Made by a program: the position numbers and the translations under genes. DNA of 64,000 bases, from positions 1-64,000 of the forward strand of contig VJZX01000007.1 of NCBI GenBank assembly GCA_009663185.1, given 5' to 3'. Each line of letters starts with the position of its first letter. The stretch's first letter is position 1. Positions 1 through 64,000 of the stretch are shown piece after piece. Source of the DNA: Isoptericola halalbus. GTDB taxonomy: Bacteria; Actinomycetota; Actinomycetes; Actinomycetales; Cellulomonadaceae. The notes under the pieces were generated by a model. It did not search any database. It had not been told where the DNA came from and worked only from the letters and a program-made list of their open reading frames with translations.

Positions 1-3000
1 CCCGTGCGGGCCGCCGCGCGCGCCGTCGTCGTCGACGTGGCCGCGCACGGTGCGTCGGTGGACGTCCTCGGCGCGGGCCGCGGCGCGTGGTCGTGGTGCC
101 GGTGGCTGCGCTCGGGGGCCGACCTCGGCGAGGGGGCGGACGGCGACGTGCTCGTCGTCGTCGACGGCGGAGCCGAGACCGGGTCGGCGCTCGCGACCGC
201 GGACGCCGCGCGGCGCCGGGGTGCCTCCGTCGTGCTGTGCCTGCCCGAGGGCACCGCGCCACCCGCGTGGTGCCGCGCGGTCGTCACGGTCATGGATGCC
301 GGGCGCGTGCGGCGCTCGGCGCCCGACGGGACGGACGCCGTCGAGCCGCTGGTGGGCGTGAGCACCGCGTGGGCCGAGCGCGCGGCGCGCCGGCTCGCCG
401 GTCTCGCGACGCTGCGGCGCCGCCTGGCGGACCTCGACGGGCAGGCCGCGGCTCCGGCACAGCTGCTCGGCGGCGCGCCGGGCACCGACGTCGATCCGGT
501 CGACCCGCGCCTGCCCGCCGCCGTCGCGCTGCTCGACGTCCTCGCCGACGCGGCTTCGCCCGCGGCGACGTGGCGCACCACGACCGACTGGACCGCTCCG
601 CTCGGCGTCGGCGTCGACGGGCGGCCCGTGACGCTCGACCTCGTGGGCGACGGACCGCACCTGCTCGTCGCCGGCACGACGGGCGCCGGCAAGTCCGAGC
701 TGCTGCAGACCCTCGTGCTCGGCCTCGCCCTGCGCCGCTCCCCGACCGACCTCGCGCTCGCACTCGTGGACTTCAAGGGCGGTGCGTCGTTCGGTGCGTG
801 CGCGGACCTGCCGCACGTCGTCGGGCAGGTGACGGACCTCGAGCCCGGGCTCGCGGGCCGGGCCCTGGCCGGGCTGCGCGCCGAGCTGCACCGTCGCGAA
901 CGGGTGCTCGCCGCGCACGGCGTCGGCGACGCCGCGGACCTGCCCGCGGGCGTGCTGCCGCGACTCGTCGTCGTCATCGACGAGTTCCGCGCGCTCGCCG
1001 ACGACCTGCCCGAGTTCCTCCCCGGCCTGCTGCGCGTCGCGGCGCAGGGCCGTTCCCTCGGCGTGCACCTCGTGCTGGCCACGCAACGCCCGGCGGGCGC
1101 GGTCAGCGCGGACGTCCGCGCCAACGTCTCGGCCCGGGTCGCGCTGCGTGTCGTGGACGCCGCCGACTCGCACGACGTCGTCGAGACGGGCGCCGCCGCA
1201 CGGATCCCGGTCGGCGTGCCCGGGCGCGCGGTTCTGCGGGTCGGCTCGAGCGCACCCTTCGCGGTGCAGTGCGCGCACGCGGGTGGCGTGCCCGACGGCG
1301 GCGGTCCGCTCGTGCGGCGGGCGCGGGCATGGTCGGTGGTCGGGTCGGCCGTTGGTGCGGGCGAAGGCACGCCGGCGCGCGCGGCTCTGTCGGCGGTGGG
1401 TACCACCGGGCTTGCCGACGCGGACCAGGCCGACGTCGTGACGGAGCTCGTCGAGGCCGCGCGGTCCGCGGCGCGGCGGCTGGGGATGACGCCCGGTCCT
1501 GCCCCCTGGCTGCCGGCGCTCCCCGACGGCGTGCGCGCCGACGATGCCGGCGTTCCCGACGGCGACCCGGCGACCGGGACGCTGCCGCTCGCCCTGGGCG
1601 ACGACCCGGAGCACCAGCGGAGGGTCGTGGTCGGCTGGAACCCGGGGCACGGGCACCTCGCCGTCGTGGGCCGGGCACGGTCGGGACGCACCACGACGCT
1701 GCTCGGCCTCGCGCGGGCGGCCCTCGAGCGCGGGTGGCACGTGCACGCGCTCGTCCCGCCGTCGGCCGCCGGGACGTTCGCGCCGCTGGGGACGCACCGC
1801 GGATTCGGGACGCTCGCCGGTCCGGACGACCCGCGACGCGCCGGGCGCCTGCTCCGCCTGCTCTCCACGGTCTCGCCTTCCGCCTCGGCCGGCGGCTCTC
1901 CGGGCACCTCGCCGGACACATGCTCGCCCGCAGGCGCGGCGCCGCCCGTGCTCGTCGTCGTGGACGGCGTCGAAGAGCTGCGCTCGGCGCTCGCGGGCGC
2001 CGATCGGTGGGACCCGCTCACGACAGCGCTCGCCGCGGGGCAGGCCGCATTCGCCCTGACTGCCGAGGGCGCGACCGTGGGTGGCGTCGCGTCCCGCGTC
2101 GGCCCGAGGCTGGTGCTGCTCGGCGCCGACAAGCATGCCGACGTGGTCCTCGGCGCGCCTTCCGAGCTGGCCGGCTCCGGCGGCCCGCCCGGGCGCGCCG
2201 CGTGGGTGGGCCCCCACCGCAACCTGCTGTGCCAGGTCTTCCGTCCCGACGGCGGCTTGCCAGCCGACGACCGCTCCGCCGCCGGCGACCGCTCCGCCGC
2301 AGGCGACGGGCCCGCGGTGCCGCCGGTGCGCGTACACCCGCTGCCCGCCGTCGTCGGCGCACCCGACCTCGCGCGAGCCCCGGGAGGCGCGGCCGCGCTC
2401 TCGCCCGGGGAGGTGCTCGTCGGCCTCGGCGGGGACGACGCCGCGCCGGTCGCCTTGAACGCCGCTGCCGGTGCCCTCGTCGTCGGCCCTCGCGGGTCGG
2501 GCCGCACGACGGTGCTGCGTACCGTCGTCCGGCGCCTGACCGAGACGGGGCTCCTCTGCGGCGTGGTGGCCCGCGACCGACCGCTGCTCGACGACGCGGC
2601 CGGTGCGCCGACGTCGAACCACTCGGGAGCGGGGCTCCGCGACCTGCTCGCGCGCCTGGCACACGAGCCCGGCGACGCGAACGTGCTGGTCGTGGACGAC
2701 CTCGACATGCTCGCGCAGATCTTCCCCGTCGAGGCGGAGCAGCTCGGTTCGCTGACCGCGCGAGGATGGGTCGTCGTCGCCTCGGCGACGACGACCGGCG
2801 CACTGCTCGCGCACCGCGGACCGCTGGCCGAGCTGCGCGGCCGGCGCACCGGCGTCGTGCTCGGACCGGGCGAGCGGGGCGCTGACGAGGTGTTCGGCAC
2901 TCCGCTCGCCGATGTCGTGGACCCGGGGCCGCCGCGGCCGGGCCGCGGTGCGCTCGTCCGCGCCGGCGTCGTCGTCCCCCTGCAGGCCGTGCTGCCCGAC

Positions 3001-3030
3001 GACGGCACCTCGGCGCGGGACGCCGCGTGA
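1..3030 (+). CDS. FtsK/SpoIIIE-type ATPase, type VII secretion EccC-like (5' partial)
   Basis: This is the 3' part of a large P-loop ATPase of the FtsK/SpoIIIE family, the motor of type VII (ESX/WXG100) secretion. The frame is open to the window edge, so the true start and any N-terminal FHA or membrane part lie upstream. About 1,009 residues remain. Numbering from the GTG at position 4, ATPase domain 1 has a canonical Walker A (GTTGAGKS, about residues 224-231), a DFKGG motif near 256 and a Walker B ending in IDEF near 325. Two further P-loop modules follow, with arginine in place of the lysine: GRARSGRTT near 556 and GPRGSGRTT near 827. This pattern of one intact and two degenerate sites is common in EccC/EssC proteins. 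No other ESX gene is visible in the window, so the substrate is unknown. Confidence 0.85.
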   Translation, partial: PVRAAARAVVVDVAAHGASVDVLGAGRGAWSWCRWLRSGADLGEGADGDVLVVVDGGAETGSALATADAARRRGASVVLCLPEGTAPPAWCRAVVTVMDAGRVRRSAPDGTDAVEPLVGVSTAWAERAARRLAGLATLRRRLADLDGQAAAPAQLLGGAPGTDVDPVDPRLPAAVALLDVLADAASPAATWRTTTDWTAPLGVGVDGRPVTLDLVGDGPHLLVAGTTGAGKSELLQTLVLGLALRRSPTDLALALVDFKGGASFGACADLPHVVGQVTDLEPGLAGRALAGLRAELHRRERVLAAHGVGDAADLPAGVLPRLVVVIDEFRALADDLPEFLPGLLRVAAQGRSLGVHLVLATQRPAGAVSADVRANVSARVALRVVDAADSHDVVETGAAARIPVGVPGRAVLRVGSSAPFAVQCAHAGGVPDGGGPLVRRARAWSVVGSAVGAGEGTPARAALSAVGTTGLADADQADVVTELVEAARSAARRLGMTPGPAPWLPALPDGVRADDAGVPDGDPATGTLPLALGDDPEHQRRVVVGWNPGHGHLAVVGRARSGRTTTLLGLARAALERGWHVHALVPPSAAGTFAPLGTHRGFGTLAGPDDPRRAGRLLRLLSTVSPSASAGGSPGTSPDTCSPAGAAPPVLVVVDGVEELRSALAGADRWDPLTTALAAGQAAFALTAEGATVGGVASRVGPRLVLLGADKHADVVLGAPSELAGSGGPPGRAAWVGPHRNLLCQVFRPDGGLPADDRSAAGDRSAAGDGPAVPPVRVHPLPAVVGAPDLARAPGGAAALSPGEVLVGLGGDDAAPVALNAAAGALVVGPRGSGRTTVLRTVVRRLTETGLLCGVVARDRPLLDDAAGAPTSNHSGAGLRDLLARLAHEPGDANVLVVDDLDMLAQIFPVEAEQLGSLTARGWVVVASATTTGALLAHRGPLAELRGRRTGVVLGPGERGADEVFGTPLADVVDPGPPRPGRGALVRAGVVVPLQAVLPDDGTSARDAA

Positions 3031-3107
3031 CGACGAGGCGGGGCGGACCTGTCCCATCGCGGCCCGCTGCCCGGTCGAGGTGGTGGGAGCACCGCACAGG
3101 GCGCGCC

Positions 3108-3533
3108 TCAGCCGGTCGTAGCCTCGACGACCGGGCGCGTCATGAGCAGGACGAGAACCGTGGCCGCGACGAGGACGAGCACGATGCCGCCCGCGACCAC
3201 CCAGAGCGCGCCGGCGCTCAGGAGGGTGAGGCCGAGGAGGCCCTGAAGGATCTGCCAGGTGACGACGGGCGCGCGGCCGCCGCGGCGGCCCGCCCACAAC
3301 GACCGGCCGGCGGCCACGAGCGCGGCCGCGATGCCCAGGAAGAACAGGACGAGGAAGATGCTGACGGCGACCGAGGCGGATCCACCGCCCACGAGCTCGA
3401 CCAGGACGGCCCCCGCGGCGACGCCGAGCAGCACCGCTTCGAGCGCGAGGCCGGCCAGCGCGAGGCGGAGACCGAGGGGGTGCGACGTCCGATCGCCGCT
3501 CGTAGGCTCGGAGGGGGTGACAGCAGGGGGCAT
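3108..3533 (-). CDS. Small integral membrane protein, unknown function
   Basis: This 141-residue protein begins at an ATG at 3533. A longer reading from 3647 is possible, but its extra N-terminus lacks hydrophobic or family character. After a short hydrophilic N-terminus there are about four hydrophobic segments: roughly residues 20-48, 52-75, then a long stretch from about 95 to 135 that can span the membrane twice. The loop between the second and third is rich in Arg and Gly. I do not recognise a named family. It is divergent from whiB1, with about 225 bp between the two starts, so the promoters of both must lie there. It stands alone between the ESX ATPase, which points towards it, and whiB1. 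Confidence 0.7.
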   Translation of the reverse strand: MPPAVTPSEPTSGDRTSHPLGLRLALAGLALEAVLLGVAAGAVLVELVGGGSASVAVSIFLVLFFLGIAAALVAAGRSLWAGRRGGRAPVVTWQILQGLLGLTLLSAGALWVVAGGIVLVLVAATVLVLLMTRPVVEATTG

Positions 3534-3758
3534 CGCGGGCCAGGATACGTGCGGCCTGGGATGACACGACACTGTGACCAAAACCTCAGGGTTCACACCG
3601 GAGAAACTTCGCCGTAACCCCTTGTGCGCCGCTTCACGAGGCGTCACCCTGGGAGGCAGATTCTGTTAATCCCTGAACGATCCGACCTCGGACGGGCGTG
3701 CCCTCGTGCGCCCTCGGCTCCGGCCCCGAGGTACGCGACGATGACCGAGGAGACTGAC

Positions 3759-4007
3759 ATGGACTGGCGCCACAAGGCCGCCTGCCTCGACGAGGACCCG
3801 GAACTCTTCTTCCCGATCGGCAACACCGGCCCGGCCCTGCTGCAGATCGAGGAGGCGAAGGCCGTCTGCCGACGGTGCGAGGTCGTCGACACCTGCCTGA
3901 AGTGGGCCATCGAGTCCGGGCAGGACGCCGGCGTGTGGGGTGGCATGAGCGAGGACGAGCGCCGCGCACTCAAGCGCCGCACCGCGCGCGCCCGCCGCGC
4001 CGGCTGA
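3759..4007 (+). CDS. whiB1: WhiB-family iron-sulfur transcription factor (WhiB1/WblE)
   Basis: WhiB proteins hold a [4Fe-4S] cluster, sense NO and redox state, and bind the primary sigma factor. This one has 82 residues from ATG 3759, chosen because GAGGAG lies six bases upstream and because the WhiB1/WblE group begins MDWR. An in-frame ATG at 3741 would add six residues. The four cluster cysteines are C9, C37, C40 and C46, the WhiB1 spacing. The G-V-W-G-G turn and a basic C-terminus (RRALKRRTARARRAG) for DNA binding are present. The gene converges on pdtaS, the same order as Rv3219 (whiB1) and Rv3220c (pdtaS) in M. tuberculosis. A 114-bp palindrome fills the space between them. Confidence 0.95.
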   Translation: MDWRHKAACLDEDPELFFPIGNTGPALLQIEEAKAVCRRCEVVDTCLKWAIESGQDAGVWGGMSEDERRALKRRTARARRAG

Positions 4008-4017
4008 CGCCGGGTGT

Positions 4018-4148
4018 CGCCGAGGTAGAAGAGGATCCGGCGACGTAGAACGTCGGAACGCCCCGCCCGCTCACGTGAGTGGGCGGGGCGTTCCGACGTT
4101 CTACGTCGCCGGATCCTCTTCTACCTCGGCGGGCGCGGTTCTACCTCG
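4018..4148. repeat. 114-bp near-perfect palindrome and 20-nt phased CGAGGTAGAA array (locus A)
   Basis: Positions 4018-4074 and 4075-4131 are inverted copies with no loop (centre TCAC|GTGA) and only one G:T mismatch seen, so 57-bp arms. Within it are units CGAGGTAGAA at 4021 and CGACGTAGAA at 4041. On the other arm TTCTACGTCG is at 4099, TTCTACCTCG at 4119, and a further unit at 4139 lies beyond the palindrome. Units within an arm are exactly 20 nt apart. The last unit contains the pdtaS stop codon (CTA on this strand, 4141-4143). It lies between the convergent genes whiB1 and pdtaS and probably acts as a bidirectional terminator. There is no clear U-tract. Confidence 0.9.
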
Positions 4149-5628
4149 GCGGCTGGCCGTCGCGCAGCTCGGCCTCGATCACAACCTGCGTCCCACCGCC
4201 GTCGCGCGGCTCCCACCGGATCTTCCCGCCGAGCTCGTTCGCGACGAGCGTCTGCACGATCTGCGACCCGAGCCCGCTCCGCGAGGCGCGGCCGAGCACG
4301 TCGATGCCCGCAGCCATGCCCACGCCGTCGTCGGAGACGACGACCCGCAACGACGACCCTTCGCGCTGCACGTCGATCGCCACGGTTCCGGCCTCGCGGC
4401 CCGGGAACGCGTGCTCGACGGCGTTGGTCACCAGCTCGGTGAGCACGAGCGCGAGCGGGGTCGCGTCCTGTGCGGGCACCAGCCCGAACGAGCCGGTCTG
4501 CTGCGTCCGCACCCGCGTGGCCGTCGACGCGACGTCGGCCGCTAGCCGCAGCGCCCGGCGCAGCATGTCATCGAGCTCGACCTGCTCGTCGAGCGTCTGC
4601 GAGAGCGACTCGTGCACGAGCGAGATCGTCGCCACGCGCCGCATGGCCTCCTCGAGCGCGGCGCGTGCCTCGGGCACGTCCATGCGCCGAGCCTGGAGGC
4701 GCAGGAGCGCGGCGACGGTCGCGAGGTTGTTCTTGACGCGGTGGTGGATCTCGCGGATCGTCGCGTCCTTCGTCATGAGCTCGCGCTCGCGGCGGCGCAG
4801 CTCCGACACGTCGCGGCACAGCAGGACCGCGCCGATGCGCTGCCCGTGGTCCGTCAACGGAAGGGCGCGCAGCGAGAGCGACACACCGGCGGCCTCGACG
4901 TCCGTGCGCCACGGCGCGCGACCCATGACGACGAGCGGGAGCGACTCGTCCACCGTGCTCTGATGCTCGACGAGGTCGGCCGTCACCTCGATGAGGGACT
5001 GCCCGACGAGCGGTCCGATCACGCCCAGCCGGTGGAAGCACGACAGCGCGTTGGGGCTCGCGTAGAGCACCTCGCCCTCCGAGTTGAGCCGGATGAGACC
5101 GTCACCGACACGCGGGGCTCCACGCCGCGGTCCCGTCGCCGCGTTGGGCGCGGGGTACTCGCCGCGCGAGATCATCGCGAGCAGGTCGTCGGCCGCCTCG
5201 ACGTAGTTGAGCTCGAGCCGGCTCGGGGTGCGCCCCGACCCCAGGTTGGTCTGCCGCGCGACGACGGCGACGGGCCGCCCCTGGTGCACCACCGGCAAGG
5301 CCTCCTCGCGCACCGCGTAGGCGCCGAACCAGCGCGGCTCGCGCGAGCGCTGCGAGCGGCGCTCGGCCAGCGCCGCCGCGAGCTGCGGCCGCTGCCCCTC
5401 GGGGGCGGGCGACCCGACGATGTCGTCGTAGTGGACCGTGGCGCCCGTGCTCGGCCTGCACTGCGCGATGGCGACAAAGGAGCCGTCGGCGGTCGGCAGC
5501 CACAGCACGAGGTCGGCGAACGCCAGGTCGGAGACGACCTGCCAGTCACCGACGAGCAGGTGCAGCCACTCGACGTCGGCCGACGAGAGGTCGGCGTGCT
5601 GGGCGATCAGGTCACTCATGGCGGACAC
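4141..5628 (-). CDS. pdtaS: Sensor histidine kinase PdtaS
   Basis: This is a soluble two-component histidine kinase of the HisKA_2/HWE-like group. It phosphorylates the antiterminator response regulator PdtaR in relatives. It has 495 residues, close to the M. tuberculosis protein. An N-terminal GAF-like domain (about 1-155) is followed by a PAS domain (about 170-280), then the dimerisation motif EIHHRVKNN with the phosphoacceptor at H295, and an HATPase domain with N-box (LTELVTNAVEHAF) and glycine-rich DDGVGM. No membrane segment is seen. The last codon before the TAG stop is an Arg, and that CCG-AGG-TAG end is part of the palindromic array. PdtaR is not in the window. The gene is divergent from the DUF2505 gene, 40 bp away. 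Confidence 0.95.
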   Translation of the reverse strand: MSAMSDLIAQHADLSSADVEWLHLLVGDWQVVSDLAFADLVLWLPTADGSFVAIAQCRPSTGATVHYDDIVGSPAPEGQRPQLAAALAERRSQRSREPRWFGAYAVREEALPVVHQGRPVAVVARQTNLGSGRTPSRLELNYVEAADDLLAMISRGEYPAPNAATGPRRGAPRVGDGLIRLNSEGEVLYASPNALSCFHRLGVIGPLVGQSLIEVTADLVEHQSTVDESLPLVVMGRAPWRTDVEAAGVSLSLRALPLTDHGQRIGAVLLCRDVSELRRRERELMTKDATIREIHHRVKNNLATVAALLRLQARRMDVPEARAALEEAMRRVATISLVHESLSQTLDEQVELDDMLRRALRLAADVASTATRVRTQQTGSFGLVPAQDATPLALVLTELVTNAVEHAFPGREAGTVAIDVQREGSSLRVVVSDDGVGMAAGIDVLGRASRSGLGSQIVQTLVANELGGKIRWEPRDGGGTQVVIEAELRDGQPPR

Positions 5629-5668
5629 GGCCCCAGCCTACGGGCGCGCGGTCGGTAGTGTTTCCCCT

Positions 5669-6184
5669 GTGCACCTGACCGTGGAGCTCACCTACCCGGC
5701 CGCCGTCGACGAGGTCGCCTCGATGCTCGCGGACGAGTCGTCGGTGCGCTGGCGGGCGCGCCGCAGCACCGCGGGCGGCACCGTCGAGGCCGCCGACGTG
5801 ACCGGCAGCGTCGAGCACGGTTTCACCGTGGCGATACGCCGGACGCTGCCGGTCGACACGATCCCGCACCACGTCCGGCACCTCGTGGGCGACGAGGTCG
5901 AGGTCCGGCAGATCGAGGCGTGGGAAGGCCCGTCGGGCGAACGCCGCGTCGGCACCGTCGCGATCGAGATCGTCGGTGCCCCGGTCCGGATCACCGGCAC
6001 GGTGTGCCTCGAGTCGCTGCCCGACGGCGGCACGCGCGAGGTGTACGAGGGCGACGTCCACGCGTCGGTCCCCCTCTTCGGGTCCGCGGTGGCCGAGGCC
6101 GCCGCCGGTGCCGTGCGCCGCACCCTGGAGTCCGACGCCGCGGCCGCCCGGGAGTGGCTCGCCGGCGCCGCCTCCGAAGGCTGA
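5669..6184 (+). CDS. DUF2505 domain protein (START-like fold)
   Basis: This 171-residue protein starts at GTG 5669 (VHLTVELTYPA), the usual beginning of actinobacterial DUF2505 proteins. The family is related to the START/SRPBCC superfamily, which binds hydrophobic ligands in a helix-grip cavity. The biochemical role is not known. The sequence alternates short beta-like stretches (VTGSVEHGFTVAIRRTLPV, EVEVRQIEAWEG, RITGTVCLES) and ends in a helix (AVAEAAAGAVRRTLESDAAAAREWL), the layout of that fold. There is no signal peptide or membrane span. There is no convincing Shine-Dalgarno, and the start may be leaderless. It is transcribed away from pdtaS. Confidence 0.85.
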   Translation: MHLTVELTYPAAVDEVASMLADESSVRWRARRSTAGGTVEAADVTGSVEHGFTVAIRRTLPVDTIPHHVRHLVGDEVEVRQIEAWEGPSGERRVGTVAIEIVGAPVRITGTVCLESLPDGGTREVYEGDVHASVPLFGSAVAEAAAGAVRRTLESDAAAAREWLAGAASEG

Positions 6185-6219
6185 AAGCCGACGGTCCGCA
6201 TAACGATCCGGTCACGCGC

Positions 6220-6249
6220 TTGACGCGGGGACGACCGCGCGTGGACCAT
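6220..6249 (+). promoter_or_regulatory. Putative promoter of the cellobiose-type uptake operon
   Basis: A TTGACG hexamer at 6220-6225 is followed after 18 bases by GACCAT at 6244-6249, a weak match to a primary sigma-factor promoter. The predicted transcription start near 6256 would put both LacI-type operators just downstream of it, a layout suited to repression. The -10 match is poor, so this is only a suggestion. Confidence 0.35.
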
Positions 6250-6262
6250 CTGACGCAGCCTG

Positions 6263-6276
6263 TGGAAGCGCTCCCA
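6263..6276. promoter_or_regulatory. LacI-family (CebR/CelR-type) operator 1
   Basis: TGGAAGCGCTCCCA differs from the perfect CebR/CelR operator TGGGAGCGCTCCCA by one base. It lies 72 bp upstream of the solute-binding protein gene, and the matching LacI-family gene closes the same locus. CebR in Streptomyces and CelR in Thermobifida bind this palindrome and release it with cello-oligosaccharides. Confidence 0.9.
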
Positions 6277-6287
6277 TTAGTTGCCTG

Positions 6288-6301
6288 TGGAAGCGCTCCC
6301 A
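6288..6301. promoter_or_regulatory. LacI-family (CebR/CelR-type) operator 2
   Basis: This is a second, identical TGGAAGCGCTCCCA, starting 25 bp after the first. It is part of a direct repeat in which the flanking CCTG is also shared. Two sites about 2.4 helical turns apart suggest cooperative or reinforced repression of the operon. Confidence 0.9.
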
Positions 6302-6334
6302 AGACGTCTACGCTCATCAGACAAGGGAGTCATC

Positions 6335-7678
6335 GTGCACCGCAGCACCCGACCCACCGGACGGACCCGCCGCCTCGCCGCGGCCACCGCCGGCATCACC
6401 ACCATCACACTCGCGCTCACCGCGTGCGCCGGCGGCTCCGACGAGGGCTCGGGCACGGGCTCCGACGCGGAGGACGGCTCGGGCGAGGAGATCACCCTTA
6501 CCGTCGCCACGTTCAACAACTTCGGCTATTCCGACGAGCTCCTCGCGCAGTACGAGGCGGAGAACCCCGGTGTCACGGTCGAGCACGTCACCGCGGCCCG
6601 GTCCGAGGACGCGCGCACAAACCTCACCACCAAGCTCGCCGCGGGCGGCGAGGGTCTCGCCGACATCGAGGCCATCGAGGTCGACTGGCTGCCTGAGCTC
6701 ATGCAGTACCCGGACCTGTTCACCGACCTGTCAGATCCCGAGCTCGAGGGTCGCTGGCTCGACTGGAAGGTCGAGCAGGCGACGGCGGACGGCAAGCTCA
6801 TCGGCTACGGCACCGACATCGGCCCGGAGGCCATCTGCTACCGCGCCGACCTGTTCGAGGCCGCGGGCCTGCCGAGCGACCGCGAGGAGGTCGCCGACCT
6901 GCTCGGCGGCGCCGACGCCACCTGGGAGGACTACTTCGAGGTCGGCAAGCAGTTCGTCGCGAAGTCGGACTCCGCCTGGTTCGACGGCGCCACGCCGACC
7001 TATCAGGGCATGATCAACCAGGTCATGGACGCCTACGAGGACCCGGCGACGGGCTCGCCGAAGGATCTCGCAGCCAACACAGTGGTCAAGGACCTGTACG
7101 ACCAGATCGCCACGGCTGCCGTGGACGACGGTCTCTCCGCCGGCCTCGAGCAGTGGGGCGAGGACTGGGTCGCCGGCTTCCAGAACGACGCCTTCGCCAC
7201 GATGCTCTGCCCGTCGTGGATGACCGGCCCCATCGAGCAGAACTCGGGCGGCATCACGGGCTGGGACGTCGCGGACGTCTTCCCGGGCGGCGGCGGCAAC
7301 TGGGGCGGGTCGTTCCTCACCGTCCCGGCGTCGGGCGCCCACACCGAGGAGGCCACGAAGCTCGCCGCGTGGCTGACCGCGCCCGAACAGCAGACCGCTG
7401 CGTTCGAGGCTGCGGGCACCTTCCCGTCGCAGCTCGAGGCGCAGGCCTCCGAGCAGGTGCAGTCGTTCACCAACGCGTTCTTCGCCGACGCGCCGGTGGG
7501 CGAGATCTTCTCCGAGCGCGCCAAGGCCATCGAGGGTGCGCCGTTCAAGGGCCCGAACTACTTCTCCATCCACCAGAGCGTGCAGAGCGCGCTGCTGCGC
7601 GTGGACGTGACCAAGGAGCAGGACGCCGAGGTCAGCTGGCAGGGCGCGCTCGACGAGTTCGCCTCGCTGGGCTTGTGA
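6335..7678 (+). CDS. Sugar ABC transporter substrate-binding lipoprotein (CebE-like)
   Basis: This is a family 1 extracellular solute-binding protein of a carbohydrate ABC importer. It has 447 residues from GTG 6335, with AGGGAG six bases upstream. The N-terminus is a lipoprotein signal: basic residues, a hydrophobic stretch and the lipobox LTAC with the lipidated cysteine at C31, then an acidic Gly/Ser-rich linker. The mature part has the usual alternating two-lobe binding-protein sequence. The paired CebR-type operators upstream and the downstream beta-glucosidase suggest cellobiose or cello-oligosaccharides as the ligand, but specificity cannot be read from sequence alone. No ATPase subunit is encoded here. 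Such importers usually share a distant MsiK-type ATPase. Confidence 0.9.
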   Translation: MHRSTRPTGRTRRLAAATAGITTITLALTACAGGSDEGSGTGSDAEDGSGEEITLTVATFNNFGYSDELLAQYEAENPGVTVEHVTAARSEDARTNLTTKLAAGGEGLADIEAIEVDWLPELMQYPDLFTDLSDPELEGRWLDWKVEQATADGKLIGYGTDIGPEAICYRADLFEAAGLPSDREEVADLLGGADATWEDYFEVGKQFVAKSDSAWFDGATPTYQGMINQVMDAYEDPATGSPKDLAANTVVKDLYDQIATAAVDDGLSAGLEQWGEDWVAGFQNDAFATMLCPSWMTGPIEQNSGGITGWDVADVFPGGGGNWGGSFLTVPASGAHTEEATKLAAWLTAPEQQTAAFEAAGTFPSQLEAQASEQVQSFTNAFFADAPVGEIFSERAKAIEGAPFKGPNYFSIHQSVQSALLRVDVTKEQDAEVSWQGALDEFASLGL

Positions 7679-7684
7679 GCCGCA

Positions 7685-7709
7685 GGTCCCGGGCCTGATC
7701 ACCGGGACC
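7685..7709 (+). other. Stem-loop 1 between binding-protein and permease genes
   Basis: GGTCCCGG (7685-7692) pairs perfectly with CCGGGACC (7702-7709) across a 9-nt loop, seven bases after the stop codon of the binding-protein gene. No U-tract follows. Such hairpins often protect the 3' end of a highly expressed binding-protein message or partly stop transcription. Confidence 0.6.
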
Positions 7710-7720
7710 CGCATCTCGCG

Positions 7721-7753
7721 CCGGGCCGGCGGCCGTGATTGCCGCCGGCCCGG
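7721..7753 (+). other. Stem-loop 2 between binding-protein and permease genes
   Basis: A perfect 13-bp GC stem, CCGGGCCGGCGGC at 7721-7733 with its complement at 7741-7753, encloses a 7-nt loop. It is the stronger of two consecutive hairpins in the 116-bp gap. It probably lowers permease expression relative to the binding protein. Confidence 0.7.
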
Positions 7754-7794
7754 TCCGGGCTCCCCGACCGGCGACGACGCACAGGAAGCAGCGC

Positions 7795-8865
7795 ATGGCC
7801 GTCCTCTCCCCCTCACAGCCGGCGCCCGCCCGCAGCGGGCGCCCGCCCCGACCGCCGCGGCGAGTCGGCTTCTCCCAGCGGCTGGGCCGCTGGGACGTCA
7901 AGCTCTCGCCCTACCTCTACATCTCGCCGTTCTTCGTCCTTTTCGCGCTCACGGGCCTGTTCCCGCTCGTGTACACGGCATTCGTCTCCGTGCACCAGTG
8001 GAACCTGCTGGGCGGGCAGGGCGATTTCGTCGGGCTGCAGAACTACGTCGACGTGCTGAACCAGCCGGTCTTCTGGAAGTCCCTGGCCAACACGCTCTCG
8101 ATCTTCGTCCTGTCGAGCGTTCCGCAGGTCATCCTCGCGATCACGATCGCGGCCCTGCTCGACCAGAACCTGCGCGCCGCAACCTTCTGGCGCATGGGCG
8201 TCCTCGTCCCCTACGTCGTGGCCCCGGTCGCGGTGTCGATGATCTTCGGGCGGATGTTCGCCGACCAGTACGGCTTCGTCAACGCGCTGCTCGGGATCGT
8301 CGGCATCGACGCCGTGGGCTGGCACTCGGAGCGGTTCGCCAGCCACCTCGCGATCGCCACGATCGTCAACTACCGCTGGACCGGCTACAACGCGCTCATC
8401 TTCCTCGCGGCCATGCAGGCCGTGCCCCGCGAGCTCTACGAAGCCGCGGTGATCGACGGCGCGGGCCGCGTCCGCCAGTTCTTCTCGGTCACCGTGCCGC
8501 AGATCCGCGCGTCCATCATCTTCGTCGTCATCACCTCCACGATCGGCGGCCTGCAGATCTTCGACGAGGTTCGCATGTACGACGCCGCAGGGCTCGGCGG
8601 ACCGTCCAAGAACTGGATGACCACGGTGCTGTACCTGTACGACGTCGCGTGGGGCAACCAGAAGAACTTCGGCCGTGCTGCGGCGGTGGCCTGGATCCTC
8701 TTCGTGCTGATCATCGGCATCGGGATGGTCAACTTCCTCATCAGCCGGCGGATCTCGACGTCGGGTCCCCGCGCGCCCAAGGTCAGCCGCAGCCACACCC
8801 GCGTGCTGCTCGAACGCGCCCGTGCGGCCGGCTCGTCCACGACAACCCCTGGGGAGGACCGATGA
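7795..8865 (+). CDS. Sugar ABC transporter permease (CebF/MalF-like)
   Basis: This is the first inner-membrane subunit of the importer. It has 356 residues from ATG 7795, with AGGA nine bases upstream. A basic, Pro-rich cytoplasmic N-terminus (about 1-35) is followed by six hydrophobic segments. The EAA loop, which docks to the ATPase, reads EAAVIDGAGRVRQFFSVTVP near residues 220-240. The C-terminus is basic and Ser-rich. The stop overlaps the next start as ATGA, so translation of the two permeases is coupled and equal amounts are expected. Confidence 0.93.
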   Translation: MAVLSPSQPAPARSGRPPRPPRRVGFSQRLGRWDVKLSPYLYISPFFVLFALTGLFPLVYTAFVSVHQWNLLGGQGDFVGLQNYVDVLNQPVFWKSLANTLSIFVLSSVPQVILAITIAALLDQNLRAATFWRMGVLVPYVVAPVAVSMIFGRMFADQYGFVNALLGIVGIDAVGWHSERFASHLAIATIVNYRWTGYNALIFLAAMQAVPRELYEAAVIDGAGRVRQFFSVTVPQIRASIIFVVITSTIGGLQIFDEVRMYDAAGLGGPSKNWMTTVLYLYDVAWGNQKNFGRAAAVAWILFVLIIGIGMVNFLISRRISTSGPRAPKVSRSHTRVLLERARAAGSSTTTPGEDR

Positions 8866-9785
8866 GCTCGATCGCCGTGACCGCGCAGACGGCCGGCAAG
8901 GGCGCTGCCATGGCTGCCGCGCGACGTCGGGACTCCGGCTCGCGCGCCGCGCGCGCGGCGTCGCGCCGCCCGGGCAGGGTCACCTACGCGCTGCTCGGGG
9001 TCGCGCTCGTGATCTCGGCGTTCCCGCTCTACTTCACGCTCCTGCTCGGCTCGTCCGACCCCGTGGCGATCGCGCAGAACCCGGTGCCGCAGTGGCTACC
9101 CGACTCGAGCCTGTTCCAGCAGTTCGCGACGGTGATCTCCTCGAGCCAGATCAACTTCGCCAAGGCGCTGTGGAACTCGGTGGTCGTCTCAGTTGCCGTG
9201 TCCGCGTCGGTCGTGCTGTTCTCGACGCTCGCGGGCTACTCGTTCGCCAAGCTCAGCTTCCGCGGACGCGGGCCGCTGCTCGTCTTCGTCGTCGCCACGA
9301 TGGCGGTGCCCACCCAGCTCGGCATCATCCCGATGTACATCCTCATGTCGGAGATCGGCTGGATCGGCAAGGTGCAGGCGGTCGTCGTACCGGCCCTCGT
9401 CGCCGCATTCGGGGTGTTCTGGATGACGCAGTACCTGTCCGAGGCGCTCCCCTACGAGCTCATCGAGGCCGCACGAGTCGACGGCGCGTCGATGTTGCGC
9501 ACCTTCTGGTCAGTCGCGCTGCCCGCGGCCCGGCCCGCGGCCGCGATGCTCGGCCTCTTCACGTTCGTCCAGCAGTGGACCAACTTCTTCTGGCCGTCGA
9601 TCGTGCTCAACCAGAACAACCCGACTCTGCCGCTCGTCGTCCGGTCGCTGCAGGCCACCTACTTCGTCGACTACTCCCTCGTGATGGGCGGGATCTTCCT
9701 CGTCACCCTCCCGCTGCTGGTGATCTTCGCCGTCGTCGGCCGCCAGCTCGTCGCGGGAATCATGGCGGGCGCCGTGAAGGGCTGA
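8862..9785 (+). CDS. Sugar ABC transporter permease (CebG/MalG-like)
   Basis: This is the second permease subunit, with 307 residues from ATG 8862. The start overlaps the preceding stop by four bases and GGGGAGG lies just upstream. The N-terminal 40 residues are Ala/Arg-rich and cytoplasmic, followed by six membrane segments. The EAA motif is EAARVDGASMLRTFWSVALP near residues 203-222. It forms the heterodimeric channel with the upstream permease. A GC-rich stem-loop 50 bp after its stop separates it from the beta-glucosidase gene. Confidence 0.93.
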   Translation: MSSIAVTAQTAGKGAAMAAARRRDSGSRAARAASRRPGRVTYALLGVALVISAFPLYFTLLLGSSDPVAIAQNPVPQWLPDSSLFQQFATVISSSQINFAKALWNSVVVSVAVSASVVLFSTLAGYSFAKLSFRGRGPLLVFVVATMAVPTQLGIIPMYILMSEIGWIGKVQAVVVPALVAAFGVFWMTQYLSEALPYELIEAARVDGASMLRTFWSVALPAARPAAAMLGLFTFVQQWTNFFWPSIVLNQNNPTLPLVVRSLQATYFVDYSLVMGGIFLVTLPLLVIFAVVGRQLVAGIMAGAVKG

Positions 9786-9834
9786 GCATCCCGCAGCGGC
9801 GGCTCCCGCCGTCCCGAGCGACAGACCACGCGTC

Positions 9835-9864
9835 CGCGCGGGGCCGGTACCGCCGCCCCGCGCG
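9835..9864 (+). other. GC-rich stem-loop before the beta-glucosidase gene
   Basis: CGCGCGGGGC (9835-9844) and GCCCCGCGCG (9855-9864) form a perfect 10-bp stem around a loop containing GGTACC. It has no U-tract. It lies 33 bases upstream of the beta-glucosidase start and may be a partial terminator or RNA-processing site that sets enzyme level apart from the transporter. Confidence 0.6.
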
Positions 9865-9897
9865 GGCCTTGAGACCTCATGGGAAGATCGCAGAGAG

Positions 9898-11496
9898 ATG
9901 ACCCTTCGTACTCCGGGCACCGGCCTCCGGCTATCCGCACCCGGCACGCCGAAGCCGTTCACGCCCACCGCTCCGCTCGCCGGCGCGACGCCCAACGACA
10001 CGGGACGCGTCACGTTCCCTGACGGCTTCCTCTGGGGAGCTGCGACCGCCGCCTTCCAGATCGAGGGCGCGAGCCAGGAGGGCGGGCGCCAGGACTCGAT
10101 CTGGGATGCGTTCTGCCGCATCCCGGGCGCCGTGAAGAACGGCGACGACGGCACGGTCGCGTGCGACCATTACCACCGGTACCGCGAGGATGTCGCGCTC
10201 ATGAAGCGCCTCCACCTCGACACCTACCGCTTCTCGGCGTCGTGGGCCCGCATCATGCCCGACGGCAAGAGCATCAACACCGAGGGCCTCGACTTCTACT
10301 CGCGGCTCGTCGACGAGCTCCTCGCGGCGGACATCCTGCCGTGGCTCACGCTCTACCACTGGGACCTCCCGCAGGCGCTCGAGGAGCTCGGCGGCTGGCC
10401 CTCGCGCGACACGGCCTACCGGTTCGCCGACTACGCCGATGTGGTCCACGAGGCTCTGGGCGACCGCGTGTGCGTGTGGACGACGCTCAACGAGCCGTGG
10501 TGCTCGGCGTTCCTCGGGTACACGTCAGGTGCCCACGCGCCGGGCCAGAAGTCGCCCGAGCTCGGGCTGGCCGCCGCGCACCACCTGATGCTCGGCCACG
10601 GGCTCGCCGTGGAAGCGCTCCGCCAGCGGGACCCCGAGGCGTCGCTCGGCATCACGCTCAACTTCACCGTCTCCGACCCGGTCGACCCCACCGACCCGTC
10701 CGACGTCGACGTCGCCCGCCGCGACGACGGCATGTTCAACCGCATCTTCCTCGACCCGATCCTGCGCGGCGTCTATCCCCCGGACGTGCTCGACGACGTC
10801 GCGCAACTCGGCTTCGCCGGGCTCGTCCGCGAGGGCGACCTCGCGGTCATCTCGACGCCCATCGACGTGCTGGGCGTGAACTACTACAACGGCGGCGCGG
10901 TCTCGGCGCGGCCGCAGCAGACGGTGGGCGTGCCCGCCGGCACGGCCGGCCCCGACGGCGCCCGCGAGACCCCCGACGAGGGCCCGGTGTGGGAGGTCCG
11001 CTCCCCCAACCCCGTGCCGGACGGGATCTACGCCCACAGCCGCGGCCTGCCGACCACGGACATGGGCTGGGAGGTGCAGCCCGAGGGCCTGACCCGCGTG
11101 CTGGTGCGTCTGCAGCAGGACTACACCGGCCCGCGCGGGACCGCGCTGTTCGTCACGGAGAACGGGGCCGCCTATCCCGACCTCGTGCAGCCCGACGGCA
11201 GCGTCGAGGACCGCGACCGGCTCGCGTTCCTCGACGCCCACCTGCGCGCGCTCGCCGACGCGATCGACGCCGGCGCCGACGTGCGCGGGTACTTCGCGTG
11301 GTCGCTCATGGACAACTTCGAGTGGGCGCTCGGCTACTCGAAGCGGTTCGGGCTCGTGCACGTCGACTACGACACGCAGGAACGCACCGTCAAGACGTCG
11401 GGCCGCTGGTACGCCCGCGTGGCGCGCGACAACGCGGTCCCCGCCCGGACTGCCGATGCGGACGCCGGTACGACGCCAGTAGTCTCCGGGACGTGA
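9898..11496 (+). CDS. GH1 beta-glucosidase
   Basis: This is an intracellular glycoside hydrolase family 1 enzyme that should hydrolyse imported cellobiose or cello-oligosaccharides to glucose by a retaining mechanism. It has 532 residues from ATG 9898. There is no signal peptide. The first 35 residues are a low-complexity extension before the GH1 start (VTFPDGFLWGAATAAFQIEG). The acid/base is E199 in TLNEP and the nucleophile is E421 in VTENG; both signatures are intact. An operator-like sequence lies inside the gene at 10610. The stop overlaps the LacI gene start as GTGA, so enzyme and repressor are co-translated. Confidence 0.95.
   Translation: MTLRTPGTGLRLSAPGTPKPFTPTAPLAGATPNDTGRVTFPDGFLWGAATAAFQIEGASQEGGRQDSIWDAFCRIPGAVKNGDDGTVACDHYHRYREDVALMKRLHLDTYRFSASWARIMPDGKSINTEGLDFYSRLVDELLAADILPWLTLYHWDLPQALEELGGWPSRDTAYRFADYADVVHEALGDRVCVWTTLNEPWCSAFLGYTSGAHAPGQKSPELGLAAAHHLMLGHGLAVEALRQRDPEASLGITLNFTVSDPVDPTDPSDVDVARRDDGMFNRIFLDPILRGVYPPDVLDDVAQLGFAGLVREGDLAVISTPIDVLGVNYYNGGAVSARPQQTVGVPAGTAGPDGARETPDEGPVWEVRSPNPVPDGIYAHSRGLPTTDMGWEVQPEGLTRVLVRLQQDYTGPRGTALFVTENGAAYPDLVQPDGSVEDRDRLAFLDAHLRALADAIDAGADVRGYFAWSLMDNFEWALGYSKRFGLVHVDYDTQERTVKTSGRWYARVARDNAVPARTADADAGTTPVVSGT
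10610..10623. promoter_or_regulatory. Operator-like sequence inside the beta-glucosidase gene
   Basis: TGGAAGCGCTCCGC matches the two upstream operators at 12 of 14 positions, including the full TGGAAGCGCTCC core. It lies within codons 238-242. It could be a weak auxiliary repressor site 4.3 kb downstream of the main pair, or chance from codon use. Confidence 0.4.
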
Positions 11497-12506
11497 CCAC
11501 CGTGCCCGGCGCCCCGACTCTCGACGACGTCGCCCGCACCGCCGGCGTGTCACGGTCGACGGCGTCGCGCGCGATCAACGGTGGTGAGCGCGTCTCGCCC
11601 GAGGCCCAGGCCGCCGTCGAGGATGCCGTCGCCCGGCTCGGGTACGCGCCGAACCGGGCGGCGCGCTCCCTCGTCACGCGGCGCACGGACTCGATCGCGC
11701 TCGTCGTTCCCGAGCCCGACGCGCGCATCCTCACCGACCCGTTCCTGGCCGGCGTGCTGCGCGGCGTGAGCGAGGGGCTGACGGGCACCGAGCTGCAGCT
11801 CGTCCTGCTGCTTGCGCGCGCCGACGAGCACCCCAGCCACATCGGCCGCTACCTGCGCAGCGGTCACGTCGATGGCGCGATCGTCACCTCGCACCACCGG
11901 GACGACCAGCTCGAGCCCGAGCTGGCGGGCTCGCGGCTGCCCGCCGTGTTCGTCGGGCGGCCGTTCGAGCCCGAGGGCCTGCACTACGTGGACGTCGACA
12001 ACGTCGCGGGCGCCCGGGCGGCGACACACCGGCTCGTCGAACGCGGGTGCCGGCGGATCGCGACGATCACCGGCCCGCTCGACATGACGACCTCGTTCGA
12101 CCGTCTCGAAGGCTGGCGCAACGAGCTTGCCGAGGCCGGGCTGCCCGACGACGCGGTGGCGCACGGCGACTTCACGGTCGGCGGAGGGGCCGCAGCGATG
12201 GAGCAGATCCTCGAGAAGCACCCCGACGTCGACGGGCTGTTCGCCGCGTCCGACCTCATGGCCACCGGCGCCATGGAGGTGCTGCGTGGGCACGGACGCT
12301 CGATGCCCGACGACGTCAAGATCGTCGGGTTCGACGGCCTCGGTGCCGGCGAGCGCACCACGCCGCGGCTCACGACGGTCGAGCAGCCGCTCGTGCAGAT
12401 GGTGTCCGCCGCGACGTCGATGCTGCTCGACCTGCTCGCCGGCACGCGCGTCGCCGGCGAGCCGCTGATCTTCCGGACCCGACTCATCGAGGGCGACTCC
12501 GCCTGA
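11493..12506 (+). CDS. LacI-family repressor (CebR/CelR-like)
   Basis: This protein has 337 residues from GTG 11493, overlapping the beta-glucosidase stop by four bases. An N-terminal LacI helix-turn-helix (TLDDVARTAGVSRSTASRAI, residues 9-28) with hinge helix is followed by a periplasmic-binding-protein-like effector domain. It is the natural candidate to bind the TGGAAGCGCTCCCA operators at 6263 and 6288. Being last in the operon it regulates, it is probably autoregulated. In Streptomyces cebR is separate and upstream of cebEFG-bglC, so the order here is different. The last codons and TGA lie inside the first unit of an 88-90 bp tandem repeat. Confidence 0.92.
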   Translation: MTTVPGAPTLDDVARTAGVSRSTASRAINGGERVSPEAQAAVEDAVARLGYAPNRAARSLVTRRTDSIALVVPEPDARILTDPFLAGVLRGVSEGLTGTELQLVLLLARADEHPSHIGRYLRSGHVDGAIVTSHHRDDQLEPELAGSRLPAVFVGRPFEPEGLHYVDVDNVAGARAATHRLVERGCRRIATITGPLDMTTSFDRLEGWRNELAEAGLPDDAVAHGDFTVGGGAAAMEQILEKHPDVDGLFAASDLMATGAMEVLRGHGRSMPDDVKIVGFDGLGAGERTTPRLTTVEQPLVQMVSAATSMLLDLLAGTRVAGEPLIFRTRLIEGDSA

Positions 12507-12764
12507 GCGGGAGGTGCAGCGCAGGGTGCGGGCCGAGGAACGAGGCACTCCCGTAGCGGAACCGCAGGCTCGGGCGGCAACAAGCTCCGCCTGAGCCGGA
12601 GGGGCAGCGCAGGGTGAGGGCCGAGGAACGAGGCACTCGCCCGTAGCGGAACCGCAGGCTCAGGCGGCAACAAGCTCCGCCTGAGCCGGAGGTGCAGCGC
12701 AGGGTGAGGGCCGAGGAACGAGGCACTCGCCCGTAGCGGAACCGCAGGCTCAGGCGGCAACAAG
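12497..12764. repeat. Three tandem 88-90 bp repeats with hairpins
   Basis: Units start at 12497, 12585 and 12675 (88, 90 and 90 bp), and a truncated fourth begins at 12765. Units 2 and 3 are almost identical; unit 1 differs at a few bases. Unit junctions form an 11-bp hairpin: GGCTCAGGCGG, a 9-nt loop, then CCGCCTGAGCC. The final junction has lost one arm. The first unit begins inside the LacI-family gene and carries its stop codon. The array fills most of the 368-bp space before the convergent TetR gene. The rest (12773-12874) holds nothing I recognise beyond a direct GCTGAGC pair. It probably acts in transcription termination. Confidence 0.9.
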
Positions 12765-12874
12765 CTCCGCCTCGGTCCAGGGAGGAAGGGCCCGTGGCAC
12801 CCTCGGAGACGACGGTTCGCGTTCGGCGCGACCCTCGTGCTGAGCAACGCCCTCGCAGCTGAGCGGCGCAGTCG

Positions 12875-13588
12875 TCACGCGGAGGCGCGCACCCGCTCGA
12901 GCCCGTCGAGCAGCAGGTCGAGCGTGAACTCGAACTCCGTCTGGCTGTCGCACCACCCCAGCGTGGGGTCGGCGGCGTCGTGCATCTCCGACCCGACCAT
13001 CGCTGTGGTGTACGGCAGCGCCCGGGCCATCGCGGCGAGCGCGGCGGCGGCGTCGGCGTCGGCGTCCCCGAGGCTCCCGCCAGCGTCGGCAGGGCTGAAG
13101 AGCTCCTGCGTGAAGCCGAGCACCATGCTGCCGAGCGCGTGCATCGCACGGTGCGCCAGGCGGTACGAGCAGCCGGCGCGCACCATCGCACCGAGCACCT
13201 CCTCGTAGAGACCGAGCACGCCGGACGGGATGCTCGTGCGCGACGCGAGCAGCCCGGGCGCCCACGGGTGGCGCAGCATGACGACGCGCGCAGCGAGGCA
13301 GCGCTCGCGCACGACGGCGTGCCAGTCGTCGTCGGGCAGCCCCCGGGCCTCGACCTCCCTGTGCACCTCGGCCACGACGACGTCGATCAGCCCGTCGAGG
13401 AGCGCATCCTTGCCGCGCACGTGGTGGTAGAGGGACATGGCCTCCACGCCCAGCTCGCCCGCGACGCGGCGCATCGTGACTGCGGCGATCCCCTCGGCGT
13501 CGGCGAGCGCGAGGGCGCTGGCCAGCACACGCTCGCGGCTCAGCGGTGGACGCGTGGCGCGTGCGTCGGTCGACTCGCTCGTCGTCAT
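12875..13588 (-). CDS. TetR-family regulator (TetR_C tetracycline-repressor-like)
   Basis: This protein has 237 residues from ATG 13588. An N-terminal TetR helix-turn-helix (ALADAEGIAAVTMRRVAGELGVEAMSLYHHV as two adjacent segments, about residues 27-57) is followed by a C-terminal helical domain of the TetR_C type (HPWAPGLLASR, then a long helical bundle). It is divergent from the DUF4386 membrane protein gene, and two near-identical palindromes lie between the starts. It most likely represses both genes. The inducer is not evident. Confidence 0.9.
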   Translation of the reverse strand: MTTSESTDARATRPPLSRERVLASALALADAEGIAAVTMRRVAGELGVEAMSLYHHVRGKDALLDGLIDVVVAEVHREVEARGLPDDDWHAVVRERCLAARVVMLRHPWAPGLLASRTSIPSGVLGLYEEVLGAMVRAGCSYRLAHRAMHALGSMVLGFTQELFSPADAGGSLGDADADAAAALAAMARALPYTTAMVGSEMHDAADPTLGWCDSQTEFEFTLDLLLDGLERVRASA

Positions 13589-13613
13589 CGGGCCTCCCTC
13601 TTCCCTTCGCTCA

Positions 13614-13646
13614 CCTTACGTCGTATGGTCGCCTTACGTTGTAAGG
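13614..13646. promoter_or_regulatory. Paired TetR-type operators
   Basis: CCTTACGTTGTAAGG (13632-13646) is a perfect 6-3-6 palindrome. CCTTACGTCGTATGG (13614-13628) matches it with one arm base changed. The two start 18 bp apart in the 79-bp region between the divergent tetR and DUF4386 genes, a layout that would control both promoters. Confidence 0.85.
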
Positions 13647-13667
13647 CTGTCTTCGAGAGGAACCGTC

Positions 13668-14390
13668 ATGAACTCCGCCACGCTGCATCCCCCGACCGCC
13701 CGGACCACCGGGCTGCTCTACCTCGCGATGGCCGTCGCCGCCGTCCCGGGCTTTCTCGTGATCCGCCCCCTGCTCTTCGACCCAGAGAGTCCGGGCGGGA
13801 CGCTGGCCCACCTGGTCGAGAACGAGCAGCTCGCGCGGGTCGGCATCGGCCTCGAGCTAGCCCTCGTGGTCCTCCAGACCCTGACCGCCCTGTGGTTCTT
13901 CCGACTGTTCCGCCGTGTCGACGCCTTCGCCGCCGGGTGCGTCGCCATCTTCGGCGTGGTCAACGCGGCCGCGGTCCTGGGCAGCGCCGCCGGCCTCGCG
14001 ACAGCCCTCGACACGGCGCTCGCGGGCGACGCCGCGGGTAGTCAGCTCATGTACCTGCTCAGCGGCAACCTCTGGGGCGTCGGCGCGCTCTTCTTCGGGC
14101 TGTGGCTCGTCCCGATGGGTCTGCTGGCCCGGCGTTCGGGGATGCCGCAGGTCCTGTCGTGGGTTCTGGTCGCAGGTGGGCTCGGCTACGTGGTCAGCGC
14201 GTTCCTCGCCTACCTGGCGCCTGGTGCCTCGGCGCTCGGGGACGCGCTGGCGTACCTCGCGACCGGCGGCGAGCTGTGGATCATCGGCGTGCTGCTGTGG
14301 CGCGGCTTCCGTCGCGTCGGGACGCCGCGTCCCGACGCCGCGACGCCGGGACGCGGAGCCGCCTTGCTCACGCCTGCGACGGCTCGATGA
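13668..14390 (+). CDS. DUF4386 family membrane protein
   Basis: This protein has 240 residues from ATG 13668, with AGAGGA about eight bases upstream. Six hydrophobic segments are visible, beginning TGLLYLAMAVAAVPGFLVI and ending in GELWIIGVLLW. The pattern of small residues and the FFRLFRRVD loop match the DUF4386 family, whose function is unknown. The C-terminal tail is short, basic and Pro/Arg-rich. It is divergent from, and probably repressed by, the adjacent TetR protein, so it may answer a small-molecule signal. A stem-loop array variant lies between its stop and the convergent putA gene. Confidence 0.85.
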   Translation: MNSATLHPPTARTTGLLYLAMAVAAVPGFLVIRPLLFDPESPGGTLAHLVENEQLARVGIGLELALVVLQTLTALWFFRLFRRVDAFAAGCVAIFGVVNAAAVLGSAAGLATALDTALAGDAAGSQLMYLLSGNLWGVGALFFGLWLVPMGLLARRSGMPQVLSWVLVAGGLGYVVSAFLAYLAPGASALGDALAYLATGGELWIIGVLLWRGFRRVGTPRPDAATPGRGAALLTPATAR

Positions 14391-14423
14391 CGACCCACCC
14401 ATCGAGCGAGCAACGAGGTGCGC

Positions 14424-14500
14424 CGAGATAGCGACCCGTGGCCACGTCCCCGGTTCGGGATGACGACGGGTCGCTATCCCGGCGACGGTTCGCTATCTCG
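14424..14500. repeat. CGAGATAGCG inverted array, variant (locus E)
   Basis: CGAGATAGCG at 14424 is matched in reverse by CGCTATCCCG at 14472 and CGCTATCTCG at 14491, units 19 nt apart. A CGAGCGAGCA at 14403 may be a decayed further unit. The core GAGATAG parallels GAGGTAG of the other four arrays and again holds a TAG on each outward-facing strand. It lies between convergent DUF4386 and putA genes. Confidence 0.65.
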
Positions 14501-14510
14501 GCGCTGGGCC

Positions 14511-17500
14511 TCAGGCGAGGTGCACGTGGCCGTATCGGTGCCGCGTGCGGCTCACGGCCTGCTCGCGCAGGAACGTCAGCAGCTCGCGCCGCCCGGAGGC
14601 GAGCACCGGCCGGTCGAGCACGGTCACGGTGCCGAGGCGCTTCGCCGCGGCCTCCTGGAGCCCCGGCGCCTCGCCTATCACGCGGACGCGCCCGGTGAGG
14701 CGGCCCTCGGTCACGGCGGTGGCGAAGTCCTCGTGCGACACGGGCGCCTCGTGCGGCACGCCCCACCCGGCGTCGCTCGCCGGCACGACCACGGCGGGCA
14801 CCCCCGCGCGGCGGGCTGCAGCCAGCACGCGCCGCACCTCGACCGGCAGCGCGCCGTCGCCGACGCGCACCGTGACCCTGTCCACCGGCCGGTAGCGGAA
14901 GGTGTTCTCCTCGACGTGCAGACCCGTCTTGTCGTGCCCGACGCCGAGCACTGCCTCCCACGCGGCGGCGTCGGATGCCTCCGCCCACGCCAGCCAGCCC
15001 TCGGGGTCGCTGCCGCGCGACGGAACGGCGGCGGCGTCGCTCCACTCGCCGAGCTGCGCCACGTAGTTGGGGCCGCCGGCCTTGGCACCCGGGCCGACCA
15101 CCGAGGCCTTCCAGCCGCCGAAGGACTGCCGCTGGACGATCGCGCCCGTGATGTGGCGGTTCACGTAGACGTTGCCGACCTCGACGCGATCAAGCCACGT
15201 GGCGATCTCGTCCTCGTCGAGCGAGTGCAGACCGCCCGTGAGTCCGAACGACACCTGGTTCTGCAGGCGGATCGCCTCGTCGAGGTCGCGTGCACGCATG
15301 ATGCCCAGCACCGGCCCGAAGACCTCGGTGAGGTGGAAGAACGAGCCCGGAGCGACGCCGTCGCGCAGGCCCGGCGTCCACAGCCGGTCGGGCTCGATGC
15401 CCGCGGCCGCCGCGACGTCGTCGAGCCGGCGCGGCTCGACGAGCCACGACTCGCCCGGCTCGAGCGACGTCAGCGCGCGCCTCAGCTTGCCCTGAGCGGG
15501 CTCGGTCAGCGGGCCCATGACGGTCGACAGGTCGCGCGGGTCGCCGACGGCGAGCGAGCGCACCGCGTCGACGAGCTGGCGGCGGAACCGCTCGCCCGTG
15601 GCCGTCGTCGGGTCGCCGACCGAGCCCACCAGGATGACGAGCGACGCCGCGGAGCACTTCTGCCCCGCGTGCCCGAACGCACTGCGAACGAGGTCGGCGA
15701 CGGCCAGGTCGAGGTCCGCCGACGGCGTGACGACGAGCGCGTTCTTGCCCGAGGTCTCGGCGAACACGGGACGCCCGGGGCGCCAGCTCGCGAACAGCTC
15801 TGCGGTCTCGATCGCGCCGGTGAGGATGACGCGCGCCACGTCCGGGTGCGTGACGAGGTGCTGGCCGAGCGCGCCGTCGGGCACGCGCAGGAGCTGCACG
15901 ACGTCTCGGGCCACCTCGGGTGCGAGCCCGATCTGCGGCGCGACCTCGTCGAGCGCGGCGTGCACCGCGTCGACCGTGAGCTCGAAGCAGCGCGGCGTCG
16001 GCGGGGCGGGCTTGGCCAGCACCGGGGAGCCGGCAGCGAGCGCGGCGAGCACCCCGCCGATCGGGATCGCCACGGGGAAGTTCCACGGCGGCGTCACGAG
16101 CGTGACGCCCTCGGGCACGAACGTCGCGCCCTCGACCTGCGCGAGCGCCTCGGCGGAGCCGGCGTAGTAGTTCGCGAAGTCGACCGCCTCGCTGATCTCC
16201 GGGTCGGCCTCGGCGACCGTCTTGCCGGGCTCGTGCACGGCCGCGGCGACGAGGTCGGTGCGGGCGGCCTCGAGGTGGCGCGCGGCGGCGCGCAGCACCG
16301 TGGCGCGGTCGGCCGGCGCGACGGCGGCCCACGCCTCGCGCGCGGTGACGGCGCGCGCGACGGCGGCATCGATCTCGTCGACCGAGGTGATCTCAGATGC
16401 CTGGACAGGGACGAATCCCGAGTCCGGTCCGGTCACGCGCTGCGCCCACTCGCGGTGCTCGGCCACGGCGGGGTCGGTGTCGGCCGCGTTGCGGAACCCG
16501 GGCGCGTCCTCCCAGGGCTCCCGGGCGCCGAAGCGCGACCGGCGTCGCGGCGCGACGTCGCCGGGCGAGTAGTGCACCCCTTGGGCGACGGACGCGCGGA
16601 ACGCGGCCTCCTGCCGCGCCATGGGCGCGGCCGCCCCGGCGTCCGACGCCGGCGCGAACGCCGCGTGCAGGAAGTTCTGCTCGGCGGCGTTCTCCTCGAG
16701 GCGGCGCACGAGGTAGGCGATCGCGACGTCGAAGTCCTCGTCGCGCACGACCGGCGTGTAGAGCACGACGCGTCCGCCGTCCTTGGCGACCTCGGCGCGC
16801 ACGAGGCGCGCCTCGATCGGCGCCATGCCTTGCAGCATCTCGATGTCGAGGCCCTCGGCCACGCCGCGCGAGCGCGCGAGCAGGACCGCGAGCGCCACGT
16901 GGAAGAGGTTGTGCGACGCGACGCCGAGGCGTACGGCGGCGGTGCGCTCGGCGACCAGGTGGTGCTCGAGCATGCGCACGTAGTTCGCGTCGACCTCGGG
17001 CTTGGACGTGTACGGGGCCTGGGGCCAGTCGTGCAGCTCGGCCTCGACGCGCTCCATGGCGAGGTTCGCGCCCTTGACGAGGCGCACCTTGATGCGCGCA
17101 CCTCCCGCCGCGACGCGGCGCTGGGCCCACTCGGTGAGCTCGTCGAGGGCACCGAGCGCGTCGGGCAGGTAGGCCTGGAGGACGATGCCGGCCTCGAGGT
17201 CACGGAACTCGTCTCGCTCGAGGATGTCGGTGAAGACGGCCGTGGTCAGCGCGAGGTCCTTGTACTCCTCCATGTCGAGGTTGAGGAACACCCCGTGGTC
17301 GCGCGCGGCCCGGTACAGCGGCAGGAGGCGCTCGACGACGCGCTCGCGCGAGCCGTCGAGGTCCCAGGTGACGAGCTGCGCGGCGACCGAGGACACCTTG
17401 ACGGACACGTAGTCGACGTCGGGACGCGTCACCAGGGCGATCGTCCGCCGGAGCCGGGCGCGTGCCTCATCCTCGCCGAGCACGGCCTCACCGAGGAGGT

Positions 17501-17993
17501 TGACGTTGAGCGAGTAGCCCTCGGCCCGGGTGCGCGCGAGGTGCTTGCCGAGCCCGGCTCCGGCGTCGGCGACGAGGTGGCCCACGAGCTGGCGCAGGCG
17601 GATGCGCGCGGCGGGCACGACGACGGACGGCAGCGTCGGCGCCACGGCCGCGCCCACCTTGAACAGCGCGCGGTCGACGGGGCTGAGGAACGACGCCGAG
17701 CCGGCGTCGCGGCCCAGGCGGGACAGGGCCTTCGCGGCGACGCGCACGTCCTGCGGGCGCGCCACGTCGTCGACGAAGCCGACGGCGAGCTCGAGGCCCG
17801 CCGGGTCGGACACGAGCGCGCCGAGACGCTCGGCGGTGGCGCGGGCATGACGGTCGGCGCGCGTCGTGGCGGCCTTGTCGCCGTCGCCGGTGGCTGCGTC
17901 GATCCAGGTGCGCGCGAGCGCGACGGCGTCGTCGACGAGGCTCTCGGCGCTCACGGGGGGCGCTGGGTGGTGCGCCGGAACGGAGATACTCAT
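14511..17993 (-). CDS. putA: Bifunctional proline dehydrogenase / delta-1-pyrroline-5-carboxylate dehydrogenase
   Basis: This is a fused enzyme of proline catabolism. The N-terminal flavin-dependent domain (about 60-430) oxidises proline, and the C-terminal NAD-dependent aldehyde dehydrogenase domain (about 530-1000) makes glutamate. It has 1,160 residues from ATG 17993. The aldehyde dehydrogenase cysteine is C780 in GHAGQKCSAAS, and the FAETSGKNA motif precedes it. About 150 residues follow that domain. There is no N-terminal ribbon-helix-helix DNA-binding domain, so unlike the E. coli protein it cannot repress itself. A PAS-AraC regulator is divergently encoded 53 bp away and is the likely controller. 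GdhA nearby could use the glutamate produced. Confidence 0.95.
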   Translation of the reverse strand: MSISVPAHHPAPPVSAESLVDDAVALARTWIDAATGDGDKAATTRADRHARATAERLGALVSDPAGLELAVGFVDDVARPQDVRVAAKALSRLGRDAGSASFLSPVDRALFKVGAAVAPTLPSVVVPAARIRLRQLVGHLVADAGAGLGKHLARTRAEGYSLNVNLLGEAVLGEDEARARLRRTIALVTRPDVDYVSVKVSSVAAQLVTWDLDGSRERVVERLLPLYRAARDHGVFLNLDMEEYKDLALTTAVFTDILERDEFRDLEAGIVLQAYLPDALGALDELTEWAQRRVAAGGARIKVRLVKGANLAMERVEAELHDWPQAPYTSKPEVDANYVRMLEHHLVAERTAAVRLGVASHNLFHVALAVLLARSRGVAEGLDIEMLQGMAPIEARLVRAEVAKDGGRVVLYTPVVRDEDFDVAIAYLVRRLEENAAEQNFLHAAFAPASDAGAAAPMARQEAAFRASVAQGVHYSPGDVAPRRRSRFGAREPWEDAPGFRNAADTDPAVAEHREWAQRVTGPDSGFVPVQASEITSVDEIDAAVARAVTAREAWAAVAPADRATVLRAAARHLEAARTDLVAAAVHEPGKTVAEADPEISEAVDFANYYAGSAEALAQVEGATFVPEGVTLVTPPWNFPVAIPIGGVLAALAAGSPVLAKPAPPTPRCFELTVDAVHAALDEVAPQIGLAPEVARDVVQLLRVPDGALGQHLVTHPDVARVILTGAIETAELFASWRPGRPVFAETSGKNALVVTPSADLDLAVADLVRSAFGHAGQKCSAASLVILVGSVGDPTTATGERFRRQLVDAVRSLAVGDPRDLSTVMGPLTEPAQGKLRRALTSLEPGESWLVEPRRLDDVAAAAGIEPDRLWTPGLRDGVAPGSFFHLTEVFGPVLGIMRARDLDEAIRLQNQVSFGLTGGLHSLDEDEIATWLDRVEVGNVYVNRHITGAIVQRQSFGGWKASVVGPGAKAGGPNYVAQLGEWSDAAAVPSRGSDPEGWLAWAEASDAAAWEAVLGVGHDKTGLHVEENTFRYRPVDRVTVRVGDGALPVEVRRVLAAARRAGVPAVVVPASDAGWGVPHEAPVSHEDFATAVTEGRLTGRVRVIGEAPGLQEAAAKRLGTVTVLDRPVLASGRRELLTFLREQAVSRTRHRYGHVHLA

Positions 17994-18046
17994 CCCCCCA
18001 GCGTGCCCCGAATCGACGGGACTCGTCTTGTACGATCGGCCGCGCG

Positions 18047-18817
18047 ATGGGCGCAGTTTCGGACAATGCGACGTGGCCCGAGGCGGACGCCCTCCTGGCC
18101 GCGATGGCCCCTGCCATGGTCGCGCTCATGGACGAGCTGAGCGGCGTCATGTTCTGCGCCAAGGACGCGACGGGTCGCTACGTGCTCGTGAACCAGGTCT
18201 TCGTGCGCCGGACCAACGAGCGCTCACGCCGCCAGGTCGTCGGCCGGCGCGCCGCCGACCTGTTCGTGCCCGAGCTCGCCGAGCGCTACACGACCCAGGA
18301 CGACGAGGTGCTGCGCACGGGCCGGCCGCTGCGCAACGAGCTCGAGCTCATCCGCCACGTCGGCGGCGTCCCCGGCTGGTTCCTCACCTCCAAGCTGCCG
18401 GTGCACGACGGCGCGGGTCGCGTCGTCGGGCTCGTGTCGGTGTCGCAGGACCTGCGCTCGGGCGACGCCGACGACGCGGCGATGGACTCGATGACGAGGC
18501 TCGTGGCCGCCGTCGAGCGGCATCTCGACGCGACGCCGGGGGTTTCCCTCACCGTGGCGGACCTGGCCACGATGGCGGGCTGCACCCCCGCGGTCCTCGA
18601 CCGGCTCGTGCGGCGCGTCTTCGGACTCACGCCGCGCCAGCTCGTCCTGCGGGCGCGCGTCGACCGCGCCGCGCACCTGCTGTCGTCGACGACGACGCCG
18701 CTCGCCGACGTCGCGGCCGCAGCCGGGTTCTACGACCAGGCCGCGTTCACGCGGACGTTCGCGCGGCTGACAGGCGAGACGCCGTCGTCCTTCCGACGGC
18801 GCGCCCACCAGGCCTGA
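18047..18817 (+). CDS. PAS-AraC transcriptional regulator, likely controls putA
   Basis: This 256-residue protein has an N-terminal PAS sensor domain (about 22-140, with GVMFCAKDATGRYVLVNQVF and LPVHDGAGRVVGLVSVSQD) and a C-terminal AraC/XylS double helix-turn-helix (about 155-256; LTVADLATMAGCTPAVLDRL and LADVAAAAGFYDQAAFTRTF). It starts at ATG 18047, and TACGAT at 18031-18036 resembles a -10 box so close that the message may be nearly leaderless. The 53-bp spacing from the divergent putA start makes putA the obvious target. The ligand or redox signal is not evident. Confidence 0.88.
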   Translation: MGAVSDNATWPEADALLAAMAPAMVALMDELSGVMFCAKDATGRYVLVNQVFVRRTNERSRRQVVGRRAADLFVPELAERYTTQDDEVLRTGRPLRNELELIRHVGGVPGWFLTSKLPVHDGAGRVVGLVSVSQDLRSGDADDAAMDSMTRLVAAVERHLDATPGVSLTVADLATMAGCTPAVLDRLVRRVFGLTPRQLVLRARVDRAAHLLSSTTTPLADVAAAAGFYDQAAFTRTFARLTGETPSSFRRRAHQA

Positions 18818-18864
18818 CCTTGGCCTCGTGGCCCCAGATGACGACAGGGCCTAGCCTCGTCGCC

Positions 18865-19458
18865 ATGACCTCAGCCGCACTGCCCCTGCCCTCCGCCCGC
18901 CCGCGCCGCGTCCTGGCGGACGCGCTGCCCGGCAGCCTCGTGCGCGACATCGCGCTCGTCGTCGGGGTCGCAGCCTTGACCGCGCTCGCCGCCCAGCTGC
19001 GCATCCCGATCCCCGGCCTGCCGGTGCCGGTCACGGGCCAGACGTTCGCCGTCCTGCTCGGGGCCGCGGCCCTCGGCCCGCTGCGCGGCTCGCTCGCCCA
19101 GCTGCTGTACATCGGAGTCGGACTTGTGGGTCTGCCGGTGTTCGCGGGCGGCACGGCGGGGTGGGAGACCGTAGCTGGTGCGAGCGGCGGCTACCTGCTC
19201 GGCTTCGTCGCGGCGTCGGCCGTCGTCGGGGCGCTCGCCCGGCGCGGCGCCGACCGTCGCGTGCTCACGACCGTCGCCGCCTACTCCGCGGGCACGGCCG
19301 TGATCTACGCCGTCGGCGTGCCGTGGCTCGCGGCCGTCGCGGACATGCCGCTCGGCGCCGCCCTCATGGGGGGCGCGGTGGTGTTCCTGCCCGTTGACGC
19401 GGTCAAGGCCGCTCTCGCCGGCGTCCTGCTGCCCGTCGCCTGGCGCCTCGCGCGCTGA
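18865..19458 (+). CDS. bioY: Biotin transporter substrate-binding subunit BioY
   Basis: BioY is the S-component of the ECF-type biotin transporter and can sometimes work alone. It has 197 residues from ATG 18865, with about six membrane segments. The family motifs PIPGLPVPVTGQTFAVLL, GSLAQLLYIGVGLVGLPVFAGG and GGYLLGFV are all present. No ecfA or ecfT (bioM/bioN) follows; the next gene is an unrelated aldo/keto reductase. It therefore acts alone or with shared ECF modules elsewhere. It begins 47 bp after the AraC-type gene and may have its own promoter. Confidence 0.95.
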   Translation: MTSAALPLPSARPRRVLADALPGSLVRDIALVVGVAALTALAAQLRIPIPGLPVPVTGQTFAVLLGAAALGPLRGSLAQLLYIGVGLVGLPVFAGGTAGWETVAGASGGYLLGFVAASAVVGALARRGADRRVLTTVAAYSAGTAVIYAVGVPWLAAVADMPLGAALMGGAVVFLPVDAVKAALAGVLLPVAWRLAR

Positions 19459-19529
19459 CGGTCACCCAGCGTTACGTCCTCGGGCGCCGGGGCTGGCGAG
19501 CTCCCGGTGGCCGCCGTACGTTGCCAGGC

Positions 19530-20360
19530 ATGACGACGACAGCACCCACCGTGCCCTTGTCCCACGGCGCGCAGATGCCGCTCCTCGGACTCGGCACCGC
19601 CCCCATGGACGACGCCGAGGCGGCCGAGTGCGTCCGCACCGCGATCGAGTCGGGCTACCGGCTCGTCGACACCGCGGAGAACTACGGCAACGAGCGCGGC
19701 GTCGGCCAGGGCGTCCTTGACTCCGGCGTCCCGCGCGCGGAGGTGTTCGTCACGACCAAGTTCAACAAGCGCTGGCACAGCGTCGACGGCGCGCGGCAGG
19801 CGTGCGAGAACAGCCTCGAGCGCCTGGGCCTCGAGTACGTCGACCTGCTGCTCATCCACTGGCCGAACCCGGACCAGGACCGCTACGTCGACGCCTGGCA
19901 GGGCCTGGTCCGGCTGCACGAGGACGGTCTCGTGCGCGCGATCGGAACGTCGAACTTCAAGCCGCACCACCTCGACCGCATCATCGAGGCGACGGGGGTG
20001 GCGCCCGACGTCAACCAGATCAACCTCAACCCGTACGCGACGCGCACCTCGACGCACGCGTACGACGACGAGCACGGGATCGTCACCGAGGCGTGGAGCC
20101 CCATCAAGCCCGCCGCGATGCTGCGGGACCCGGTCATCACCCAGATCGCCGAGCAGCACGGGGCCTCGCCAGCGCAGGTGGTGCTGCGGTGGATCACCCA
20201 GCGCGGGATCGTCACCGTCCCGAAGTCGGCGTCGCCCGAGCGTCAGCGGGAGAACCTGGCGAGCCTCGAGCTGCGGCTCAGCCAGGACGAGCTCGACGCG
20301 ATCAGCGCGCTCGACAGGGGCGAGGACCACATCACGGACTCCGACCGGTTCGGCCACTGA
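19530..20360 (+). CDS. Aldo/keto reductase
   Basis: This is an NADPH-dependent oxidoreductase of the AKR superfamily (AKR5-like group including 2,5-diketo-D-gluconate reductase). It has 276 residues from ATG 19530. The (alpha/beta)8 signature residues are present: Asp and Tyr in RLVDTAENYGNE, Lys in TTKFNK, His in LLIHWP, and the NADPH-binding segment VPKSASPERQRENLASL near the C-terminus. There is no signal peptide. The physiological substrate is unknown. It stands alone between bioY and gdhA, with 271 bp of non-coding DNA after it. Confidence 0.9.
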   Translation: MTTTAPTVPLSHGAQMPLLGLGTAPMDDAEAAECVRTAIESGYRLVDTAENYGNERGVGQGVLDSGVPRAEVFVTTKFNKRWHSVDGARQACENSLERLGLEYVDLLLIHWPNPDQDRYVDAWQGLVRLHEDGLVRAIGTSNFKPHHLDRIIEATGVAPDVNQINLNPYATRTSTHAYDDEHGIVTEAWSPIKPAAMLRDPVITQIAEQHGASPAQVVLRWITQRGIVTVPKSASPERQRENLASLELRLSQDELDAISALDRGEDHITDSDRFGH

Positions 20361-20631
20361 GAACCCTGCGACGCGCGCCTTCAGGATCACGGACGACCGG
20401 TGACCGACGGGTGGGCCGGCACCGGCCCCGAGGCAACGCGCAACCAGCCCTCGGTCAGCGCGGGGTCAACGCGGGGTCACCCCTGCTCAGGGCGTCACTC
20501 AGGGCCCTTCCGCCCGCCTCGTGAGGGTCCCTGGTGAGGCGTTACGGTGGTGACGAGGCCCACAAAACCTGGGCCCGCGAAACCCGTCGGCGCCCTCACG
20601 AAAGGTCGCCGGCACGTGTCCTGGAGGACCT

Positions 20632-21933
20632 GTGACGACGTCGTCGATCACCACATCTGACCTGCCTGACGCCCCCTCCGTTCCGCCGCGCCCCGACAGC
20701 CCGCTGGCCACCGCGCACGAGCAGCTCGCCACCGCCGTCGAGCACCTCGGCTACGACGACGGCCTGCACCGCATGCTGGCCACCCCGCGCCGCGAGCTCC
20801 ACGTCGCCGTGCCGCTGCGGCGCGACAACGGGGAGACGGTCCTGTTCCACGGCTTCCGCGTCCAGCACAACGTCTCGCGCGGGCCTGGCAAGGGAGGCCT
20901 GCGCTATCACCCGTCCGTCGACATCGACGAGGTCCGCGCCCTCGCGATGTGGATGACGTGGAAGTGCGGCGTCGTCGACCTGCCGTACGGCGGCGCCAAG
21001 GGCGGCGTCAACATCGACCCGCGCGAGTACTCGATCTCGGAGCTCGAGCGTGTCACCCGGCGCTACACGTCCGAGATCATGCCGATGATCGGCCCCGACA
21101 CCGACATCATGGCGCCCGACATGGGCACCGACTCCCAGACCATGGCCTGGGTCATGGACACGTACTCGGTCAACCGCGGCCACACGATCCCGGCCGTCGT
21201 CACCGGCAAGCCGCTCGCCGTCGGCGGGTCGCTGGGCCGTGGCACCGCGACGAGCGCGGGCATCGTGCACGTCGCCGCCGCCGCGCTGGAGGAGGCGGGC
21301 GAGAAGCTCGACGCCGTCTCCGTGGCCGTGCAGGGCTTCGGCAAGGTCGGCTCGCACGCCGCCGCGATCTTCGCGGCCCGCGGCGCGCGCGTCGCCGCGG
21401 TCAGCGACCAGTACGGCGGTGTCCGGGCCGACGCGGGCCTCGACGTCGATCGCCTCTTCGAGCATGTCGAGCAGACGGGGTCGGTCGTCGACTTCGACGG
21501 CGGCGACCCCATCTCTAACGCCGAGCTGCTCGCGCTCGACGTCGACGTGCTCGTCCCGGCCGCCGTCGAGGGCGTGCTCGACGAGGCGACCGCCAGCCGG
21601 GTCCGGGCCCGGTACGTCGTCGAGGGCGCCAACGGCCCGACCACGACCGCGGGCGACCGCGTCCTCGCCAAGAACGGCGTGACCGTGGTGCCCGACGTCC
21701 TCGCGAACGCGGGCGGCGTCGTCGTCTCCTACTTCGAGTGGGTCCAGGCCAACCAGACGTACTGGTGGACCGAGCGCGAGATCGCCGAGAAGCTCGAGCA
21801 CCGGATGACCACCTCGTACCGCGAGGTGGCGGGGACGGCGCGGCACCACGGGGTCTCGCTGCGCGACGCCGCGCTCATCATCGGCGTCAAGCGCACCGCC
21901 GAGGCGCACGAGATCCGCGGCCTCTACCCGTAA
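20632..21933 (+). CDS. gdhA: Glu/Leu/Phe/Val-type glutamate dehydrogenase
   Basis: This enzyme interconverts glutamate and 2-oxoglutarate plus ammonia. It has 433 residues from GTG 20632, preceded by GGAGG at a good distance. The substrate domain has GPGKGGLRYHP and the catalytic-lysine motif LPYGGAKGGV. The Rossmann domain has GFGKVGSHAA. Length and motifs fit the small hexameric class. Leucine or valine dehydrogenase activity cannot be fully excluded, but the length favours glutamate. A 13-bp hairpin 20 bp after the stop is the likely terminator. Confidence 0.92.
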   Translation: MTTSSITTSDLPDAPSVPPRPDSPLATAHEQLATAVEHLGYDDGLHRMLATPRRELHVAVPLRRDNGETVLFHGFRVQHNVSRGPGKGGLRYHPSVDIDEVRALAMWMTWKCGVVDLPYGGAKGGVNIDPREYSISELERVTRRYTSEIMPMIGPDTDIMAPDMGTDSQTMAWVMDTYSVNRGHTIPAVVTGKPLAVGGSLGRGTATSAGIVHVAAAALEEAGEKLDAVSVAVQGFGKVGSHAAAIFAARGARVAAVSDQYGGVRADAGLDVDRLFEHVEQTGSVVDFDGGDPISNAELLALDVDVLVPAAVEGVLDEATASRVRARYVVEGANGPTTTAGDRVLAKNGVTVVPDVLANAGGVVVSYFEWVQANQTYWWTEREIAEKLEHRMTTSYREVAGTARHHGVSLRDAALIIGVKRTAEAHEIRGLYP

Positions 21934-21952
21934 CGGGTCTCGCGCGTGACAT

Positions 21953-21992
21953 GTCAGGAGCCTGGTGGACCGGATCCCCCCAGGCTCCTGAC
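21953..21992 (+). terminator. Hairpin after gdhA
   Basis: GTCAGGAGCCTGG (21953-21965) and CCAGGCTCCTGAC (21980-21992) form a perfect 13-bp stem with a 14-nt loop. It lies 20 bp after the gdhA stop and 17 bp before the next start. There is no U-tract, as is common in GC-rich actinobacteria. Confidence 0.75.
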
Positions 21993-22008
21993 GCCCTACG
22001 CTGTGCGG

Positions 22009-22314
22009 ATGATCTTGGAGCACGCTCTGCTGCCCGTCCGGCCCGGGCAGGAGTCCGCTTTCGAGGCGGCCTTCGCCGAAGCACGACCGCTCATCGAGGC
22101 ATCGCCGGGGTTCGGCGGTCTGTGGTTGTCGCGGTCGGTCGAGTCGCCGTCGACGTACCTCCTGCTCGTCGAGTGGGAGTCCGTCGAGGCCCACACCCAG
22201 GGGTTCCGCGGCTCGGACCGGTACGCGCGGTGGCGTGAGCTGCTGCACCACTTCTACTCCCCGTTCCCGGCCGTGGAGCACTTCGTGACGGTCGCGGAGT
22301 CGGTCGACGCGTGA
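22009..22314 (+). CDS. Antibiotic biosynthesis monooxygenase (ABM) domain protein
   Basis: This protein has 101 residues from ATG 22009. The ferredoxin-like ABM fold is suggested by ILEHALLPVRPGQESAFEAA, LSRSVESPSTYLLLVEWES and RGSDRYARWRELLHHFY. The family includes quinol monooxygenases such as YgiN and small dimeric stress proteins; substrates are mostly unknown. The stop overlaps the start of the next gene (GTGA), so it is co-translated with a HemK-like methyltransferase. Confidence 0.85.
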   Translation: MILEHALLPVRPGQESAFEAAFAEARPLIEASPGFGGLWLSRSVESPSTYLLLVEWESVEAHTQGFRGSDRYARWRELLHHFYSPFPAVEHFVTVAESVDA

Positions 22315-23171
22315 GCCCTCGCGACGACGTCGTCGCACGCCTGCGGGCCGCCGGGTGCGTCTTCGCCGAGGAGGAGGCGGACCTGCTGCTCGAGGCCGCG
22401 GCCACGCGTGCCGGCGGCCTCGAGGCGATGCTGGCGCGCCGCGTCGCGGGCGAGCCGCTCGAGCACGTGCTGGGGTGGGTCGACTTCGCGGGTGCGCGCT
22501 GGTCCGTCGGGCCCGGCGTGTTCGTGCCGCGCCGCCGGACCGAGCTCATGGTCGGCACCGCGCTCCGCGAGTTGTCAGAACCCCGTGACCCGGGAGGGTC
22601 ACCCACCTCTGACAACTCACGGGCAATGGTGGTGGTCGACCTGTGCTGCGGCTGCGGCGCCGTGGGCGGCGCCGTCCTGCGCGGTCTGCACGACGCCGCC
22701 AGCCCGGCCGGGAGGCCGGCTCATGTCAGGCTGCACGGGTCCGACGTCGACCCCACCGCGACGCAGCACGCGCGGCGCAACCTCGAGCCGTGGGACGCCC
22801 GCGTGCACACCGGGGACCTCTTCGACCCGCTGCCCGCCGATCTTCGCGGAGGCGTCGACGTGCTGCTGTGCAACGCGCCCTACGTCCCGTCCGCGGCGAT
22901 CGCGACCATGCCTCCCGAGGCGCGCGAGCACGAGCCCGCCGCCGCGCTCGACGGCGGCACCGACGGCCTGGACGTGCTGCGCCGGGTCGTCGTCGCGGCC
23001 CCGGGCTGGCTCTCACCGGGCGGCCGCCTGCTGTTCGAGGTCTCCCCCGCCCAGGCGAGTGCCGCCGTCGCTCTCGCCGGGAGCGCGGGGCTGCGTGCCG
23101 CCGTCGTGCAGGACGACCCCGAGGACGACGACCCCACGGGAGGTACCGTCGTCGTGGCGACCCGCCGCTGA
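22311..23171 (+). CDS. HemK/PrmC-like N5-glutamine methyltransferase paralogue
   Basis: This protein has 286 residues from GTG 22311. It shows the PrmC layout: an N-terminal helical domain with EPLEHVLGWVDFAG and VPRRRTEL, then a SAM-binding Rossmann domain (VVDLCCGCGAVGG, about 104-116). The catalytic NPPY tetrad is NAPY at 188-191, a variant seen in actinobacterial proteins annotated as putative N5-glutamine methyltransferases. It is probably not the main release-factor methylase; its target is unknown. A 50-bp palindrome at 22569-22618 encodes an in-frame linker (about residues 87-103) between the two domains. It is coupled to the upstream ABM gene. Confidence 0.85.
   Translation: MSPRDDVVARLRAAGCVFAEEEADLLLEAAATRAGGLEAMLARRVAGEPLEHVLGWVDFAGARWSVGPGVFVPRRRTELMVGTALRELSEPRDPGGSPTSDNSRAMVVVDLCCGCGAVGGAVLRGLHDAASPAGRPAHVRLHGSDVDPTATQHARRNLEPWDARVHTGDLFDPLPADLRGGVDVLLCNAPYVPSAAIATMPPEAREHEPAAALDGGTDGLDVLRRVVVAAPGWLSPGGRLLFEVSPAQASAAVALAGSAGLRAAVVQDDPEDDDPTGGTVVVATRR
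22569..22618. repeat. Nested palindrome within the methyltransferase gene
   Basis: GAGTTGTCAGA (22569-22579) and TCTGACAACTC (22608-22618) are perfect 11-bp inverted arms. Inside them GTGACCC (22585-22591) and GGGTCAC (22596-22602) form a second stem. The reading frame is kept, encoding a hydrophilic linker. It looks like an intergenic hairpin element caught inside a gene. Confidence 0.8.
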
Positions 23172-23184
23172 GCGCGCCAGGCGC

Positions 23185-23946
23185 TCAGGCGACCGGCTGC
23201 TTGTCCGCCCACGCGCCGAGCGTGACGCGCGGGCCGGTGAAGAACGGCACCTCCTCGCGCACGTGGCGGCGCGCCTCGGTCGCGCGCAGGTCGCGCATCA
23301 GGTCGACGATGCGGTGCAGCTCGTCCGCCTCGAACGCGAGCAGCCACTCGTAGTCGCTCAGCGCGAACGTCGACATCGTGTTGGCCCGCACGTCGGAGTA
23401 GCCCGCCGCGGCCATCCCGTGGTCGCGCAGCATGGTGCTGCGCTCCGCGTCGGGCAGCAGGTACCAGTCGTAGGAGCGCACGAAGGGGTACACGCACAGG
23501 TAGTCGCGCGGCCGCTCGCCGGCGAGGAACGCCGGCACGTGACCGCGGTTGAACTCCGCCGCCCGGTGCAGCGCCACGACCGACCACTCCGGCGCGAGCG
23601 CCGAGCCGAGGCGCGAGGCTCGCAGCCGCTGGTAGGCACCCTGCACGGCCTCGACGCTCGGCCCGTGCACCCACAGCATGAGGTCGGCGTCGGCGCGCAG
23701 GCCCGCGACGTCGTACACGCCGCGCACGACGACGTCGCCCGCGGTGCGCGCGGCGTCGCGGTCGGCCTCGCCCTGGCCGTCCCAGAGCGCGGACTCAGCC
23801 TCGGCGACGAGCTCGGCGCGCTCGGCCTCGCCCGCCGGCAGCGGCTCGGCGAGCGAGAAGACCGAGACCATCGCGTACCGGATCGAGGCGTTGATGGACT
23901 CGGCGTCGACGGCCTCGCCCGTGTCGCCGTGGATGTGCTCGCTCAT
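23185..23946 (-). CDS. hemQ: Coproheme decarboxylase HemQ
   Basis: HemQ oxidatively decarboxylates coproheme III to heme b, the last step of the coproporphyrin-dependent pathway of Gram-positive bacteria. It has 253 residues from ATG 23946. Chlorite-dismutase-fold motifs are seen: [14 protein letters not shown] with the catalytic tyrosine, RDHG with the likely heme-ligand histidine, and [13 protein letters not shown]. It lacks the distal-arginine chlorite-dismutase signature. The start overlaps the end of hemH by four bases (ATGA), so the iron-inserting and decarboxylating enzymes are made together. Confidence 0.95.
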
Positions 23947-25091
23947 CGGTGCATGTCCTCGCTGCAGAGGGCCGGGATGCCGCTGGGCTCGCCGTGGCGG
24001 CGCAGGCAGCAGTCGTTCGGGGTGACGGACGGGAACGCGGGCAGGGTGCCGACCGTGGCCTGCTCGACCTCCTCGCCGCGGGCCAGGGCGGCGCGCTCGA
24101 GAACCAGGTCGACGAGGCCTCGCACGAACGCCGGCCTCGTGCCGACCGTGCCGGCCCGCACCGCCGTCATGCCCAGCTCCTCGGCGGTCTTCAGGGCCTC
24201 GGTGTCGAGGTCGTACGCGACCTCCATGTGGTCGGAGACGAACCCGATCGGGGAGAGCACGACGTTCTTCAGCCCCTCGCCGGCCAGGTCGGAGAGCAGG
24301 TCGTTGACGTCCGGCTCGAGCCACGGCTGTGACGGCGGGCCCGAGCGCGAGCAGTACGCGAGCTCCCACTGCACGGGGTGCCCGCGCCGCTCGGCGATCG
24401 CGTCGGCGACGACCTGGGCGACGTCGCGGTGCTGCTCGGAGTAGGTTGCGTGCCCGACGCCGGACGCCTCCTCCATCGTGGTGGGGATCGAGTGCGTCAC
24501 GAACACGAGCCGGGCGTGCGCGGGCGAGCCGCCCTCTGCCTCGAGCTCCTGGCACGCCTCGAGCACGGCCTCGATGTTGGCCTGCACGAAGCCGGGGTGG
24601 TTGAAGTACGAGCGGATCTTGTCGAACTGGACGCCCGTGGACCCGTCAGGCCCGAGCTGGCCGCGCTTGTCGAGCACGACGGCGAGATCCTCGCGGTACT
24701 GCCGGCAGCCTGAGTAGCTCGAGTACGCCGACGTCACCAGCGCGACCGCGCGCTCGGCGCCGAGCCCTTCGAGCTCGTCGATCGCGTCGCCGGTGTACGG
24801 CCCCCAGTTGCGGTTGCCCCACACGACCGGCAGGTCGATGCCTCGGTTCGCCAGCTCCTTCTCGAGCGCGGCCTTGAGCGCGAGGTTCTGCTCGTTGATC
24901 GGGCTCTTGCCGCCGAAGCCGTAGTAGTGCTCGCCGACCTCCTCGAGGCGCGAGTCGGGGATGCCCTTGCCTGCCGTCACGTTGCGGAGGAACGGCACCA
25001 CGTCCTCCGGCGAGTTCGGGCCTCCGAAGGAGTAGAGCATCAGTGCGTCGTACGGGCGGGCGTCGGCCGCCGACTGGGGGGTCATCGGCAT
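23943..25091 (-). CDS. hemH: Coproporphyrin ferrochelatase
   Basis: This enzyme inserts Fe(II) into coproporphyrin III (also named CpfC). It has 382 residues. The motifs MLYSFGGP, the metal-site histidine in [10 protein letters not shown] and [14 protein letters not shown] are intact. The C-terminal extension has cysteines (CC in NDCCLRRHG and C in ALCSED) plus an internal YSGC, matching the [2Fe-2S] cluster ligands of actinobacterial ferrochelatases. It is upstream of and overlaps hemQ. The rest of the heme genes (hemE, hemY) are not next to it in this window. Confidence 0.95.
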
Positions 25092-25183
25092 GCCCTCATC
25101 CTGTCACCCGCCGCCGACCCGGTACTCCGGAAAGCGGGCGGCCAGGACGTGACGTTGAACGCACACGTTGTCAGAACGCGCCG

Positions 25184-25597
25184 TCAGGCTGCGATGCCCC
25201 AGGGGCCTCGGCCGTCGCGGCGCACCACCGCGCCGTCGGGTACGAGGCTGTCCGGGCGGATGCGCACGCCGGGCTCGACCGTGACGTCGGCACCGAGGCG
25301 CGAGCCGTCCTCGATCCGCGTCCGCGGCCCCAGCGTCGTGCGCGGGCCCACGTGCACGTTGCGGCCGATGACGACGTCGTGACCCAGCACCGCGTCGACG
25401 TCGACCCAGCTCCCTACGCCCACGCGCGCCCGGGCCCCGACCTTGGCGCCCTCCTCGACGTACGCGCCCGTCGCGAGCGTCGCGGTCTCGTCCACCTGGG
25501 CGCGTGGGGACACGAGGGACCCGTCGGGCTGCCGGTGGTAGACCACCGAACGCCCGAGGTCGTCCTCGAACTCCACACGTGCCTTGCGCCGCGCCAT
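25184..25597 (-). CDS. Hexapeptide-repeat (left-handed beta-helix) protein
   Basis: This protein has 137 residues from ATG 25597, preceded by GGAGG; a longer frame from 25693 lacks a ribosome site. The first 25 residues (FEDDLGRSVVYHRQ) are a small domain. The remainder is a run of [LIV]-G-x4 hexapeptides (ATLATGAYVEEGAKVGARARVG in adjacent pieces, VVIGRNVHVGPRTTLG) forming a left-handed beta-helix. Such proteins include acyltransferases and gamma-carbonic anhydrases. I see no clear zinc-binding triad, so no activity is assigned. A GTTGTCAGAAC motif lies just past its stop, like the one inside the methyltransferase gene. Confidence 0.75.
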   Translation of the reverse strand: MARRKARVEFEDDLGRSVVYHRQPDGSLVSPRAQVDETATLATGAYVEEGAKVGARARVGVGSWVDVDAVLGHDVVIGRNVHVGPRTTLGPRTRIEDGSRLGADVTVEPGVRIRPDSLVPDGAVVRRDGRGPWGIAA

Positions 25598-25744
25598 GCG
25601 GTCCTCCGTCTCTACCTTCCTTCGACGTGCCGTGTCTTGACGTGTCGCCCGGGTCCGGTCACGCGCCGTCCCGGCTTGTGAAGAAGAACGCAAGACGAGC
25701 CCTCATTGTTCCTGACTCAGCAGCGCCCGGGCGTCCCCGCCGGC

Positions 25745-26938
25745 TCAGGCCTCGGCCGGAGGGACGAGCGGGGCAGCGCGGGCGGCGAGCACCAGCCCGG
25801 TGACCGACGCCGCCAGGTCGGTCAGGCGCTCGGCCGTCCGCGGGAGCAGGGCGTCGAGCTCGATCGGGCCAGGTGCGATCGAGAACGCCCCGGCGATCCC
25901 GGCCGCCCGCGTCTGCGCTGCCGGGAGCAGCACCCGGCCCGCCAGGACGACGACCGGCGGGCGCGCAGGCGAGGCGGCGGCGAGGCGGGCGACGCCGTCG
26001 GCGACCTTGCCGCGCACCGACTGCGAGTCGAACGACCCCTCGCCGGTGAGGACGAGCGTGGCGTCCGCGAGCGCCGCGGACAGCCCGATCGCCTCGGCAA
26101 CCAGTGCCGCGCCGTGCTCGAGCCCGGCGCCGAGGACGGCGGCCAGGGCCGCCGGGACGCCGCCCGCGGCCCCCGCACCGGGCAGCTCGTGCACGCGCAC
26201 GCCGGTCTCGCGCTCGAGGAGGCCGGCCCAGCGCGTCAGCGCCTCGTCGAGGAAGGCGACCTCCCCGGGCCGGGCGCCCTTCTGGGGGCTGAACACGGCG
26301 GCGGCGCCGTGCTCGCCGACGAGCGGGTTGGTCACGTCGACAGCGAGCCGCCACCGCACCTCGCGTGCCCGCGGATGGAGCGCGGAAAGGTCGAGCGAGG
26401 CGACGTGCGCGAGCCCTGCCCCGCCGTCGGGCACCTCGAGGCCGTCGGCGTCGAGCAGCCGCGCGCCGAGACCGGCGAGGATGCCCGCCCCGCCGTCGGT
26501 CGACGCCGAGCCGCCGAGGCAGACGAGGACCTCTTCGACGCCCGCGTCGAGGACCGCGGCCGCAACCTCGCCCGTGCCACGCGTGTGGGCGTGCAGCGGC
26601 CGCAGCGGTTCGTCGGAGACGCGAGGCAGCCCGCTCGCCTCGGCCAGCTCGACGACGCCGACGCGGCCGTCGGGCGACGTGGCCCAGCGCGCCGTCGTCG
26701 GGCGACCGATCGCGTCGACCGTCGCCGTCGTGCGCACCTCCGTGCGCCACGCGGTGAGCAGGGCGTCGAGCGTGCCTTCGCCGCCGTCGGCCATGGCCAG
26801 GCAGGTGATCCGCGCGTCGGGCGCGGCGTCCCGCACGCCGGCGGCCACCGCCCGGGCGACTTCGCTCGCGCTCAGGCTGCCCTTGAACGAGTCGGGGGCG
26901 ACGACGACGTGGGCTGTGGCGGCTGCTGCGACGGTCAC
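25745..26938 (-). CDS. Glycerate kinase (GlxK/GarK family)
   Basis: This enzyme phosphorylates D-glycerate, usually to 2-phosphoglycerate, in glyoxylate and glycerate use. It has 397 residues from GTG 26938. Family motifs are present: VVVAPDSFKGSLSASEVARA, MADGGEGT, CLGGSASTDGGAGILAGLGA, VDVTNPLVGEHGAAAVFSPQKG, GAAGG and LTGEGSFDSQSVRGK. Length matches the family. It stands between a hexapeptide protein and a MarR regulator, all on the minus strand; the 70-bp gap to marR would allow co-transcription. No other glycerate-pathway gene is adjacent. Confidence 0.92.
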   Translation of the reverse strand: MTVAAAATAHVVVAPDSFKGSLSASEVARAVAAGVRDAAPDARITCLAMADGGEGTLDALLTAWRTEVRTTATVDAIGRPTTARWATSPDGRVGVVELAEASGLPRVSDEPLRPLHAHTRGTGEVAAAVLDAGVEEVLVCLGGSASTDGGAGILAGLGARLLDADGLEVPDGGAGLAHVASLDLSALHPRAREVRWRLAVDVTNPLVGEHGAAAVFSPQKGARPGEVAFLDEALTRWAGLLERETGVRVHELPGAGAAGGVPAALAAVLGAGLEHGAALVAEAIGLSAALADATLVLTGEGSFDSQSVRGKVADGVARLAAASPARPPVVVLAGRVLLPAAQTRAAGIAGAFSIAPGPIELDALLPRTAERLTDLAASVTGLVLAARAAPLVPPAEA

Positions 26939-27008
26939 GCGCCCGAGGATAACGATCGTCCGCCGGCGGCAGCCGGGCCGTCCACGAGCTCCGCGAGGCG
27001 CGGATCGG

Positions 27009-27494
27009 TCACGAGGGCTCCCCGGTGCTGGGGATCCGGGCCTGGGCGGCGCGCAGCTTGTCCAGGAGACGGCCGAGCGTGTCGAGCTCGTCGGGGTCGA
27101 GGGCCTCGCCGACGTAGCGGGCGATCGTACGGACGTGCGCACGGCCCGTCGCACGCTGGAGGCGCCGCCCGGCGTCGGTGAGCGACACGATCGTGCCGCG
27201 CGCGTCATCGGTGGCCGACGCGCGCCGCACGAGCCCGCGCTCGGAGAGCCGGTCGACCATCCGCGACAGCGACGACTGCGCCAGCAGGATGTTCTCGTTC
27301 AGGTCGCGCAGCCGCATGCCGCCCTCGGGCCCCGTGGACAGGGTGTACAGGACGTCGTACTCGCCCATGGACAGCTCGTGCCAGATGTCGTCGGCGCGCA
27401 GACGGCGGATGATCGTGACCTGGGTGCGGAACAACGACTCCCAGGTCTCGGCGGCGCGGCGTTCGTTCGTGGGCACGGTCTCGCCGGAGGTCAT
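27009..27494 (-). CDS. MarR-family transcriptional regulator
   Basis: This protein has 161 residues from ATG 27494. The winged-helix core is clear: LRDLNENILLAQSSLSRMVDRL as recognition region in two segments, then LVRRASATDDARGTIVSLTDAGRR as the wing. N- and C-terminal helices for dimerisation flank it. The target is unknown. The gene lies just downstream of uppS (46 bp) and upstream of glycerate kinase in the same direction, so it may control the latter. Confidence 0.9.
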   Translation of the reverse strand: MTSGETVPTNERRAAETWESLFRTQVTIIRRLRADDIWHELSMGEYDVLYTLSTGPEGGMRLRDLNENILLAQSSLSRMVDRLSERGLVRRASATDDARGTIVSLTDAGRRLQRATGRAHVRTIARYVGEALDPDELDTLGRLLDKLRAAQARIPSTGEPS

Positions 27495-27540
27495 GCCCGC
27501 AGTCTGTCTCCCACGCGCCCGCCGCGCGTCCCGTGCAGCC

Positions 27541-28302
27541 TCAGCGGCCGAGCCGGCGCTCCCGGCGGGAGAAGTCGCGCAGCGCCCGCAGGAAGTCGAC
27601 CCGCCGGAAGTCCGGCCAGTAGGCCTCGCAGAAGTACAGCTCGGAGTGGGCGCTCTGCCACATGAGGAACCCGCCGACGCGCAGCTCGCCCGAGGTGCGG
27701 ATGACCAGCTCGGGGTCGGGCTGGCCCTTCGTGTACAGATGGGCGGCGATGTCGTCGACGTCGATGCGCTCGGCGAGCTCGGTGAGCGTCGCACCGGCGG
27801 CCGCCTCCTGCTTGAGGTAGGCGCGCACGGCGTCGGCGATCTCGTGCCGCCCGCCGTAACCGATCGCCACGTTGACCTGGAGCCCGTCGACGTTGCGGGT
27901 GCCCGCGGCCGCCGCGCGCAGCGCCGCCGCCAGGTCGTCGGGCAGCAGGTCCAGGCGGCCCATGACGCGCAGCCGCCAGCGTCCCGTCTCGGCGAGCTCG
28001 TCGACGGCGTCACGGATGATGTCGAGCAGGTTGGCGAGCTCGTCGGCCGGGCGCGCGAGGTTGTCGGTCGAGAGCATCCACAGCGTGACGACCTCGATGC
28101 CGAGCGGCTCGGCCCAGCCGAGGAACTCGGCGATCTTGTCCGCCCCGCGGCGATGGCCCGTGTGGGCCGGCTCGCCGAACGACTTCGCCCACCTCCGGTT
28201 GCCGTCGAGGATCACGCCCACGTGCCGGGGCATCTGCCGGGGCGGCAGCGACGCGGCGAGACGCCGCTCGTACAGGCCGTACAGCAGGTGAGGCAGGTTC
28301 AC
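27541..28302 (-). CDS. uppS: Isoprenyl transferase (cis-prenyl diphosphate synthase)
   Basis: This enzyme makes the cis-polyprenyl diphosphate lipid carrier for cell-wall synthesis. It has 253 residues from GTG 28302. The catalytic Asp is D33 in VILDGNRRWA, and further conserved blocks are GHRRGADK, WMLSTDNLARP, RTSGELR and ELYFCEAYWPDF. In M. tuberculosis two homologues exist; the short one (Rv1086) neighbours the hlyIII-like gene Rv1085c, as here, so this is more likely that orthologue. It is divergent from hlyIII. Confidence 0.93.
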   Translation of the reverse strand: MNLPHLLYGLYERRLAASLPPRQMPRHVGVILDGNRRWAKSFGEPAHTGHRRGADKIAEFLGWAEPLGIEVVTLWMLSTDNLARPADELANLLDIIRDAVDELAETGRWRLRVMGRLDLLPDDLAAALRAAAAGTRNVDGLQVNVAIGYGGRHEIADAVRAYLKQEAAAGATLTELAERIDVDDIAAHLYTKGQPDPELVIRTSGELRVGGFLMWQSAHSELYFCEAYWPDFRRVDFLRALRDFSRRERRLGR

Positions 28303-28519
28303 GCGGGACCTCGGGGTTCGGGCCTGGCGCGGCCGGCGGGGCCGGGCAGGGCAAGGGCGGTCTCGGACTCCAGGACAGGGGCGAATCCGGGACAACCGTA
28401 CCGCTGTCGCCCGCGCGTGAGGGCCGCGCGTGACACCCCGGGGCGGGTGCCCCCGGTGTTGTCGCACGATCTTCACACGCGCCGGTCGAAACTCCCGACG
28501 GCGTTGCCTACGCTGACGT

Positions 28520-28539
28520 AACCTACGGGTCCGTAGGTT
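28520..28539. promoter_or_regulatory. 20-bp palindrome upstream of hlyIII, putative operator
   Basis: AACCTACGGGTCCGTAGGTT has perfect 9-bp arms around GT and lies 20 bp upstream of the hlyIII start, in the 257-bp divergent uppS/hlyIII region. Size and symmetry suggest a TetR-family operator. None of the TetR genes in this window is adjacent, so the regulator would be encoded elsewhere. Confidence 0.8.
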
Positions 28540-28559
28540 CTTACCTCCGAGGAGTTCAC

Positions 28560-29339
28560 GTGTCAGCAGCCGCAGAGCGCGCCGGTCGGCCGGACGACCG
28601 CGGCGCGGCCCGCGAGGTCGTCGCCGACGCCAAGGGCGCCATGAGCGGGGCGCGCGAGGCCGTGTCCGACGTCGTGCAGACCGTGTCCGTGGCCGCCGCG
28701 CAGCAGGCCGCACGGCTCAAGCCGCGCCTGCGCGGCTGGATCCACGCCGTGACCGCACCGCTCGCGCTCGCCGCCGCGGTCGTGCTGGTCGTCCTCGCAC
28801 CGCCCGTGGCCGGCAAGGTGGCCGCAGCCGTGTTCGGGCTGAGCGCGGTGATGCTCTTCGGCACGAGCGCCGTCTACCACCGCGGCACGTGGTCCCCCCG
28901 CGTCGCCGCCGCGCTGCGGCGCCTGGACCACTCGAACATCTTCCTCATCATCGCGGGCACGTACACCCCGCTCGCCGTCGTGCTGCTCGACCAGCGCAGC
29001 GCGACCATCCTGCTGTCCATCGTGTGGGGCGGTGCCGTCGTGGGGCTGCTCGCCCGCGTGCTGTGGATGCACGCGCCGCGGTGGGTCTACGTGCCGGTGT
29101 ACGTGGCGCTCGGGTGGGTTGCCGTCGCCTACATGGGGCAGTTCGCGGCCACGGGCGGGCTCGCCGTCGTGTGGCTCGTCGTCGCGGGCGGGCTGGCGTA
29201 CACGCTCGGCGCGATCGTCTACGGCACGAAGTTCCCCGACCCCTCGCCCCGCTGGTTCGGCTTCCACGAGATCTTCCACGCGTTGACGGTGGTCGGGTTC
29301 TCGTGCCACACCGTCGCGATCTTCCTCGCCACCCTCTGA
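28560..29339 (+). CDS. Hemolysin III / PAQR-family membrane protein
   Basis: This protein has 259 residues from GTG 28560 with GAGGAG upstream. A 55-residue Ala-rich, charged N-terminus precedes seven membrane segments. The PAQR/HlyIII signature residues are present: S and H in GTSAVYHRGTW, the LRRLDHSNIFLIIAGTYTP block and the double-His end HEIFHALTVVGFSCHTVAI, which in this family bind zinc and suggest a hydrolase (ceramidase-like) activity. It does not need to be haemolytic. The region matches Rv1085c next to Rv1086. A phased stop-array lies between it and the convergent nitrilase gene. Confidence 0.92.
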   Translation: MSAAAERAGRPDDRGAAREVVADAKGAMSGAREAVSDVVQTVSVAAAQQAARLKPRLRGWIHAVTAPLALAAAVVLVVLAPPVAGKVAAAVFGLSAVMLFGTSAVYHRGTWSPRVAAALRRLDHSNIFLIIAGTYTPLAVVLLDQRSATILLSIVWGGAVVGLLARVLWMHAPRWVYVPVYVALGWVAVAYMGQFAATGGLAVVWLVVAGGLAYTLGAIVYGTKFPDPSPRWFGFHEIFHALTVVGFSCHTVAIFLATL

Positions 29340-29358
29340 CGGCGCGGCACCCTCGACG

Positions 29359-29470
29359 CGAGGTAGAAGCGATCGCCGCGAGGTAGAAGAACCTCGGGCG
29401 AGGTAGAACGCCACGACCTCCTCTCTCTCGCCGGATCTCGTTCTACCTCGCGGGGCCTGGTTCTACCCCG
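29359..29470. repeat. 20-nt phased CGAGGTAGAA inverted array (locus B)
   Basis: CGAGGTAGAA occurs at 29359, 29379 and 29399. The complement follows at 29421 (degenerate, CTCTCTCTCG), 29441 (TTCTACCTCG) and 29461 (TTCTACCCCG). All neighbouring units within an arm are exactly 20 nt apart. The unit at 29441 gives the nitrilase its TAG stop, and the unit at 29461 lies in its coding sequence. It fills the convergent hlyIII/nitrilase junction. Confidence 0.9.
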
Positions 29471-30282
29471 CGGGGGACGACGACGTAGCGCCGGTTGGCG
29501 AGCGACGGGTTGCTCTCGCGCACGGCCGCGAGCGGCGTCGGGTCGAGGTCGACCGTCCGGTACTCGGGCGCCTCGCCGAACTCGAGGCCGACCACGCCGT
29601 CTGGCCCGACGAGCGTCGACCGGCCCGTGACCCCGTTGCCGGCCATCCCGACGCCGAGAGCCACGACGGTGTTCTCGATCGCGCGCGCCTGCAGCAGCGT
29701 GCGCCAGTGCTCGGGCTTGAGCGGCCCGGCGACCCAGGCCGCGGGCACGACGAGCACGTCGGCGCCGGCGTCGACCACACGGCGCGCGGACTCGGGGAAC
29801 CGCAGGTCGTAGCACGTGATGACGCCGAACGTGAGGTCGCCGACGCGCATCGTCAGGGGCGGGGCGTCGGCCGGACCGGGCTCGAGCAGGTCGGACTCGC
29901 GGAAGCCGAACGCGTCGTAGAGGTGCACCTTGCGGTAGACCCCGGCCAGCCCGCCCTCGGCGTCGACACCCACGACGGCGTTCACCGCGCGATGCCGCCC
30001 GGTCGACCCGACCGTGCCGCTGCCCGGGAGCGTCGTGCCTGCGATCACCGCGACGCCGCGCTCCCGCGCGTGGCGGCGCAGCGCGGTCACGAACGGCCCG
30101 TCCAGCGGCTCGGCGTGCTCCGAGCCGACCCCGTGGCGGTGGTAGCCCGAGCTGTACTCGGGCAGGATCAGCAGGTCCGAGCGCACCCGGGCCGCGGCGC
30201 CGAAGGCGTCGGCCACCATCGCGAGGTTGGCGGCGTGGTCGTCCGCGACCTCGACCTGGCCGACCGTGACTCGCACGGTCAT
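29443..30282 (-). CDS. Carbon-nitrogen hydrolase (nitrilase superfamily)
   Basis: This is an amidase-type enzyme with the Glu-Lys-Cys triad: E42 in LPEYSSG, K118 in YRKVHLYD and C157 in TCYDLRFPE. It has 279 residues from ATG 30282. The motifs fit the Nit/omega-amidase-like branch; the substrate is unknown. It overlaps the upstream small membrane gene by four bases and belongs to the mca operon, so a role in amide-containing thiol or adduct metabolism is possible but unproven. Its last residues (RGVEPGPAR) and TAG are encoded by the phased array of locus B. Confidence 0.9.
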   Translation of the reverse strand: MTVRVTVGQVEVADDHAANLAMVADAFGAAARVRSDLLILPEYSSGYHRHGVGSEHAEPLDGPFVTALRRHARERGVAVIAGTTLPGSGTVGSTGRHRAVNAVVGVDAEGGLAGVYRKVHLYDAFGFRESDLLEPGPADAPPLTMRVGDLTFGVITCYDLRFPESARRVVDAGADVLVVPAAWVAGPLKPEHWRTLLQARAIENTVVALGVGMAGNGVTGRSTLVGPDGVVGLEFGEAPEYRTVDLDPTPLAAVRESNPSLANRRYVVVPRGVEPGPAR

Positions 30283-30650
30283 GAGCCGGCAGGCCCTCGT
30301 TCGTCGTTGCCTCCCGGTTCGCCCGAGCCGGGCGCCCCGGGTCCGTCGACGGGACCGACGTCGGGGCTCTGTGCCGAGGCAGGCTCCTCGCCGGCGAACC
30401 GGTGCCGGCGCGGCTCGTCCACCGGCAGGCCGAGCTCGATCGCGTTGTGCCGGGCGCGACGCAGGTGGCGCGTGAGCGAAAGGAACAGCAGCACCGCGGC
30501 GGCCGCGACGGCGAAGGTCGCGAGGAAACCCTCCAGGCCCGGCGTGACCTCGAGCTCGTCGGGGACGCGCGACGTGGGGCTCGGGCTCGGGACGGCAACC
30601 CACAGGGCGGCGGCGAGGGAGTCGGCCATGGTGCCGAGGACCGGGCTCAT
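30279..30650 (-). CDS. Small single-span membrane protein of the mca operon
   Basis: This protein has 123 residues from ATG 30650. One transmembrane segment ([18 protein letters not shown], about residues 45-62) is followed by a basic stretch [16 protein letters not shown] and a Pro/Gly/Glu-rich, probably disordered tail. It overlaps mca and the nitrilase by four bases on each side (ATGA), so the three are translationally coupled. M. tuberculosis has a small membrane gene (Rv1083) in the same place after mca. Function is unknown; by position it may tether or support mycothiol-adduct processing. Confidence 0.8.
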
Positions 30651-31564
30651 CGGGCAGCGTCCGTCCCGCGGATGCCCGCGAAGAGGTCGTCCTCGGGCGT
30701 GCGCGTGGGCACGTGCGACTCGGCGAGCTCGAACTCCTCCGTCGTCCACACGTCGGCCTCGAGGTCCCGCGGGACGGCGAAGAAGAAGCCCGCCGGGTCG
30801 ATCTGCGACGCGTGCGCCGTCAGCGCGGCGTCGCGCTCCGCAAAGTACTTCGCGACCTCGATCCGGGTCGTGTACGGGCGCTCGGGGATCTCGCGCGCCG
30901 TGCGTGACTCGATCCAGTCGCCGAACGGCGACTCGAGCCCCGCACCCAGCATGGCCTCGTGGGCCGCGCGGAGGCGCTCCATCGAGAAGCCGTGGTTGTA
31001 GTAGAGCTTGAGCGGCTGCCAGGGCGCGGCCCCGCCGTCGACGACGTAGCGCGACGCGTCGCCCGCGGCGTGGAACGCCTCGAACGCGACCTCGTGGCAC
31101 CTGACGTGGTCGGGGTGCGGGTAGCCGCCCGACGGGTCGTACGTCGTCATCACGTGCGGCCGGAACTCCCGCACGAGCTCGACGAGCGGCGCCGCGGCCT
31201 CCTCGAGCGGCACGAGCGCGAAGCAGCCCTCGGGCAGGGGCGGGAGAGGGTCACCCTCGGGCAGGCCGGAGTCGACGAAGCCCAGCCACGTCTGCCGCAC
31301 GCCGAGCGCCTCGGCGGCGGCCGCCATCTCCGCCCGCCTCAGCGCGCGCTTGCCCTCGAGCGTGTCGAACTCGTGGCCCTCGGGCACGACGAACGTCGGG
31401 TTCAGGACGTCGCCCCGCTCCCCGCCCGTGCACGTCACCACGAGCACGTCGACCCCCTCGGAGGCGTAGCGCGCCGTCGTCGCCGCTCCCTTGCTCGACT
31501 CGTCGTCGGGGTGCGCGTGCACCGCCATGAGGCGCAGCTGCTCGTGCGGGGCGGCGGAGGGCAA
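30647..31564 (-). CDS. mca: Mycothiol S-conjugate amidase
   Basis: Mca cleaves mycothiol S-conjugates of electrophiles and antibiotics to release a mercapturic acid and GlcN-Ins. It has 305 residues. This is a LmbE/PIG-L zinc hydrolase: [11 protein letters not shown] at 18-28 and [10 protein letters not shown] supply the zinc ligands and the general base. The [10 protein letters not shown] form and the length fit Mca better than its paralogue MshB, so I chose Mca. It is first in a three-gene overlapping operon and divergent from the DUF4307 gene, as in M. tuberculosis (Rv1082 and Rv1081c). Confidence 0.93.
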
Positions 31565-31616
31565 GATCGTCTCCTGGGTCTTTGCCGGGGACAGTCGTCA
31601 GGGACAATGGTGCACC

Positions 31617-32045
31617 ATGAGCGAGCCCAGCACCCCCACGCCGCCCGCCGACCGCTATGGCGCGCGCGGGCCGCAGGGCCAGGCCGCCCGGAGCGGCCTC
31701 GGCCGCGGTGCGAAGGTCGCGATCGGGGTGGCGCTCGCGGCGGGCGTCGCCCTCGCCGCCTGGTTCGCGGCCGAGCAGACGCGGCTGGACCCGGTGGCGG
31801 TCGACGTCGTCGGCTACTCGGTCCAGAGCTCCGAGCAGATCGACGTCACGTTCCAGGTGCACATGACGCCCGGCACGACGGCGGTGTGCACCGTCGAGGC
31901 GCTGTCCCCGAGCTATGCGCAGGTCGGCACGCTCGAGGTGCCCGTCGGCCCGAACGAGCAGCGCACGTCGCGGTACACCGTGACCCTGCAGACCTCCGAA
32001 GAGGCGACGACCGGCGTCGTCGACCGTTGCGTCGTCACCGACTGA
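31617..32045 (+). CDS. DUF4307 membrane-anchored protein
   Basis: This protein has 142 residues from ATG 31617. The family starts with a DRYG motif (here ADRYGARG), then one membrane anchor (VAIGVALAAGVALAAWFAA, about 34-52) and an extracellular beta-rich domain with two cysteines (AVCTVEA and DRCVVTD) that could form a disulfide. Function is unknown. It lies between mca and greA, as Rv1081c does in M. tuberculosis. The 52-bp divergent space from mca must hold both promoters. Confidence 0.88.
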   Translation: MSEPSTPTPPADRYGARGPQGQAARSGLGRGAKVAIGVALAAGVALAAWFAAEQTRLDPVAVDVVGYSVQSSEQIDVTFQVHMTPGTTAVCTVEALSPSYAQVGTLEVPVGPNEQRTSRYTVTLQTSEEATTGVVDRCVVTD

Positions 32046-32062
32046 GCGGGTCCCAGCTCCTC

Positions 32063-32500
32063 TTAGGGATGTGAACGTGCTTCGCGCTCCGCCAGCCGAA
32101 CGAAGGACTGAAGTTCGCCCCGGAAGCTGCCCCTGTACGACCCAGACGCAAAGATCCTTCCCATGACCGCGGGGATGATCCCGTCAGTCCAAAACTCCTG
32201 GGTCAAACGCGTATCGGGCCCCTGGTCCTCGAACGTGGCCTGCTCGACACCGCGGAGAAGCCAGCTGGCGAAGCATGTCCTGACCAGCCTCGGCCGGTCG
32301 ACCTGGAGGACCTCGGTCGGGCTGCGCAGCCGGCCGAACCACACGGTGTACCGCGTCCCCGCCGTGGTGACGGGTCCTGTCACATCGGTGATCCGAGTGA
32401 GCCCTTCGATCCACTCATGCGCTCGATCCAGGTCCGTCCAGAGATCAAAGACCTGTTCCCGTGGCGCCCTCACGTGGACGACGAAGCGATAGTGACCCAC
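32063..32500 (-). CDS. SRPBCC (polyketide cyclase/START-like) protein
   Basis: This protein has 145 residues from GTG 32500 (VGHYRFVVHVRAPREQVFDLW), a typical start for SRPBCC lipid- or ligand-binding proteins. Helix-grip features continue with WTDLDRAHEWIEGL and a C-terminal helix GSFRGELQSFVRLAERE. The coding sequence is visibly less GC-rich at third positions than its neighbours, and it interrupts the DUF4307-greA order, so it may be a recent arrival. Function is unknown. Confidence 0.75.
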   Translation of the reverse strand: MGHYRFVVHVRAPREQVFDLWTDLDRAHEWIEGLTRITDVTGPVTTAGTRYTVWFGRLRSPTEVLQVDRPRLVRTCFASWLLRGVEQATFEDQGPDTRLTQEFWTDGIIPAVMGRIFASGSYRGSFRGELQSFVRLAEREARSHP

Positions 32501-32839
32501 GCCTGCAGCATAGCTAGGGAGTGAGGCTGCAGGTGCGGATGCTGCGTCGCGACGCCGGTCGCCCCGACCGCGACGCCGACTGCGCGGCCCACGTCGCCGG
32601 GCCCTGTGCGAACCGCGGCGCGCGGCAGCCCCCGCACGACGTGGGGCACCGAGCTGCCCGCGACCGTGAGCCCGACCCGGCCGGCAGCGCGGGGGCAAGT
32701 ACGGCGAGATGGTCTTCACGCTATCCTGGTGGATTCACACGCAGTCCTGCACCAGCCGACGTGTGTGCGCCAGGCCCGTCGGCCGTACGCGCGCGCGGCC
32801 GGAACAGGCCCCCACGAGCACCACGAAAGGAGAGCCCTC
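32501..32839. other. Non-coding gap between SRPBCC and greA starts
   Basis: These 339 bases hold no convincing gene on either strand. TATCCT at 32723-32728 could be a -10 box for greA, without a clear -35. AAAGGAG at 32826-32832 is the greA ribosome site. The rest is GC-rich sequence in which I see no repeat or motif. Confidence 0.5.
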
Positions 32840-33322
32840 GTGACCGAGTCCACCGTCACCTGGCTCACCCAGGAGGCTCACGACCGGCTGCGGGCCGAGC
32901 TGGAGCGCCTCTCCGGTCCCGCCCGCACCGAGATCGCCGAGCGCATCGCCGCAGCCCGCGACGAGGGTGACCTCAAGGAGAACGGCGGCTATCACGCCGC
33001 CCGCGAGGAGCAGGCGAAGAACGAGGCACGCATCCGCGAGCTGACCGAGAAGCTGCGCAACGTTCACATCGGCCAGCCTGCCGACGACGGCACGGTCGAG
33101 GCCGGCATGGTCGTCACCGCGGTCGTCGCCGGGGACGAGATGACGTTCCTTCTCGGCTCGCGGGAGATCGCCGGCACGACGGACCTCGACGTGTACTCGC
33201 CGACGTCCCCGCTGGGCGCTGCGATCGACGGCAAGAAGGTGGGCGACTCGACGAGCTACACCGCGCCGAACGGTCGCGAGATCGCTGTCGAGATCACGGA
33301 GGCGAAGCCCTTCGTGGGCTGA
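32840..33322 (+). CDS. greA: Transcription elongation factor GreA
   Basis: GreA rescues backtracked RNA polymerase by stimulating transcript cleavage. It has 160 residues from GTG 32840 with AAAGGAG upstream. The N-terminal coiled coil (about 8-80) carries the acidic tip in ARDEGDLKENGGYHAA, where the family's catalytic Asp and Glu lie. The C-terminal FKBP-like domain (about 85-160) ends EIAVEITEAKPF. The length matches GreA. It keeps the mycobacterial gene order near mca and metB. A 63-bp palindrome follows its stop. Confidence 0.96.
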   Translation: MTESTVTWLTQEAHDRLRAELERLSGPARTEIAERIAAARDEGDLKENGGYHAAREEQAKNEARIRELTEKLRNVHIGQPADDGTVEAGMVVTAVVAGDEMTFLLGSREIAGTTDLDVYSPTSPLGAAIDGKKVGDSTSYTAPNGREIAVEITEAKPFVG

Positions 33323-33342
33323 CCGTCCCGCTCTCCCGCTGT

Positions 33343-33405
33343 GGGCGTGATTTCTGGCCCGTTCTGTCCGGATGATCCGGACAGAACGGGCCAGAAATCA
33401 CGCCC
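33343..33405. terminator. Perfect 31-bp inverted repeat between greA and a convergent gene
   Basis: The two 31-base arms (33343-33373 and 33375-33405) match exactly around one central base at 33374. The arms begin GGGCGTGATTTCTGGCCC. It lies 20 bp after greA. The TGA of the convergent gene (33398-33400) is inside the right arm, so the element supplies that stop codon. Confidence 0.92.
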
Positions 33406-34111
33406 GAAGCGCTACCTGGGGTGCGTTCCGCAGCAGCTCTGCGCGCGCGGCGGGCAGCAGCGCCTCGAGCCCCGGCGTGCCCTCGAGCTCGTCGAGGGCC
33501 ACGAGCCCGACGTCGATGCCCTGCGCCATCCCCCGCGCGAAGGCGCGCTCGAGCGCCACGCGCGGCGAGGGCGCCATCTCGGTCAGCACGTCGTAGAGCG
33601 CGACGATCTCGTCCCACTCCGTGTCGGCCGCCGTCGGCGCCTCGTCGTGCAGTGCGGCGATCGCCGCGGCCACGAGGTACGGCCCCGGCCGGCCCGCGGC
33701 GAGCACGTCGTCCAGGATGCGGCGCGCCTCGGCGATCTCGTCGCGGCGCCACAGCGTCCGGTCCTGCTCGGCGACGAGCGCGCGAGCCCCGCCGTCGGGA
33801 CCCCGGCGGGCGTCGCGGCGCGCGTACCGCAGGAGCATGAGCGCGAGGAGCGCACGGGCCTCGGGCTCGTCGGGCCGGACGGCCGCGATCGTCCGGGCGA
33901 GGCAGATCGCGGCCTCGGCCGCGGCACGGCGCTCGCCGACGTCGGGTGCGTCGGCCCGCTCGCCCCAGTCGTCGTCACCGGAGGCGTACAGCACGAGCAG
34001 CGCGGCCAGGACCGTCTCGATCGGCCCGTGCAGCATCGCCGGCGGGGTCAGGTCGTCGCGGGGAGCGCCGCCGCCGTGTGGCGTGCCCTCGACCAGCACC
34101 GGTCGCTGCAT
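33398..34111 (-). CDS. Orphan DUF6596 / ECF42-type sigma C-terminal domain, sigma domains missing
   Basis: This protein has 237 residues from ATG 34111. It aligns by eye with the C-terminal half of the complete ECF42 sigma factor at 54301-55647: ARTIAAVRPDEPEARALLALMLL against ARVLVRLVPGEPEAYGLLALLEL in two parts, EQDRTLWRRDEI against DQDRRRWDASAI, and AAIAALHDEAP, DEIVALYDVL. The sigma2 and sigma4 regions that bind polymerase and promoters are absent. It is either a 5'-truncated remnant or a free TPR-like protein that might bind partners of ECF42 factors. The 94 bp upstream contain no sigma-domain coding. The stop lies in a palindrome. Confidence 0.7.
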   Translation of the reverse strand: MQRPVLVEGTPHGGGAPRDDLTPPAMLHGPIETVLAALLVLYASGDDDWGERADAPDVGERRAAAEAAICLARTIAAVRPDEPEARALLALMLLRYARRDARRGPDGGARALVAEQDRTLWRRDEIAEARRILDDVLAAGRPGPYLVAAAIAALHDEAPTAADTEWDEIVALYDVLTEMAPSPRVALERAFARGMAQGIDVGLVALDELEGTPGLEALLPAARAELLRNAPQVALRA

Positions 34112-34205
34112 GGTGGCCTCGACCTCATGGTGCGCCCGCGGCCCCGCCGTGTCCGACGCCGGCGCCGGATTTCACCCGGTCGAACCGTCGGTGGATCCTG
34201 GCGGA

Positions 34206-35429
34206 TCAGTGGGCCGCGACGTCGAACCCGGCGTCGCGGAGGCGCGCGACGACGGCGGCGCAGTGCTCGGGACCCTTGGTCTCCAGCTGCAGCGTCACGA
34301 AGACCTCCGAGACGCCGAGCGACGTGTCGGTGCGCGTGTGGTCGACGTGGACGATGTTCGCGTCGGCGGCCGCGATCGTGCCGAGCAGCCCGGCGAGCGC
34401 GCCCGGCCGGTCGTCGACGCGCAGCCGGAGCTGCAGGTACCGGCCCGCGGCGACGAGACCGTGCTGGATCACGCGCAACAGCAGCAGCGGATCGATGTTT
34501 CCCCCCGAGAGCACGGGGACGATCGTGCCCTCGTACCGGCCGGGGGCGTCCATGACCGCCGCGACCGCGGCCGCGCCCGAGGGCTCGACGATGAGCTTGG
34601 CGCGCTCGGCCACGAGCAGCAGCGCGCGCGAGATCTGGTCCTCCGAGACGGTGCACACCTCGACGCCGAGCCGGTGCAGGACCTCGAACGGCACCTCCCC
34701 CGGGGTGCCGACCGCGATGCCGTCGGCCATGGTCGCGCCGAGGGTGCCCGACGTGGGGCGTCCCGCCGCGAGCGACGTCGGGTACGCGGCGGCCTTCTCC
34801 GCCTGGACGCCGACCACGCGCACGTGCGGCGCGGCCTCGGCGAGCACCGTCGCGATCCCGGCCACGAGCCCGCCGCCGCCGAGCGGCACGACGATCGTGC
34901 CGGCGTCAGGCACCTGCTCCAGGATCTCGAGCGCGACGGTGCCCTGGCCCGCCACGACGTCGCGGTGGTCGAACGGGTGGATGAGCACGCGGCCGGAGCG
35001 TGCGGCCTCCGCGCGGGCGGCGACGAGCGCCTCGTCGACGCTCGTGCCGACCTGGCGGACGTCGGCCCCGTAGCCCCGCGTGGCGACGACCTTGGGCACG
35101 GACGCGTCGGTCGGCATGTAGACGACGGCGTGGATGCCGAGCAGCTGTGCGGCGAGTGCGACGCCCTGGGCGTGGTTGCCTGCGCTGGCCGCGACGACGC
35201 CGGCCGCCTTCTCGACGTCGCTCAGCCGGCTCATCCGCGTGTACGCGCCCCGCACCTTGAACGACCCTGCACGCTGCAGGTTCTCGCACTTGAGGACGAC
35301 CCTCGCCCCCGCGATCTCGGAGAGCGCCCGGAACGGCTGGACCAGGGTACGGGTCACGACGTCGTCGAGCAGCCGCGCCGCCCCGCGGACGTCGTCGAGG
35401 CTCACGCGGGCGGTCGGGCCAGGGGTCAC
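34206..35429 (-). CDS. ilvA: Threonine ammonia-lyase
   Basis: This PLP enzyme converts threonine to 2-oxobutyrate plus ammonia, feeding isoleucine synthesis or catabolism. It has 407 residues from GTG 35429. The PLP lysine is K58 in GSFKVRGAY, with SAGNHAQGVA and the phosphate loop GGGGLVAGI. A single C-terminal ACT domain (about 325-407, LQLRLRVDDRPGALAGLLG) makes it the shorter actinobacterial type. Its start overlaps the AI-2E gene by four bases (GTGA). Confidence 0.93.
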   Translation of the reverse strand: MTPGPTARVSLDDVRGAARLLDDVVTRTLVQPFRALSEIAGARVVLKCENLQRAGSFKVRGAYTRMSRLSDVEKAAGVVAASAGNHAQGVALAAQLLGIHAVVYMPTDASVPKVVATRGYGADVRQVGTSVDEALVAARAEAARSGRVLIHPFDHRDVVAGQGTVALEILEQVPDAGTIVVPLGGGGLVAGIATVLAEAAPHVRVVGVQAEKAAAYPTSLAAGRPTSGTLGATMADGIAVGTPGEVPFEVLHRLGVEVCTVSEDQISRALLLVAERAKLIVEPSGAAAVAAVMDAPGRYEGTIVPVLSGGNIDPLLLLRVIQHGLVAAGRYLQLRLRVDDRPGALAGLLGTIAAADANIVHVDHTRTDTSLGVSEVFVTLQLETKGPEHCAAVVARLRDAGFDVAAH

Positions 35430-36682
35430 GTCCTGCTCTCTCCTGCTGCGTCACCGACGACGACTCCTGCGCCGGCGGGCACGGCGGCTTCGTCGCTGGT
35501 CGGGGCGCCGTCCGAGGTGGCGCTCGAGGTTCGACCGGGCCAGAGCAGCGTACCGGGCAGGGTGGGACGACGACGCAGGAGCGGGACGTGGTCCTCGGTG
35601 CCGAGCTCGGGGAACTTGTCGTGACCATGCAGGTAGAGCAGGACGGTATTGAGCACCGCGGCGAACGGCACGGCGAAGAGCGCGCCGACGATGCCGGCAG
35701 CCAGGCTCCCGGCCGCGACGACGAGCACGACGGCGACCGGATGCAGCGACACGGCGTGACCCATGAGGAACGGCTGCAGGACGTGACTCTCGGCCTGCTG
35801 CACGAGCAGCACGATGCCGAGCATGATGAGGGCCGCGACCCCACCCTCGGAGACGAGCACCACGACCACCGCGACCGCACCGGTCAGGATCGCACCGATG
35901 ATCGGCACGAACGAGCCGACGAACACGAGGATCCCGATCGGCAGCGCGAGCGACGGTACGAAGAACGCCGCCCCGACGCCGATGCCGATGCCGTCGACGA
36001 GCGCGACAAGGATCTGCGTGCGCACGTAGGCCGCGAGCGTGACGAGCCCGCGGCGGCCGGCCTGGTGGACCTTCTCACGCGCCCTCAGCGGCAGCAGGTT
36101 GACCAGCCACGTCCAGATCGTGCGGCCGTCGAGCAGGAAGAAGATCGTGCAGAACAGTGCGATGAGCGTGCCCACGAGGAGGTGGCCCACGGTCGTCGCG
36201 GCACCCAGAGCCCCGGAGATCAGGCTCGAGCTCGCGCCCGTCAGCGCGTCCTGGAGCTGCGTGCCCAGTCCGGACAGGCTGGCCGAGTCGAGCCCGAGCG
36301 GCCCGTCGGAGAGCCAGCGCATGAGCTCCTGGAATCCCGCCACGGCCTGCTCGCGCAGGTCGGTGAACCCGGCGACGAGCGACCGGCCCGCGACGGTGAC
36401 CATCGCGGTGACGAACGCGACGAGACCAACGATCGAGACCGCGACCGCCAGTCCGCGCGGCAGACCGGCGCGTTGCAGCGCGTGCCGCAGCGGGCTCAGC
36501 AGGATCGTGAGCAGCAGCGCCACCGCGACCGGGACGACGATCGTCTGGAGCGTGCCCAGCAGCCACACGAGGCCTGCCACGGCGGCGGCGACAAGAAGCA
36601 GCCGCCACGACCAGGAAGCGGCCGAGCGGATGCTCAGGGGGACGGTGTCGGAGCCCCGCACGGGGGTCGGCTCGGCACTCAC
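35426..36682 (-). CDS. AI-2E/PerM-family transporter
   Basis: This is a membrane protein of 418 residues from ATG 36682, with about eight membrane segments. The first pair (LLLVAAAVAGLVWLL, then IVVPVAVALLLTILLSPL) is followed by an amphipathic domain and the family block GIGIGVGAAFFVPSLALPIG and FVGSFVPIIGAILTG. Family members export AI-2 or exchange ions; the substrate is unknown. The C-terminal 70 residues are Pro/Ala/Ser-rich and probably cytoplasmic. It is coupled to ilvA. Confidence 0.9.
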   Translation of the reverse strand: MSAEPTPVRGSDTVPLSIRSAASWSWRLLLVAAAVAGLVWLLGTLQTIVVPVAVALLLTILLSPLRHALQRAGLPRGLAVAVSIVGLVAFVTAMVTVAGRSLVAGFTDLREQAVAGFQELMRWLSDGPLGLDSASLSGLGTQLQDALTGASSSLISGALGAATTVGHLLVGTLIALFCTIFFLLDGRTIWTWLVNLLPLRAREKVHQAGRRGLVTLAAYVRTQILVALVDGIGIGVGAAFFVPSLALPIGILVFVGSFVPIIGAILTGAVAVVVVLVSEGGVAALIMLGIVLLVQQAESHVLQPFLMGHAVSLHPVAVVLVVAAGSLAAGIVGALFAVPFAAVLNTVLLYLHGHDKFPELGTEDHVPLLRRRPTLPGTLLWPGRTSSATSDGAPTSDEAAVPAGAGVVVGDAAGESRT

Positions 36683-36731
36683 GGGATCACCCTAGGTGGG
36701 AGGTCAGAGCACCGCGCGCCATCTGCCGTGG

Positions 36732-36751
36732 ACGTGACGTGCACGTCACGT
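36732..36751. repeat. Perfect 20-bp palindrome at the end of metB
   Basis: ACGTGACGTGCACGTCACGT reads the same on both strands. It contains the metB stop (36746-36748) and lies 50 bp upstream of the AI-2E start. It may be a terminator stem or a regulator site for the transporter gene. Confidence 0.75.
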
Positions 36752-37963
36752 GAGCGCCTGCTCAAGATCCGACAGCAGGTCCTCGACGTCCTCGATCCCG
36801 ACCGACAGCCGCACCAGGTCCGACGGCACCTCGAGCGCCGACCCGGCGACGGACGCATGCGTCATCCGGCCCGGGTGCTCGACGAGCGACTCGACGCCGC
36901 CGAGCGACTCGGCGAGGGTGAACACGCGCGTGCGCGAGCACACGTCGAGCGCCGCCTCCTCGCTGCCCGTGCGGAACGACACCATGCCTCCGTAGTCGCG
37001 CATCTGGCGGGACGCGATCTCGTGTCCCGGGTGCGAGGCGAGCCCCGGGTAGATCACCTGGGCGACGCGCGGGTGCTGCTCGAGGTACCCGGCGACCGCG
37101 TGCGCGTTCGCGCAGTGGCGGTCCATCCGCACCGCGAGCGTCTTGAGCCCGCGCAGCGTGAGCCACGCGTCGAACGGGCCGGCCACGGCCCCGGACGCGT
37201 TCTGGTGGAACGCGACCGCGTCTGCGACGGAGGCACCCTCGCTGGGCGCCTCGAGGCCGCCGGGCAGGGTCGCACCCTCGGCGACGACGAGCGCGCCGCC
37301 GACGACGTCCGAGTGCCCGCCGACGTACTTGGTCGTGGAGTGCACGACCACGTCGGCGCCGAGTGCGATCGGCTGCTGCAGGTAGGGCGTGGCGAACGTG
37401 TTGTCGACGAGCAGGAGCGCGCCCGCCGCGTGTGCCAGCTGCGCGAGCGCCGCGACGTCGCTGACGCCCAGGAGCGGGTTGGTGGGGGTCTCGACCCACA
37501 GGACGCGCGTGCGGCCGTGGATCAGCGCGGCCTCGACGGCCTCGAGGTCCGCGAGGTCGACGGCGGTGTGGTCGACACCCCACGGGCCGAAGACCCGGGC
37601 GACCAGACGGTACGAGCCGCCGTACGCGTCGTCGGGCACGACCACGTGGTCCCCGGGGCGCAGGACCGCACGCAGGAACGTGTCCTCGGCCGCGAGCCCC
37701 GAGGAGAAGGCGAAGCCGCGCGCCGCGTCGCCGCCGGGGGGTGTCTCGGCGGCCGCGATCGCGGTCTCGAGTGCGGTGCGGGTGGGGTTGGCCGACCGCG
37801 AGTACTCGTAGCCGCCGCGCAGCCCACCCACGCCGTCCTGCTTGTAGGTGGACACCTGGTGGATCGGGGGGACGACGGCACCCGTGGTGGGGTCGGGATC
37901 CTGCCCGGCATGGATGGCGCGCGTGGAGAAGCCGGTCGTCGACCAGTCGTCGTGGTGGGTCAC
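36746..37963 (-). CDS. metB: Cystathionine gamma-synthase
   Basis: This PLP-dependent transsulfuration enzyme condenses an O-acyl-homoserine with cysteine. It has 405 residues from ATG 37963. The start region [20 protein letters not shown], the [11 protein letters not shown] cofactor block and the PLP lysine K212 in [12 protein letters not shown] are typical. A cystathionine gamma-lyase role is hard to exclude by sequence. It corresponds to Rv1079 near greA. The partner cystathionine beta-synthase gene lies 23 kb away in this window. Confidence 0.92.
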
Positions 37964-37973
37964 GCGGCCCAGC

Positions 37974-38594
37974 CTACGGAGGCTCGTCCAGGGTTGCCCT
38001 CTGCGGGTGCAGGGTCTCGCCGCGCTCGAGCATCTCGACGAAGCGCGCGGCGTTGCGCTCCCGCGTCTCGGCCCGCTTGGCGGTGCTGAGCCGGTAGGTG
38101 ATCGTGAACCGGTTCTGCGAGGTGAGGATGTCCCACATCGCCCGGGCGCGCGGGCTGGTCGCGAGCGCCGTCGCGAGCTCGGGCGGGACCACCATCCGGG
38201 CCGGCCCGTGGTAGGCGGCGTCCCACCGGCCGTCGGCCTTCGCCTTGTCGATCTCGGCCTGGCCGCGCGGGCGCATACGACCGCCGGCGACGAGCCGGTC
38301 GACGATCCCCTGGTTGCGCACCGACCACCGGCTGCGCGCCCGACGCGGGCAGAACCGCTGCAGCGAGGTGGCGTCGTCGCGTCCCTTGCCCTGCGCGTCG
38401 ATCCACCCGCTGCACAACGCCTCCTCGAGCGCCGTGTCGTACGTCAGGGTCGTGGGCGGCGGGGCCGCGTTCTTCGAGCGCGACTTCTTGGCCAGGACGA
38501 GCCAGACGCCGTCGGGCGTGTCGTCCTCGTGCTCGTCCAGCCATGCGCGCCAGGCGGCGGCGTCGGGCAGCACGAGCGGGTCGGTGGGCACCAT
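37974..38594 (-). CDS. YdeI/OmpD-associated family protein
   Basis: This protein has 206 residues from ATG 38594; a GTG nine codons upstream (38621) is an alternative, and neither has a clear ribosome site. Typical family stretches are [16 protein letters not shown], the basic block [11 protein letters not shown] and [17 protein letters not shown], ending in [20 protein letters not shown]. Family members are called bacteriocin-protection or OmpD-associated proteins on weak evidence; function is unknown. It ends 11 bp before the metB start, so the two may be co-transcribed. Confidence 0.85.
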
Positions 38595-38714
38595 GATGTG
38601 ACGGTACGCCTGGGGTCCCACACCCGTCGGGGCAGGCGCGGAACACCTGTGCGACGGGCGTGGTTGGCACCTGCGGGACCCCGCGACAGGCGTCCCACCA
38701 AAGGAGGTAATCCG

Positions 38715-39386
38715 ATGATCTTCGAGAACCTGTTCGGCTCGTCGGCCAAGAGCACGATGGTCGCACCCGAGGCCGCCCTGCCGGGTCGCGAGGCTCCGGT
38801 GCTGCCCTCACCGCGCCCGCACACCGTGCTCGACACGTCCATCACGGGCCCGTGGCCCGAGGGCACGCGCGTGCTCTACCTGGCGATGGGCTGCTTCTGG
38901 GGCGCGGAGGAGATCTACTGGCAGGTTCCCGGCGTGGTGAGCACCGCCGTCGGGTACATGGGCGGCGCGACGCCGAACCCCACCTACGAGGAGGTCTGCA
39001 CCGCGCGCACGGGCCACACCGAGACGGCGCTCGTCGCCTACGACCCCGCGCGGGTGAGCGAGGCCGAGCTGCTGCGCATCTTCTGGGAGCGGCACGACCC
39101 GACGCAGGGGTACCGGCAGGGCAACGACGTCGGGACCCAGTACCGCTCGGCCGTCTACTGGACGACGCCGGAGCAGGAGGAGGTGGCCCGCGCCACGGCC
39201 GAGGTGTACGGCAAGGTGCTGGACGCGAAGGGCTACGACCCGATCACGACAGAGCTGCGGCCCGCGGCCGAGGCCGGCCCGTTCTTCTATGCCGAGGACT
39301 ATCACCAGCAGTATCTCGACAAGAACCCCCACGGGTACCGGTGCCACGCCACCACGGGCGTCCCGTTCCCGGCCGACGCCGCCTGA
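38715..39386 (+). CDS. msrA: Peptide-methionine (S)-S-oxide reductase MsrA
   Basis: MsrA repairs oxidised methionine. It has 223 residues from ATG 38715, with a perfect AAGGAGGT six bases upstream. The catalytic cysteine is C60 in MGCFWGAEE. The [17 protein letters not shown] block and the [13 protein letters not shown] end are intact. A 50-residue N-terminal extension precedes the core, and a likely resolving cysteine is in GYRCHATT. There is no fused MsrB. A GC hairpin followed by a T-rich run ends the gene. Confidence 0.95.
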
Positions 39387-39396
39387 CACGCCGCGT

Positions 39397-39411
39397 CCGC
39401 CGGCTCGGCGG
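39397..39411 (+). terminator. Probable msrA terminator
   Basis: CCGCCG (39397-39402) pairs with CGGCGG (39406-39411) over a 3-nt loop, 10 bp after the msrA stop, and GGTCTTTG follows. It is one of the few hairpins here with any T-run. Confidence 0.55.
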
Positions 39412-39463
39412 GGTCTTTGCGTCTGGCCGGGGGTGCACGACGGTTCGGGTGTACGGTCAAAGA

Positions 39464-39673
39464 ATGGTTGACCGCCACGGCGGCTCGCGAGGGGCCGATC
39501 GATCTTCCTCGCGGCAGGGGCAGACGCCTTCGGCCCAGGACGAGGACGGGTCAGGCGCGCGCTGGGACGATGACGGCGGTTACGAGCCCGACGCGGAGGG
39601 CGAGCAGTCTCCTTCGTCGGGCGGGTCGCCGCCGTCGCCACGCCGAACCTCCGACGACAGGACGAAACCATGA
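39464..39673 (+). CDS. Small acidic disordered protein, unknown
   Basis: This 69-residue frame runs from ATG 39464 (MVDRHGGSRGADRSSS) to a TGA that overlaps the next ATG as ATGA. It is rich in Ser, Asp, Gly, Glu and Pro (DEDGSGARWDDDGGYEPDAE) with no hydrophobic core, so it is probably disordered. The overlapping stop/start with the next gene and the position at the head of a three-gene run support it being real. I recognise no family. Confidence 0.5.
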   Translation: MVDRHGGSRGADRSSSRQGQTPSAQDEDGSGARWDDDGGYEPDAEGEQSPSSGGSPPSPRRTSDDRTKP

Positions 39674-40107
39674 ACCCCACCACGGCCGGCGCCGCTCAGG
39701 AGACGGCACTGCACCTCCGGGGCATCCTGGACACGGCCCTCCCCCTCGAGCTCGGCACCGAAGGGGCCCCCGAGACCTACACCGTGGCCGCGGTCTTCTC
39801 CCGACGGGTCTCCCGCGAGGAGCAGGCGCTCATCGAGGAACCGGCCACGGCACGGCTGCTCGCCGAGCGCGGCTACCCCGGCGTCGAGCTGTCCGTCGCG
39901 GACCGCCGCCTGCTGATCACCAACACCAACCTGGCGATGCTGCAGGGCGGTCTCGCGCGCGAGATCGCCGAGCTCCTGCGCGGCATCCACGAACGCCTCG
40001 CGACCGAGCGCACCCGCAAGGCGCACGAGCTCGACGCATGGCGGGCGGCCGAGGTCGAACGTGCGGCCGCCATCAAGGCGGAGGCTGATCGTGTCCGCTT
40101 CGAATGA
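39670..40107 (+). CDS. Uncharacterised protein with C-terminal coiled coil
   Basis: This protein has 145 residues from ATG 39670. The N-terminal half looks globular (LHLRGILDTALPLELGTEG, VSREEQALIEEPATARLLAE). The C-terminal third is a charged helix likely to form a coiled coil (HERLATERTRKAHELDAWRA and on). There is no membrane segment or known motif. It overlaps both neighbours: ATGA with the small acidic gene and 17 bp with the desaturase, so it is translationally coupled to a lipid-modifying enzyme. I do not recognise it. Confidence 0.75.
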   Translation: MNPTTAGAAQETALHLRGILDTALPLELGTEGAPETYTVAAVFSRRVSREEQALIEEPATARLLAERGYPGVELSVADRRLLITNTNLAMLQGGLAREIAELLRGIHERLATERTRKAHELDAWRAAEVERAAAIKAEADRVRFE

Positions 40108-41188
40108 ACGAGTGACCTCCGCGACAGACGCCCGGGGTGGCCGGGCGGCCGCGCGCCGGGTCACGAACGACTACTCGGTCCTCGCGCGCATCGTGCGCGA
40201 GTCGGGCCTGCTGCGGCGCCGCCACGGGTACTACTGGACGCGGCTGCTCCTCACCGTCACGGCGTTCGGGGGGATCTGGGCCGGGATCGTCCTGGTCGGG
40301 TCCAGCTGGTGGCAGCTCGCCCTCGCCGTGGCGCTGGCGTTCGTCCTCGCGCAGCTGGCGTTCCTCGGGCACGACAGCGCGCACCGGCAGATCTTCCGCT
40401 CCCGGGCATGGAACGACTGGACGGCGCGGGTCCTCGCGAACGTGCTGGTCGGGCTGAGCCACGCCTGGTGGACGACCAAGCACAATGCCCACCACACCGC
40501 GCCGAACCAGGAAGGACACGACCCGGACATCTCGCCCGGCGTCATCGCCTTCACGCCTGCGGTCATGGCGACACGGCGCGGCTGGCGCGGGTGGTTCGCC
40601 CGGCGGCAGGGCTGGTTCTTCCTCCCCCTCCTCACGCTCGAGGGGCTCAACCTCCACGTCGCGAGCGTCCGCACCGTGCTCGGCCGAGGACCGGTGCCGC
40701 ACCGCTGGGTCGAGGCCCCGCTCCTGCTGTCACGGCTCGCCCTGTACGTCGCGGTCCTGATGATCCTGCTGCCGCCCGCGATCGCCGGCGCCTTCCTCGC
40801 GGTGCAGCTCGCCGTGTTCGGCGTCCTGCTCGGCGGCGCGTTCGCCCCGAACCACAAGGGCATGCCGATCGTGCCGCGCACGGCCGACGTGGACTTCCTG
40901 CGCAGACAGGTCCTCATGTCCCGGAACATCCGGGGCAACGCGACGGTCGACTTCCTGATGGGCGGGCTCAATCGGCAGATCGAGCACCATCTCTTCCCCA
41001 GCATGCCGCGCCCCAACCTCAAGCGCGTCCAGCCGCTCGTCCGTGAGTACTGCGCACAGCTCGGCGTGTCATACACCGAGGTCGGGTTCTTCACGTCCTA
41101 CGCCATCGTGATCGGCTACCTCAACGACGTCGAGCACCGCGCCCGCGATCCGTTCTCGTGCCCGGTCGCCGCCAGCATGGGCCGCTAG
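40091..41188 (+). CDS. Fatty-acid (acyl-CoA/acyl-lipid) desaturase
   Basis: This is a membrane di-iron desaturase of 365 residues from GTG 40091, with GGAGG six bases upstream; GTG 40112 is an alternative. The histidine boxes are GHDSAH, HNAHHTAPN and QIEHHLFP, the last being the form seen in front-end/linoleoyl-type desaturases, though no cytochrome b5 domain is fused. Four hydrophobic segments flank the boxes. It introduces a double bond in a membrane acyl chain; position is unknown. No ferredoxin or reductase gene is adjacent. It is last of a three-gene overlapping operon. Confidence 0.92.
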   Translation: MSASNERVTSATDARGGRAAARRVTNDYSVLARIVRESGLLRRRHGYYWTRLLLTVTAFGGIWAGIVLVGSSWWQLALAVALAFVLAQLAFLGHDSAHRQIFRSRAWNDWTARVLANVLVGLSHAWWTTKHNAHHTAPNQEGHDPDISPGVIAFTPAVMATRRGWRGWFARRQGWFFLPLLTLEGLNLHVASVRTVLGRGPVPHRWVEAPLLLSRLALYVAVLMILLPPAIAGAFLAVQLAVFGVLLGGAFAPNHKGMPIVPRTADVDFLRRQVLMSRNIRGNATVDFLMGGLNRQIEHHLFPSMPRPNLKRVQPLVREYCAQLGVSYTEVGFFTSYAIVIGYLNDVEHRARDPFSCPVAASMGR

Positions 41189-41193
41189 GAGCG

Positions 41194-43518
41194 TCACATC
41201 AGTTGCGGGACCACCTCGACGACCAGCAGGTCGCCGCTGTCCGCGCCGCCCACCGCCTCGACACGGAACACCACCTCGCCCAGGGCGCCCGCCTCGCGCA
41301 CGGCCTCCGTGAGGTCGTACTCGTGCTCGGCGAGGCCCTCCCCGTCGGCCGGCGCCGTCAGCGTCCGTGCCGGGCCTACCTCGAGGCCGTTGAGGAGGAT
41401 CCTGCGCCGGCTGGCGTCGCGGTCGACGAAACGGGTCCGCACCAGGGCCGCGACGTCGGGGCAGCGGAGCCGGTACTCGAACCACGCCGTCGTGCTGCGC
41501 CAGTGGATCCCGTCGGCCCCGCCCGCCCGGGTCCGCTCCCCGTTGAACCCGTGGTCCACCTCGGGTTGCTGCTCACCGGCCGTCACCTTGTCGAAGACGA
41601 CCGTGGTGTCGGCGGCGTCGAGGGCCCGGAGCGCGGCCAGGGCACGGGACGGGTCGGCGTCGGCGGCGAAGTAGATGCTGTAGCGCTCGTCGTGGATGCC
41701 TGCGAAGGGTTCGAGCAGCACGGTGGCGGGAACAAGCTCGCCGGACCGCTCGCGAACCACCTCGAGCTCGAAGGTCAGCGTGCGCTCGTCGACGGCCGAC
41801 ACGGCCGACTCCGGCGGCTCGGCGGCCACGATGCCGCTGCGCCGCATCGGCACCTTCCGGCCGTGGGCCACGTGTGCCATGCGGTCCGGCCCTGCGACGA
41901 GCCCTTCGAGGTCTTCGCCGCCGTCGCGCGACGCGAGCACGACGGGGCCGTAGCGGAACGCCACCCAGCCGGACCCGTCGGGCAGCGCCTCCGCGACGAG
42001 CCGGGGCGCGAGCCGGACCGTGACGGCTGTCGTGCCGCTCCAGGTCCGGGCGACCTCGGCGTAGCCGTCGACGACGGGAGCGTCGACCGGCTCGCCGTCG
42101 ACGCTCAGGCCCACGAGCTCCGCCCAGGACGGCACGCGGAGGTGCAGCGTGCGCGCCCGGGGTGAGGCGGAGGTGACGACGACACGCGCCTCGTCACGGA
42201 ACGGCAGCTCGGTCGACAGCTCGACCCGCAGGCCCTCCTCCGTCCAGTCGAGCACCGACGGCGCGTAGAGCTCGACCCGGAGGTCGGGCCCGTCGTGGGT
42301 GTAGACGAGCTCGTTGTACCGCGTGTGGCCCTCGAGCCCGGAGCCGACGCAGCACCACATGGACAGGTGCGGCCGGGAGTACACCCGGTAGTGCGCCGGC
42401 CGCATCGGCGTGAAGTACACGAAGCCCCCGCGCCGCGGGTGGACGGACGAGACCAGGTGGTTGAAGAGTGCCCGCTCGGCGAGCTCGACGGCGGCGCCGT
42501 CGTGCGCGCGGTCGAGCCGCAGGCGCGCGAGCTCGACCATGTTGTGGGTGTTGCAGGTCTCCGGCCCCTCGCGGTCAGTCATCACCTCGGTGAAGTCCGA
42601 CGACGGGTGGAAGTGCTCGCGCACGCTGTTCCCGCCGATCGCCAGCGTGCGGCGCTCGACCACCGAGGACCAGAAGGTGTCGGCGGCGGCAGCGAACCGC
42701 GCAGCGCCCGGGTCGCCGTCTGCCGCCAGGTCGGCCAGGCGCTGGTAGCCCAGCACCTTGGGGATCTGTGTGTTGGCGTGGAGCCCGTCCAGCGGGTCGG
42801 CGCCGTCGCCGAGCGGGTCCAGCAGCCTGTGGTGGGCCAGCCGCAGCCCCTCGGCGACGAGGTCCTGGCGGCCGGTGAGCCGGCCCAGCTCCACGAACGC
42901 CTCGTTGAGCCCGCCGAACTCGGCGGTGAGGACCTGCTCGACCTGCTCGTCGGTGAGCGCCTTCGTGACTGTCAGCCACCAGTCGGCCCAGCGCGTCGCC
43001 ATGGCAAGGGCGCGCTCGGAGCGCCCGTGGGTCGCCGCGTCGATGAGGCCGGCGAGCGTCTTGTGCAGGTTGTAGAGCGGAACCCACCGGCCGTTGAGGG
43101 AGAACAGGTCGGCGTCGATGCGCCCGGCGGCGAGCTCCTGGCCCAGGGCCGGCCCGTCGGGCACCCCGCCGACGTAGCCGGTGCCGACCGCGTCCTGGCA
43201 GCGCTCCAGCACGTCGAGCATGTGCTCCATGCGGTCGTGCAGCACGTCCTGGCCGGTCACCGCCCACAGCTTCGCGTGCGCGGACAGGACGTGACCGCCG
43301 ATGTGGCCGTCGAGCCCCCCGCTCTCCCAGTCGCCGTACGGCTCCGCCTGGCCGTCGATCCCTGCCGCGGCGAGGAACGGGGCGAGGAGCCGGTCCAGGT
43401 CGATGTCGAGCACCACCTCCAGCGCCCGCTGCTGGGCGACGGCGAACGGTCCGGGACCGAGCCGGACGGTCCCCAGCGGGAACGTCCGGCCGGTGGTTGC
43501 GGGCTGTGCGGTACTCAT
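41194..43518 (-). CDS. GH127 beta-L-arabinofuranosidase-like protein
   Basis: This protein has 774 residues from ATG 43518. GH127 (DUF1680) features are present: GHVLSAHAKLWAVTG, PLYNLHKTLAGLIDAA, the zinc-binding EGPETCNTHNM and the double cysteine C389-C390 in MWCCVGSG, where this family's catalytic nucleophile and zinc ligands lie. A C-terminal beta-sandwich follows. There is no signal peptide, so it acts on imported arabinofuranosides. It converges on the desaturase gene with 5 bp between them. No arabinose transporter or other hemicellulose gene is adjacent. Confidence 0.9.
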   Translation of the reverse strand: MSTAQPATTGRTFPLGTVRLGPGPFAVAQQRALEVVLDIDLDRLLAPFLAAAGIDGQAEPYGDWESGGLDGHIGGHVLSAHAKLWAVTGQDVLHDRMEHMLDVLERCQDAVGTGYVGGVPDGPALGQELAAGRIDADLFSLNGRWVPLYNLHKTLAGLIDAATHGRSERALAMATRWADWWLTVTKALTDEQVEQVLTAEFGGLNEAFVELGRLTGRQDLVAEGLRLAHHRLLDPLGDGADPLDGLHANTQIPKVLGYQRLADLAADGDPGAARFAAAADTFWSSVVERRTLAIGGNSVREHFHPSSDFTEVMTDREGPETCNTHNMVELARLRLDRAHDGAAVELAERALFNHLVSSVHPRRGGFVYFTPMRPAHYRVYSRPHLSMWCCVGSGLEGHTRYNELVYTHDGPDLRVELYAPSVLDWTEEGLRVELSTELPFRDEARVVVTSASPRARTLHLRVPSWAELVGLSVDGEPVDAPVVDGYAEVARTWSGTTAVTVRLAPRLVAEALPDGSGWVAFRYGPVVLASRDGGEDLEGLVAGPDRMAHVAHGRKVPMRRSGIVAAEPPESAVSAVDERTLTFELEVVRERSGELVPATVLLEPFAGIHDERYSIYFAADADPSRALAALRALDAADTTVVFDKVTAGEQQPEVDHGFNGERTRAGGADGIHWRSTTAWFEYRLRCPDVAALVRTRFVDRDASRRRILLNGLEVGPARTLTAPADGEGLAEHEYDLTEAVREAGALGEVVFRVEAVGGADSGDLLVVEVVPQLM

Positions 43519-43753
43519 GGAGGGTTTGGCTCCCTTGCAAGGTCTCGTCGCCGGGCTGTGCGGGGGACGGCGCGACTCTACGGGAAACGGTCGCGGCCCG
43601 ATCGTCCGTGCCGAGGTGAGGGCCGGGCCTCAGCCAAGGGGCAGGAGACCTGCTCTCGGAGCCTGGCCCCAGCCACGGGCGTAGTGTGAGGGACATCCGC
43701 GGCGAACGTGCCCCACCTGAGGTGCGGGGGCCCGGAACCGCAAGGAGGCCGTC

Positions 43754-44110
43754 ATGGCCGCCACCCCGCCGCTGAGGTCCGCGACCAACGGGCATCCCAC
43801 CACGGGCCGCACCCGCCCGTACTCCGCCAGCCGCGACGCCGGGACTGACGGTCGCCCGCCGAAGCCGCGGCGCACCCGCGCGGGGAGCACGTGGTTCGCC
43901 CTCTGCCTCGGCGGTCTCGTCCTGGTGGCGTTGTCCGTCTTCATGCTGCAGAACCCCCAGCCCGTGCTGGTCTCGTTCCTCGGCATGCAGGGATCGGTCC
44001 CGCTCGCGCTCGCGCTTCTCATCGCAGGCGTGGGGGTTGGCGTCATCGCCCTGACCGCCGGCACGATCCGCATCGGTCAGCTGCGCCGACAACGCTCCCG
44101 AGACGTCTGA
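43754..44110 (+). CDS. LapA-domain (DUF1049) small membrane protein
   Basis: This protein has 118 residues from ATG 43754, with AAGGAGG nine bases before it. A 50-residue basic, disordered N-terminus is followed by two membrane segments: WFALCLGGLVLVALSVFMLQ and, after the short NPQPVLVSFLGMQGSVPL loop, ALALLIAGVGVGVIALTAG. The FMLQN-x-V-SFL pattern is the DUF1049/LapA signature. The function in actinobacteria is unknown. A 67-bp palindrome separates it from the convergent SDR gene. Confidence 0.85.
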   Translation: MAATPPLRSATNGHPTTGRTRPYSASRDAGTDGRPPKPRRTRAGSTWFALCLGGLVLVALSVFMLQNPQPVLVSFLGMQGSVPLALALLIAGVGVGVIALTAGTIRIGQLRRQRSRDV

Positions 44111-44127
44111 CACCCGACGACGCCACA

Positions 44128-44194
44128 GCGGTCGGTGGTTCAGACTCGTTGCGGAATCCGCCGGATGACGCAACGAGCCTGAACCACCGACCGC
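44128..44194. terminator. 26-bp-arm palindrome between convergent genes
   Basis: Arms at 44128-44153 and 44169-44194 match at 25 of 26 positions around a 15-nt loop that itself contains ATCC-GCC-GGAT. The arms begin GCGGTCGGTGGTTCAG. It lies 18 bp after the LapA-like gene and 12 bp before the end of the SDR gene, so it probably terminates both. Confidence 0.88.
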
Positions 44195-44205
44195 CGGTCG
44201 AGGGC

Positions 44206-44850
44206 TCAGTTCGCGACGGTGAAACGGCGACGGCGGTGCGCCGGCTGCGCGATCTCGTCGAGGAGCGCCGTCGCGAAGTCGGCGCCTGAGATGGCGGAGC
44301 TCCCCTCCTCGTCGGTGAGCACGACGTCGCCGCCCACGCGGTAGCTGCCGGTCGCCTCGCCCGGGGCGTAGGCGCCGAACAGGACGGCCGGGCTCAGGTA
44401 GAACCAGTCGACGTCCTCGGGCGCCTCGCGAAGGTCGTCGAGGATGCCCGCGAACTCGAGCGCCTCGGGCTTGTAGTCCGCGGGGAACGCGTCGGTGTCG
44501 ACGAGCCGCGGCCCGCCCTCGGCGACGAGCAGGGACCCCGCGCCGCCGACGACCGCGAGCCGCGTGCCCTTGGCCTTCACGGCCTCGGCGAGCTGCGCGT
44601 ACGCCGGCGCGACCTTGCCCGCCATGTCGCCGCGCGGGGACACCGAGGCGACCACGACGTCGGACTCGGCCGCGGCCGCGGCGAGCGTGCCGTCGTCGAG
44701 CACCGACCCGGTCGTGTACCGCACGCCCTCGACCTGCTCGGCCGGGGCCGACCGGCTGACGGACGTGACCTCGTGGCCGCGCGACGCGGCCTCGCGGACG
44801 ATGTGGCTGCCGGCGTAGCCGGTGCCGCCGATCACGGTGATGCGAGCCAT
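44206..44850 (-). CDS. NAD(P)-binding SDR-like oxidoreductase
   Basis: This is an atypical short-chain dehydrogenase of 214 residues from ATG 44850. The Rossmann fold starts ITVIGGTGYAGSHIVREA with the GGTGYAG dinucleotide motif. No Ser-Tyr-Lys triad is evident, as in NmrA/flavin-reductase-like relatives. It is divergent from an HxlR regulator 94 bp away, the frequent pairing in which HxlR proteins control a redox enzyme. The substrate is unknown. Confidence 0.88.
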   Translation of the reverse strand: MARITVIGGTGYAGSHIVREAASRGHEVTSVSRSAPAEQVEGVRYTTGSVLDDGTLAAAAAESDVVVASVSPRGDMAGKVAPAYAQLAEAVKAKGTRLAVVGGAGSLLVAEGGPRLVDTDAFPADYKPEALEFAGILDDLREAPEDVDWFYLSPAVLFGAYAPGEATGSYRVGGDVVLTDEEGSSAISGADFATALLDEIAQPAHRRRRFTVAN

Positions 44851-44874
44851 GCTGTGCTCCCTCGTCGATCCAAT

Positions 44875-44891
44875 ACTCTCTAATGGAGAGT
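44875..44891. promoter_or_regulatory. Putative HxlR operator
   Basis: ACTCTCTAATGGAGAGT has perfect 6-bp arms around TAATG, in the AT-richer 94-bp region between the divergent SDR and hxlR genes. A further GGAGAG half-site lies near 44903. The setting suggests control of both genes by the HxlR protein. Confidence 0.75.
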
Positions 44892-44944
44892 GGCTTTCGA
44901 TCGGAGAGCATAGAGACTAGACTCGGGGGACGCAAGGAGGAGCC

Positions 44945-45310
44945 GTGACCGAGATCCCGTTCGACCCGTACCGGCGCGCGTGCCCGAGCCGCACCGTGCT
45001 CGACCGCCTCGCAGACCGCTGGACGGTGCTGGTCATCGGCGCACTCGACGCCGGCCCCCTGCGGTTCTCGCAGCTCGCGCAGCGGGTCGACGGCGTCTCG
45101 CAGAAGATGCTCACGCAGACGCTGCGCGGTCTTGAGCGCGACGGGCTCGTCGAGCGCACCGTGCACGCCGAGGTACCGCCCCGCGTCGAGTACGCGCTCA
45201 CCCGAGCGGGCCGTGGGGCGCTCGAGCCGCTGTGCGCGCTGGAGCGCTGGGCGCTCGAGCACGCCGCCGAGGTCCTCGCCGCACGCGAGGCGTACGACGC
45301 CCGGCACTGA
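44945..45310 (+). CDS. HxlR-family transcriptional regulator
   Basis: This protein has 121 residues from GTG 44945, preceded by AAGGAGG. It is a winged-helix protein of the HxlR/YodB group: DRWTVLVIGALDAGPLRFSQL, SQKMLTQTLRGLERDGLVER and the wing YALTRAGRGAL. One cysteine near the N-terminus (RRACPSRTVL) sits where redox- or electrophile-sensing HxlR proteins carry their sensor Cys. It is divergent from the SDR gene, which it likely represses. Confidence 0.92.
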   Translation: MTEIPFDPYRRACPSRTVLDRLADRWTVLVIGALDAGPLRFSQLAQRVDGVSQKMLTQTLRGLERDGLVERTVHAEVPPRVEYALTRAGRGALEPLCALERWALEHAAEVLAAREAYDARH

Positions 45311-45370
45311 GACGCCCGGCACCGAGCGGTCCGGGAAGCGGGTTCCGGCACCGGCTGCGACGATCAGAAC

Positions 45371-46909
45371 GTGCTGCTCGCCGAGGTCGTCCGCACGCAT
45401 GCCGCCGTCGCCGCGACGCGCTCGCGGCTGCGCAAGCGCGAGCTGCTCGCCGAGTCGCTGCGCGCGGCCGAGCCCGGCGAAGAGGTCGAGGTCGTCGCGT
45501 CGTTCCTGTCCGGCCGCCCGCGCCAGCGCCGCACCGGCGTCGGCTGGCGCTCGCTCACCGACCTGCCGCCGCCCGCGGTCGAGCCCACGCTCACACCGCT
45601 CGACGTCGACGACGCCCTCGAGGACCTCAGCGGGCTCGCGGGCGCGGGCTCCCAGGCGGCGCGAGCAGCCGCCGTGGCCGACCTGTTCTCCATGGCGATC
45701 GCGAACGAGCAAGACTTCCTGCGCCGACTCGTGCTCGGCGAGCTGCGCCAAGGGGCCCTGGACTCGCTGCTCCTCGACGCGATCGCCGCCGCGGCTGACG
45801 TCCCGCTCGCGACGGTGCGGCGTGCTGCCATGTTCAGCGCCCTGTCCGGGCCGATCGCGCGCGCGGCGCTGACGGGCGGCGCGACGGCGCTCGAGGACTT
45901 CAGGCTCGAGGTCGGCCGGCCCGTGCGTCCGATGCTCGCCTCCTCGGCGCCCGACGTCTCGGCCGCGCTCGAGCGGTTCGACGGCGCGACGGTCGCCGCC
46001 GAGGTCAAGCTCGACGGCATCCGCGTCCAGGTCCACAAGTCGGGGCGCGACGTCGCGGTCTTCACCCGCTCGCTCGACGACATCACCGAGCGGCTGCCGG
46101 AGGTCGTCCGGCTGGCGCGCTCGCTCGACGCGGTCGCGGCCGTCCTCGACGGCGAGGCCATCGCGCTCGACGACGCCGGCCGGCCTCGCCCGTTCCAGGA
46201 GACCGCCGCACGCACGGGCAGCCATGACGCCGCTGCGAATGCCGGCACGACACCGCTCACCGCGTACTTCTTCGACGTGCTGCACCTCAACGGCACGGAC
46301 CTCATCGACGCGCCGGCGAGCGAGCGCCTCGAGGTGCTCGAGCACGTCGTGCCGCCGTCCGCCGTCGTGCCGCGAGTCGTCAGTGCGGACCCTGGCGAGG
46401 TCGCGGACTTCTTCGCCGAGACGGTGGCCGCCGGGCACGAGGGCCTCGTGGTCAAGGACCTCGACGCGCCGTACGAGGCCGGGCGGCGGGGCGCCGCGTG
46501 GGTCAAGATCAAGCCGCGGCACACGCTCGACCTCGTCGTGCTCGCCGTCGAGCAGGGCTCCGGGCGCCGGCAGGGCTGGCTGTCGAACATCCACCTCGGT
46601 GCGCGCGACCCGTCCAGGGGCGGGTTCGTCATGCTCGGCAAGACGTTCAAGGGCATGACCGACGAGATGCTCGAGTGGCAGACCCGGCGGTTCACCGACC
46701 TCGAGACACACCGCTCAGAGGGCGGCTACGTCGTGCACGTGCGTCCAGAGCAGGTCGTCGAGATCGCGTTCGACGGCGTCCAGCGCTCGACCCGCTACCC
46801 GGGCGGGCTGGCGCTGCGGTTCGCGCGGGTGCTGCGCTACCGGGACGACAAGACCACCGACGAGGCCGACACGATCGACACCGTCCGCTCCCTCGCCGGC
46901 CTCGGCTGA
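45371..46909 (+). CDS. ligB: ATP-dependent DNA ligase
   Basis: This is a nick-sealing ligase of 512 residues from GTG 45371. Domains in order: an N-terminal DNA-binding helical domain (about 1-190), the adenylation domain with the AMP-accepting lysine K213 in EVKLDGIR, further motifs LDGEAIAL, EGLVVKDLDAPYE and WVKIKPRHT, and an OB-fold domain to the C-terminus. The architecture matches mycobacterial LigB rather than the multi-domain repair ligase LigD. A 64-bp palindrome begins two bases after the stop. Confidence 0.93.
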   Translation: MLLAEVVRTHAAVAATRSRLRKRELLAESLRAAEPGEEVEVVASFLSGRPRQRRTGVGWRSLTDLPPPAVEPTLTPLDVDDALEDLSGLAGAGSQAARAAAVADLFSMAIANEQDFLRRLVLGELRQGALDSLLLDAIAAAADVPLATVRRAAMFSALSGPIARAALTGGATALEDFRLEVGRPVRPMLASSAPDVSAALERFDGATVAAEVKLDGIRVQVHKSGRDVAVFTRSLDDITERLPEVVRLARSLDAVAAVLDGEAIALDDAGRPRPFQETAARTGSHDAAANAGTTPLTAYFFDVLHLNGTDLIDAPASERLEVLEHVVPPSAVVPRVVSADPGEVADFFAETVAAGHEGLVVKDLDAPYEAGRRGAAWVKIKPRHTLDLVVLAVEQGSGRRQGWLSNIHLGARDPSRGGFVMLGKTFKGMTDEMLEWQTRRFTDLETHRSEGGYVVHVRPEQVVEIAFDGVQRSTRYPGGLALRFARVLRYRDDKTTDEADTIDTVRSLAGLG

Positions 46910-46910
46910 G

Positions 46911-46974
46911 CGTTGTGAGCGGACTTTTGGCCTGGTTCCGCATGCGGAACCGGGCCAACAGTCCGCTCACAACG
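46911..46974. terminator. 64-bp palindrome after ligB
   Basis: Two 32-base arms meet at CA|TG (centre 46942/46943), with only about two mismatches. The arms begin CGTTGTGAGCGGAC and contain TTTGGCC, so a transcript would form a very long hairpin. It lies between ligB and the convergent sortase-substrate gene. Confidence 0.88.
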
Positions 46975-46986
46975 ATTGATACGAGG

Positions 46987-47841
46987 TCAGGCGGTGCGGC
47001 GGCGGCCCAACATGATCGCCGTCACGCCCACGGCCACGAGCACGACCGCGGCGATCCCGAGCGTGGTCACCTCGCCGCCCGTGAGCGCCAGAGTCTGCGC
47101 GCCACCGGCCTCCTCGAGCGGCTCGCCACCGTCGGCCGGGTCGTCGCCGGCAGACGCGGTGATCTCCTCGTCGGTGGCGTCGTCCTGCAGCGTCTCCGGG
47201 GTCTCGTCGTCCGAGGTGGTCGCCGGCGGCGTGTCCTCGACCTCGTCCTCCTCGATGACCACGTCGGGCTCCGTGTCGTCCGGAGACGGCTTCTCGGGCT
47301 CGTCGTCCACGACCGGGTCACCCGGGTCGGTGGGCTCACTCGGCTCCGTGGGCTCGTCGGGCGTCGACACCGTCTCCGCGGGCGCGTCGACGTAGGCGAG
47401 CGTGTAGTGGCTGATCGCCTTGCACTTCCCGTCCGTCGGGTAGGCGAGCACCAGCTCGGCAACGGGCTCCTCGAGCACGACGATCTTGGCGCCTTCGCCG
47501 TAGGTGCCCGAGCCCGACTTGATGCAGTAGGCGGAGATGAGCTTGCCCGCGGGCGCCGTGAGGGTGAGCGTCGTCGGGTCGTCGTCGGTGTCCGTCTTCT
47601 CCTCGTCCGTACCGGGGCAGACGTCGTCCTGGTAGTCGTACGTCATCTCGGGCCACCCGTAGACGATGTCGTCATGCTCGGCATCACCGCCGTCCCAGGG
47701 GTCGCCGACCTTCTCGGGGTCCCAGTTCCCGCCCCAGGTGATGTCCTGCCAGGGCTGTGTGGTGGAAAGACCGGCGGCGGGCGATGCGGCCAGCGCGGTG
47801 GCGGCGACGGCGGTCGCGATGATCACGGAGAGTCGATGCAC
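46987..47841 (-). CDS. Secreted cell-wall protein with LALTG (class E sortase) signal
   Basis: This protein has 284 residues from GTG 47841. An N-terminal signal peptide (about 1-24, ending SPAAG) leads to a roughly 120-residue domain with three cysteines (DDVCPG, SAYCIK, GKCKA). Next comes a long acidic Pro/Thr/Asp/Glu-rich stalk (about 155-245). The C-terminus is a sorting signal: LALTG at 251-255, a hydrophobic span (TTLGIAAVVLVAVGVTAIML) and RRRTA. LAxTG is the class E sortase motif of high-GC Gram-positives. The N-terminal domain is not one I recognise. No sortase is encoded here. Confidence 0.88.
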   Translation of the reverse strand: MHRLSVIIATAVAATALAASPAAGLSTTQPWQDITWGGNWDPEKVGDPWDGGDAEHDDIVYGWPEMTYDYQDDVCPGTDEEKTDTDDDPTTLTLTAPAGKLISAYCIKSGSGTYGEGAKIVVLEEPVAELVLAYPTDGKCKAISHYTLAYVDAPAETVSTPDEPTEPSEPTDPGDPVVDDEPEKPSPDDTEPDVVIEEDEVEDTPPATTSDDETPETLQDDATDEEITASAGDDPADGGEPLEEAGGAQTLALTGGEVTTLGIAAVVLVAVGVTAIMLGRRRTA

Positions 47842-47916
47842 GAGCCCAAACCGTAGTGATGTCGGACTCGTCCGGCATAGCCCCTAGAGGGTGAAATACA
47901 TAACGATTCGGTACCG

Positions 47917-48732
47917 CTACCGCCGATGGCGTCGTACCCCCTTGCCCGACGCCGGCCGCGCCGCCCGCGCTCCCCCGCGCGGCCTGTCGCGCCCCGGCTC
48001 CTCCCGCCGCGCGGGCTGCGCACCGGCGTCCGACGACGTCCGAGCACTGCGCGCGCCCCGGCCACGGGAGCTGTTGACCGTGCGCCCGCGCACGATGCCG
48101 ATCATCTCCTCGACCAGGTCCGTGGTGCGGTCGCTGATCCACGCGAGCCCGACCGGGGAGCTGGGGCCGCCATCGAGCACGCGGTACGTGACGTCCTTGC
48201 GGTGGTGCAGCCGCGCGAGAGACATCGGCACGACGGTCACCCCCGTGCCGCTCGCGGCCCAGGCGATCGCGTCCGCGGTGGTTGCGGGGCGCTCGGGATC
48301 GACGACCATGCCGGACCCGTCGTCGTACGGCTCCGGCGCGCGCCCGGGGACCTCCGCGGCGCCGCCGGCGAACAGGACGTCGTCGCGCGGCAGCCACACG
48401 ACGTCGTCGGCGAGATCGTCACGCGTGACGACCTCGTCGGGCTCCGTGGCCGCGAGCAGGTGGTCGCGCGACACGACGACGACCGGCAGCTCCTCGTAGA
48501 GCGGGATCGCGGACAGGACGGTCTTGTCGACCGGGAGGCGCAGGATCGCGGCGTCGGCACCGCCGTCGTGCAGCGTCGCGACGGCGTCGGCGGCCTCCAC
48601 CTGGACCATCTCCAGGGGCACGTCGGGGAGGCGCTCCTGCCATGTGCGCGCCCACCTGCCCGGCGTCGCGCCCGGAACGTAGGCGAGGCGGAACGTCTCG
48701 GCCGCCTCGGGCGGCGGGGTCGCGTCGGTCAC
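47917..48732 (-). CDS. LysR-type substrate-binding domain protein lacking the DNA-binding domain
   Basis: This protein has 271 residues from ATG 48732. It matches the effector-binding domain of LysR regulators (FRLAYVPGATPGRWARTW, AAILRLPVDKTVLSAIPLYE, DAIAWAASGTGVTVVPMSLA), but the N-terminal winged helix is absent. The C-terminal 55 residues are very Arg/Ala-rich and basic, perhaps binding nucleic acid. It is divergent from a DUF5997 gene, a pairing I recall in other actinobacteria. The function of the pair is unknown. Confidence 0.85.
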   Translation of the reverse strand: MTDATPPPEAAETFRLAYVPGATPGRWARTWQERLPDVPLEMVQVEAADAVATLHDGGADAAILRLPVDKTVLSAIPLYEELPVVVVSRDHLLAATEPDEVVTRDDLADDVVWLPRDDVLFAGGAAEVPGRAPEPYDDGSGMVVDPERPATTADAIAWAASGTGVTVVPMSLARLHHRKDVTYRVLDGGPSSPVGLAWISDRTTDLVEEMIGIVRGRTVNSSRGRGARSARTSSDAGAQPARREEPGRDRPRGGARAARPASGKGVRRHRR

Positions 48733-48784
48733 ACCCTCAGGCTACGGGGACCGGGCGGCCCGGCCGCCCACTACCCTGGTGCCC

Positions 48785-49204
48785 ATGGCCGGTACCCCGT
48801 TCTCGCAGCAGGTCCTCAAGCCGACGAACGCGGCGAAGCGGCTCGGGGTGTACCTCCCCGCCACTCCCCCCGAGTTCCAGGAGCACGGCGTCACGCGCGC
48901 CGAGCTCGAAGAGCTCGAGAAGAACCCGCCCGCGTGGCTCGAGGACCTGCGCCGCAACGGCCCGCACCCGCGGCCCGTCGTCGCGGGGCGCCTGGGCATC
49001 TCGATCGCCGGCCTCGCCCGCGGCGGCATCACCGAGCCGTTGACGACGGAGGAGATCGACGCCCTGCGCGCCGACCCGCCACAGTGGCTCACCCGCGAGC
49101 GCGAGGTCGCGGCCAAGGTGCGCGACGAGGAGGACCGGGTCGCGGCCAAGGCCACCGAGCAGGCCGCGCGCGTCGAGCGCCGCGCCCGCCGCTCGGCGCG
49201 GTAG
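48785..49204 (+). CDS. DUF5997 family protein
   Basis: This protein has 139 residues from ATG 48785; a GTG two codons earlier is possible. The family core is LKPTNAAKRLGVYLPATPPE, then TRAELEELEKNPPAWLEDLR and GRLGISIAGLARGGITEPL. The C-terminus is a charged helix (REVAAKVRDEEDRVAAKATE and on). The function is unknown. It starts 52 bp from the divergent LysR-domain gene. Confidence 0.85.
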   Translation: MAGTPFSQQVLKPTNAAKRLGVYLPATPPEFQEHGVTRAELEELEKNPPAWLEDLRRNGPHPRPVVAGRLGISIAGLARGGITEPLTTEEIDALRADPPQWLTREREVAAKVRDEEDRVAAKATEQAARVERRARRSAR

Positions 49205-49236
49205 CGCGTCCGCGGGGGCGAGCACACCGGAAGTCT

Positions 49237-50208
49237 CTATTCGTGCGTACGGATGAGCAGCTGGGTGCTCACAGCCTCAGGGGTGACGGCCGAGCCGCCC
49301 AACGCCGCGGGCGGCTCGAGCCGGCCTGCGGTGGTCAGCGCTTCCATGATGTCCCAGATGAGTTCGTGGGCGACGATGACGACGCTCTGCTGACGGTCGG
49401 CATCGGGGATCGCATCGAGCAGCTCTTGAGCCTGGCCTCCCGGCGTGAACGCGTCAGCGATCGTCGTAGCGATGCCCTGGCTCTTGCGGTGTATCAAGTC
49501 GTTGTCGTCGGTGGCGACCACGGGAATCGTCGTCTGCCTGGATGGTTCTGCCAGCATCGCCTGGACGGCGGCGGACCTCGACAGCTCGTCCAGCGCAGCG
49601 AACGTGGCGGGGGTCCAGACCATGACGAGGGTCCCGCTCGTGCCCGGCAGCTCGTTGACTCCTGCGGAGGCGGGTCTGGCGGGGTAGATCGCCCAGAAGA
49701 CACCGTTCCAGAACGGCCGCTCGACGCTCAGCTCGGTCGTGGGCGCCAGCCCGGCCGCTGTGAGCCGATCCCACAGGAGTCCGTCGAGGGCGTGTCCGAA
49801 GACCACGGCGTAGTCATGCCCGACGTGGCCACGTTCGGCCAGTGCCGAAGCGATCGAGCTGATGTCGTCGCTGATCGCCGGCACCAGACTCACGGCCAGG
49901 TCGTAGATCTTGGGCCGCAGGTGCGACAGCAGCGCCGGCTCGACGACGGGAAAAGACGTGGTGATCAGGTCACCGTCGACGGCGATCAGGTCGAAGGCCT
50001 GCAGCAGGGCTAGCTGGCTCGTGGAGGGCGTGATTCCACGCTCTGCCAGTCCCTCACGAGTCACGCCTCGACGAGCGTGGTAGAGGAGCGGGCCGTTGTC
50101 GTCCATGGCGACGACGCCGTGCGGGGTTCTCCGAGCCCCGAGAGCGAAGGCATGAAGCCCCCACCGTGCGAGGTCCGGCGGAGCATCCTGGCCGGCAGTG
50201 GAACTCAT
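49237..50208 (-). CDS. Uncharacterised protein, possibly acquired
   Basis: This protein has 323 residues from ATG 50208, chosen because a GGGGGG tract lies about nine bases upstream; an ATG three codons earlier (50217) is possible. No signal peptide, membrane span or known motif is seen. Segments such as ARWGLHAFALGARRTPHGVV, VVFGHALDGLLWDRLTAAGL and SVVIVAHELIWDIMEALTTA suggest a soluble alpha/beta protein. Third-codon-position GC looks lower than in neighbours, hinting at transfer. It ends 33 bp after the convergent DUF5997 gene. Confidence 0.65.
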   Translation of the reverse strand: MSSTAGQDAPPDLARWGLHAFALGARRTPHGVVAMDDNGPLLYHARRGVTREGLAERGITPSTSQLALLQAFDLIAVDGDLITTSFPVVEPALLSHLRPKIYDLAVSLVPAISDDISSIASALAERGHVGHDYAVVFGHALDGLLWDRLTAAGLAPTTELSVERPFWNGVFWAIYPARPASAGVNELPGTSGTLVMVWTPATFAALDELSRSAAVQAMLAEPSRQTTIPVVATDDNDLIHRKSQGIATTIADAFTPGGQAQELLDAIPDADRQQSVVIVAHELIWDIMEALTTAGRLEPPAALGGSAVTPEAVSTQLLIRTHE

Positions 50209-50221
50209 CGGGATCATCCCC

Positions 50222-50545
50222 CTACGACGACGCCACGCGGTCGGTGTGCCCGAGCGACAGGTCCGGCGCGACGGCGTCGCGGATCGCCTTCTTCAGCGGC
50301 GGGATCTCGGGGAACCCGCCGCCCTGCGCCGCACGGTCCCACAGCAGCACGGGCTCACGCCCGTCGCCCGGGTCGAGCTCGACCCGGAACACTCCCCCCG
50401 TCCCCGGCACGAGCGCGACCTCCCCCAGCCTCGTCCGGAACGTGGTCAGCAGCTCCTGCGCGACCCACGCCGCGCGCATGAGCCACCGGCACTGCGTGCA
50501 GTAGGTGATCGCCACCCGGGCCTGCGACGTCGGCTCCTGCGTCAT
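50222..50545 (-). CDS. SelT/SelW/SelH (Rdx) family thioredoxin-like protein
   Basis: This protein has 107 residues from ATG 50545. The redox motif is C16-T-Q-C19 in YCTQCRWLMRAAW, in place of the selenocysteine of animal SelW. The rest (AQELLTTFRTRLGEVALVPG, GGFPEIPPLKKAIRDAV) matches the bacterial Rdx family, whose physiological partner is unknown. It ends 13 bp before the start of the unknown gene downstream, so they may share a transcript. It is divergent from a methyltransferase gene. Confidence 0.9.
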   Translation of the reverse strand: MTQEPTSQARVAITYCTQCRWLMRAAWVAQELLTTFRTRLGEVALVPGTGGVFRVELDPGDGREPVLLWDRAAQGGGFPEIPPLKKAIRDAVAPDLSLGHTDRVASS

Positions 50546-50581
50546 GCGCCCAGGGTACGGGCCGTCGTGGAGACTGGTCCG

Positions 50582-51793
50582 GTGACGTCCACCGACCCTG
50601 CCCCCGAGCTCGCGGCGATCCTCGGCTCCCTCGTCCCGTGGCCCGACGACGGAACGCGCGCGGACGGCCCCGTGGCGGTCGACGCGACCGACCGCCTCCT
50701 GCTCGACGAGGCCCGCGAGCGGCTCGCGACCGCGCGGAGGGGCGACGTGGTGGTCGTCGGCGACCGGTTCGGGGCGCTCACGCTCGGCGCGCTCGCGCTC
50801 GGCGCGCCCGACGTGCGCGTCCACACCGACGCCGTCGACGCCGAGCGCGCGCTGCTCGTCAACGCGGAACGCCGCGAGCAGCCGCGCGGCACGTTCGCGG
50901 TGCACCCGGTGCTCGGGCAGGACGTGCTCGACGGCGCGCGCCTCGTGCTGCTGCAGCTCCCGACGTCGCTGGCCGAGCTCACGGAGGTCGCCGAGCTCGT
51001 CGGCCGGTACGCCGCCGAGGACGTCACGCTCCTCGCGGGCGGCCGCGTCAAGCACATGACCCGGTCGATGAACGACGTGCTGGCCGCGTCGTTCACCGGC
51101 GTCCGCGCCACGCTGGCCCGCAGCAAGTCCCGCCTGCTCGTCGCGACCGGCCCGCGGCCGGAGCGCCGCGACGCTCCGCCCACCTACCCCGTGACCGCAG
51201 GTCTCACCGACCCTGAGCTCATCGCGGCGGCGCGCACGGACGTGGTCGACGTCGTCGCGCACGGTGCCGCGTTCGCCGGCGCGAGCCTCGACCACGGCAC
51301 ACGGCTCCTGCTGACGACGTCGGATCGCTGGCCGGCCGCCGAACGGGTCCGCGACGCCGTCGACCTCGGCAGCGGCACGGGACTGCTCGCCGTCGTGCTG
51401 GCCCGCCGCTACCCGGACGCCCGGGTCGCGGCCACGGACCGCTCGGCGGCCGCCGTCGCCTCGACGCGCGCCACGGCCGCGGCGAACGGCCTCGCCCCCC
51501 GCGTCGAGGCGACCCGGGACGACGCCGGCGCCGACCTGCCCGACGCGAGCGCCGACGTCGTGCTCCTCAACCCGCCCTTCCACGACCGGGCCGCGATCCG
51601 GACCGACGCCGCGCACCGCATGTTCGCCACCGCTGGGCGCGTCCTGCGGCCCGGCGGCGAGCTGTGGTGCGTCTTCAACACGCCGCAGCGCTACCGCCCG
51701 GCGCTCGAGCGCGCCGTCGGGCCGACCGAGCACGTCGCGCAGGACCCGCGGTTCACCGTGACCCGGTCCGTCCGGCGCCGAGACAGAAGCTGA
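50582..51793 (+). CDS. RsmC/RlmG-like class I methyltransferase
   Basis: This protein has 403 residues from GTG 50582. It has the two-domain layout of RsmC and RlmG rRNA guanine-N2 methyltransferases: a degenerate N-terminal Rossmann domain (about 1-190) and a catalytic C-terminal domain with DLGSGTGLLAVVLA for SAM and LLNPPFHD, the NPPF motif of amino-group methylation. Which rRNA position it modifies cannot be told from the sequence. It converges on an FKBP gene through a 13-bp hairpin. Confidence 0.88.
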   Translation: MTSTDPAPELAAILGSLVPWPDDGTRADGPVAVDATDRLLLDEARERLATARRGDVVVVGDRFGALTLGALALGAPDVRVHTDAVDAERALLVNAERREQPRGTFAVHPVLGQDVLDGARLVLLQLPTSLAELTEVAELVGRYAAEDVTLLAGGRVKHMTRSMNDVLAASFTGVRATLARSKSRLLVATGPRPERRDAPPTYPVTAGLTDPELIAAARTDVVDVVAHGAAFAGASLDHGTRLLLTTSDRWPAAERVRDAVDLGSGTGLLAVVLARRYPDARVAATDRSAAAVASTRATAAANGLAPRVEATRDDAGADLPDASADVVLLNPPFHDRAAIRTDAAHRMFATAGRVLRPGGELWCVFNTPQRYRPALERAVGPTEHVAQDPRFTVTRSVRRRDRS

Positions 51794-51797
51794 GACG

Positions 51798-51837
51798 CGC
51801 GGAAGCCCGGCGGGCCGTGGCCAACCGGGCTTCCGCG
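51798..51837. terminator. Bidirectional hairpin between convergent genes
   Basis: A perfect 13-bp stem (51798-51810 with 51825-51837, arm CGCGGAAGCCCGG) with a 14-nt loop fills the 55-bp gap between the methyltransferase and FKBP genes. Confidence 0.85.
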
Positions 51838-51848
51838 ACTCGCAGGGA

Positions 51849-52250
51849 TCAGCGCACGCCGACGACGTCGACGACGAACACGAGCGTGTCGCCGCCGCCG
51901 ATGCCGGCCTGCGGGATGCCGCGCATCCCGTAGCCGTGCTCCGGCGGGATCGAGAGCAGCACGCGGTCGCCGACGCTGCGGCCCACGAGGCCCTTGTCCC
52001 AGCCGCCGATGACGGCGCCGACGCCGATCGGGAAGTCGATCGTCTGGCCGCGGTCGTAGGAGTTGTCGAAGACGTGGCCGTCCCAGGTCTGGCCGAGGTA
52101 GTTGACGACGATCGTCCGGCCGGCCTCGACGACGGGCCCGGTGCCCTCCTGGAGGACCTGGACCTGCAGGCCGCCGGGCGCGCCGCCCGCGGGGAACGTG
52201 ATCTCGGGCTTGTCGCCGAACGAGCCGGAGGCGGTGGGGAGCGTGGTCAC
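51849..52250 (-). CDS. FKBP-type peptidyl-prolyl cis-trans isomerase
   Basis: This protein has 133 residues from GTG 52250. It is a single cytoplasmic FKBP domain: GLQVQVLQEGTGPVVEAGRT, VNYLGQTWDGHVFDNSYDRG, the GGWDKGLVG active-site block and IPPEHGYGMRG. It catalyses proline isomerisation in folding proteins. There is no signal peptide. It lies just downstream of a LysR gene on the same strand (10 bp), which may be co-transcribed. Confidence 0.93.
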   Translation of the reverse strand: MTTLPTASGSFGDKPEITFPAGGAPGGLQVQVLQEGTGPVVEAGRTIVVNYLGQTWDGHVFDNSYDRGQTIDFPIGVGAVIGGWDKGLVGRSVGDRVLLSIPPEHGYGMRGIPQAGIGGGDTLVFVVDVVGVR

Positions 52251-52260
52251 GAGGGATACC

Positions 52261-53238
52261 TCACGTGGTCGGGGAGCCGACGGCGGACGGCCGGCGGCGG
52301 TGCCCGTCAAGCCTACGCGGCGCCTCGCCCTGCGCACCCCGCGTGTCCTGCACCTGGCGCGCGACGGCGGTCAGCGCGTCGAGCGCGAGGCGTGCGGGCG
52401 GCGTCTGGGCCACGGACTCGCGCACGACGGCGTAGATCGAGCGCACCGGCGTCGGGCGGACCACGGGCACGGCGACGACGCCCGGCGGCAGGTGCTCGGC
52501 GCCGAGCGCCGGCAGCACCGTGACGCCGATGCCCGCGCCGACGAAGGCGATCGCCGTCGGGTAGTCGTGCGCCTCGACGTGGAACGAGGGGCTGAAACCC
52601 GCGGCCGTGCACGCCTCGAGCAGGTTGCGCCGGCACCAGCCGCGCGCGAAGTCGTTGTCGACCCACCGCTGCGTCTCGAGCTCGGCCAGCTCGATCTCGT
52701 CCCGGCCGGCGGACGAGTGTCCGGCGGGGAGCACGACGACGTAGGGGTCGTCGAGCAGGTGCCTCGCGCGGAACCCGGACCCGGGCACGAACGACTCCTG
52801 CGCGACGACGATCTGCACGTCCGCGCGCTCGTCTGGGTCGTCGGGGATGTCCTCGCGCAGCTCGAGATCGAGGCGCACGCCCGGGAACTCGGTCGTCAGG
52901 CGCCGGACGACGTGCGGCAGCCACGCGGCCCCCACGGACGCGAAGTAGGCGAGGGAGAGTCGGCCCGTGCGCCCGGCCCGCAGGTCCGCGACGACGGACT
53001 CGGCCTCGCCGAGGCGTGCGAGAACGCCGTCGGCCTGTGCCGCGAGCGCCAGGCCCGCGGCCGTGGGCCGCACGCCGCGCCCGGCGCGCTCGAGCAGCGT
53101 GAGGCCGGTCTCGCGCTGCAGCGCCGTCACGTGCTGGCTCACGGCCGACGGCGTGTAACCGAGGTTCGCGGCGGCCGCAGCGACCGAGCCGCTCGCGACG
53201 ACGGAGCGGAAGATGCGCAGGCGGTGGACGTCGAGCAC
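52261..53238 (-). CDS. LysR-family regulator, likely controls the EamA exporter
   Basis: This protein has 325 residues from ATG 53238. The N-terminal winged helix (RLRIFRSVVASGSVAAAAAN, LGYTPSAVSQHVTALQRETG) and a full effector-binding domain are present. The C-terminal tail is Arg-rich. It is divergent from a DMT-type exporter gene, a frequent LysR arrangement in which the exporter is activated by its substrate. The 82-bp space between them is AT-rich for this genome and contains an ATAC-N15-GTAT element. Confidence 0.9.
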   Translation of the reverse strand: MLDVHRLRIFRSVVASGSVAAAAANLGYTPSAVSQHVTALQRETGLTLLERAGRGVRPTAAGLALAAQADGVLARLGEAESVVADLRAGRTGRLSLAYFASVGAAWLPHVVRRLTTEFPGVRLDLELREDIPDDPDERADVQIVVAQESFVPGSGFRARHLLDDPYVVVLPAGHSSAGRDEIELAELETQRWVDNDFARGWCRRNLLEACTAAGFSPSFHVEAHDYPTAIAFVGAGIGVTVLPALGAEHLPPGVVAVPVVRPTPVRSIYAVVRESVAQTPPARLALDALTAVARQVQDTRGAQGEAPRRLDGHRRRPSAVGSPTT

Positions 53239-53255
53239 GGGGCGATTCTACAGCG

Positions 53256-53278
53256 ATACTGAATCAATCGACAGGTAT
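53256..53278. promoter_or_regulatory. Possible LysR binding site
   Basis: ATAC (53256-53259) and GTAT (53275-53278) are inverted and frame an AT-rich core between the divergent lysR and eamA genes. The spacing is longer than the classic T-N11-A site, so confidence is low. Confidence 0.4.
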
Positions 53279-53320
53279 AAGAACTGGTGCTTCATGGATG
53301 CGCGAGGCACGATCGAAGGC

Positions 53321-54304
53321 ATGACGACGGTCTCCACCGCACCGACCACGGTGTCCGCACACGCCCCGTCCCGCGAGGGACTCGTCTGGGCCGCCATCGG
53401 CGTCACCGTGGTCCTCTGGGCGTCCGCGTTCGTGGGCATCCGCGCCGCGGCGCACGACTTCTCGCCCGGCGGCCTCACCCTGGGCCGGATCGCCGTGGGG
53501 ACGGCCGCACTCACGGTCACACTCCTCGTCGCGCGTGCCCGGCGGCGGGCGCGTTCCGGCGCCGCCACTTCCGAGACCAGCGCCGGCAAGACCGGCGGCT
53601 CGCTGCCCCGCGGCCGCGTGCTCGCGCTCGTCGTCGTCTGGGGAGTGGCGTGGTTCGGCGCGTACAACCTCACGCTCAACGCGGCTGAGCAGCACGTCGA
53701 CGCCGGGACCGCGGCGCTGCTGGTCAACCTCGCGCCGATGCTCGTCGCGGTGCTGGCGGGCCTTTTCCTCGGCGAGGGCTTCCCGCGGCGGCTCATGGCC
53801 GGGATGGCGGTCGCGTTTGCGGGCGTCGCGGTCATCGCGGCCGCGACGTCGACGGGGCGGTTCGACGTCGCGGGCGTGGTCCTCGGCGTCGCGTCCGCCG
53901 CGATCTACGCGGGCGCCGCGACCCTGCAGAAGCGCCTGCTCCCGCACGTCGACGCGCTGACCATGACCTGGCTGGGCTGCCTCGCCGGCACGGTCGCGAC
54001 CCTGCCGTTCGCGCCCGAGCTCGTGCGCGAGCTCGCCTCGGCGCCGACCTCCTCGGTGCTCGCCGTCGTCTACCTCGGCATCTTCCCGACGGCGATCGCG
54101 TTCCTCACGTGGGGCTACGTGCTGGCGCGCACGACGGCGGGCCGGACCGCGGCGTCGACGTACGCCGTGCCGCCGATCGTCGTAGTGATGTCCTGGCTGC
54201 TGCTCGACGAGGTGCCGCCCGCCGCCGCCTTGATCGGCGGGGCGCTCGCGCTCGCCGGCGTCGCCGTGGCGACCCTGCGCCCCTCCCGCTCCACCCGAAG
54301 CTAG
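53321..54304 (+). CDS. EamA/DMT-family transporter
   Basis: This is a drug/metabolite exporter of 327 residues from ATG 53321 (GAAGG just upstream); an ATG nine codons earlier is possible. Ten hydrophobic segments form two EamA repeats: WAAIGVTVVLWASAFVGIRA, AALLVNLAPMLVAVLAGLFL in the first and ASAAIYAGAATLQKRL, LAVVYLGIFPTAIAFLTWGY in the second. The substrate is unknown, possibly an amino acid or toxic metabolite. Its TAG overlaps the convergent sigma-factor stop within CTAG (54301-54304). Confidence 0.92.
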   Translation: MTTVSTAPTTVSAHAPSREGLVWAAIGVTVVLWASAFVGIRAAAHDFSPGGLTLGRIAVGTAALTVTLLVARARRRARSGAATSETSAGKTGGSLPRGRVLALVVVWGVAWFGAYNLTLNAAEQHVDAGTAALLVNLAPMLVAVLAGLFLGEGFPRRLMAGMAVAFAGVAVIAAATSTGRFDVAGVVLGVASAAIYAGAATLQKRLLPHVDALTMTWLGCLAGTVATLPFAPELVRELASAPTSSVLAVVYLGIFPTAIAFLTWGYVLARTTAGRTAASTYAVPPIVVVMSWLLLDEVPPAAALIGGALALAGVAVATLRPSRSTRS

Positions 54305-55647
54305 AGGGCCCCGATCTTGCGCTCGAGCACGCCACGCTCACGCGCGTTGCCGCACAGGCGCGCCGCGAGCGCGAGCTCTGCCCGCGCCTCGTCCCGCCGG
54401 CCCAGCCGCGTGAGCAGCTCGCCGCGCACGCTCGGCAGCAGGTACGAGCCGCCCAGGGCGTCGGTCGCCACCAGCTCGTCAACGAGCTCGAGCGCCGACG
54501 CCGGCCCGGACGCCATCGACACCGCCACCGCCCGGTTGAGCTCGACGACGGGGGACGGCGCCACCCGTCCGAGCGCCTCGTAGAGCACCACGATGCGGTC
54601 CCAGTCGGTCGCCTCGACCGACGGCGCGAGCGCGTGCTGCTCGGCGATCGCGGCCTGCAGCCCGTACGGCCCCAACCCGCGCCCCGACGCCACGGCCCGC
54701 CCGAGCGCCGCCCGCCCGCGCCGGATCGCCGAGGCGTCCCATCGCCGTCGATCCTGGTCGGCGAGGAGCACGGGCTCGCCGTCCGACCCGGTCCGCGCCG
54801 GGAACCGCGCCGCGGTGAGCTCGAGCAGCGCGAGCAGGCCGTACGCCTCGGGCTCGCCCGGCACGAGCCGCACGAGCACGCGTGCGAGCCGGATCGCCTC
54901 GCGGGCGAGGTCGGGCCGCATCCACTCGTCGCCGCCTGATGCCGTCGACCCCTCCGTGAAGATCAGGTACAGCACGTTGAGCACGGACCCCAGCCGCTCG
55001 GCGCGCTCGTCGGCGGGCGGCACCTCGAACGGAACGCGCGCGGCCGCGAGCGTCTTCTTGGCCCGCGTGATCCGCGCCTGGATGGTCGGGACCGGCACGA
55101 GGAACGCCCGCGCGACCTGCTCGCTCGTCAGACCGGCGACGACCCGCAGCGTGAGCGCGACCCGCGCCTCCTTGGACAGCACCGGGTGGCACGCCACGAA
55201 GACGAGCGCGAGCCGGTCGTCGTCGATCCGGTCGGGGTCCCACAGCAGGTCGGGGTCGGCCGCGACGGCGGGCGTCGCGCCTGCGTGCGCCCCGCCCTCG
55301 TCGAGGTCCCTCGCGAGCGCGGTGTAGCGCTCGTCGCGCCCTGCCCGACGGCGGAACGCGTCGATGGCCCGACGGCGCCCCGTCGCGAGCAACCAGGCCG
55401 TGGGGTCGCGCGGCACGCCGTCACGCGGCCAGGAGACCAGCGCCTCGGCGAGCGCGTCCGAGGCGACGTCCTCGGCAAGCGCGAAGTCGCCGGTGTACCG
55501 GGCGAGCGCGCCGACGACCCTGGCCGACTCGATGCGCCAGACCGCCTCGACCGCCCGCCGCGCCGACGTGGCGGCGTCCCCCTCGGCCGGCCCGGGGCCG
55601 GACCGGCCCCGACCGGCCGAGGAGGCACCGCCGTCAGGCACGCTCAC
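54301..55647 (-). CDS. ECF42-type RNA polymerase sigma factor
   Basis: This is an extracytoplasmic-function sigma factor of 448 residues from GTG 55647, which overlaps the upstream DGPF gene stop as GTGA. Sigma region 2 (about 25-95; ALARYTGDFALAEDVASDAL, WLLATGRRRAIDAFRRRAG) and region 4 (about 125-180; LRVVAGLTSEQVARAFLVPV, IQARITRAKKTL) are followed by a long DUF6596/TPR-like C-terminal part (NVLYLIFTEGSTASGGDEW). This is the ECF42 group, which has no anti-sigma factor and is encoded with DGPF/YCII proteins, as here. The C-terminal part is required for activity in studied cases. Confidence 0.93.
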   Translation of the reverse strand: MSVPDGGASSAGRGRSGPGPAEGDAATSARRAVEAVWRIESARVVGALARYTGDFALAEDVASDALAEALVSWPRDGVPRDPTAWLLATGRRRAIDAFRRRAGRDERYTALARDLDEGGAHAGATPAVAADPDLLWDPDRIDDDRLALVFVACHPVLSKEARVALTLRVVAGLTSEQVARAFLVPVPTIQARITRAKKTLAAARVPFEVPPADERAERLGSVLNVLYLIFTEGSTASGGDEWMRPDLAREAIRLARVLVRLVPGEPEAYGLLALLELTAARFPARTGSDGEPVLLADQDRRRWDASAIRRGRAALGRAVASGRGLGPYGLQAAIAEQHALAPSVEATDWDRIVVLYEALGRVAPSPVVELNRAVAVSMASGPASALELVDELVATDALGGSYLLPSVRGELLTRLGRRDEARAELALAARLCGNARERGVLERKIGAL

Positions 55648-56066
55648 TGGGTGCCCAGCTGCTGGCGCCACTGGATCTCCTTCTGGATCCACTCGTTGTC
55701 CTGCGGGAACTCCTCGACGGCGTTGACGCGGCGCACCTCGAGCTTGTTGCCCGGGCCGCCCAGCGGCGCGCGCTTGGCCCACTCGAGCGCCTCCTCCTTC
55801 GAGGCGACGTCGAGGATCCAGAAGCCGTGGAACAGCTCCTTCGTCTCGCCGTACGGGCCGTCGGTCACGACCGGCGTCTCGTTCGAGAAGTCGACCACGG
55901 CGCCCTCCGAGGCGTCGGCCAGACCCTCGCCCGCGACGAGCACCCCCGCGTCCATCAGCTGTTCGTTGTAGCGGCCCATGGCCGCGATGATCTCGGTGAA
56001 GTCGATCTCCTCGTAGGCCGCCTGGCCCTCGTCCGTGCCCCGCATGATCAGCATGTACTTCGCCAT
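55644..56066 (-). CDS. YCII-related DGPF-domain protein (first)
   Basis: This protein has 140 residues from ATG 56066. A ferredoxin-like YCII fold carries the DGPF-type motif as DGPYGETKELFHGFWILD. It ends RRVNAVEEFPQDNEWIQKE. DGPF proteins are the usual partners of ECF42 sigma factors; their role is unknown. It overlaps the sigma gene by four bases, so the two are coupled. Confidence 0.92.
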   Translation of the reverse strand: MAKYMLIMRGTDEGQAAYEEIDFTEIIAAMGRYNEQLMDAGVLVAGEGLADASEGAVVDFSNETPVVTDGPYGETKELFHGFWILDVASKEEALEWAKRAPLGGPGNKLEVRRVNAVEEFPQDNEWIQKEIQWRQQLGTQ

Positions 56067-56127
56067 CGCCCTGCTCCGTCCTGGTGAGAGTCGTCGTCTG
56101 TGTGTCGTTCCGGTCGATGAGGGCCGG

Positions 56128-56556
56128 TCAGAGCTGACCGGTCCGCTCGCGCCACGCGCGCTCCTTGCGGATCCACTCGTTGTCCTGCGGGAACTCGTCG
56201 ATGGACGGGATCCGGCGGATCTCGGCCTTGGCCCCGGGGCCGGCCAGCGGCGCCTTCTTGGCCCACGCGGCGGCCTCCTCGATCGACGGGACGTCGAGGA
56301 TCCAGAAGCCGCTGAACAGCTCCTTCGTCTCGCCGTAGGGCCCGTCGGTGACCACCGGCGGCTGCTGCGAGTAGTCGACGACGACGCCCTTGGACGCGTC
56401 CTCGAGCCCCTCGGCGGCCACGAGCACGCCCGCGTTGATCATCTCGTCGTTGAACCGGCCCATCGTCTCGAGGAGGTCGTCGAAGCTCAGCCCCGACTCC
56501 TCGAACGCGGCGTTCGTCTCGTCCGTGGTCCGCATGATCAGCATGTACTTCGGCAT
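56128..56556 (-). CDS. YCII-related DGPF-domain protein (second)
   Basis: This protein has 142 residues from ATG 56556, with a purine-rich GAGAGGGAAG upstream. It is a close paralogue of the next gene (MPKYMLIMRTTDE against MAKYMLIMRGTDE; both with TDGPYGETKELF). The two arose by tandem duplication and are first in the ECF42 operon. Two paralogues might form a heterodimer. The function is unknown. Confidence 0.92.
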   Translation of the reverse strand: MPKYMLIMRTTDETNAAFEESGLSFDDLLETMGRFNDEMINAGVLVAAEGLEDASKGVVVDYSQQPPVVTDGPYGETKELFSGFWILDVPSIEEAAAWAKKAPLAGPGAKAEIRRIPSIDEFPQDNEWIRKERAWRERTGQL

Positions 56557-56817
56557 GGTCTTCCCTCTCCCGGGATCCGGCGGGGCCTCGGCGGCCCCTC
56601 TCATCCCAAGGTCGAACGGGAGGCGCGCGGATCGACACGCCTCACGAAGAAAACTTCCCAGAGGCAGCCCGACGGCGACAGTCAGGCATCATCTGACCGG
56701 ATGTTCTGACAATAGGGCGAAGTCGCGTCATCTCGGTGTCACGGACGTGTGAAACCTTTGGATCACGAGGGCTCGCGGGCTGGATTCCGCACCCCTCGTG
56801 GTCCCACCCTTGGACCC

Positions 56818-58734
56818 ATGACGCTCGATGCATCGACGCCACCGCTCGCAGAAGGCCGCAGGCCCTTCCCCTCCATCGCGGAGTATGCGTTCCTGTCCGA
56901 CTGCGAGACCAACGCCCTCGTCGCGCCCTCGGGCGCCGTGGAGTGGATGTGCGTGCCGCGCCCGGACTCCCCGAGCGTCTTCTCGGCGGTGCTCGACCGC
57001 GGCGCCGGGCACTTCCGGGTCGGCCCGCACGGCGTGCGTGTACCCGTCGCGCGTCGCTACCTACCCGGCACACTGATCCTCGAGACGACGTGGCAGACGT
57101 CGTCGGGCTGGCTCGTGGTCCGCGACGCGATGGTCATGGGCCCGTGGCACGACGTCGACGAACGCTCGCACACGCACCGGCGCACACCCACCGACCACGA
57201 CGCCGAGCACATCCTGCTGCGCACCATCAAGTGCGTGTCGGGCACGGTCGACCTCGAGGTCGTGTGCGAGCCCAGGCCCGACTACGCCCGCGGCGAGCCG
57301 CGGTGGGAGTACGAAGGTACGGGCTACTCGTCGATCGTGGCGCGCATGGACGGTCCGAACCCCGACCTCCGGCTCAGCTCGAGCCTGCGGTTCGGGATCG
57401 AGGGTCGCCGTGGGAGCGCTCGCACACGCATGGACGAGGGCGACACGCACTTCGTCGCGATGTCCTGGTCGCAGCTGGCCGCGCCGTCGTCGTGGGCGGA
57501 GGCGACCGAGAGGATGTGGGTCACCGAGCAGTACTGGCGCGACTGGATCACCCAGGGCACCTTCCCCGACCACCCGTGGCGCATCTACCTGCAGCGCTCG
57601 GCGCTCACGCTCAAGGGCCTCACGTACGCCCCGACGGGTGCGCTGCTCGCCGCCGCGACGACGTCCCTGCCCGAGACGCCGGGCGGCGAGCGGAACTGGG
57701 ACTACCGCTACGCCTGGATCCGCGACTCGACGTTCGCTCTCTGGGGCCTCTACACGCTCGGGCTCGACCGCGAGGCGAACGACTTCTTCGCGTTCATCCA
57801 GGACGTGTGCTCCGACAACAAGCACCTGCAGATCATGTACGGCGTCGGAGGCGAGGAGCAGCTCGAGGAGCACGAGCTGCTGCACCTGTCGGGATACGAG
57901 GGAGCGCGGCCGGTGCGCATCGGCAACGCCGCGTACGCGCAGCGCCAGCACGACGTGTGGGGCGCGGTGCTCGACTCGGTGTACCTGCACACGCGCAACC
58001 GCGAGCAGCTGCCCGAGGCCCTGTGGCCGATCCTCAAGCGCCAGGTCGAGCAGGCGGCGACGCACTGGCACGAGCCCGACCGGGGCATGTGGGAGGTGCG
58101 CGGCGAGCCGCAGCACTTCACCTCGAGCAAGCTCATGTGCTGGGTCGCGCTCGACCGCGGCGCCCGGCTCGCCCGGCTCTACGACGAGCACGACTTCGCC
58201 GAGCAGTGGCAGAAGCTCGCCGACGAGATCAAGTCCGACATCTGTACCAAGGGCGTCGACGAGCGCGGCGTGTTCGTCCAGCGCTACGGCTCGGACGCGC
58301 TCGACGCGTCGCTGCTGCTCGTCCCGCTGCTGCGCTTCCTGCCGCCCGACGACGAGCGCGTGCGCGCGACCGTCCTGGCGATCGCCGACGAGCTCACCGA
58401 CGACGGGCTCGTGCTGCGCTACCGCGTCGAGGAGACCGACGACGGGCTGTCGGGCGAGGAGGGGACGTTCACGATCTGCTCGTTCTGGCTCGTGTCGGCG
58501 CTCGCGGAGATCGGCGAGGTCGAGCGCGCCCGGCGCCTGTGCGAGCGCCTGCTGTCGTTCGCCAGCTCGCTCCACCTCTACGCCGAGGAGATCGACCCGC
58601 GCACGGGACGGCACCTGGGCAACTTCCCGCAGGCGTTCACCCACCTGGCGCTCATCAACGCCGTCATGCACGTGATCCGGGCCGAGGAGGAGGACCGCGA
58701 CTCCAGGGCGTTCCGCGGCCCGAACGGCTTGTAG
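56818..58734 (+). CDS. GH15 glucoamylase/trehalase-like hydrolase
   Basis: This protein has 638 residues from ATG 56818. An N-terminal beta-sandwich domain (about 15-260; IAEYAFLSDCETNALVAPSG) precedes an (alpha/alpha)6 barrel. Likely catalytic acids are E426 in GMWEVRGEPQ and E590 or E591 in LYAEEIDP. The RNWDYRYAWIRDSTFAL motif is typical of the GH15 group that includes mycobacterial trehalase. There is no signal peptide, so it is intracellular. The substrate may be trehalose or another alpha-glucoside. A 261-bp region with no other gene lies upstream. Confidence 0.92.
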   Translation: MTLDASTPPLAEGRRPFPSIAEYAFLSDCETNALVAPSGAVEWMCVPRPDSPSVFSAVLDRGAGHFRVGPHGVRVPVARRYLPGTLILETTWQTSSGWLVVRDAMVMGPWHDVDERSHTHRRTPTDHDAEHILLRTIKCVSGTVDLEVVCEPRPDYARGEPRWEYEGTGYSSIVARMDGPNPDLRLSSSLRFGIEGRRGSARTRMDEGDTHFVAMSWSQLAAPSSWAEATERMWVTEQYWRDWITQGTFPDHPWRIYLQRSALTLKGLTYAPTGALLAAATTSLPETPGGERNWDYRYAWIRDSTFALWGLYTLGLDREANDFFAFIQDVCSDNKHLQIMYGVGGEEQLEEHELLHLSGYEGARPVRIGNAAYAQRQHDVWGAVLDSVYLHTRNREQLPEALWPILKRQVEQAATHWHEPDRGMWEVRGEPQHFTSSKLMCWVALDRGARLARLYDEHDFAEQWQKLADEIKSDICTKGVDERGVFVQRYGSDALDASLLLVPLLRFLPPDDERVRATVLAIADELTDDGLVLRYRVEETDDGLSGEEGTFTICSFWLVSALAEIGEVERARRLCERLLSFASSLHLYAEEIDPRTGRHLGNFPQAFTHLALINAVMHVIRAEEEDRDSRAFRGPNGL

Positions 58735-58779
58735 CCGGGCTTCTTCGAACTGGCGCGGGCGGGGTCTTGCCACCCGTGG

Positions 58780-58794
58780 GCTAATAGCATTAGC
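58780..58794. promoter_or_regulatory. Putative TetR operator at the hydrolase promoter
   Basis: GCTAATAGCATTAGC has perfect 6-bp arms around AGC and ends nine bases before the hydrolase ATG. The second gene of the operon encodes a TetR regulator, so autorepression is likely. TAGCAT or TAGCTT here may also be the -10. Confidence 0.75.
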
Positions 58795-58803
58795 TTTGAG
58801 GCT

Positions 58804-59664
58804 ATGACACAGAGCCTGAGCTTCCTCGACCGCCCCGAGGGGCGCCTCGCCTACACCGACTCCGGCTCCGGGCCGCTCGTCGTCGCCGTGCCCGGGATGG
58901 GTGACCTGCGCTCGACCTACGACGATGTCGCACCGGCGCTCGTCGCGGCCGGCTACCGCGTCGTGGTCACCGACCTGCGCGGCCACGGCGACTCCTCGAC
59001 GACGTTCACCACCCACGGCGACGACGCGACCGGCGCCGACCTGCTCGCGCTCGTCCAGCATCTCGGCGCGGGCCCGGCGGTGCTCCTGGGGAGCTCGATG
59101 GGCGGGTCGGCAGCCGCGTGGGCCGCCGCCGAACGGCCCGACCTGGTCCGAGGGCTGGTTCTGCTCGACCCCCTGCTGCGCGACCCCGCGTCGCCCGCGC
59201 AGCAACGGTTCCTGCGGATCGTCTACCGCATGCTGCTGGCACGCCCCTGGGGTGCGGCGTTCTGGGCCGCCTACTACTCCTCGATCTGCAAGGGCCGTCG
59301 CTCGCCGCGCCACGCCGAGCACGTCGCGGCCGTGCGCGCGTCGTTGCGCGACCGCGACCGCCTGCGGTCGTTCCGGGACCTCGCCCTGGCGCTCGACCAC
59401 GGCGTGGTCGAACGGCGCCTCGACGCGGTGCAAGCGCCGGCGCTCGTCGTCGTCGGCTCGCTCGACCCCGACTACCGGGACCCGGCCGCCGAGCTCGCGT
59501 GGATGCGGGACGCGATCGGGGCGCGTGGCCTGCTCGTGGACGGCGTGGGCCACTACCCGCATCACCAGGCGCCCGACGTCGTCCTGCCCGCCGTGCTCGA
59601 CTTCCTCGCCGGCCTGCCCGCGGCACACGGCGAGGACCAGGGCGAGGAGGACGCGCGTGCCTAG
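58804..59664 (+). CDS. Alpha/beta-hydrolase
   Basis: This protein has 286 residues from ATG 58804. It has the classic fold and triad: serine in the elbow GSSMGGS, Asp in SLDPDYRDP and His in GVGHYPHHQ. The oxyanion region is VPGMGDLRSTYDDV. There is no signal peptide. The C-terminus (GEDQGEEDARA) overlaps the following TetR gene by eight bases. It is likely an esterase or epoxide-hydrolase-type detoxification enzyme under TetR control; the substrate is unknown. Confidence 0.9.
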   Translation: MTQSLSFLDRPEGRLAYTDSGSGPLVVAVPGMGDLRSTYDDVAPALVAAGYRVVVTDLRGHGDSSTTFTTHGDDATGADLLALVQHLGAGPAVLLGSSMGGSAAAWAAAERPDLVRGLVLLDPLLRDPASPAQQRFLRIVYRMLLARPWGAAFWAAYYSSICKGRRSPRHAEHVAAVRASLRDRDRLRSFRDLALALDHGVVERRLDAVQAPALVVVGSLDPDYRDPAAELAWMRDAIGARGLLVDGVGHYPHHQAPDVVLPAVLDFLAGLPAAHGEDQGEEDARA

Positions 59665-60283
59665 GGCCGGCCTGACGCGCGAGGCCGTCGTTCGCCTGGC
59701 GCTCGAGGTGGTCGACGACGGCGGGCCGGACGGCTTCGCGCAGCTCACCCTTGCGAAGGTCGCGTCCCGGGCCGGCGTCGCCACCCCGAGTCTGTACAAG
59801 CACGTCGGGTCGCTCGCGGCGCTGCGTCGGGAGGTGTCGGTCGTCGCGGTGCGAGAGCTCACGACGGCGGGTGCTGCCGCCACGGTCGGGCGCTCGGGCG
59901 CCGACGCGGTGCGCGCGCTGGCCCACGCCTGGCGGGGCTACGCCGTCGCGCAGCCGGGCCGCTACGCCGCGACACAGGTGGGCCCTGACCCCGACGATCC
60001 TTCGGCGGCCGAGCATCGCCAGGCCGCCGCCGAGAGCGTGCAGGTCGCCGCGGCCGTACTGCGCGGATTCGCGCTGCCCGACGAGCGTCTCGTCGACGCA
60101 GTCCGCGCCGCGCGGTCCGCGATCCACGGGTTCGTGATGCTCGAGCTCGGCGGAGGGTTCCGGCTCCCCCAGGACCTCGACCGCAGCTTCGGCGTGCTCA
60201 TCGACATGCTCGTCGCCGGCGTCACCGCGCTCGGGGAGGGCCGACCGACTCTTCCCGAGGTAGAACAACTCTCGCCGAGGTAG
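59657..60283 (+). CDS. TetR-family regulator with WHG-type C-terminal domain
   Basis: This protein has 208 residues from GTG 59657, preceded by GAGGAGG and overlapping the hydrolase gene by eight bases. The N-terminal helix-turn-helix is TLAKVASRAGVATPSLYKHV. The C-terminal domain with a conserved IHGFVMLELGGGF belongs to the TetR_C_33/WHG group. It probably binds GCTAATAGCATTAGC upstream of the operon. Its last ten codons and TAG stop are made of phased array units (locus C), so the coding end has fused with the repeat. Confidence 0.9.
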   Translation: MPRAGLTREAVVRLALEVVDDGGPDGFAQLTLAKVASRAGVATPSLYKHVGSLAALRREVSVVAVRELTTAGAAATVGRSGADAVRALAHAWRGYAVAQPGRYAATQVGPDPDDPSAAEHRQAAAESVQVAAAVLRGFALPDERLVDAVRAARSAIHGFVMLELGGGFRLPQDLDRSFGVLIDMLVAGVTALGEGRPTLPEVEQLSPR

Positions 60284-60365
60284 AACAACTTTCGCCGAGG
60301 TAGAAGCCCAGACGCTTCTACCTCGTGCGATGGCGTTCTACCTCGCGCGATTTCGTTCTATCTCG
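60256..60365. repeat. 20-nt phased CGAGGTAGAA inverted array (locus C)
   Basis: This is the most regular copy. CGAGGTAGAA is at 60256, 60276 and 60296; the complement TTCTACCTCG is at 60316 and 60336, and TTCTATCTCG at 60356. All six units, including across the centre, are exactly 20 nt apart, with 10 variable bases between. The TetR stop codon is TAG 60281-60283 in unit 2. It lies between convergent tetR and cbs. Confidence 0.95.
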
Positions 60366-60385
60366 CCGTCGTGATGTCCGGTCGA

Positions 60386-61792
60386 TCAGTGGGCCAGGTA
60401 CCCGAGCAGGTCGTGGCGCGTGAGCACGCCGACCGGTTCTCCGCCCTCGACGACGAGCAGCGCGTCGGCGCCGTGCAGCGCGGCGCGCACCGCCTCGAGC
60501 CCTTCGCCGACCCCCACGAGCGGGAACCGCTCGGCCATGTGGTCGGCGACGCGGTCGGCGAGCTTGGCCTTGCCGGAGAACACGACGTCGAGCAGCTCGC
60601 GCTCGCTCACCGCACCGGCGACCTCCCCGATCTTGACGGGCGGCTCTGCGACGACCACGGGCATCTGCGAGACGCCGTACTCGTGCAGGATCTCGATCGC
60701 GTCGCGCAGCGTCTCGTTGGGGTGGGTGTGCACGAGGTCGGGCATCGTGCCCGTCTTGCCGCGCAGGATGTCGCCCGCAGTGATCTCGGCGTCGGCGTCG
60801 AGGAAGCCGTACGAGCGCATCCACGCGTCGGAGAAGATCTTCGACATGTAGCCCCGCCCGGAGTCCGGCAGCAGCACGACGATCACGGCCTTCGACGCAG
60901 CGGCCGGGTCGGAGTCCTCGAGGCGCCGCGCGAGCCGCAGTGCCGCCTGGACGGCCATGCCGCACGAGCCACCCACGAGCAGCGCCTCCTCGCGTGCGAG
61001 GCGCCGCGTCATGGCGAACGAGTCCGCGTCGGTCACGGGGATGACCTCGTCCGGCACGCTCGGGTCGTAGGCGCGCGGCCAGAAGTCCTCGCCCACTCCC
61101 TCCACGAGGTACGGCCGGCCGTCGCCACCCGAGTAGACCGATCCCGCCGGGTCCGCACCGATGATCCGGACCGGGCCGCCGTCGTCGGGCGAGCGGTCAG
61201 CAGAGACCTCCTTGAGGTAGCGGCCCGCGCCCGTGATCGTGCCGCCCGTGCCCACGCCGGCGACGAAGTGAGTCACCCTGCCGTCGGTGTCCTCCCACAC
61301 CTCGGGCCCGGTGGACTCGAAGTGCGACGCCGGCCCGTTGGGGTTCGAGTACTGGTCCGGCTTCCACGCGCCCTCGGTCTCGGCGACGATCCGGTCGGAG
61401 ACCGAGTAGTACGAGTTCGGGTGGTCCGGCGGCACGGCCGTCGGCGTCACGACGACGCGCGCCCCGTACGCCGCGAGGACGTCCCGCTTGTCCTTGCTGA
61501 CCTTGTCGGGGCAGACGAACACGCACTCGTAGCCCTTGCGCTGGGCGACGAGCGCGAGGCCGACGCCGGTGTTGCCGCTCGTCGGCTCGACGATCGTGCC
61601 ACCGGGCTTCAGCTGGCCCGACTCCTCGGCGGCCTCGACCATCTTGAGCGCGATGCGGTCCTTCACGGAGCCGCCAGGGTTGAAGTACTCGACCTTCGCG
61701 AGGATCGTCGCGGACAGGCCCTCGGTCACCCGGCTCAGGCGGACCAGGGGTGTTCGGCCCACGAGCTCGGAGATGTGCTCGGCGTATCGCAT
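60386..61792 (-). CDS. cbs: Cystathionine beta-synthase
   Basis: This PLP enzyme condenses serine with homocysteine to cystathionine (reverse transsulfuration). It has 468 residues from ATG 61792. The PLP lysine is K44 in GGSVKDRIA, with EPTSGNTGVGLAL and the phosphate loop GVGTGGTITG. Two C-terminal CBS repeats (about 335-468; HTHPNETLRDAIEILHEYGV, FPLVGVGEGLEAVRAAL) bind regulatory ligands. There is no heme-binding N-terminus. In M. tuberculosis cbs (Rv1077) lies near metB, whereas here it is 23 kb away. Phased arrays flank the gene at both ends. Confidence 0.95.
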   Translation of the reverse strand: MRYAEHISELVGRTPLVRLSRVTEGLSATILAKVEYFNPGGSVKDRIALKMVEAAEESGQLKPGGTIVEPTSGNTGVGLALVAQRKGYECVFVCPDKVSKDKRDVLAAYGARVVVTPTAVPPDHPNSYYSVSDRIVAETEGAWKPDQYSNPNGPASHFESTGPEVWEDTDGRVTHFVAGVGTGGTITGAGRYLKEVSADRSPDDGGPVRIIGADPAGSVYSGGDGRPYLVEGVGEDFWPRAYDPSVPDEVIPVTDADSFAMTRRLAREEALLVGGSCGMAVQAALRLARRLEDSDPAAASKAVIVVLLPDSGRGYMSKIFSDAWMRSYGFLDADAEITAGDILRGKTGTMPDLVHTHPNETLRDAIEILHEYGVSQMPVVVAEPPVKIGEVAGAVSERELLDVVFSGKAKLADRVADHMAERFPLVGVGEGLEAVRAALHGADALLVVEGGEPVGVLTRHDLLGYLAH

Positions 61793-61829
61793 GCCGTCAT
61801 GGTCCCACCGTGACCGCCGATGCTCTCGC

Positions 61830-61938
61830 CGAGGTAGAAAGAGTTCCGGCGAGGTAGAACGCATTCGCGTTCTACCTCGCCGGATCTTCTTCTACCGCGG
61901 CGCGAGTGGTTCTACCTCGGCGGGAGTGGTCTACCTCG
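61830..61938. repeat. 20-nt phased CGAGGTAGAA inverted array (locus D)
   Basis: CGAGGTAGAA is at 61830 and 61850; complementary units are at 61870 (TTCTACCTCG), 61890 (TTCTACCGCG) and 61910 (TTCTACCTCG), and a one-base-shortened unit ends at 61938. The period is 20 nt, including across the centre. Unlike the other loci it lies between two genes on the same strand: after the BI-1 gene and before cbs. Confidence 0.92.
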
Positions 61939-62799
61939 TCACTCGCTGCTGTTGAAGATCGCGAGCAGGCGGAGGAACTCGAGGTAGAGCCAGACCAGCG
62001 TCACGACCAGGCCGAACGCGGCGGTCCAGGCGTAGCGCGCCGGGACGCCCTGCTCGACGCCGCGCTTGATCGCGTCGAAGTCGACGATGAGGGAGGCGGC
62101 GGCCAGGCCGACGGCGACGAGGCCGATGACGATCCCGAGCGGGCCCTCGCGCATGCCCCAGCCCTGGAGCACGCCCGACCAGGTGAGGACGACGTTGACG
62201 AGCGAGAAGGCCAGGTAGCCGACCAGGGCGATGAGCAGCCAGCGCGTGAACTTCGGCGTGACGCGGACGCGCCCCGACTTGAAGAGGAACAGCGCCGCGG
62301 CGAACGTCGCCATGGTGGCGACGACGGCCTGCAGCACCATGCTTGTGGCCTCCACGCCGGCGATGCTGCCGAACAGCAGGCTGATGCCACCGAGGAAAAC
62401 ACCCTCGGCGACCGCGTAGAGCGTGATGAGCACGGGGCTCGGGTTCTTCTTGAACGCGTTCACGAGGCCGAGCACGAGGCCGACGATCATGCCGAGCGGC
62501 CACAGACCGGGCGCGAAGGTCCACGTCGCGGCCGCGACCACGACCAGCAGGGCGAGCAGCCCGCCGGTCTTGATGATCACGTCGTCGTACGTGAGGCGCT
62601 TGGTGTCGGCGGTCGTCGCCGACGGCGCGTCGTACATGTTCTCGAGCGAGGCGGCGTCGGCGCCTTGCGTGCTCGCCGTGCCGTACTGGCCGTACTGCGG
62701 CTGGCCATACTGCGGCGGCGCCGTCGTGGCACCGCCCCGGCGCGCCGTGCGGCGCGGCTCGCCGAACATGTCGCTGTTCGAGAAGACGGGGTTGCTCAT
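61939..62799 (-). CDS. Bax inhibitor-1/YccA-like membrane protein
   Basis: This protein has 286 residues from ATG 62799. A 60-residue cytoplasmic N-terminus with Tyr/Gln/Gly repeats (QYGQPQYGQYG) precedes seven membrane segments, ending in WLYLEFLRLLAIFNSSE, the BI-1/YccA family C-terminus. The conserved acidic pair is present in LIVDFDAIKRG. Family members are pH-sensitive calcium leak channels or interact with FtsH; the actinobacterial role is unknown. The TGA stop abuts the phased array. It is divergent from an ABC exporter. Confidence 0.9.
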   Translation of the reverse strand: MSNPVFSNSDMFGEPRRTARRGGATTAPPQYGQPQYGQYGTASTQGADAASLENMYDAPSATTADTKRLTYDDVIIKTGGLLALLVVVAAATWTFAPGLWPLGMIVGLVLGLVNAFKKNPSPVLITLYAVAEGVFLGGISLLFGSIAGVEATSMVLQAVVATMATFAAALFLFKSGRVRVTPKFTRWLLIALVGYLAFSLVNVVLTWSGVLQGWGMREGPLGIVIGLVAVGLAAASLIVDFDAIKRGVEQGVPARYAWTAAFGLVVTLVWLYLEFLRLLAIFNSSE

Positions 62800-62904
62800 G
62801 AGCTCCTCCTGGTCGCGGCTGCCGGTTGCCCGACGACGGGGCGTCGCGCGGGCATGGCCGGGTCGCTGGCCGTGCGACCTCATCGTAGGCAACGCCACCG
62901 ACGT

Positions 62905-62939
62905 ACGAAAGGTTCCCGGACGTCCCGGGCAACTTTCGT
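62905..62939. promoter_or_regulatory. Imperfect palindrome in a divergent promoter region
   Basis: ACGAAAG (62905-62911) and CTTTCGT (62933-62939) are inverted around TCCCGGACGTCCCGGG, in the 210-bp space between the BI-1 and ABC genes. On the minus strand TTTCGT and TACGAT (62887-62882), 17 bp apart, could be the BI-1 promoter, so the palindrome may be an operator covering it. Confidence 0.5.
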
Positions 62940-63009
62940 GACGTGACCGAGACCGTCACCTACGCTCGATGAGGGGCAAACCGCCCGCCGCGATCGAGAG
63001 GGCGCCCGC

Positions 63010-63981
63010 ATGATCGAGGCACGAGGACTTTCCAAGCGCTACGGCGACAAGCTCGCCGTCGACGACGTCACGTTCACCGTGCAGCCGGGCCTGGTCACGG
63101 GATTCCTCGGGCCCAACGGCGCCGGCAAGTCGACGACGATGCGCCTGATCATGGGCCTCGACGGGCCCACCGCGGGCACCGTCACGGTCAACGGCCGGCC
63201 GTACGCCCAGCACCGGACCCCGCTCGCCGAGGTCGGCGCGCTGCTCGAGGCCAAGTCCGCCCACCCCGGCCGGACGGCGCGGCAGCACCTGCAGGTCCTG
63301 GCCGCGACCCACGGCATCGCGGACTCCCGCGTCGACGAGGTCATCGAGCTCACCGGCCTGACCGCCGTCGCGCGCAAGCGCGTGGGCGGCTTCTCCCTCG
63401 GCATGGGCCAACGGCTCGGCATCGCGGTCGCGCTGCTGGGCGACCCGCGCACGCTCATCCTCGACGAGCCCGTCAACGGGCTCGACCCCGAGGGCGTCCT
63501 GTGGGTCCGCAACCTCACCCGGTACCTCGCCGAGCAGGGACGCACGGTGTTCCTCTCGAGCCACCTCATGAGCGAGGTCGCGCTCACCGCGGACCACGTC
63601 ATCGTCATCGGCAAGGGCCGCATCCTCGCCGACACCTCGGTCCGGGACCTGCTCGACGGCGCCTCGCGCCGCCACGTGCGGGTGCGCACGCCGCAAGGCG
63701 ACGAGCTGTCCGAGGGGTTGCGCCGCGAGGGCGCCGACGTCACGGTCTTCGACGACGGTCGCCTCGACGTCGCGGGCCTCGACGCCCCGCGTATCGGCGA
63801 GGTCGCGGCCCGCTCGGCCGTCGTCCTGCATGAGCTCACGCCGGTCTCCTCGACGCTCGAGGACGCCTACATGGCCCTGACGGCCGACGCGGTCGAGTTC
63901 CACGCCGAGGACATCACCGCCGTGCCCGCCACCGCGCCGACCACGGTGGCCGCCTCGAGCCCCGAAGGAGCAGAGCGATGA
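63010..63981 (+). CDS. ABC transporter ATP-binding protein (exporter type)
   Basis: This protein has 323 residues from ATG 63010. The nucleotide-binding domain has Walker A GPNGAGKST with K40, the signature-like FSLGMGQRLG, Walker B LILDEPVNGLDPEG and the switch His in SSHLMSE. The C-terminal 90 residues (RHVRVRTPQGDELSEGLRRE) are the extra domain of DRI/BcrA-type drug or lantibiotic-immunity exporters. The stop overlaps the next start as ATGA. Confidence 0.93.
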   Translation: MIEARGLSKRYGDKLAVDDVTFTVQPGLVTGFLGPNGAGKSTTMRLIMGLDGPTAGTVTVNGRPYAQHRTPLAEVGALLEAKSAHPGRTARQHLQVLAATHGIADSRVDEVIELTGLTAVARKRVGGFSLGMGQRLGIAVALLGDPRTLILDEPVNGLDPEGVLWVRNLTRYLAEQGRTVFLSSHLMSEVALTADHVIVIGKGRILADTSVRDLLDGASRRHVRVRTPQGDELSEGLRREGADVTVFDDGRLDVAGLDAPRIGEVAARSAVVLHELTPVSSTLEDAYMALTADAVEFHAEDITAVPATAPTTVAASSPEGAER

Positions 63982-64000
63982 CCGCCGCGACCAGCGTGAC
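63978..64000 (+). CDS. Start of the next gene, probably the ABC permease (partial)
   Basis: An ATG at 63978 overlaps the ATPase stop (ATGA), with GGAG upstream. Only seven codons (MTAATSV) lie in the window. From context it should be the membrane subunit of the exporter; the sequence here cannot prove it. Confidence 0.55.

Follow-up and report, generated by a model that had tools for sequence, protein, structure and literature searches.

Phased inverted arrays in the window

The window analysed here is a 64-kb stretch of the Isoptericola halalbus genome (contig VJZX01000007.1). It contains four arrays in which the 10-mer CGAGGTAGAA is repeated at steps of 20 nt and then appears inverted at the same step (Table 1). 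Genes were called with our own codon-usage scoring script, and the flanking products were named by Pfam. At up to one mismatch, 27 copies of CGAGGTAGAA were found in the window, compared with 1.46 expected (maximum in 100 shuffles: 4), and 22 of the 27 lie in the four arrays. The arrays had been described in an initial annotation of the sequence, and re-reading the units confirmed them with small corrections. As reported there, three lie between convergent genes; the fourth (61830) was placed between two minus-strand genes.

Table 1 The four arrays of the window, their units and their flanking genes (plus and minus give orientation; mismatches to CGAGGTAGAA in brackets)
Array	Coordinates	Unit orientation	Unit positions	Left flank	Right flank
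1	4021..4148	+ + - - -	4021, 4041 (1 mismatch), 4099 (1 mismatch), 4119, 4139	whiB, 3741-4007, +	PdtaS-type histidine kinase gene, 4141-5619, -
2	29359..29470	+ + + (decayed -) - -	29359, 29379, 29399, 29421, 29441, 29461 (1 mismatch)	HlyIII-family membrane protein gene, 28560-29339, +	carbon-nitrogen hydrolase gene, 29443-30282, -
3	60256..60365	+ + + - - -	60256, 60276, 60296, 60316, 60336, 60356 (1 mismatch); all steps 20 nt	TetR-type regulator gene, 59657-60283, +	cystathionine beta-synthase-like gene (PALP/CBS-domain enzyme), 60386-61792, -
4	61830..61938	+ + - - - -	61830, 61850, 61870, 61890 (1 mismatch), 61910, 61929 (1 mismatch)	cystathionine beta-synthase-like gene, starts at 61792, -	Bax inhibitor-1-like gene, 61939-62799, ends here, -

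Three of the four arrays have a unit whose TAG serves as the stop codon of a flanking gene. The outermost unit of array 1 contains the stop of the PdtaS-type kinase gene, the unit at 29441 in array 2 that of the carbon-nitrogen hydrolase gene, and the second unit of array 3 (60276) that of the TetR gene. Positions 4021-4128 of array 1 form an inverted repeat whose 54-nt arms match at 53/54 positions. In array 4 the innermost units form a hairpin, and the step to the unit at 61929 is 19 nt rather than 20. The decayed unit proposed at 29421 indeed matches CGAGGTAGAA at 7/10 bases. The six units at 60256 keep their phase through the centre, all 20 nt apart, as had been noticed. As a general rule, this phase did not hold up: it is kept at 60256 and 61830, it fails at 29359 (42 nt) and 4021 (58 nt), and the centre distance is variable in the genome sample.

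Uniform units and locus-specific spacers

The exact 10-mer CGAGGTAGAA occurs 179 times in the whole I. halalbus genome and its reversed control 3 times, and tandem pairs at period 20 number 50 for CGAGGTAGAA and 0 for the reversed control. The unit is near-uniform genome-wide, and most spacers are locus-specific. The ten bases between units had been described as varying; this stands for most spacers, which differ across loci, but the positions near the unit are not fully free. In 51 units sampled, the base after the unit was C in 71%, and positions -2 and -1 were C (76%) and G (82%).

Some likeness was found among the spacers. Pairs from different loci at a distance of 0-1 numbered 19 in the I. 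halalbus set compared with about 7 by column shuffles, and 39 compared with about 14 in a congeneric genome (G001), and this between-locus likeness leaves room for some copying among loci. Spacers of the same arm were also alike, with 6.8/10 in G001 and 5.3 in the I. halalbus sample over a background of about 4.5.

Placement at gene ends

We defined an arm as two or more successive units sharing an orientation, and arms were located in samples of three congeneric genomes: I. halalbus (839 kb), G001 (800 kb) and G013 (500 kb). A total of 115 arms were placed, 67 in convergent, 41 in co-directional and 6 in divergent gaps, and 1 was intragenic. The background in the three samples was 1858 gene pairs, 311 of them convergent (17%), 1238 co-directional and 309 divergent. 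With arms treated as independent, the binomial P was 1e-23 for the convergent excess and 4e-4 for the divergent depletion. Exact units within genes were rare (6/58 in I. halalbus, 11/207 in an 860-kb sample of G001 and 0/117 in G013, 17/382 in total) in samples that are about 90% coding. The initial annotation had proposed looking for a genome-wide excess of the unit and for enrichment at gene ends, and the family shows both (179 vs 3 copies; 67/115 arms convergent).

The arrays adjoin or include a stop codon and often surround a terminator-like hairpin. For arms at most 40 nt from a stop, the stop was the TAG of the unit itself in 11/23 cases in I. halalbus and 14/41 in G001, TAG being 15% and 13% of all called stops in these genomes. 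The G013 unit is without TAG; there, 26/27 stop-adjacent arms go with TGA, which is itself 94% of G013 stops, and in 4/27 the stop lies 6 nt inside the arm, with TGA read as the opposite strand of the unit. In the three genome samples, 13/112, 28/142 and 17/71 convergent pairs carry a unit, and because these are few, the arrays are no general terminator.

Step and orientation

Distances between neighbouring units of the same orientation were counted up to 60 nt. The step was exactly 20 nt in 39/45 distances in the I. halalbus sample, 213/225 in G001, 104/121 in G013 and 7/7 in G010, and one array in G005 had a step of 22 nt in 6/6. Among distances of 20-21 nt in chosen loci of Cellulosimicrobium-type arrays, 22 of the 60 were 21 nt. 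Steps of 20, 21 and 22 all correspond to about two turns of B-DNA. The provision of stop codons in all three frames was rejected as the cause of the 20-nt step: it suits 20 and 22 but not the 21 that also occurs in Cellulosimicrobium-type arrays.

Opposite arms within 260 bp of each other followed the order plus then minus in 7/7 cases in I. halalbus and 15/16 in G001. The co-directional gaps hold 18 one-orientation arms without a partner within 300 bp, and single-orientation arms in such gaps were sense in 14/18 (P 0.03, arms again treated as independent). In G013 the arm order was mixed (6 '+-', 5 '-+') and 9/27 stop-adjacent arms were oriented opposite to the gene, so the inward polarity is not universal.

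Hairpins and spacer pairing

Whole arrays were compared with spacer-permuted versions, and z was negative in 13/14 arrays of I. halalbus (mean -3.8) and 11/11 of G001 (mean -3.4). Single arms folded only slightly better than such controls (mean z -0.7 for 14 I. halalbus arms and -1.25 for 24 G001 arms). The outer spacers of opposite arms were non-complementary in register (4.2/10 vs a background of 4.6 in I. halalbus, 4.4 vs 4.5 in G001), and because arm spacers are not complementary beyond background, the extra fold stability comes from the array centre. In compact elements, arm spacers were complementary at 9.1 of 12 positions vs 7.9 in other elements for the Cellulosimicrobium type (n=15, P 0.0004) and at 8.6 vs 7.3 of 12 for Oerskovia flava (n=12, P 0.006), with related elements counted as independent in both. 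An extended stem through all spacers holds for these compact elements and fails in the I. halalbus and G001 arrays.

Convergent gaps with units had a hairpin mean z of -6.7 (n=10), -8.3 (n=21) and -5.0 (n=9), with fractions of 0.9, 0.9 and 0.89 below -2. Those without units were also hairpin-bearing (mean z -3.8, -4.6 and -5.0), as expected for terminators. Since hairpins occur in gaps with and without units, the hairpin core is general and the phased arms come on top of it.

Persistence at orthologous gene ends

We compared the gaps between reciprocal best-hit gene neighbours of I. halalbus, G001 and G013, scoring a gap as array-bearing when it had two or more locally spelled units and stratifying by gap type. 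Shared array sites numbered 10 compared with 3.6 expected (P 7e-7, from three mutually dependent comparisons with genomes in common). One gene end carries an array in all three genomes, either directly behind the TGA stop or overlapping it; there, CGAGGTAGCGC in G001 and CGAGTCAGCGC in G013 take an identical position overlapping the same stop codon. At another, units stand beside a classical hairpin in G001 and G013, and I. halalbus has an array without the hairpin. A strong hairpin (z < -2) was present at 2/7 orthologous sites where one partner is without an array; replacement of a terminator by an array is thus seen at few sites. The copy number of units differs between orthologous sites. 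The site orthologous to array 2 of the window holds a 12-unit array with another spelling in G001, and in three sister species the gene junction of array 4 is occupied by arrays with the spelling CGAGGTAGC- that are longer or were read in part.

Dialects and distribution

The congener genomes were read in part, and the unit was spelled differently among them: CGAGGTAGAAC in I. halalbus, CGAGGTAGCGC in G001, G007 and G015, CGAGGTAGGCAAC in G016 and G017, CGAGTCAGCGC in G013 and G010, CGAGATAGAGAC in G005, and mostly CGAGGTAGTAC in G006 and G008 (one locus each). The tetranucleotide GTAG is present in most spellings seen. With a free gap, CGAGNNAG was at least 7 times as frequent as its control in 15/18 congeners, and among the 18 scanned, G003, G009 and G014 had no excess over control; in these three, the array system is apparently dispensable or respelled.

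Exact tandem pairs of CGAGGTAGAA were found in 32 stretches only among 84,980 species, a collection from which I. halalbus records may be left out. These were from O. flava (18), Cellulosimicrobium (11), O. rustica (1), a record named Sphaerisporangium cinnabarinum (1) and a Lysobacterales MAG (1). The record of S. cinnabarinum ATCC 31213 (locus L036, QAPD01000033.1) carries a compact Cellulosimicrobium-type element and may be misnamed or contaminated. Pairs of CGAGGTAG at period 20 were detected in 35/221 genomes of the family, with no match for the control: 11/18 of the genus of I. halalbus, 16/17 of the Cellulosimicrobium-type genus g8, the O. flava-like G028, 4/7 of g44, and 3 single hits. 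A tighter pattern, CGAGNNAGNNC at period 20, matched 54/221 genomes, many of them with single hits at control level. The design extends beyond the genome of the window to congeners, Cellulosimicrobium and O. flava, with lineage-specific spellings.

Comparison with known systems

Rfam gave 0 matches within the window at the gathering threshold. The initial annotation knew of no described element of such design; this agrees with Rfam for the window and with the paper titles among the matches listed. CRISPR arrays combine repeats of at least 23 nt with spacers of about the same length and with cas genes; judged on repeat dimensions alone, a CRISPR array was rejected, as the whole step here is 20 nt and the conserved part 10-13 nt.

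The arrays share a gene-end hairpin, here often at the array centre, with intrinsic bidirectional terminators between convergent genes. They differ from these in having a shared motif, respelled by species, and phased flanking arms; we know of no shared genome-wide motif or phased flanking arrays in ordinary terminators. In eukaryotic rDNA, the Sal boxes for TTF-I repeat a short motif in tandem and in a defined orientation behind the genes, and the bound protein stops the polymerase. Oriented tandem short-motif copies downstream of genes are likewise found here, but at many loci rather than at one gene family, in both orientations, and with a protein partner that is only putative.

REP elements have a GTAG tetranucleotide, a unit that is itself a small palindrome and a 3' intergenic location. 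Like REP and BIME, the arrays are dispersed palindromic repeats in 3' intergenic gaps (67/115 arms convergent, 6/115 divergent) with GTAG in most spellings. Unlike them, they are built of one-orientation tandem arms instead of alternating units, with a fixed 20-bp step and no Y1 transposase in any of the 18 congeners. The REP-associated tyrosine transposase (PF01797) was found in 0/18 genomes of the genus, and 5/14 control genomes were positive. A mobile palindromic element, one of the roles first suggested for the arrays, is therefore not supported in its REP/RAYT form.

Interpretation

We consider the arrays to be gene-end boundary elements, read by a trans-acting factor that, with the hairpin, would stop or slow RNA polymerase (probability about 0.4). 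This is the best explanation and unites two roles listed separately in the initial annotation, the protein-binding array and the terminator. The arrays themselves are established, together with their period, location, orientation and dialects and their retention at the ends of orthologous genes; a trans-acting factor, its binding to DNA and an effect on transcription are inferred. Recognition in trans is suggested because the unit is uniform across loci and the spacers are not, and pairing in cis cannot keep loci alike. It is also suggested because copying between loci would carry the spacers too, and the excess of similar spacers is modest. A DNA-bound factor is favoured over an RNA-bound one because the step equals two helical turns, and the post-stop position, mostly sense orientation and core hairpin point to an effect on transcription ends. 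The putative factor would most likely act to stop or insulate transcription.

In the proposed mechanism, a core hairpin, often a terminator-like stem-loop, has tandem copies of a 10-13 bp motif beside it, on one side or on both. The copies follow each other every 20 bp (every 22 bp in one species), and the direction of an arm is usually that of the gene running into it. A candidate sequence-specific factor, most likely a DNA-binding protein, would sit cooperatively on one face of the helix. Together, factor and hairpin would stop or slow RNA polymerase arriving from either direction, and convergent or successive genes would thereby be insulated from each other. Factor and motif would change together between species, giving rise to the dialects.

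The arrays might instead be hairpin terminators acting in cis only, as redundant RNA stem-loops in which any left unit pairs with any right unit and no dedicated factor is needed. Whole arrays fold better than their spacer-permuted versions (13/14 and 11/11), arm spacers pair in the Cellulosimicrobium-type and O. flava elements, and the array at 4021 in the window comes close to a perfect palindrome; nevertheless, we find this reading doubtful, given that cis pairing needs neither one genome-wide spelling nor a 20-bp step, that outer spacers are unpaired in register in the I. halalbus and G001 arrays, and that 18 one-orientation arms in co-directional gaps lack a partner within 300 bp. It is rather unlikely that the arrays are a selfish or neutral repeat in the form of a dispersed palindrome with local minisatellite growth, tolerated as an element only at gene 3' ends. 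The likeness of same-arm spacers suggests that arms grow by tandem duplication, unit number differs at orthologous sites, spacers are somewhat alike between loci, and avoidance of harm would give the depletion in genes and divergent gaps. However, within each 20-bp unit roughly one half stays constant and the other varies, with a fixed length across loci and species, and recent copying would have spread the spacers too. Array sites also persist between species despite changed spelling, the RAYT transposase was not found, and a scan of viral_contigs with each of two spellings returned 0 stretches, which speaks against phage origin.

Sites that organise the chromosome, where a nucleoid-associated protein or topoisomerase between convergent genes would handle supercoils or fold the chromosome, would account for the convergent-gene preference and for a step of about two helical turns. 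Gyrase has been proposed to act at BIME-2. We regard this role as quite improbable, as a gyrase-like specificity would presumably stay the same among close relatives, and neither contact with stop codons nor a mostly inward orientation is required by it. To our knowledge, terminator-associated repeats with species dialects are known only from the DUS of Neisseriaceae, whose inverted pairs at gene ends can act as terminators. One study (PMC3630211) describes DUS as 10-12 nt motifs conserved within species, with dialects that share a core between species; the arrays likewise have a short species-conserved motif and core-sharing dialects. It is this resemblance of species-specific spellings with a common core to the DUS dialects, as that study (PMC3630211) gives them, that would favour a unit marking the cell's own DNA for natural transformation. 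DUS, however, reach thousands of copies per genome compared with 179 exact copies in I. halalbus, and the arrays are tandem at a fixed 20-bp step, in an actinobacterial host and almost never inside genes. ComEC (PF03772) was found in 15/18 genomes of the genus (fragmented assemblies), with no match in the array-bearing I. halalbus, G006 and G007 but presence in the array-poor G003, G009 and G014, a pattern that lends no support to a link with competence. With hundreds rather than thousands of copies, nearly all outside genes and in tandem arrays, an uptake signal is very improbable. The I. halalbus assembly (100% complete, 110 contigs) has no ComEC match, either by loss or by an assembly gap.

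Returning to the boundary elements, we put forward, as possible but more speculative, a version in which a fast-evolving sequence-specific protein would occupy tandem sites in phase at the ends of hundreds of genes, giving a polar stop of transcription. Factor and sites would be respelled together at the same loci, and the system would be a bacterial counterpart of the TTF-I terminator arrays. Actinobacterial phased arrays at hundreds of gene ends keep their place while their spelling changes between species, a combination that is hard to explain without a trans reader of the motif, and they offer a natural experiment on the in-place replacement of a genome-wide recognition code. If the candidate factor stops transcription, the arrays would represent a further kind of bacterial terminator; if transcription is not stopped, they would point to a new chromosome-organising or selfish process.

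Enclosed genes and other repeats

Inward arms bracket a whole ordinary gene at several loci (L010 657-1530, L011 952-1530, L018 688-1530 and G001 sample S1 389762-390916). A mobile element with a cargo gene between its arms was rejected, the enclosed genes being ordinary chromosomal ones as read from their translations (YggS-like, S4-domain, a small membrane protein and nadC).

Other repeats were also observed in the genomes studied. In G239, from genus g10 of the same family, 214 pairs of CGAGNNAGNNC at period 20 were counted with 72 for the reversed control, probably reflecting another repeat family with similar letters. G013 has a second dispersed palindrome of about 100 bp, with arms around CGCGCGTCGTCG, that recurs between the arms of five arrays (H1 112111-112424, 172726-173092, 358430-358832 and 379929-380510; H2 5189-5536; loci L213-L232 and L183-L187) and looks like a repeated terminator or a separate mobile element. 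In Cellulosimicrobium-type genomes (genus g8; L105, L107, L109, L113 and others), there is a second subfamily alongside the compact 20-nt elements; its step is 21 nt and its spacer contains a TGGTC element.
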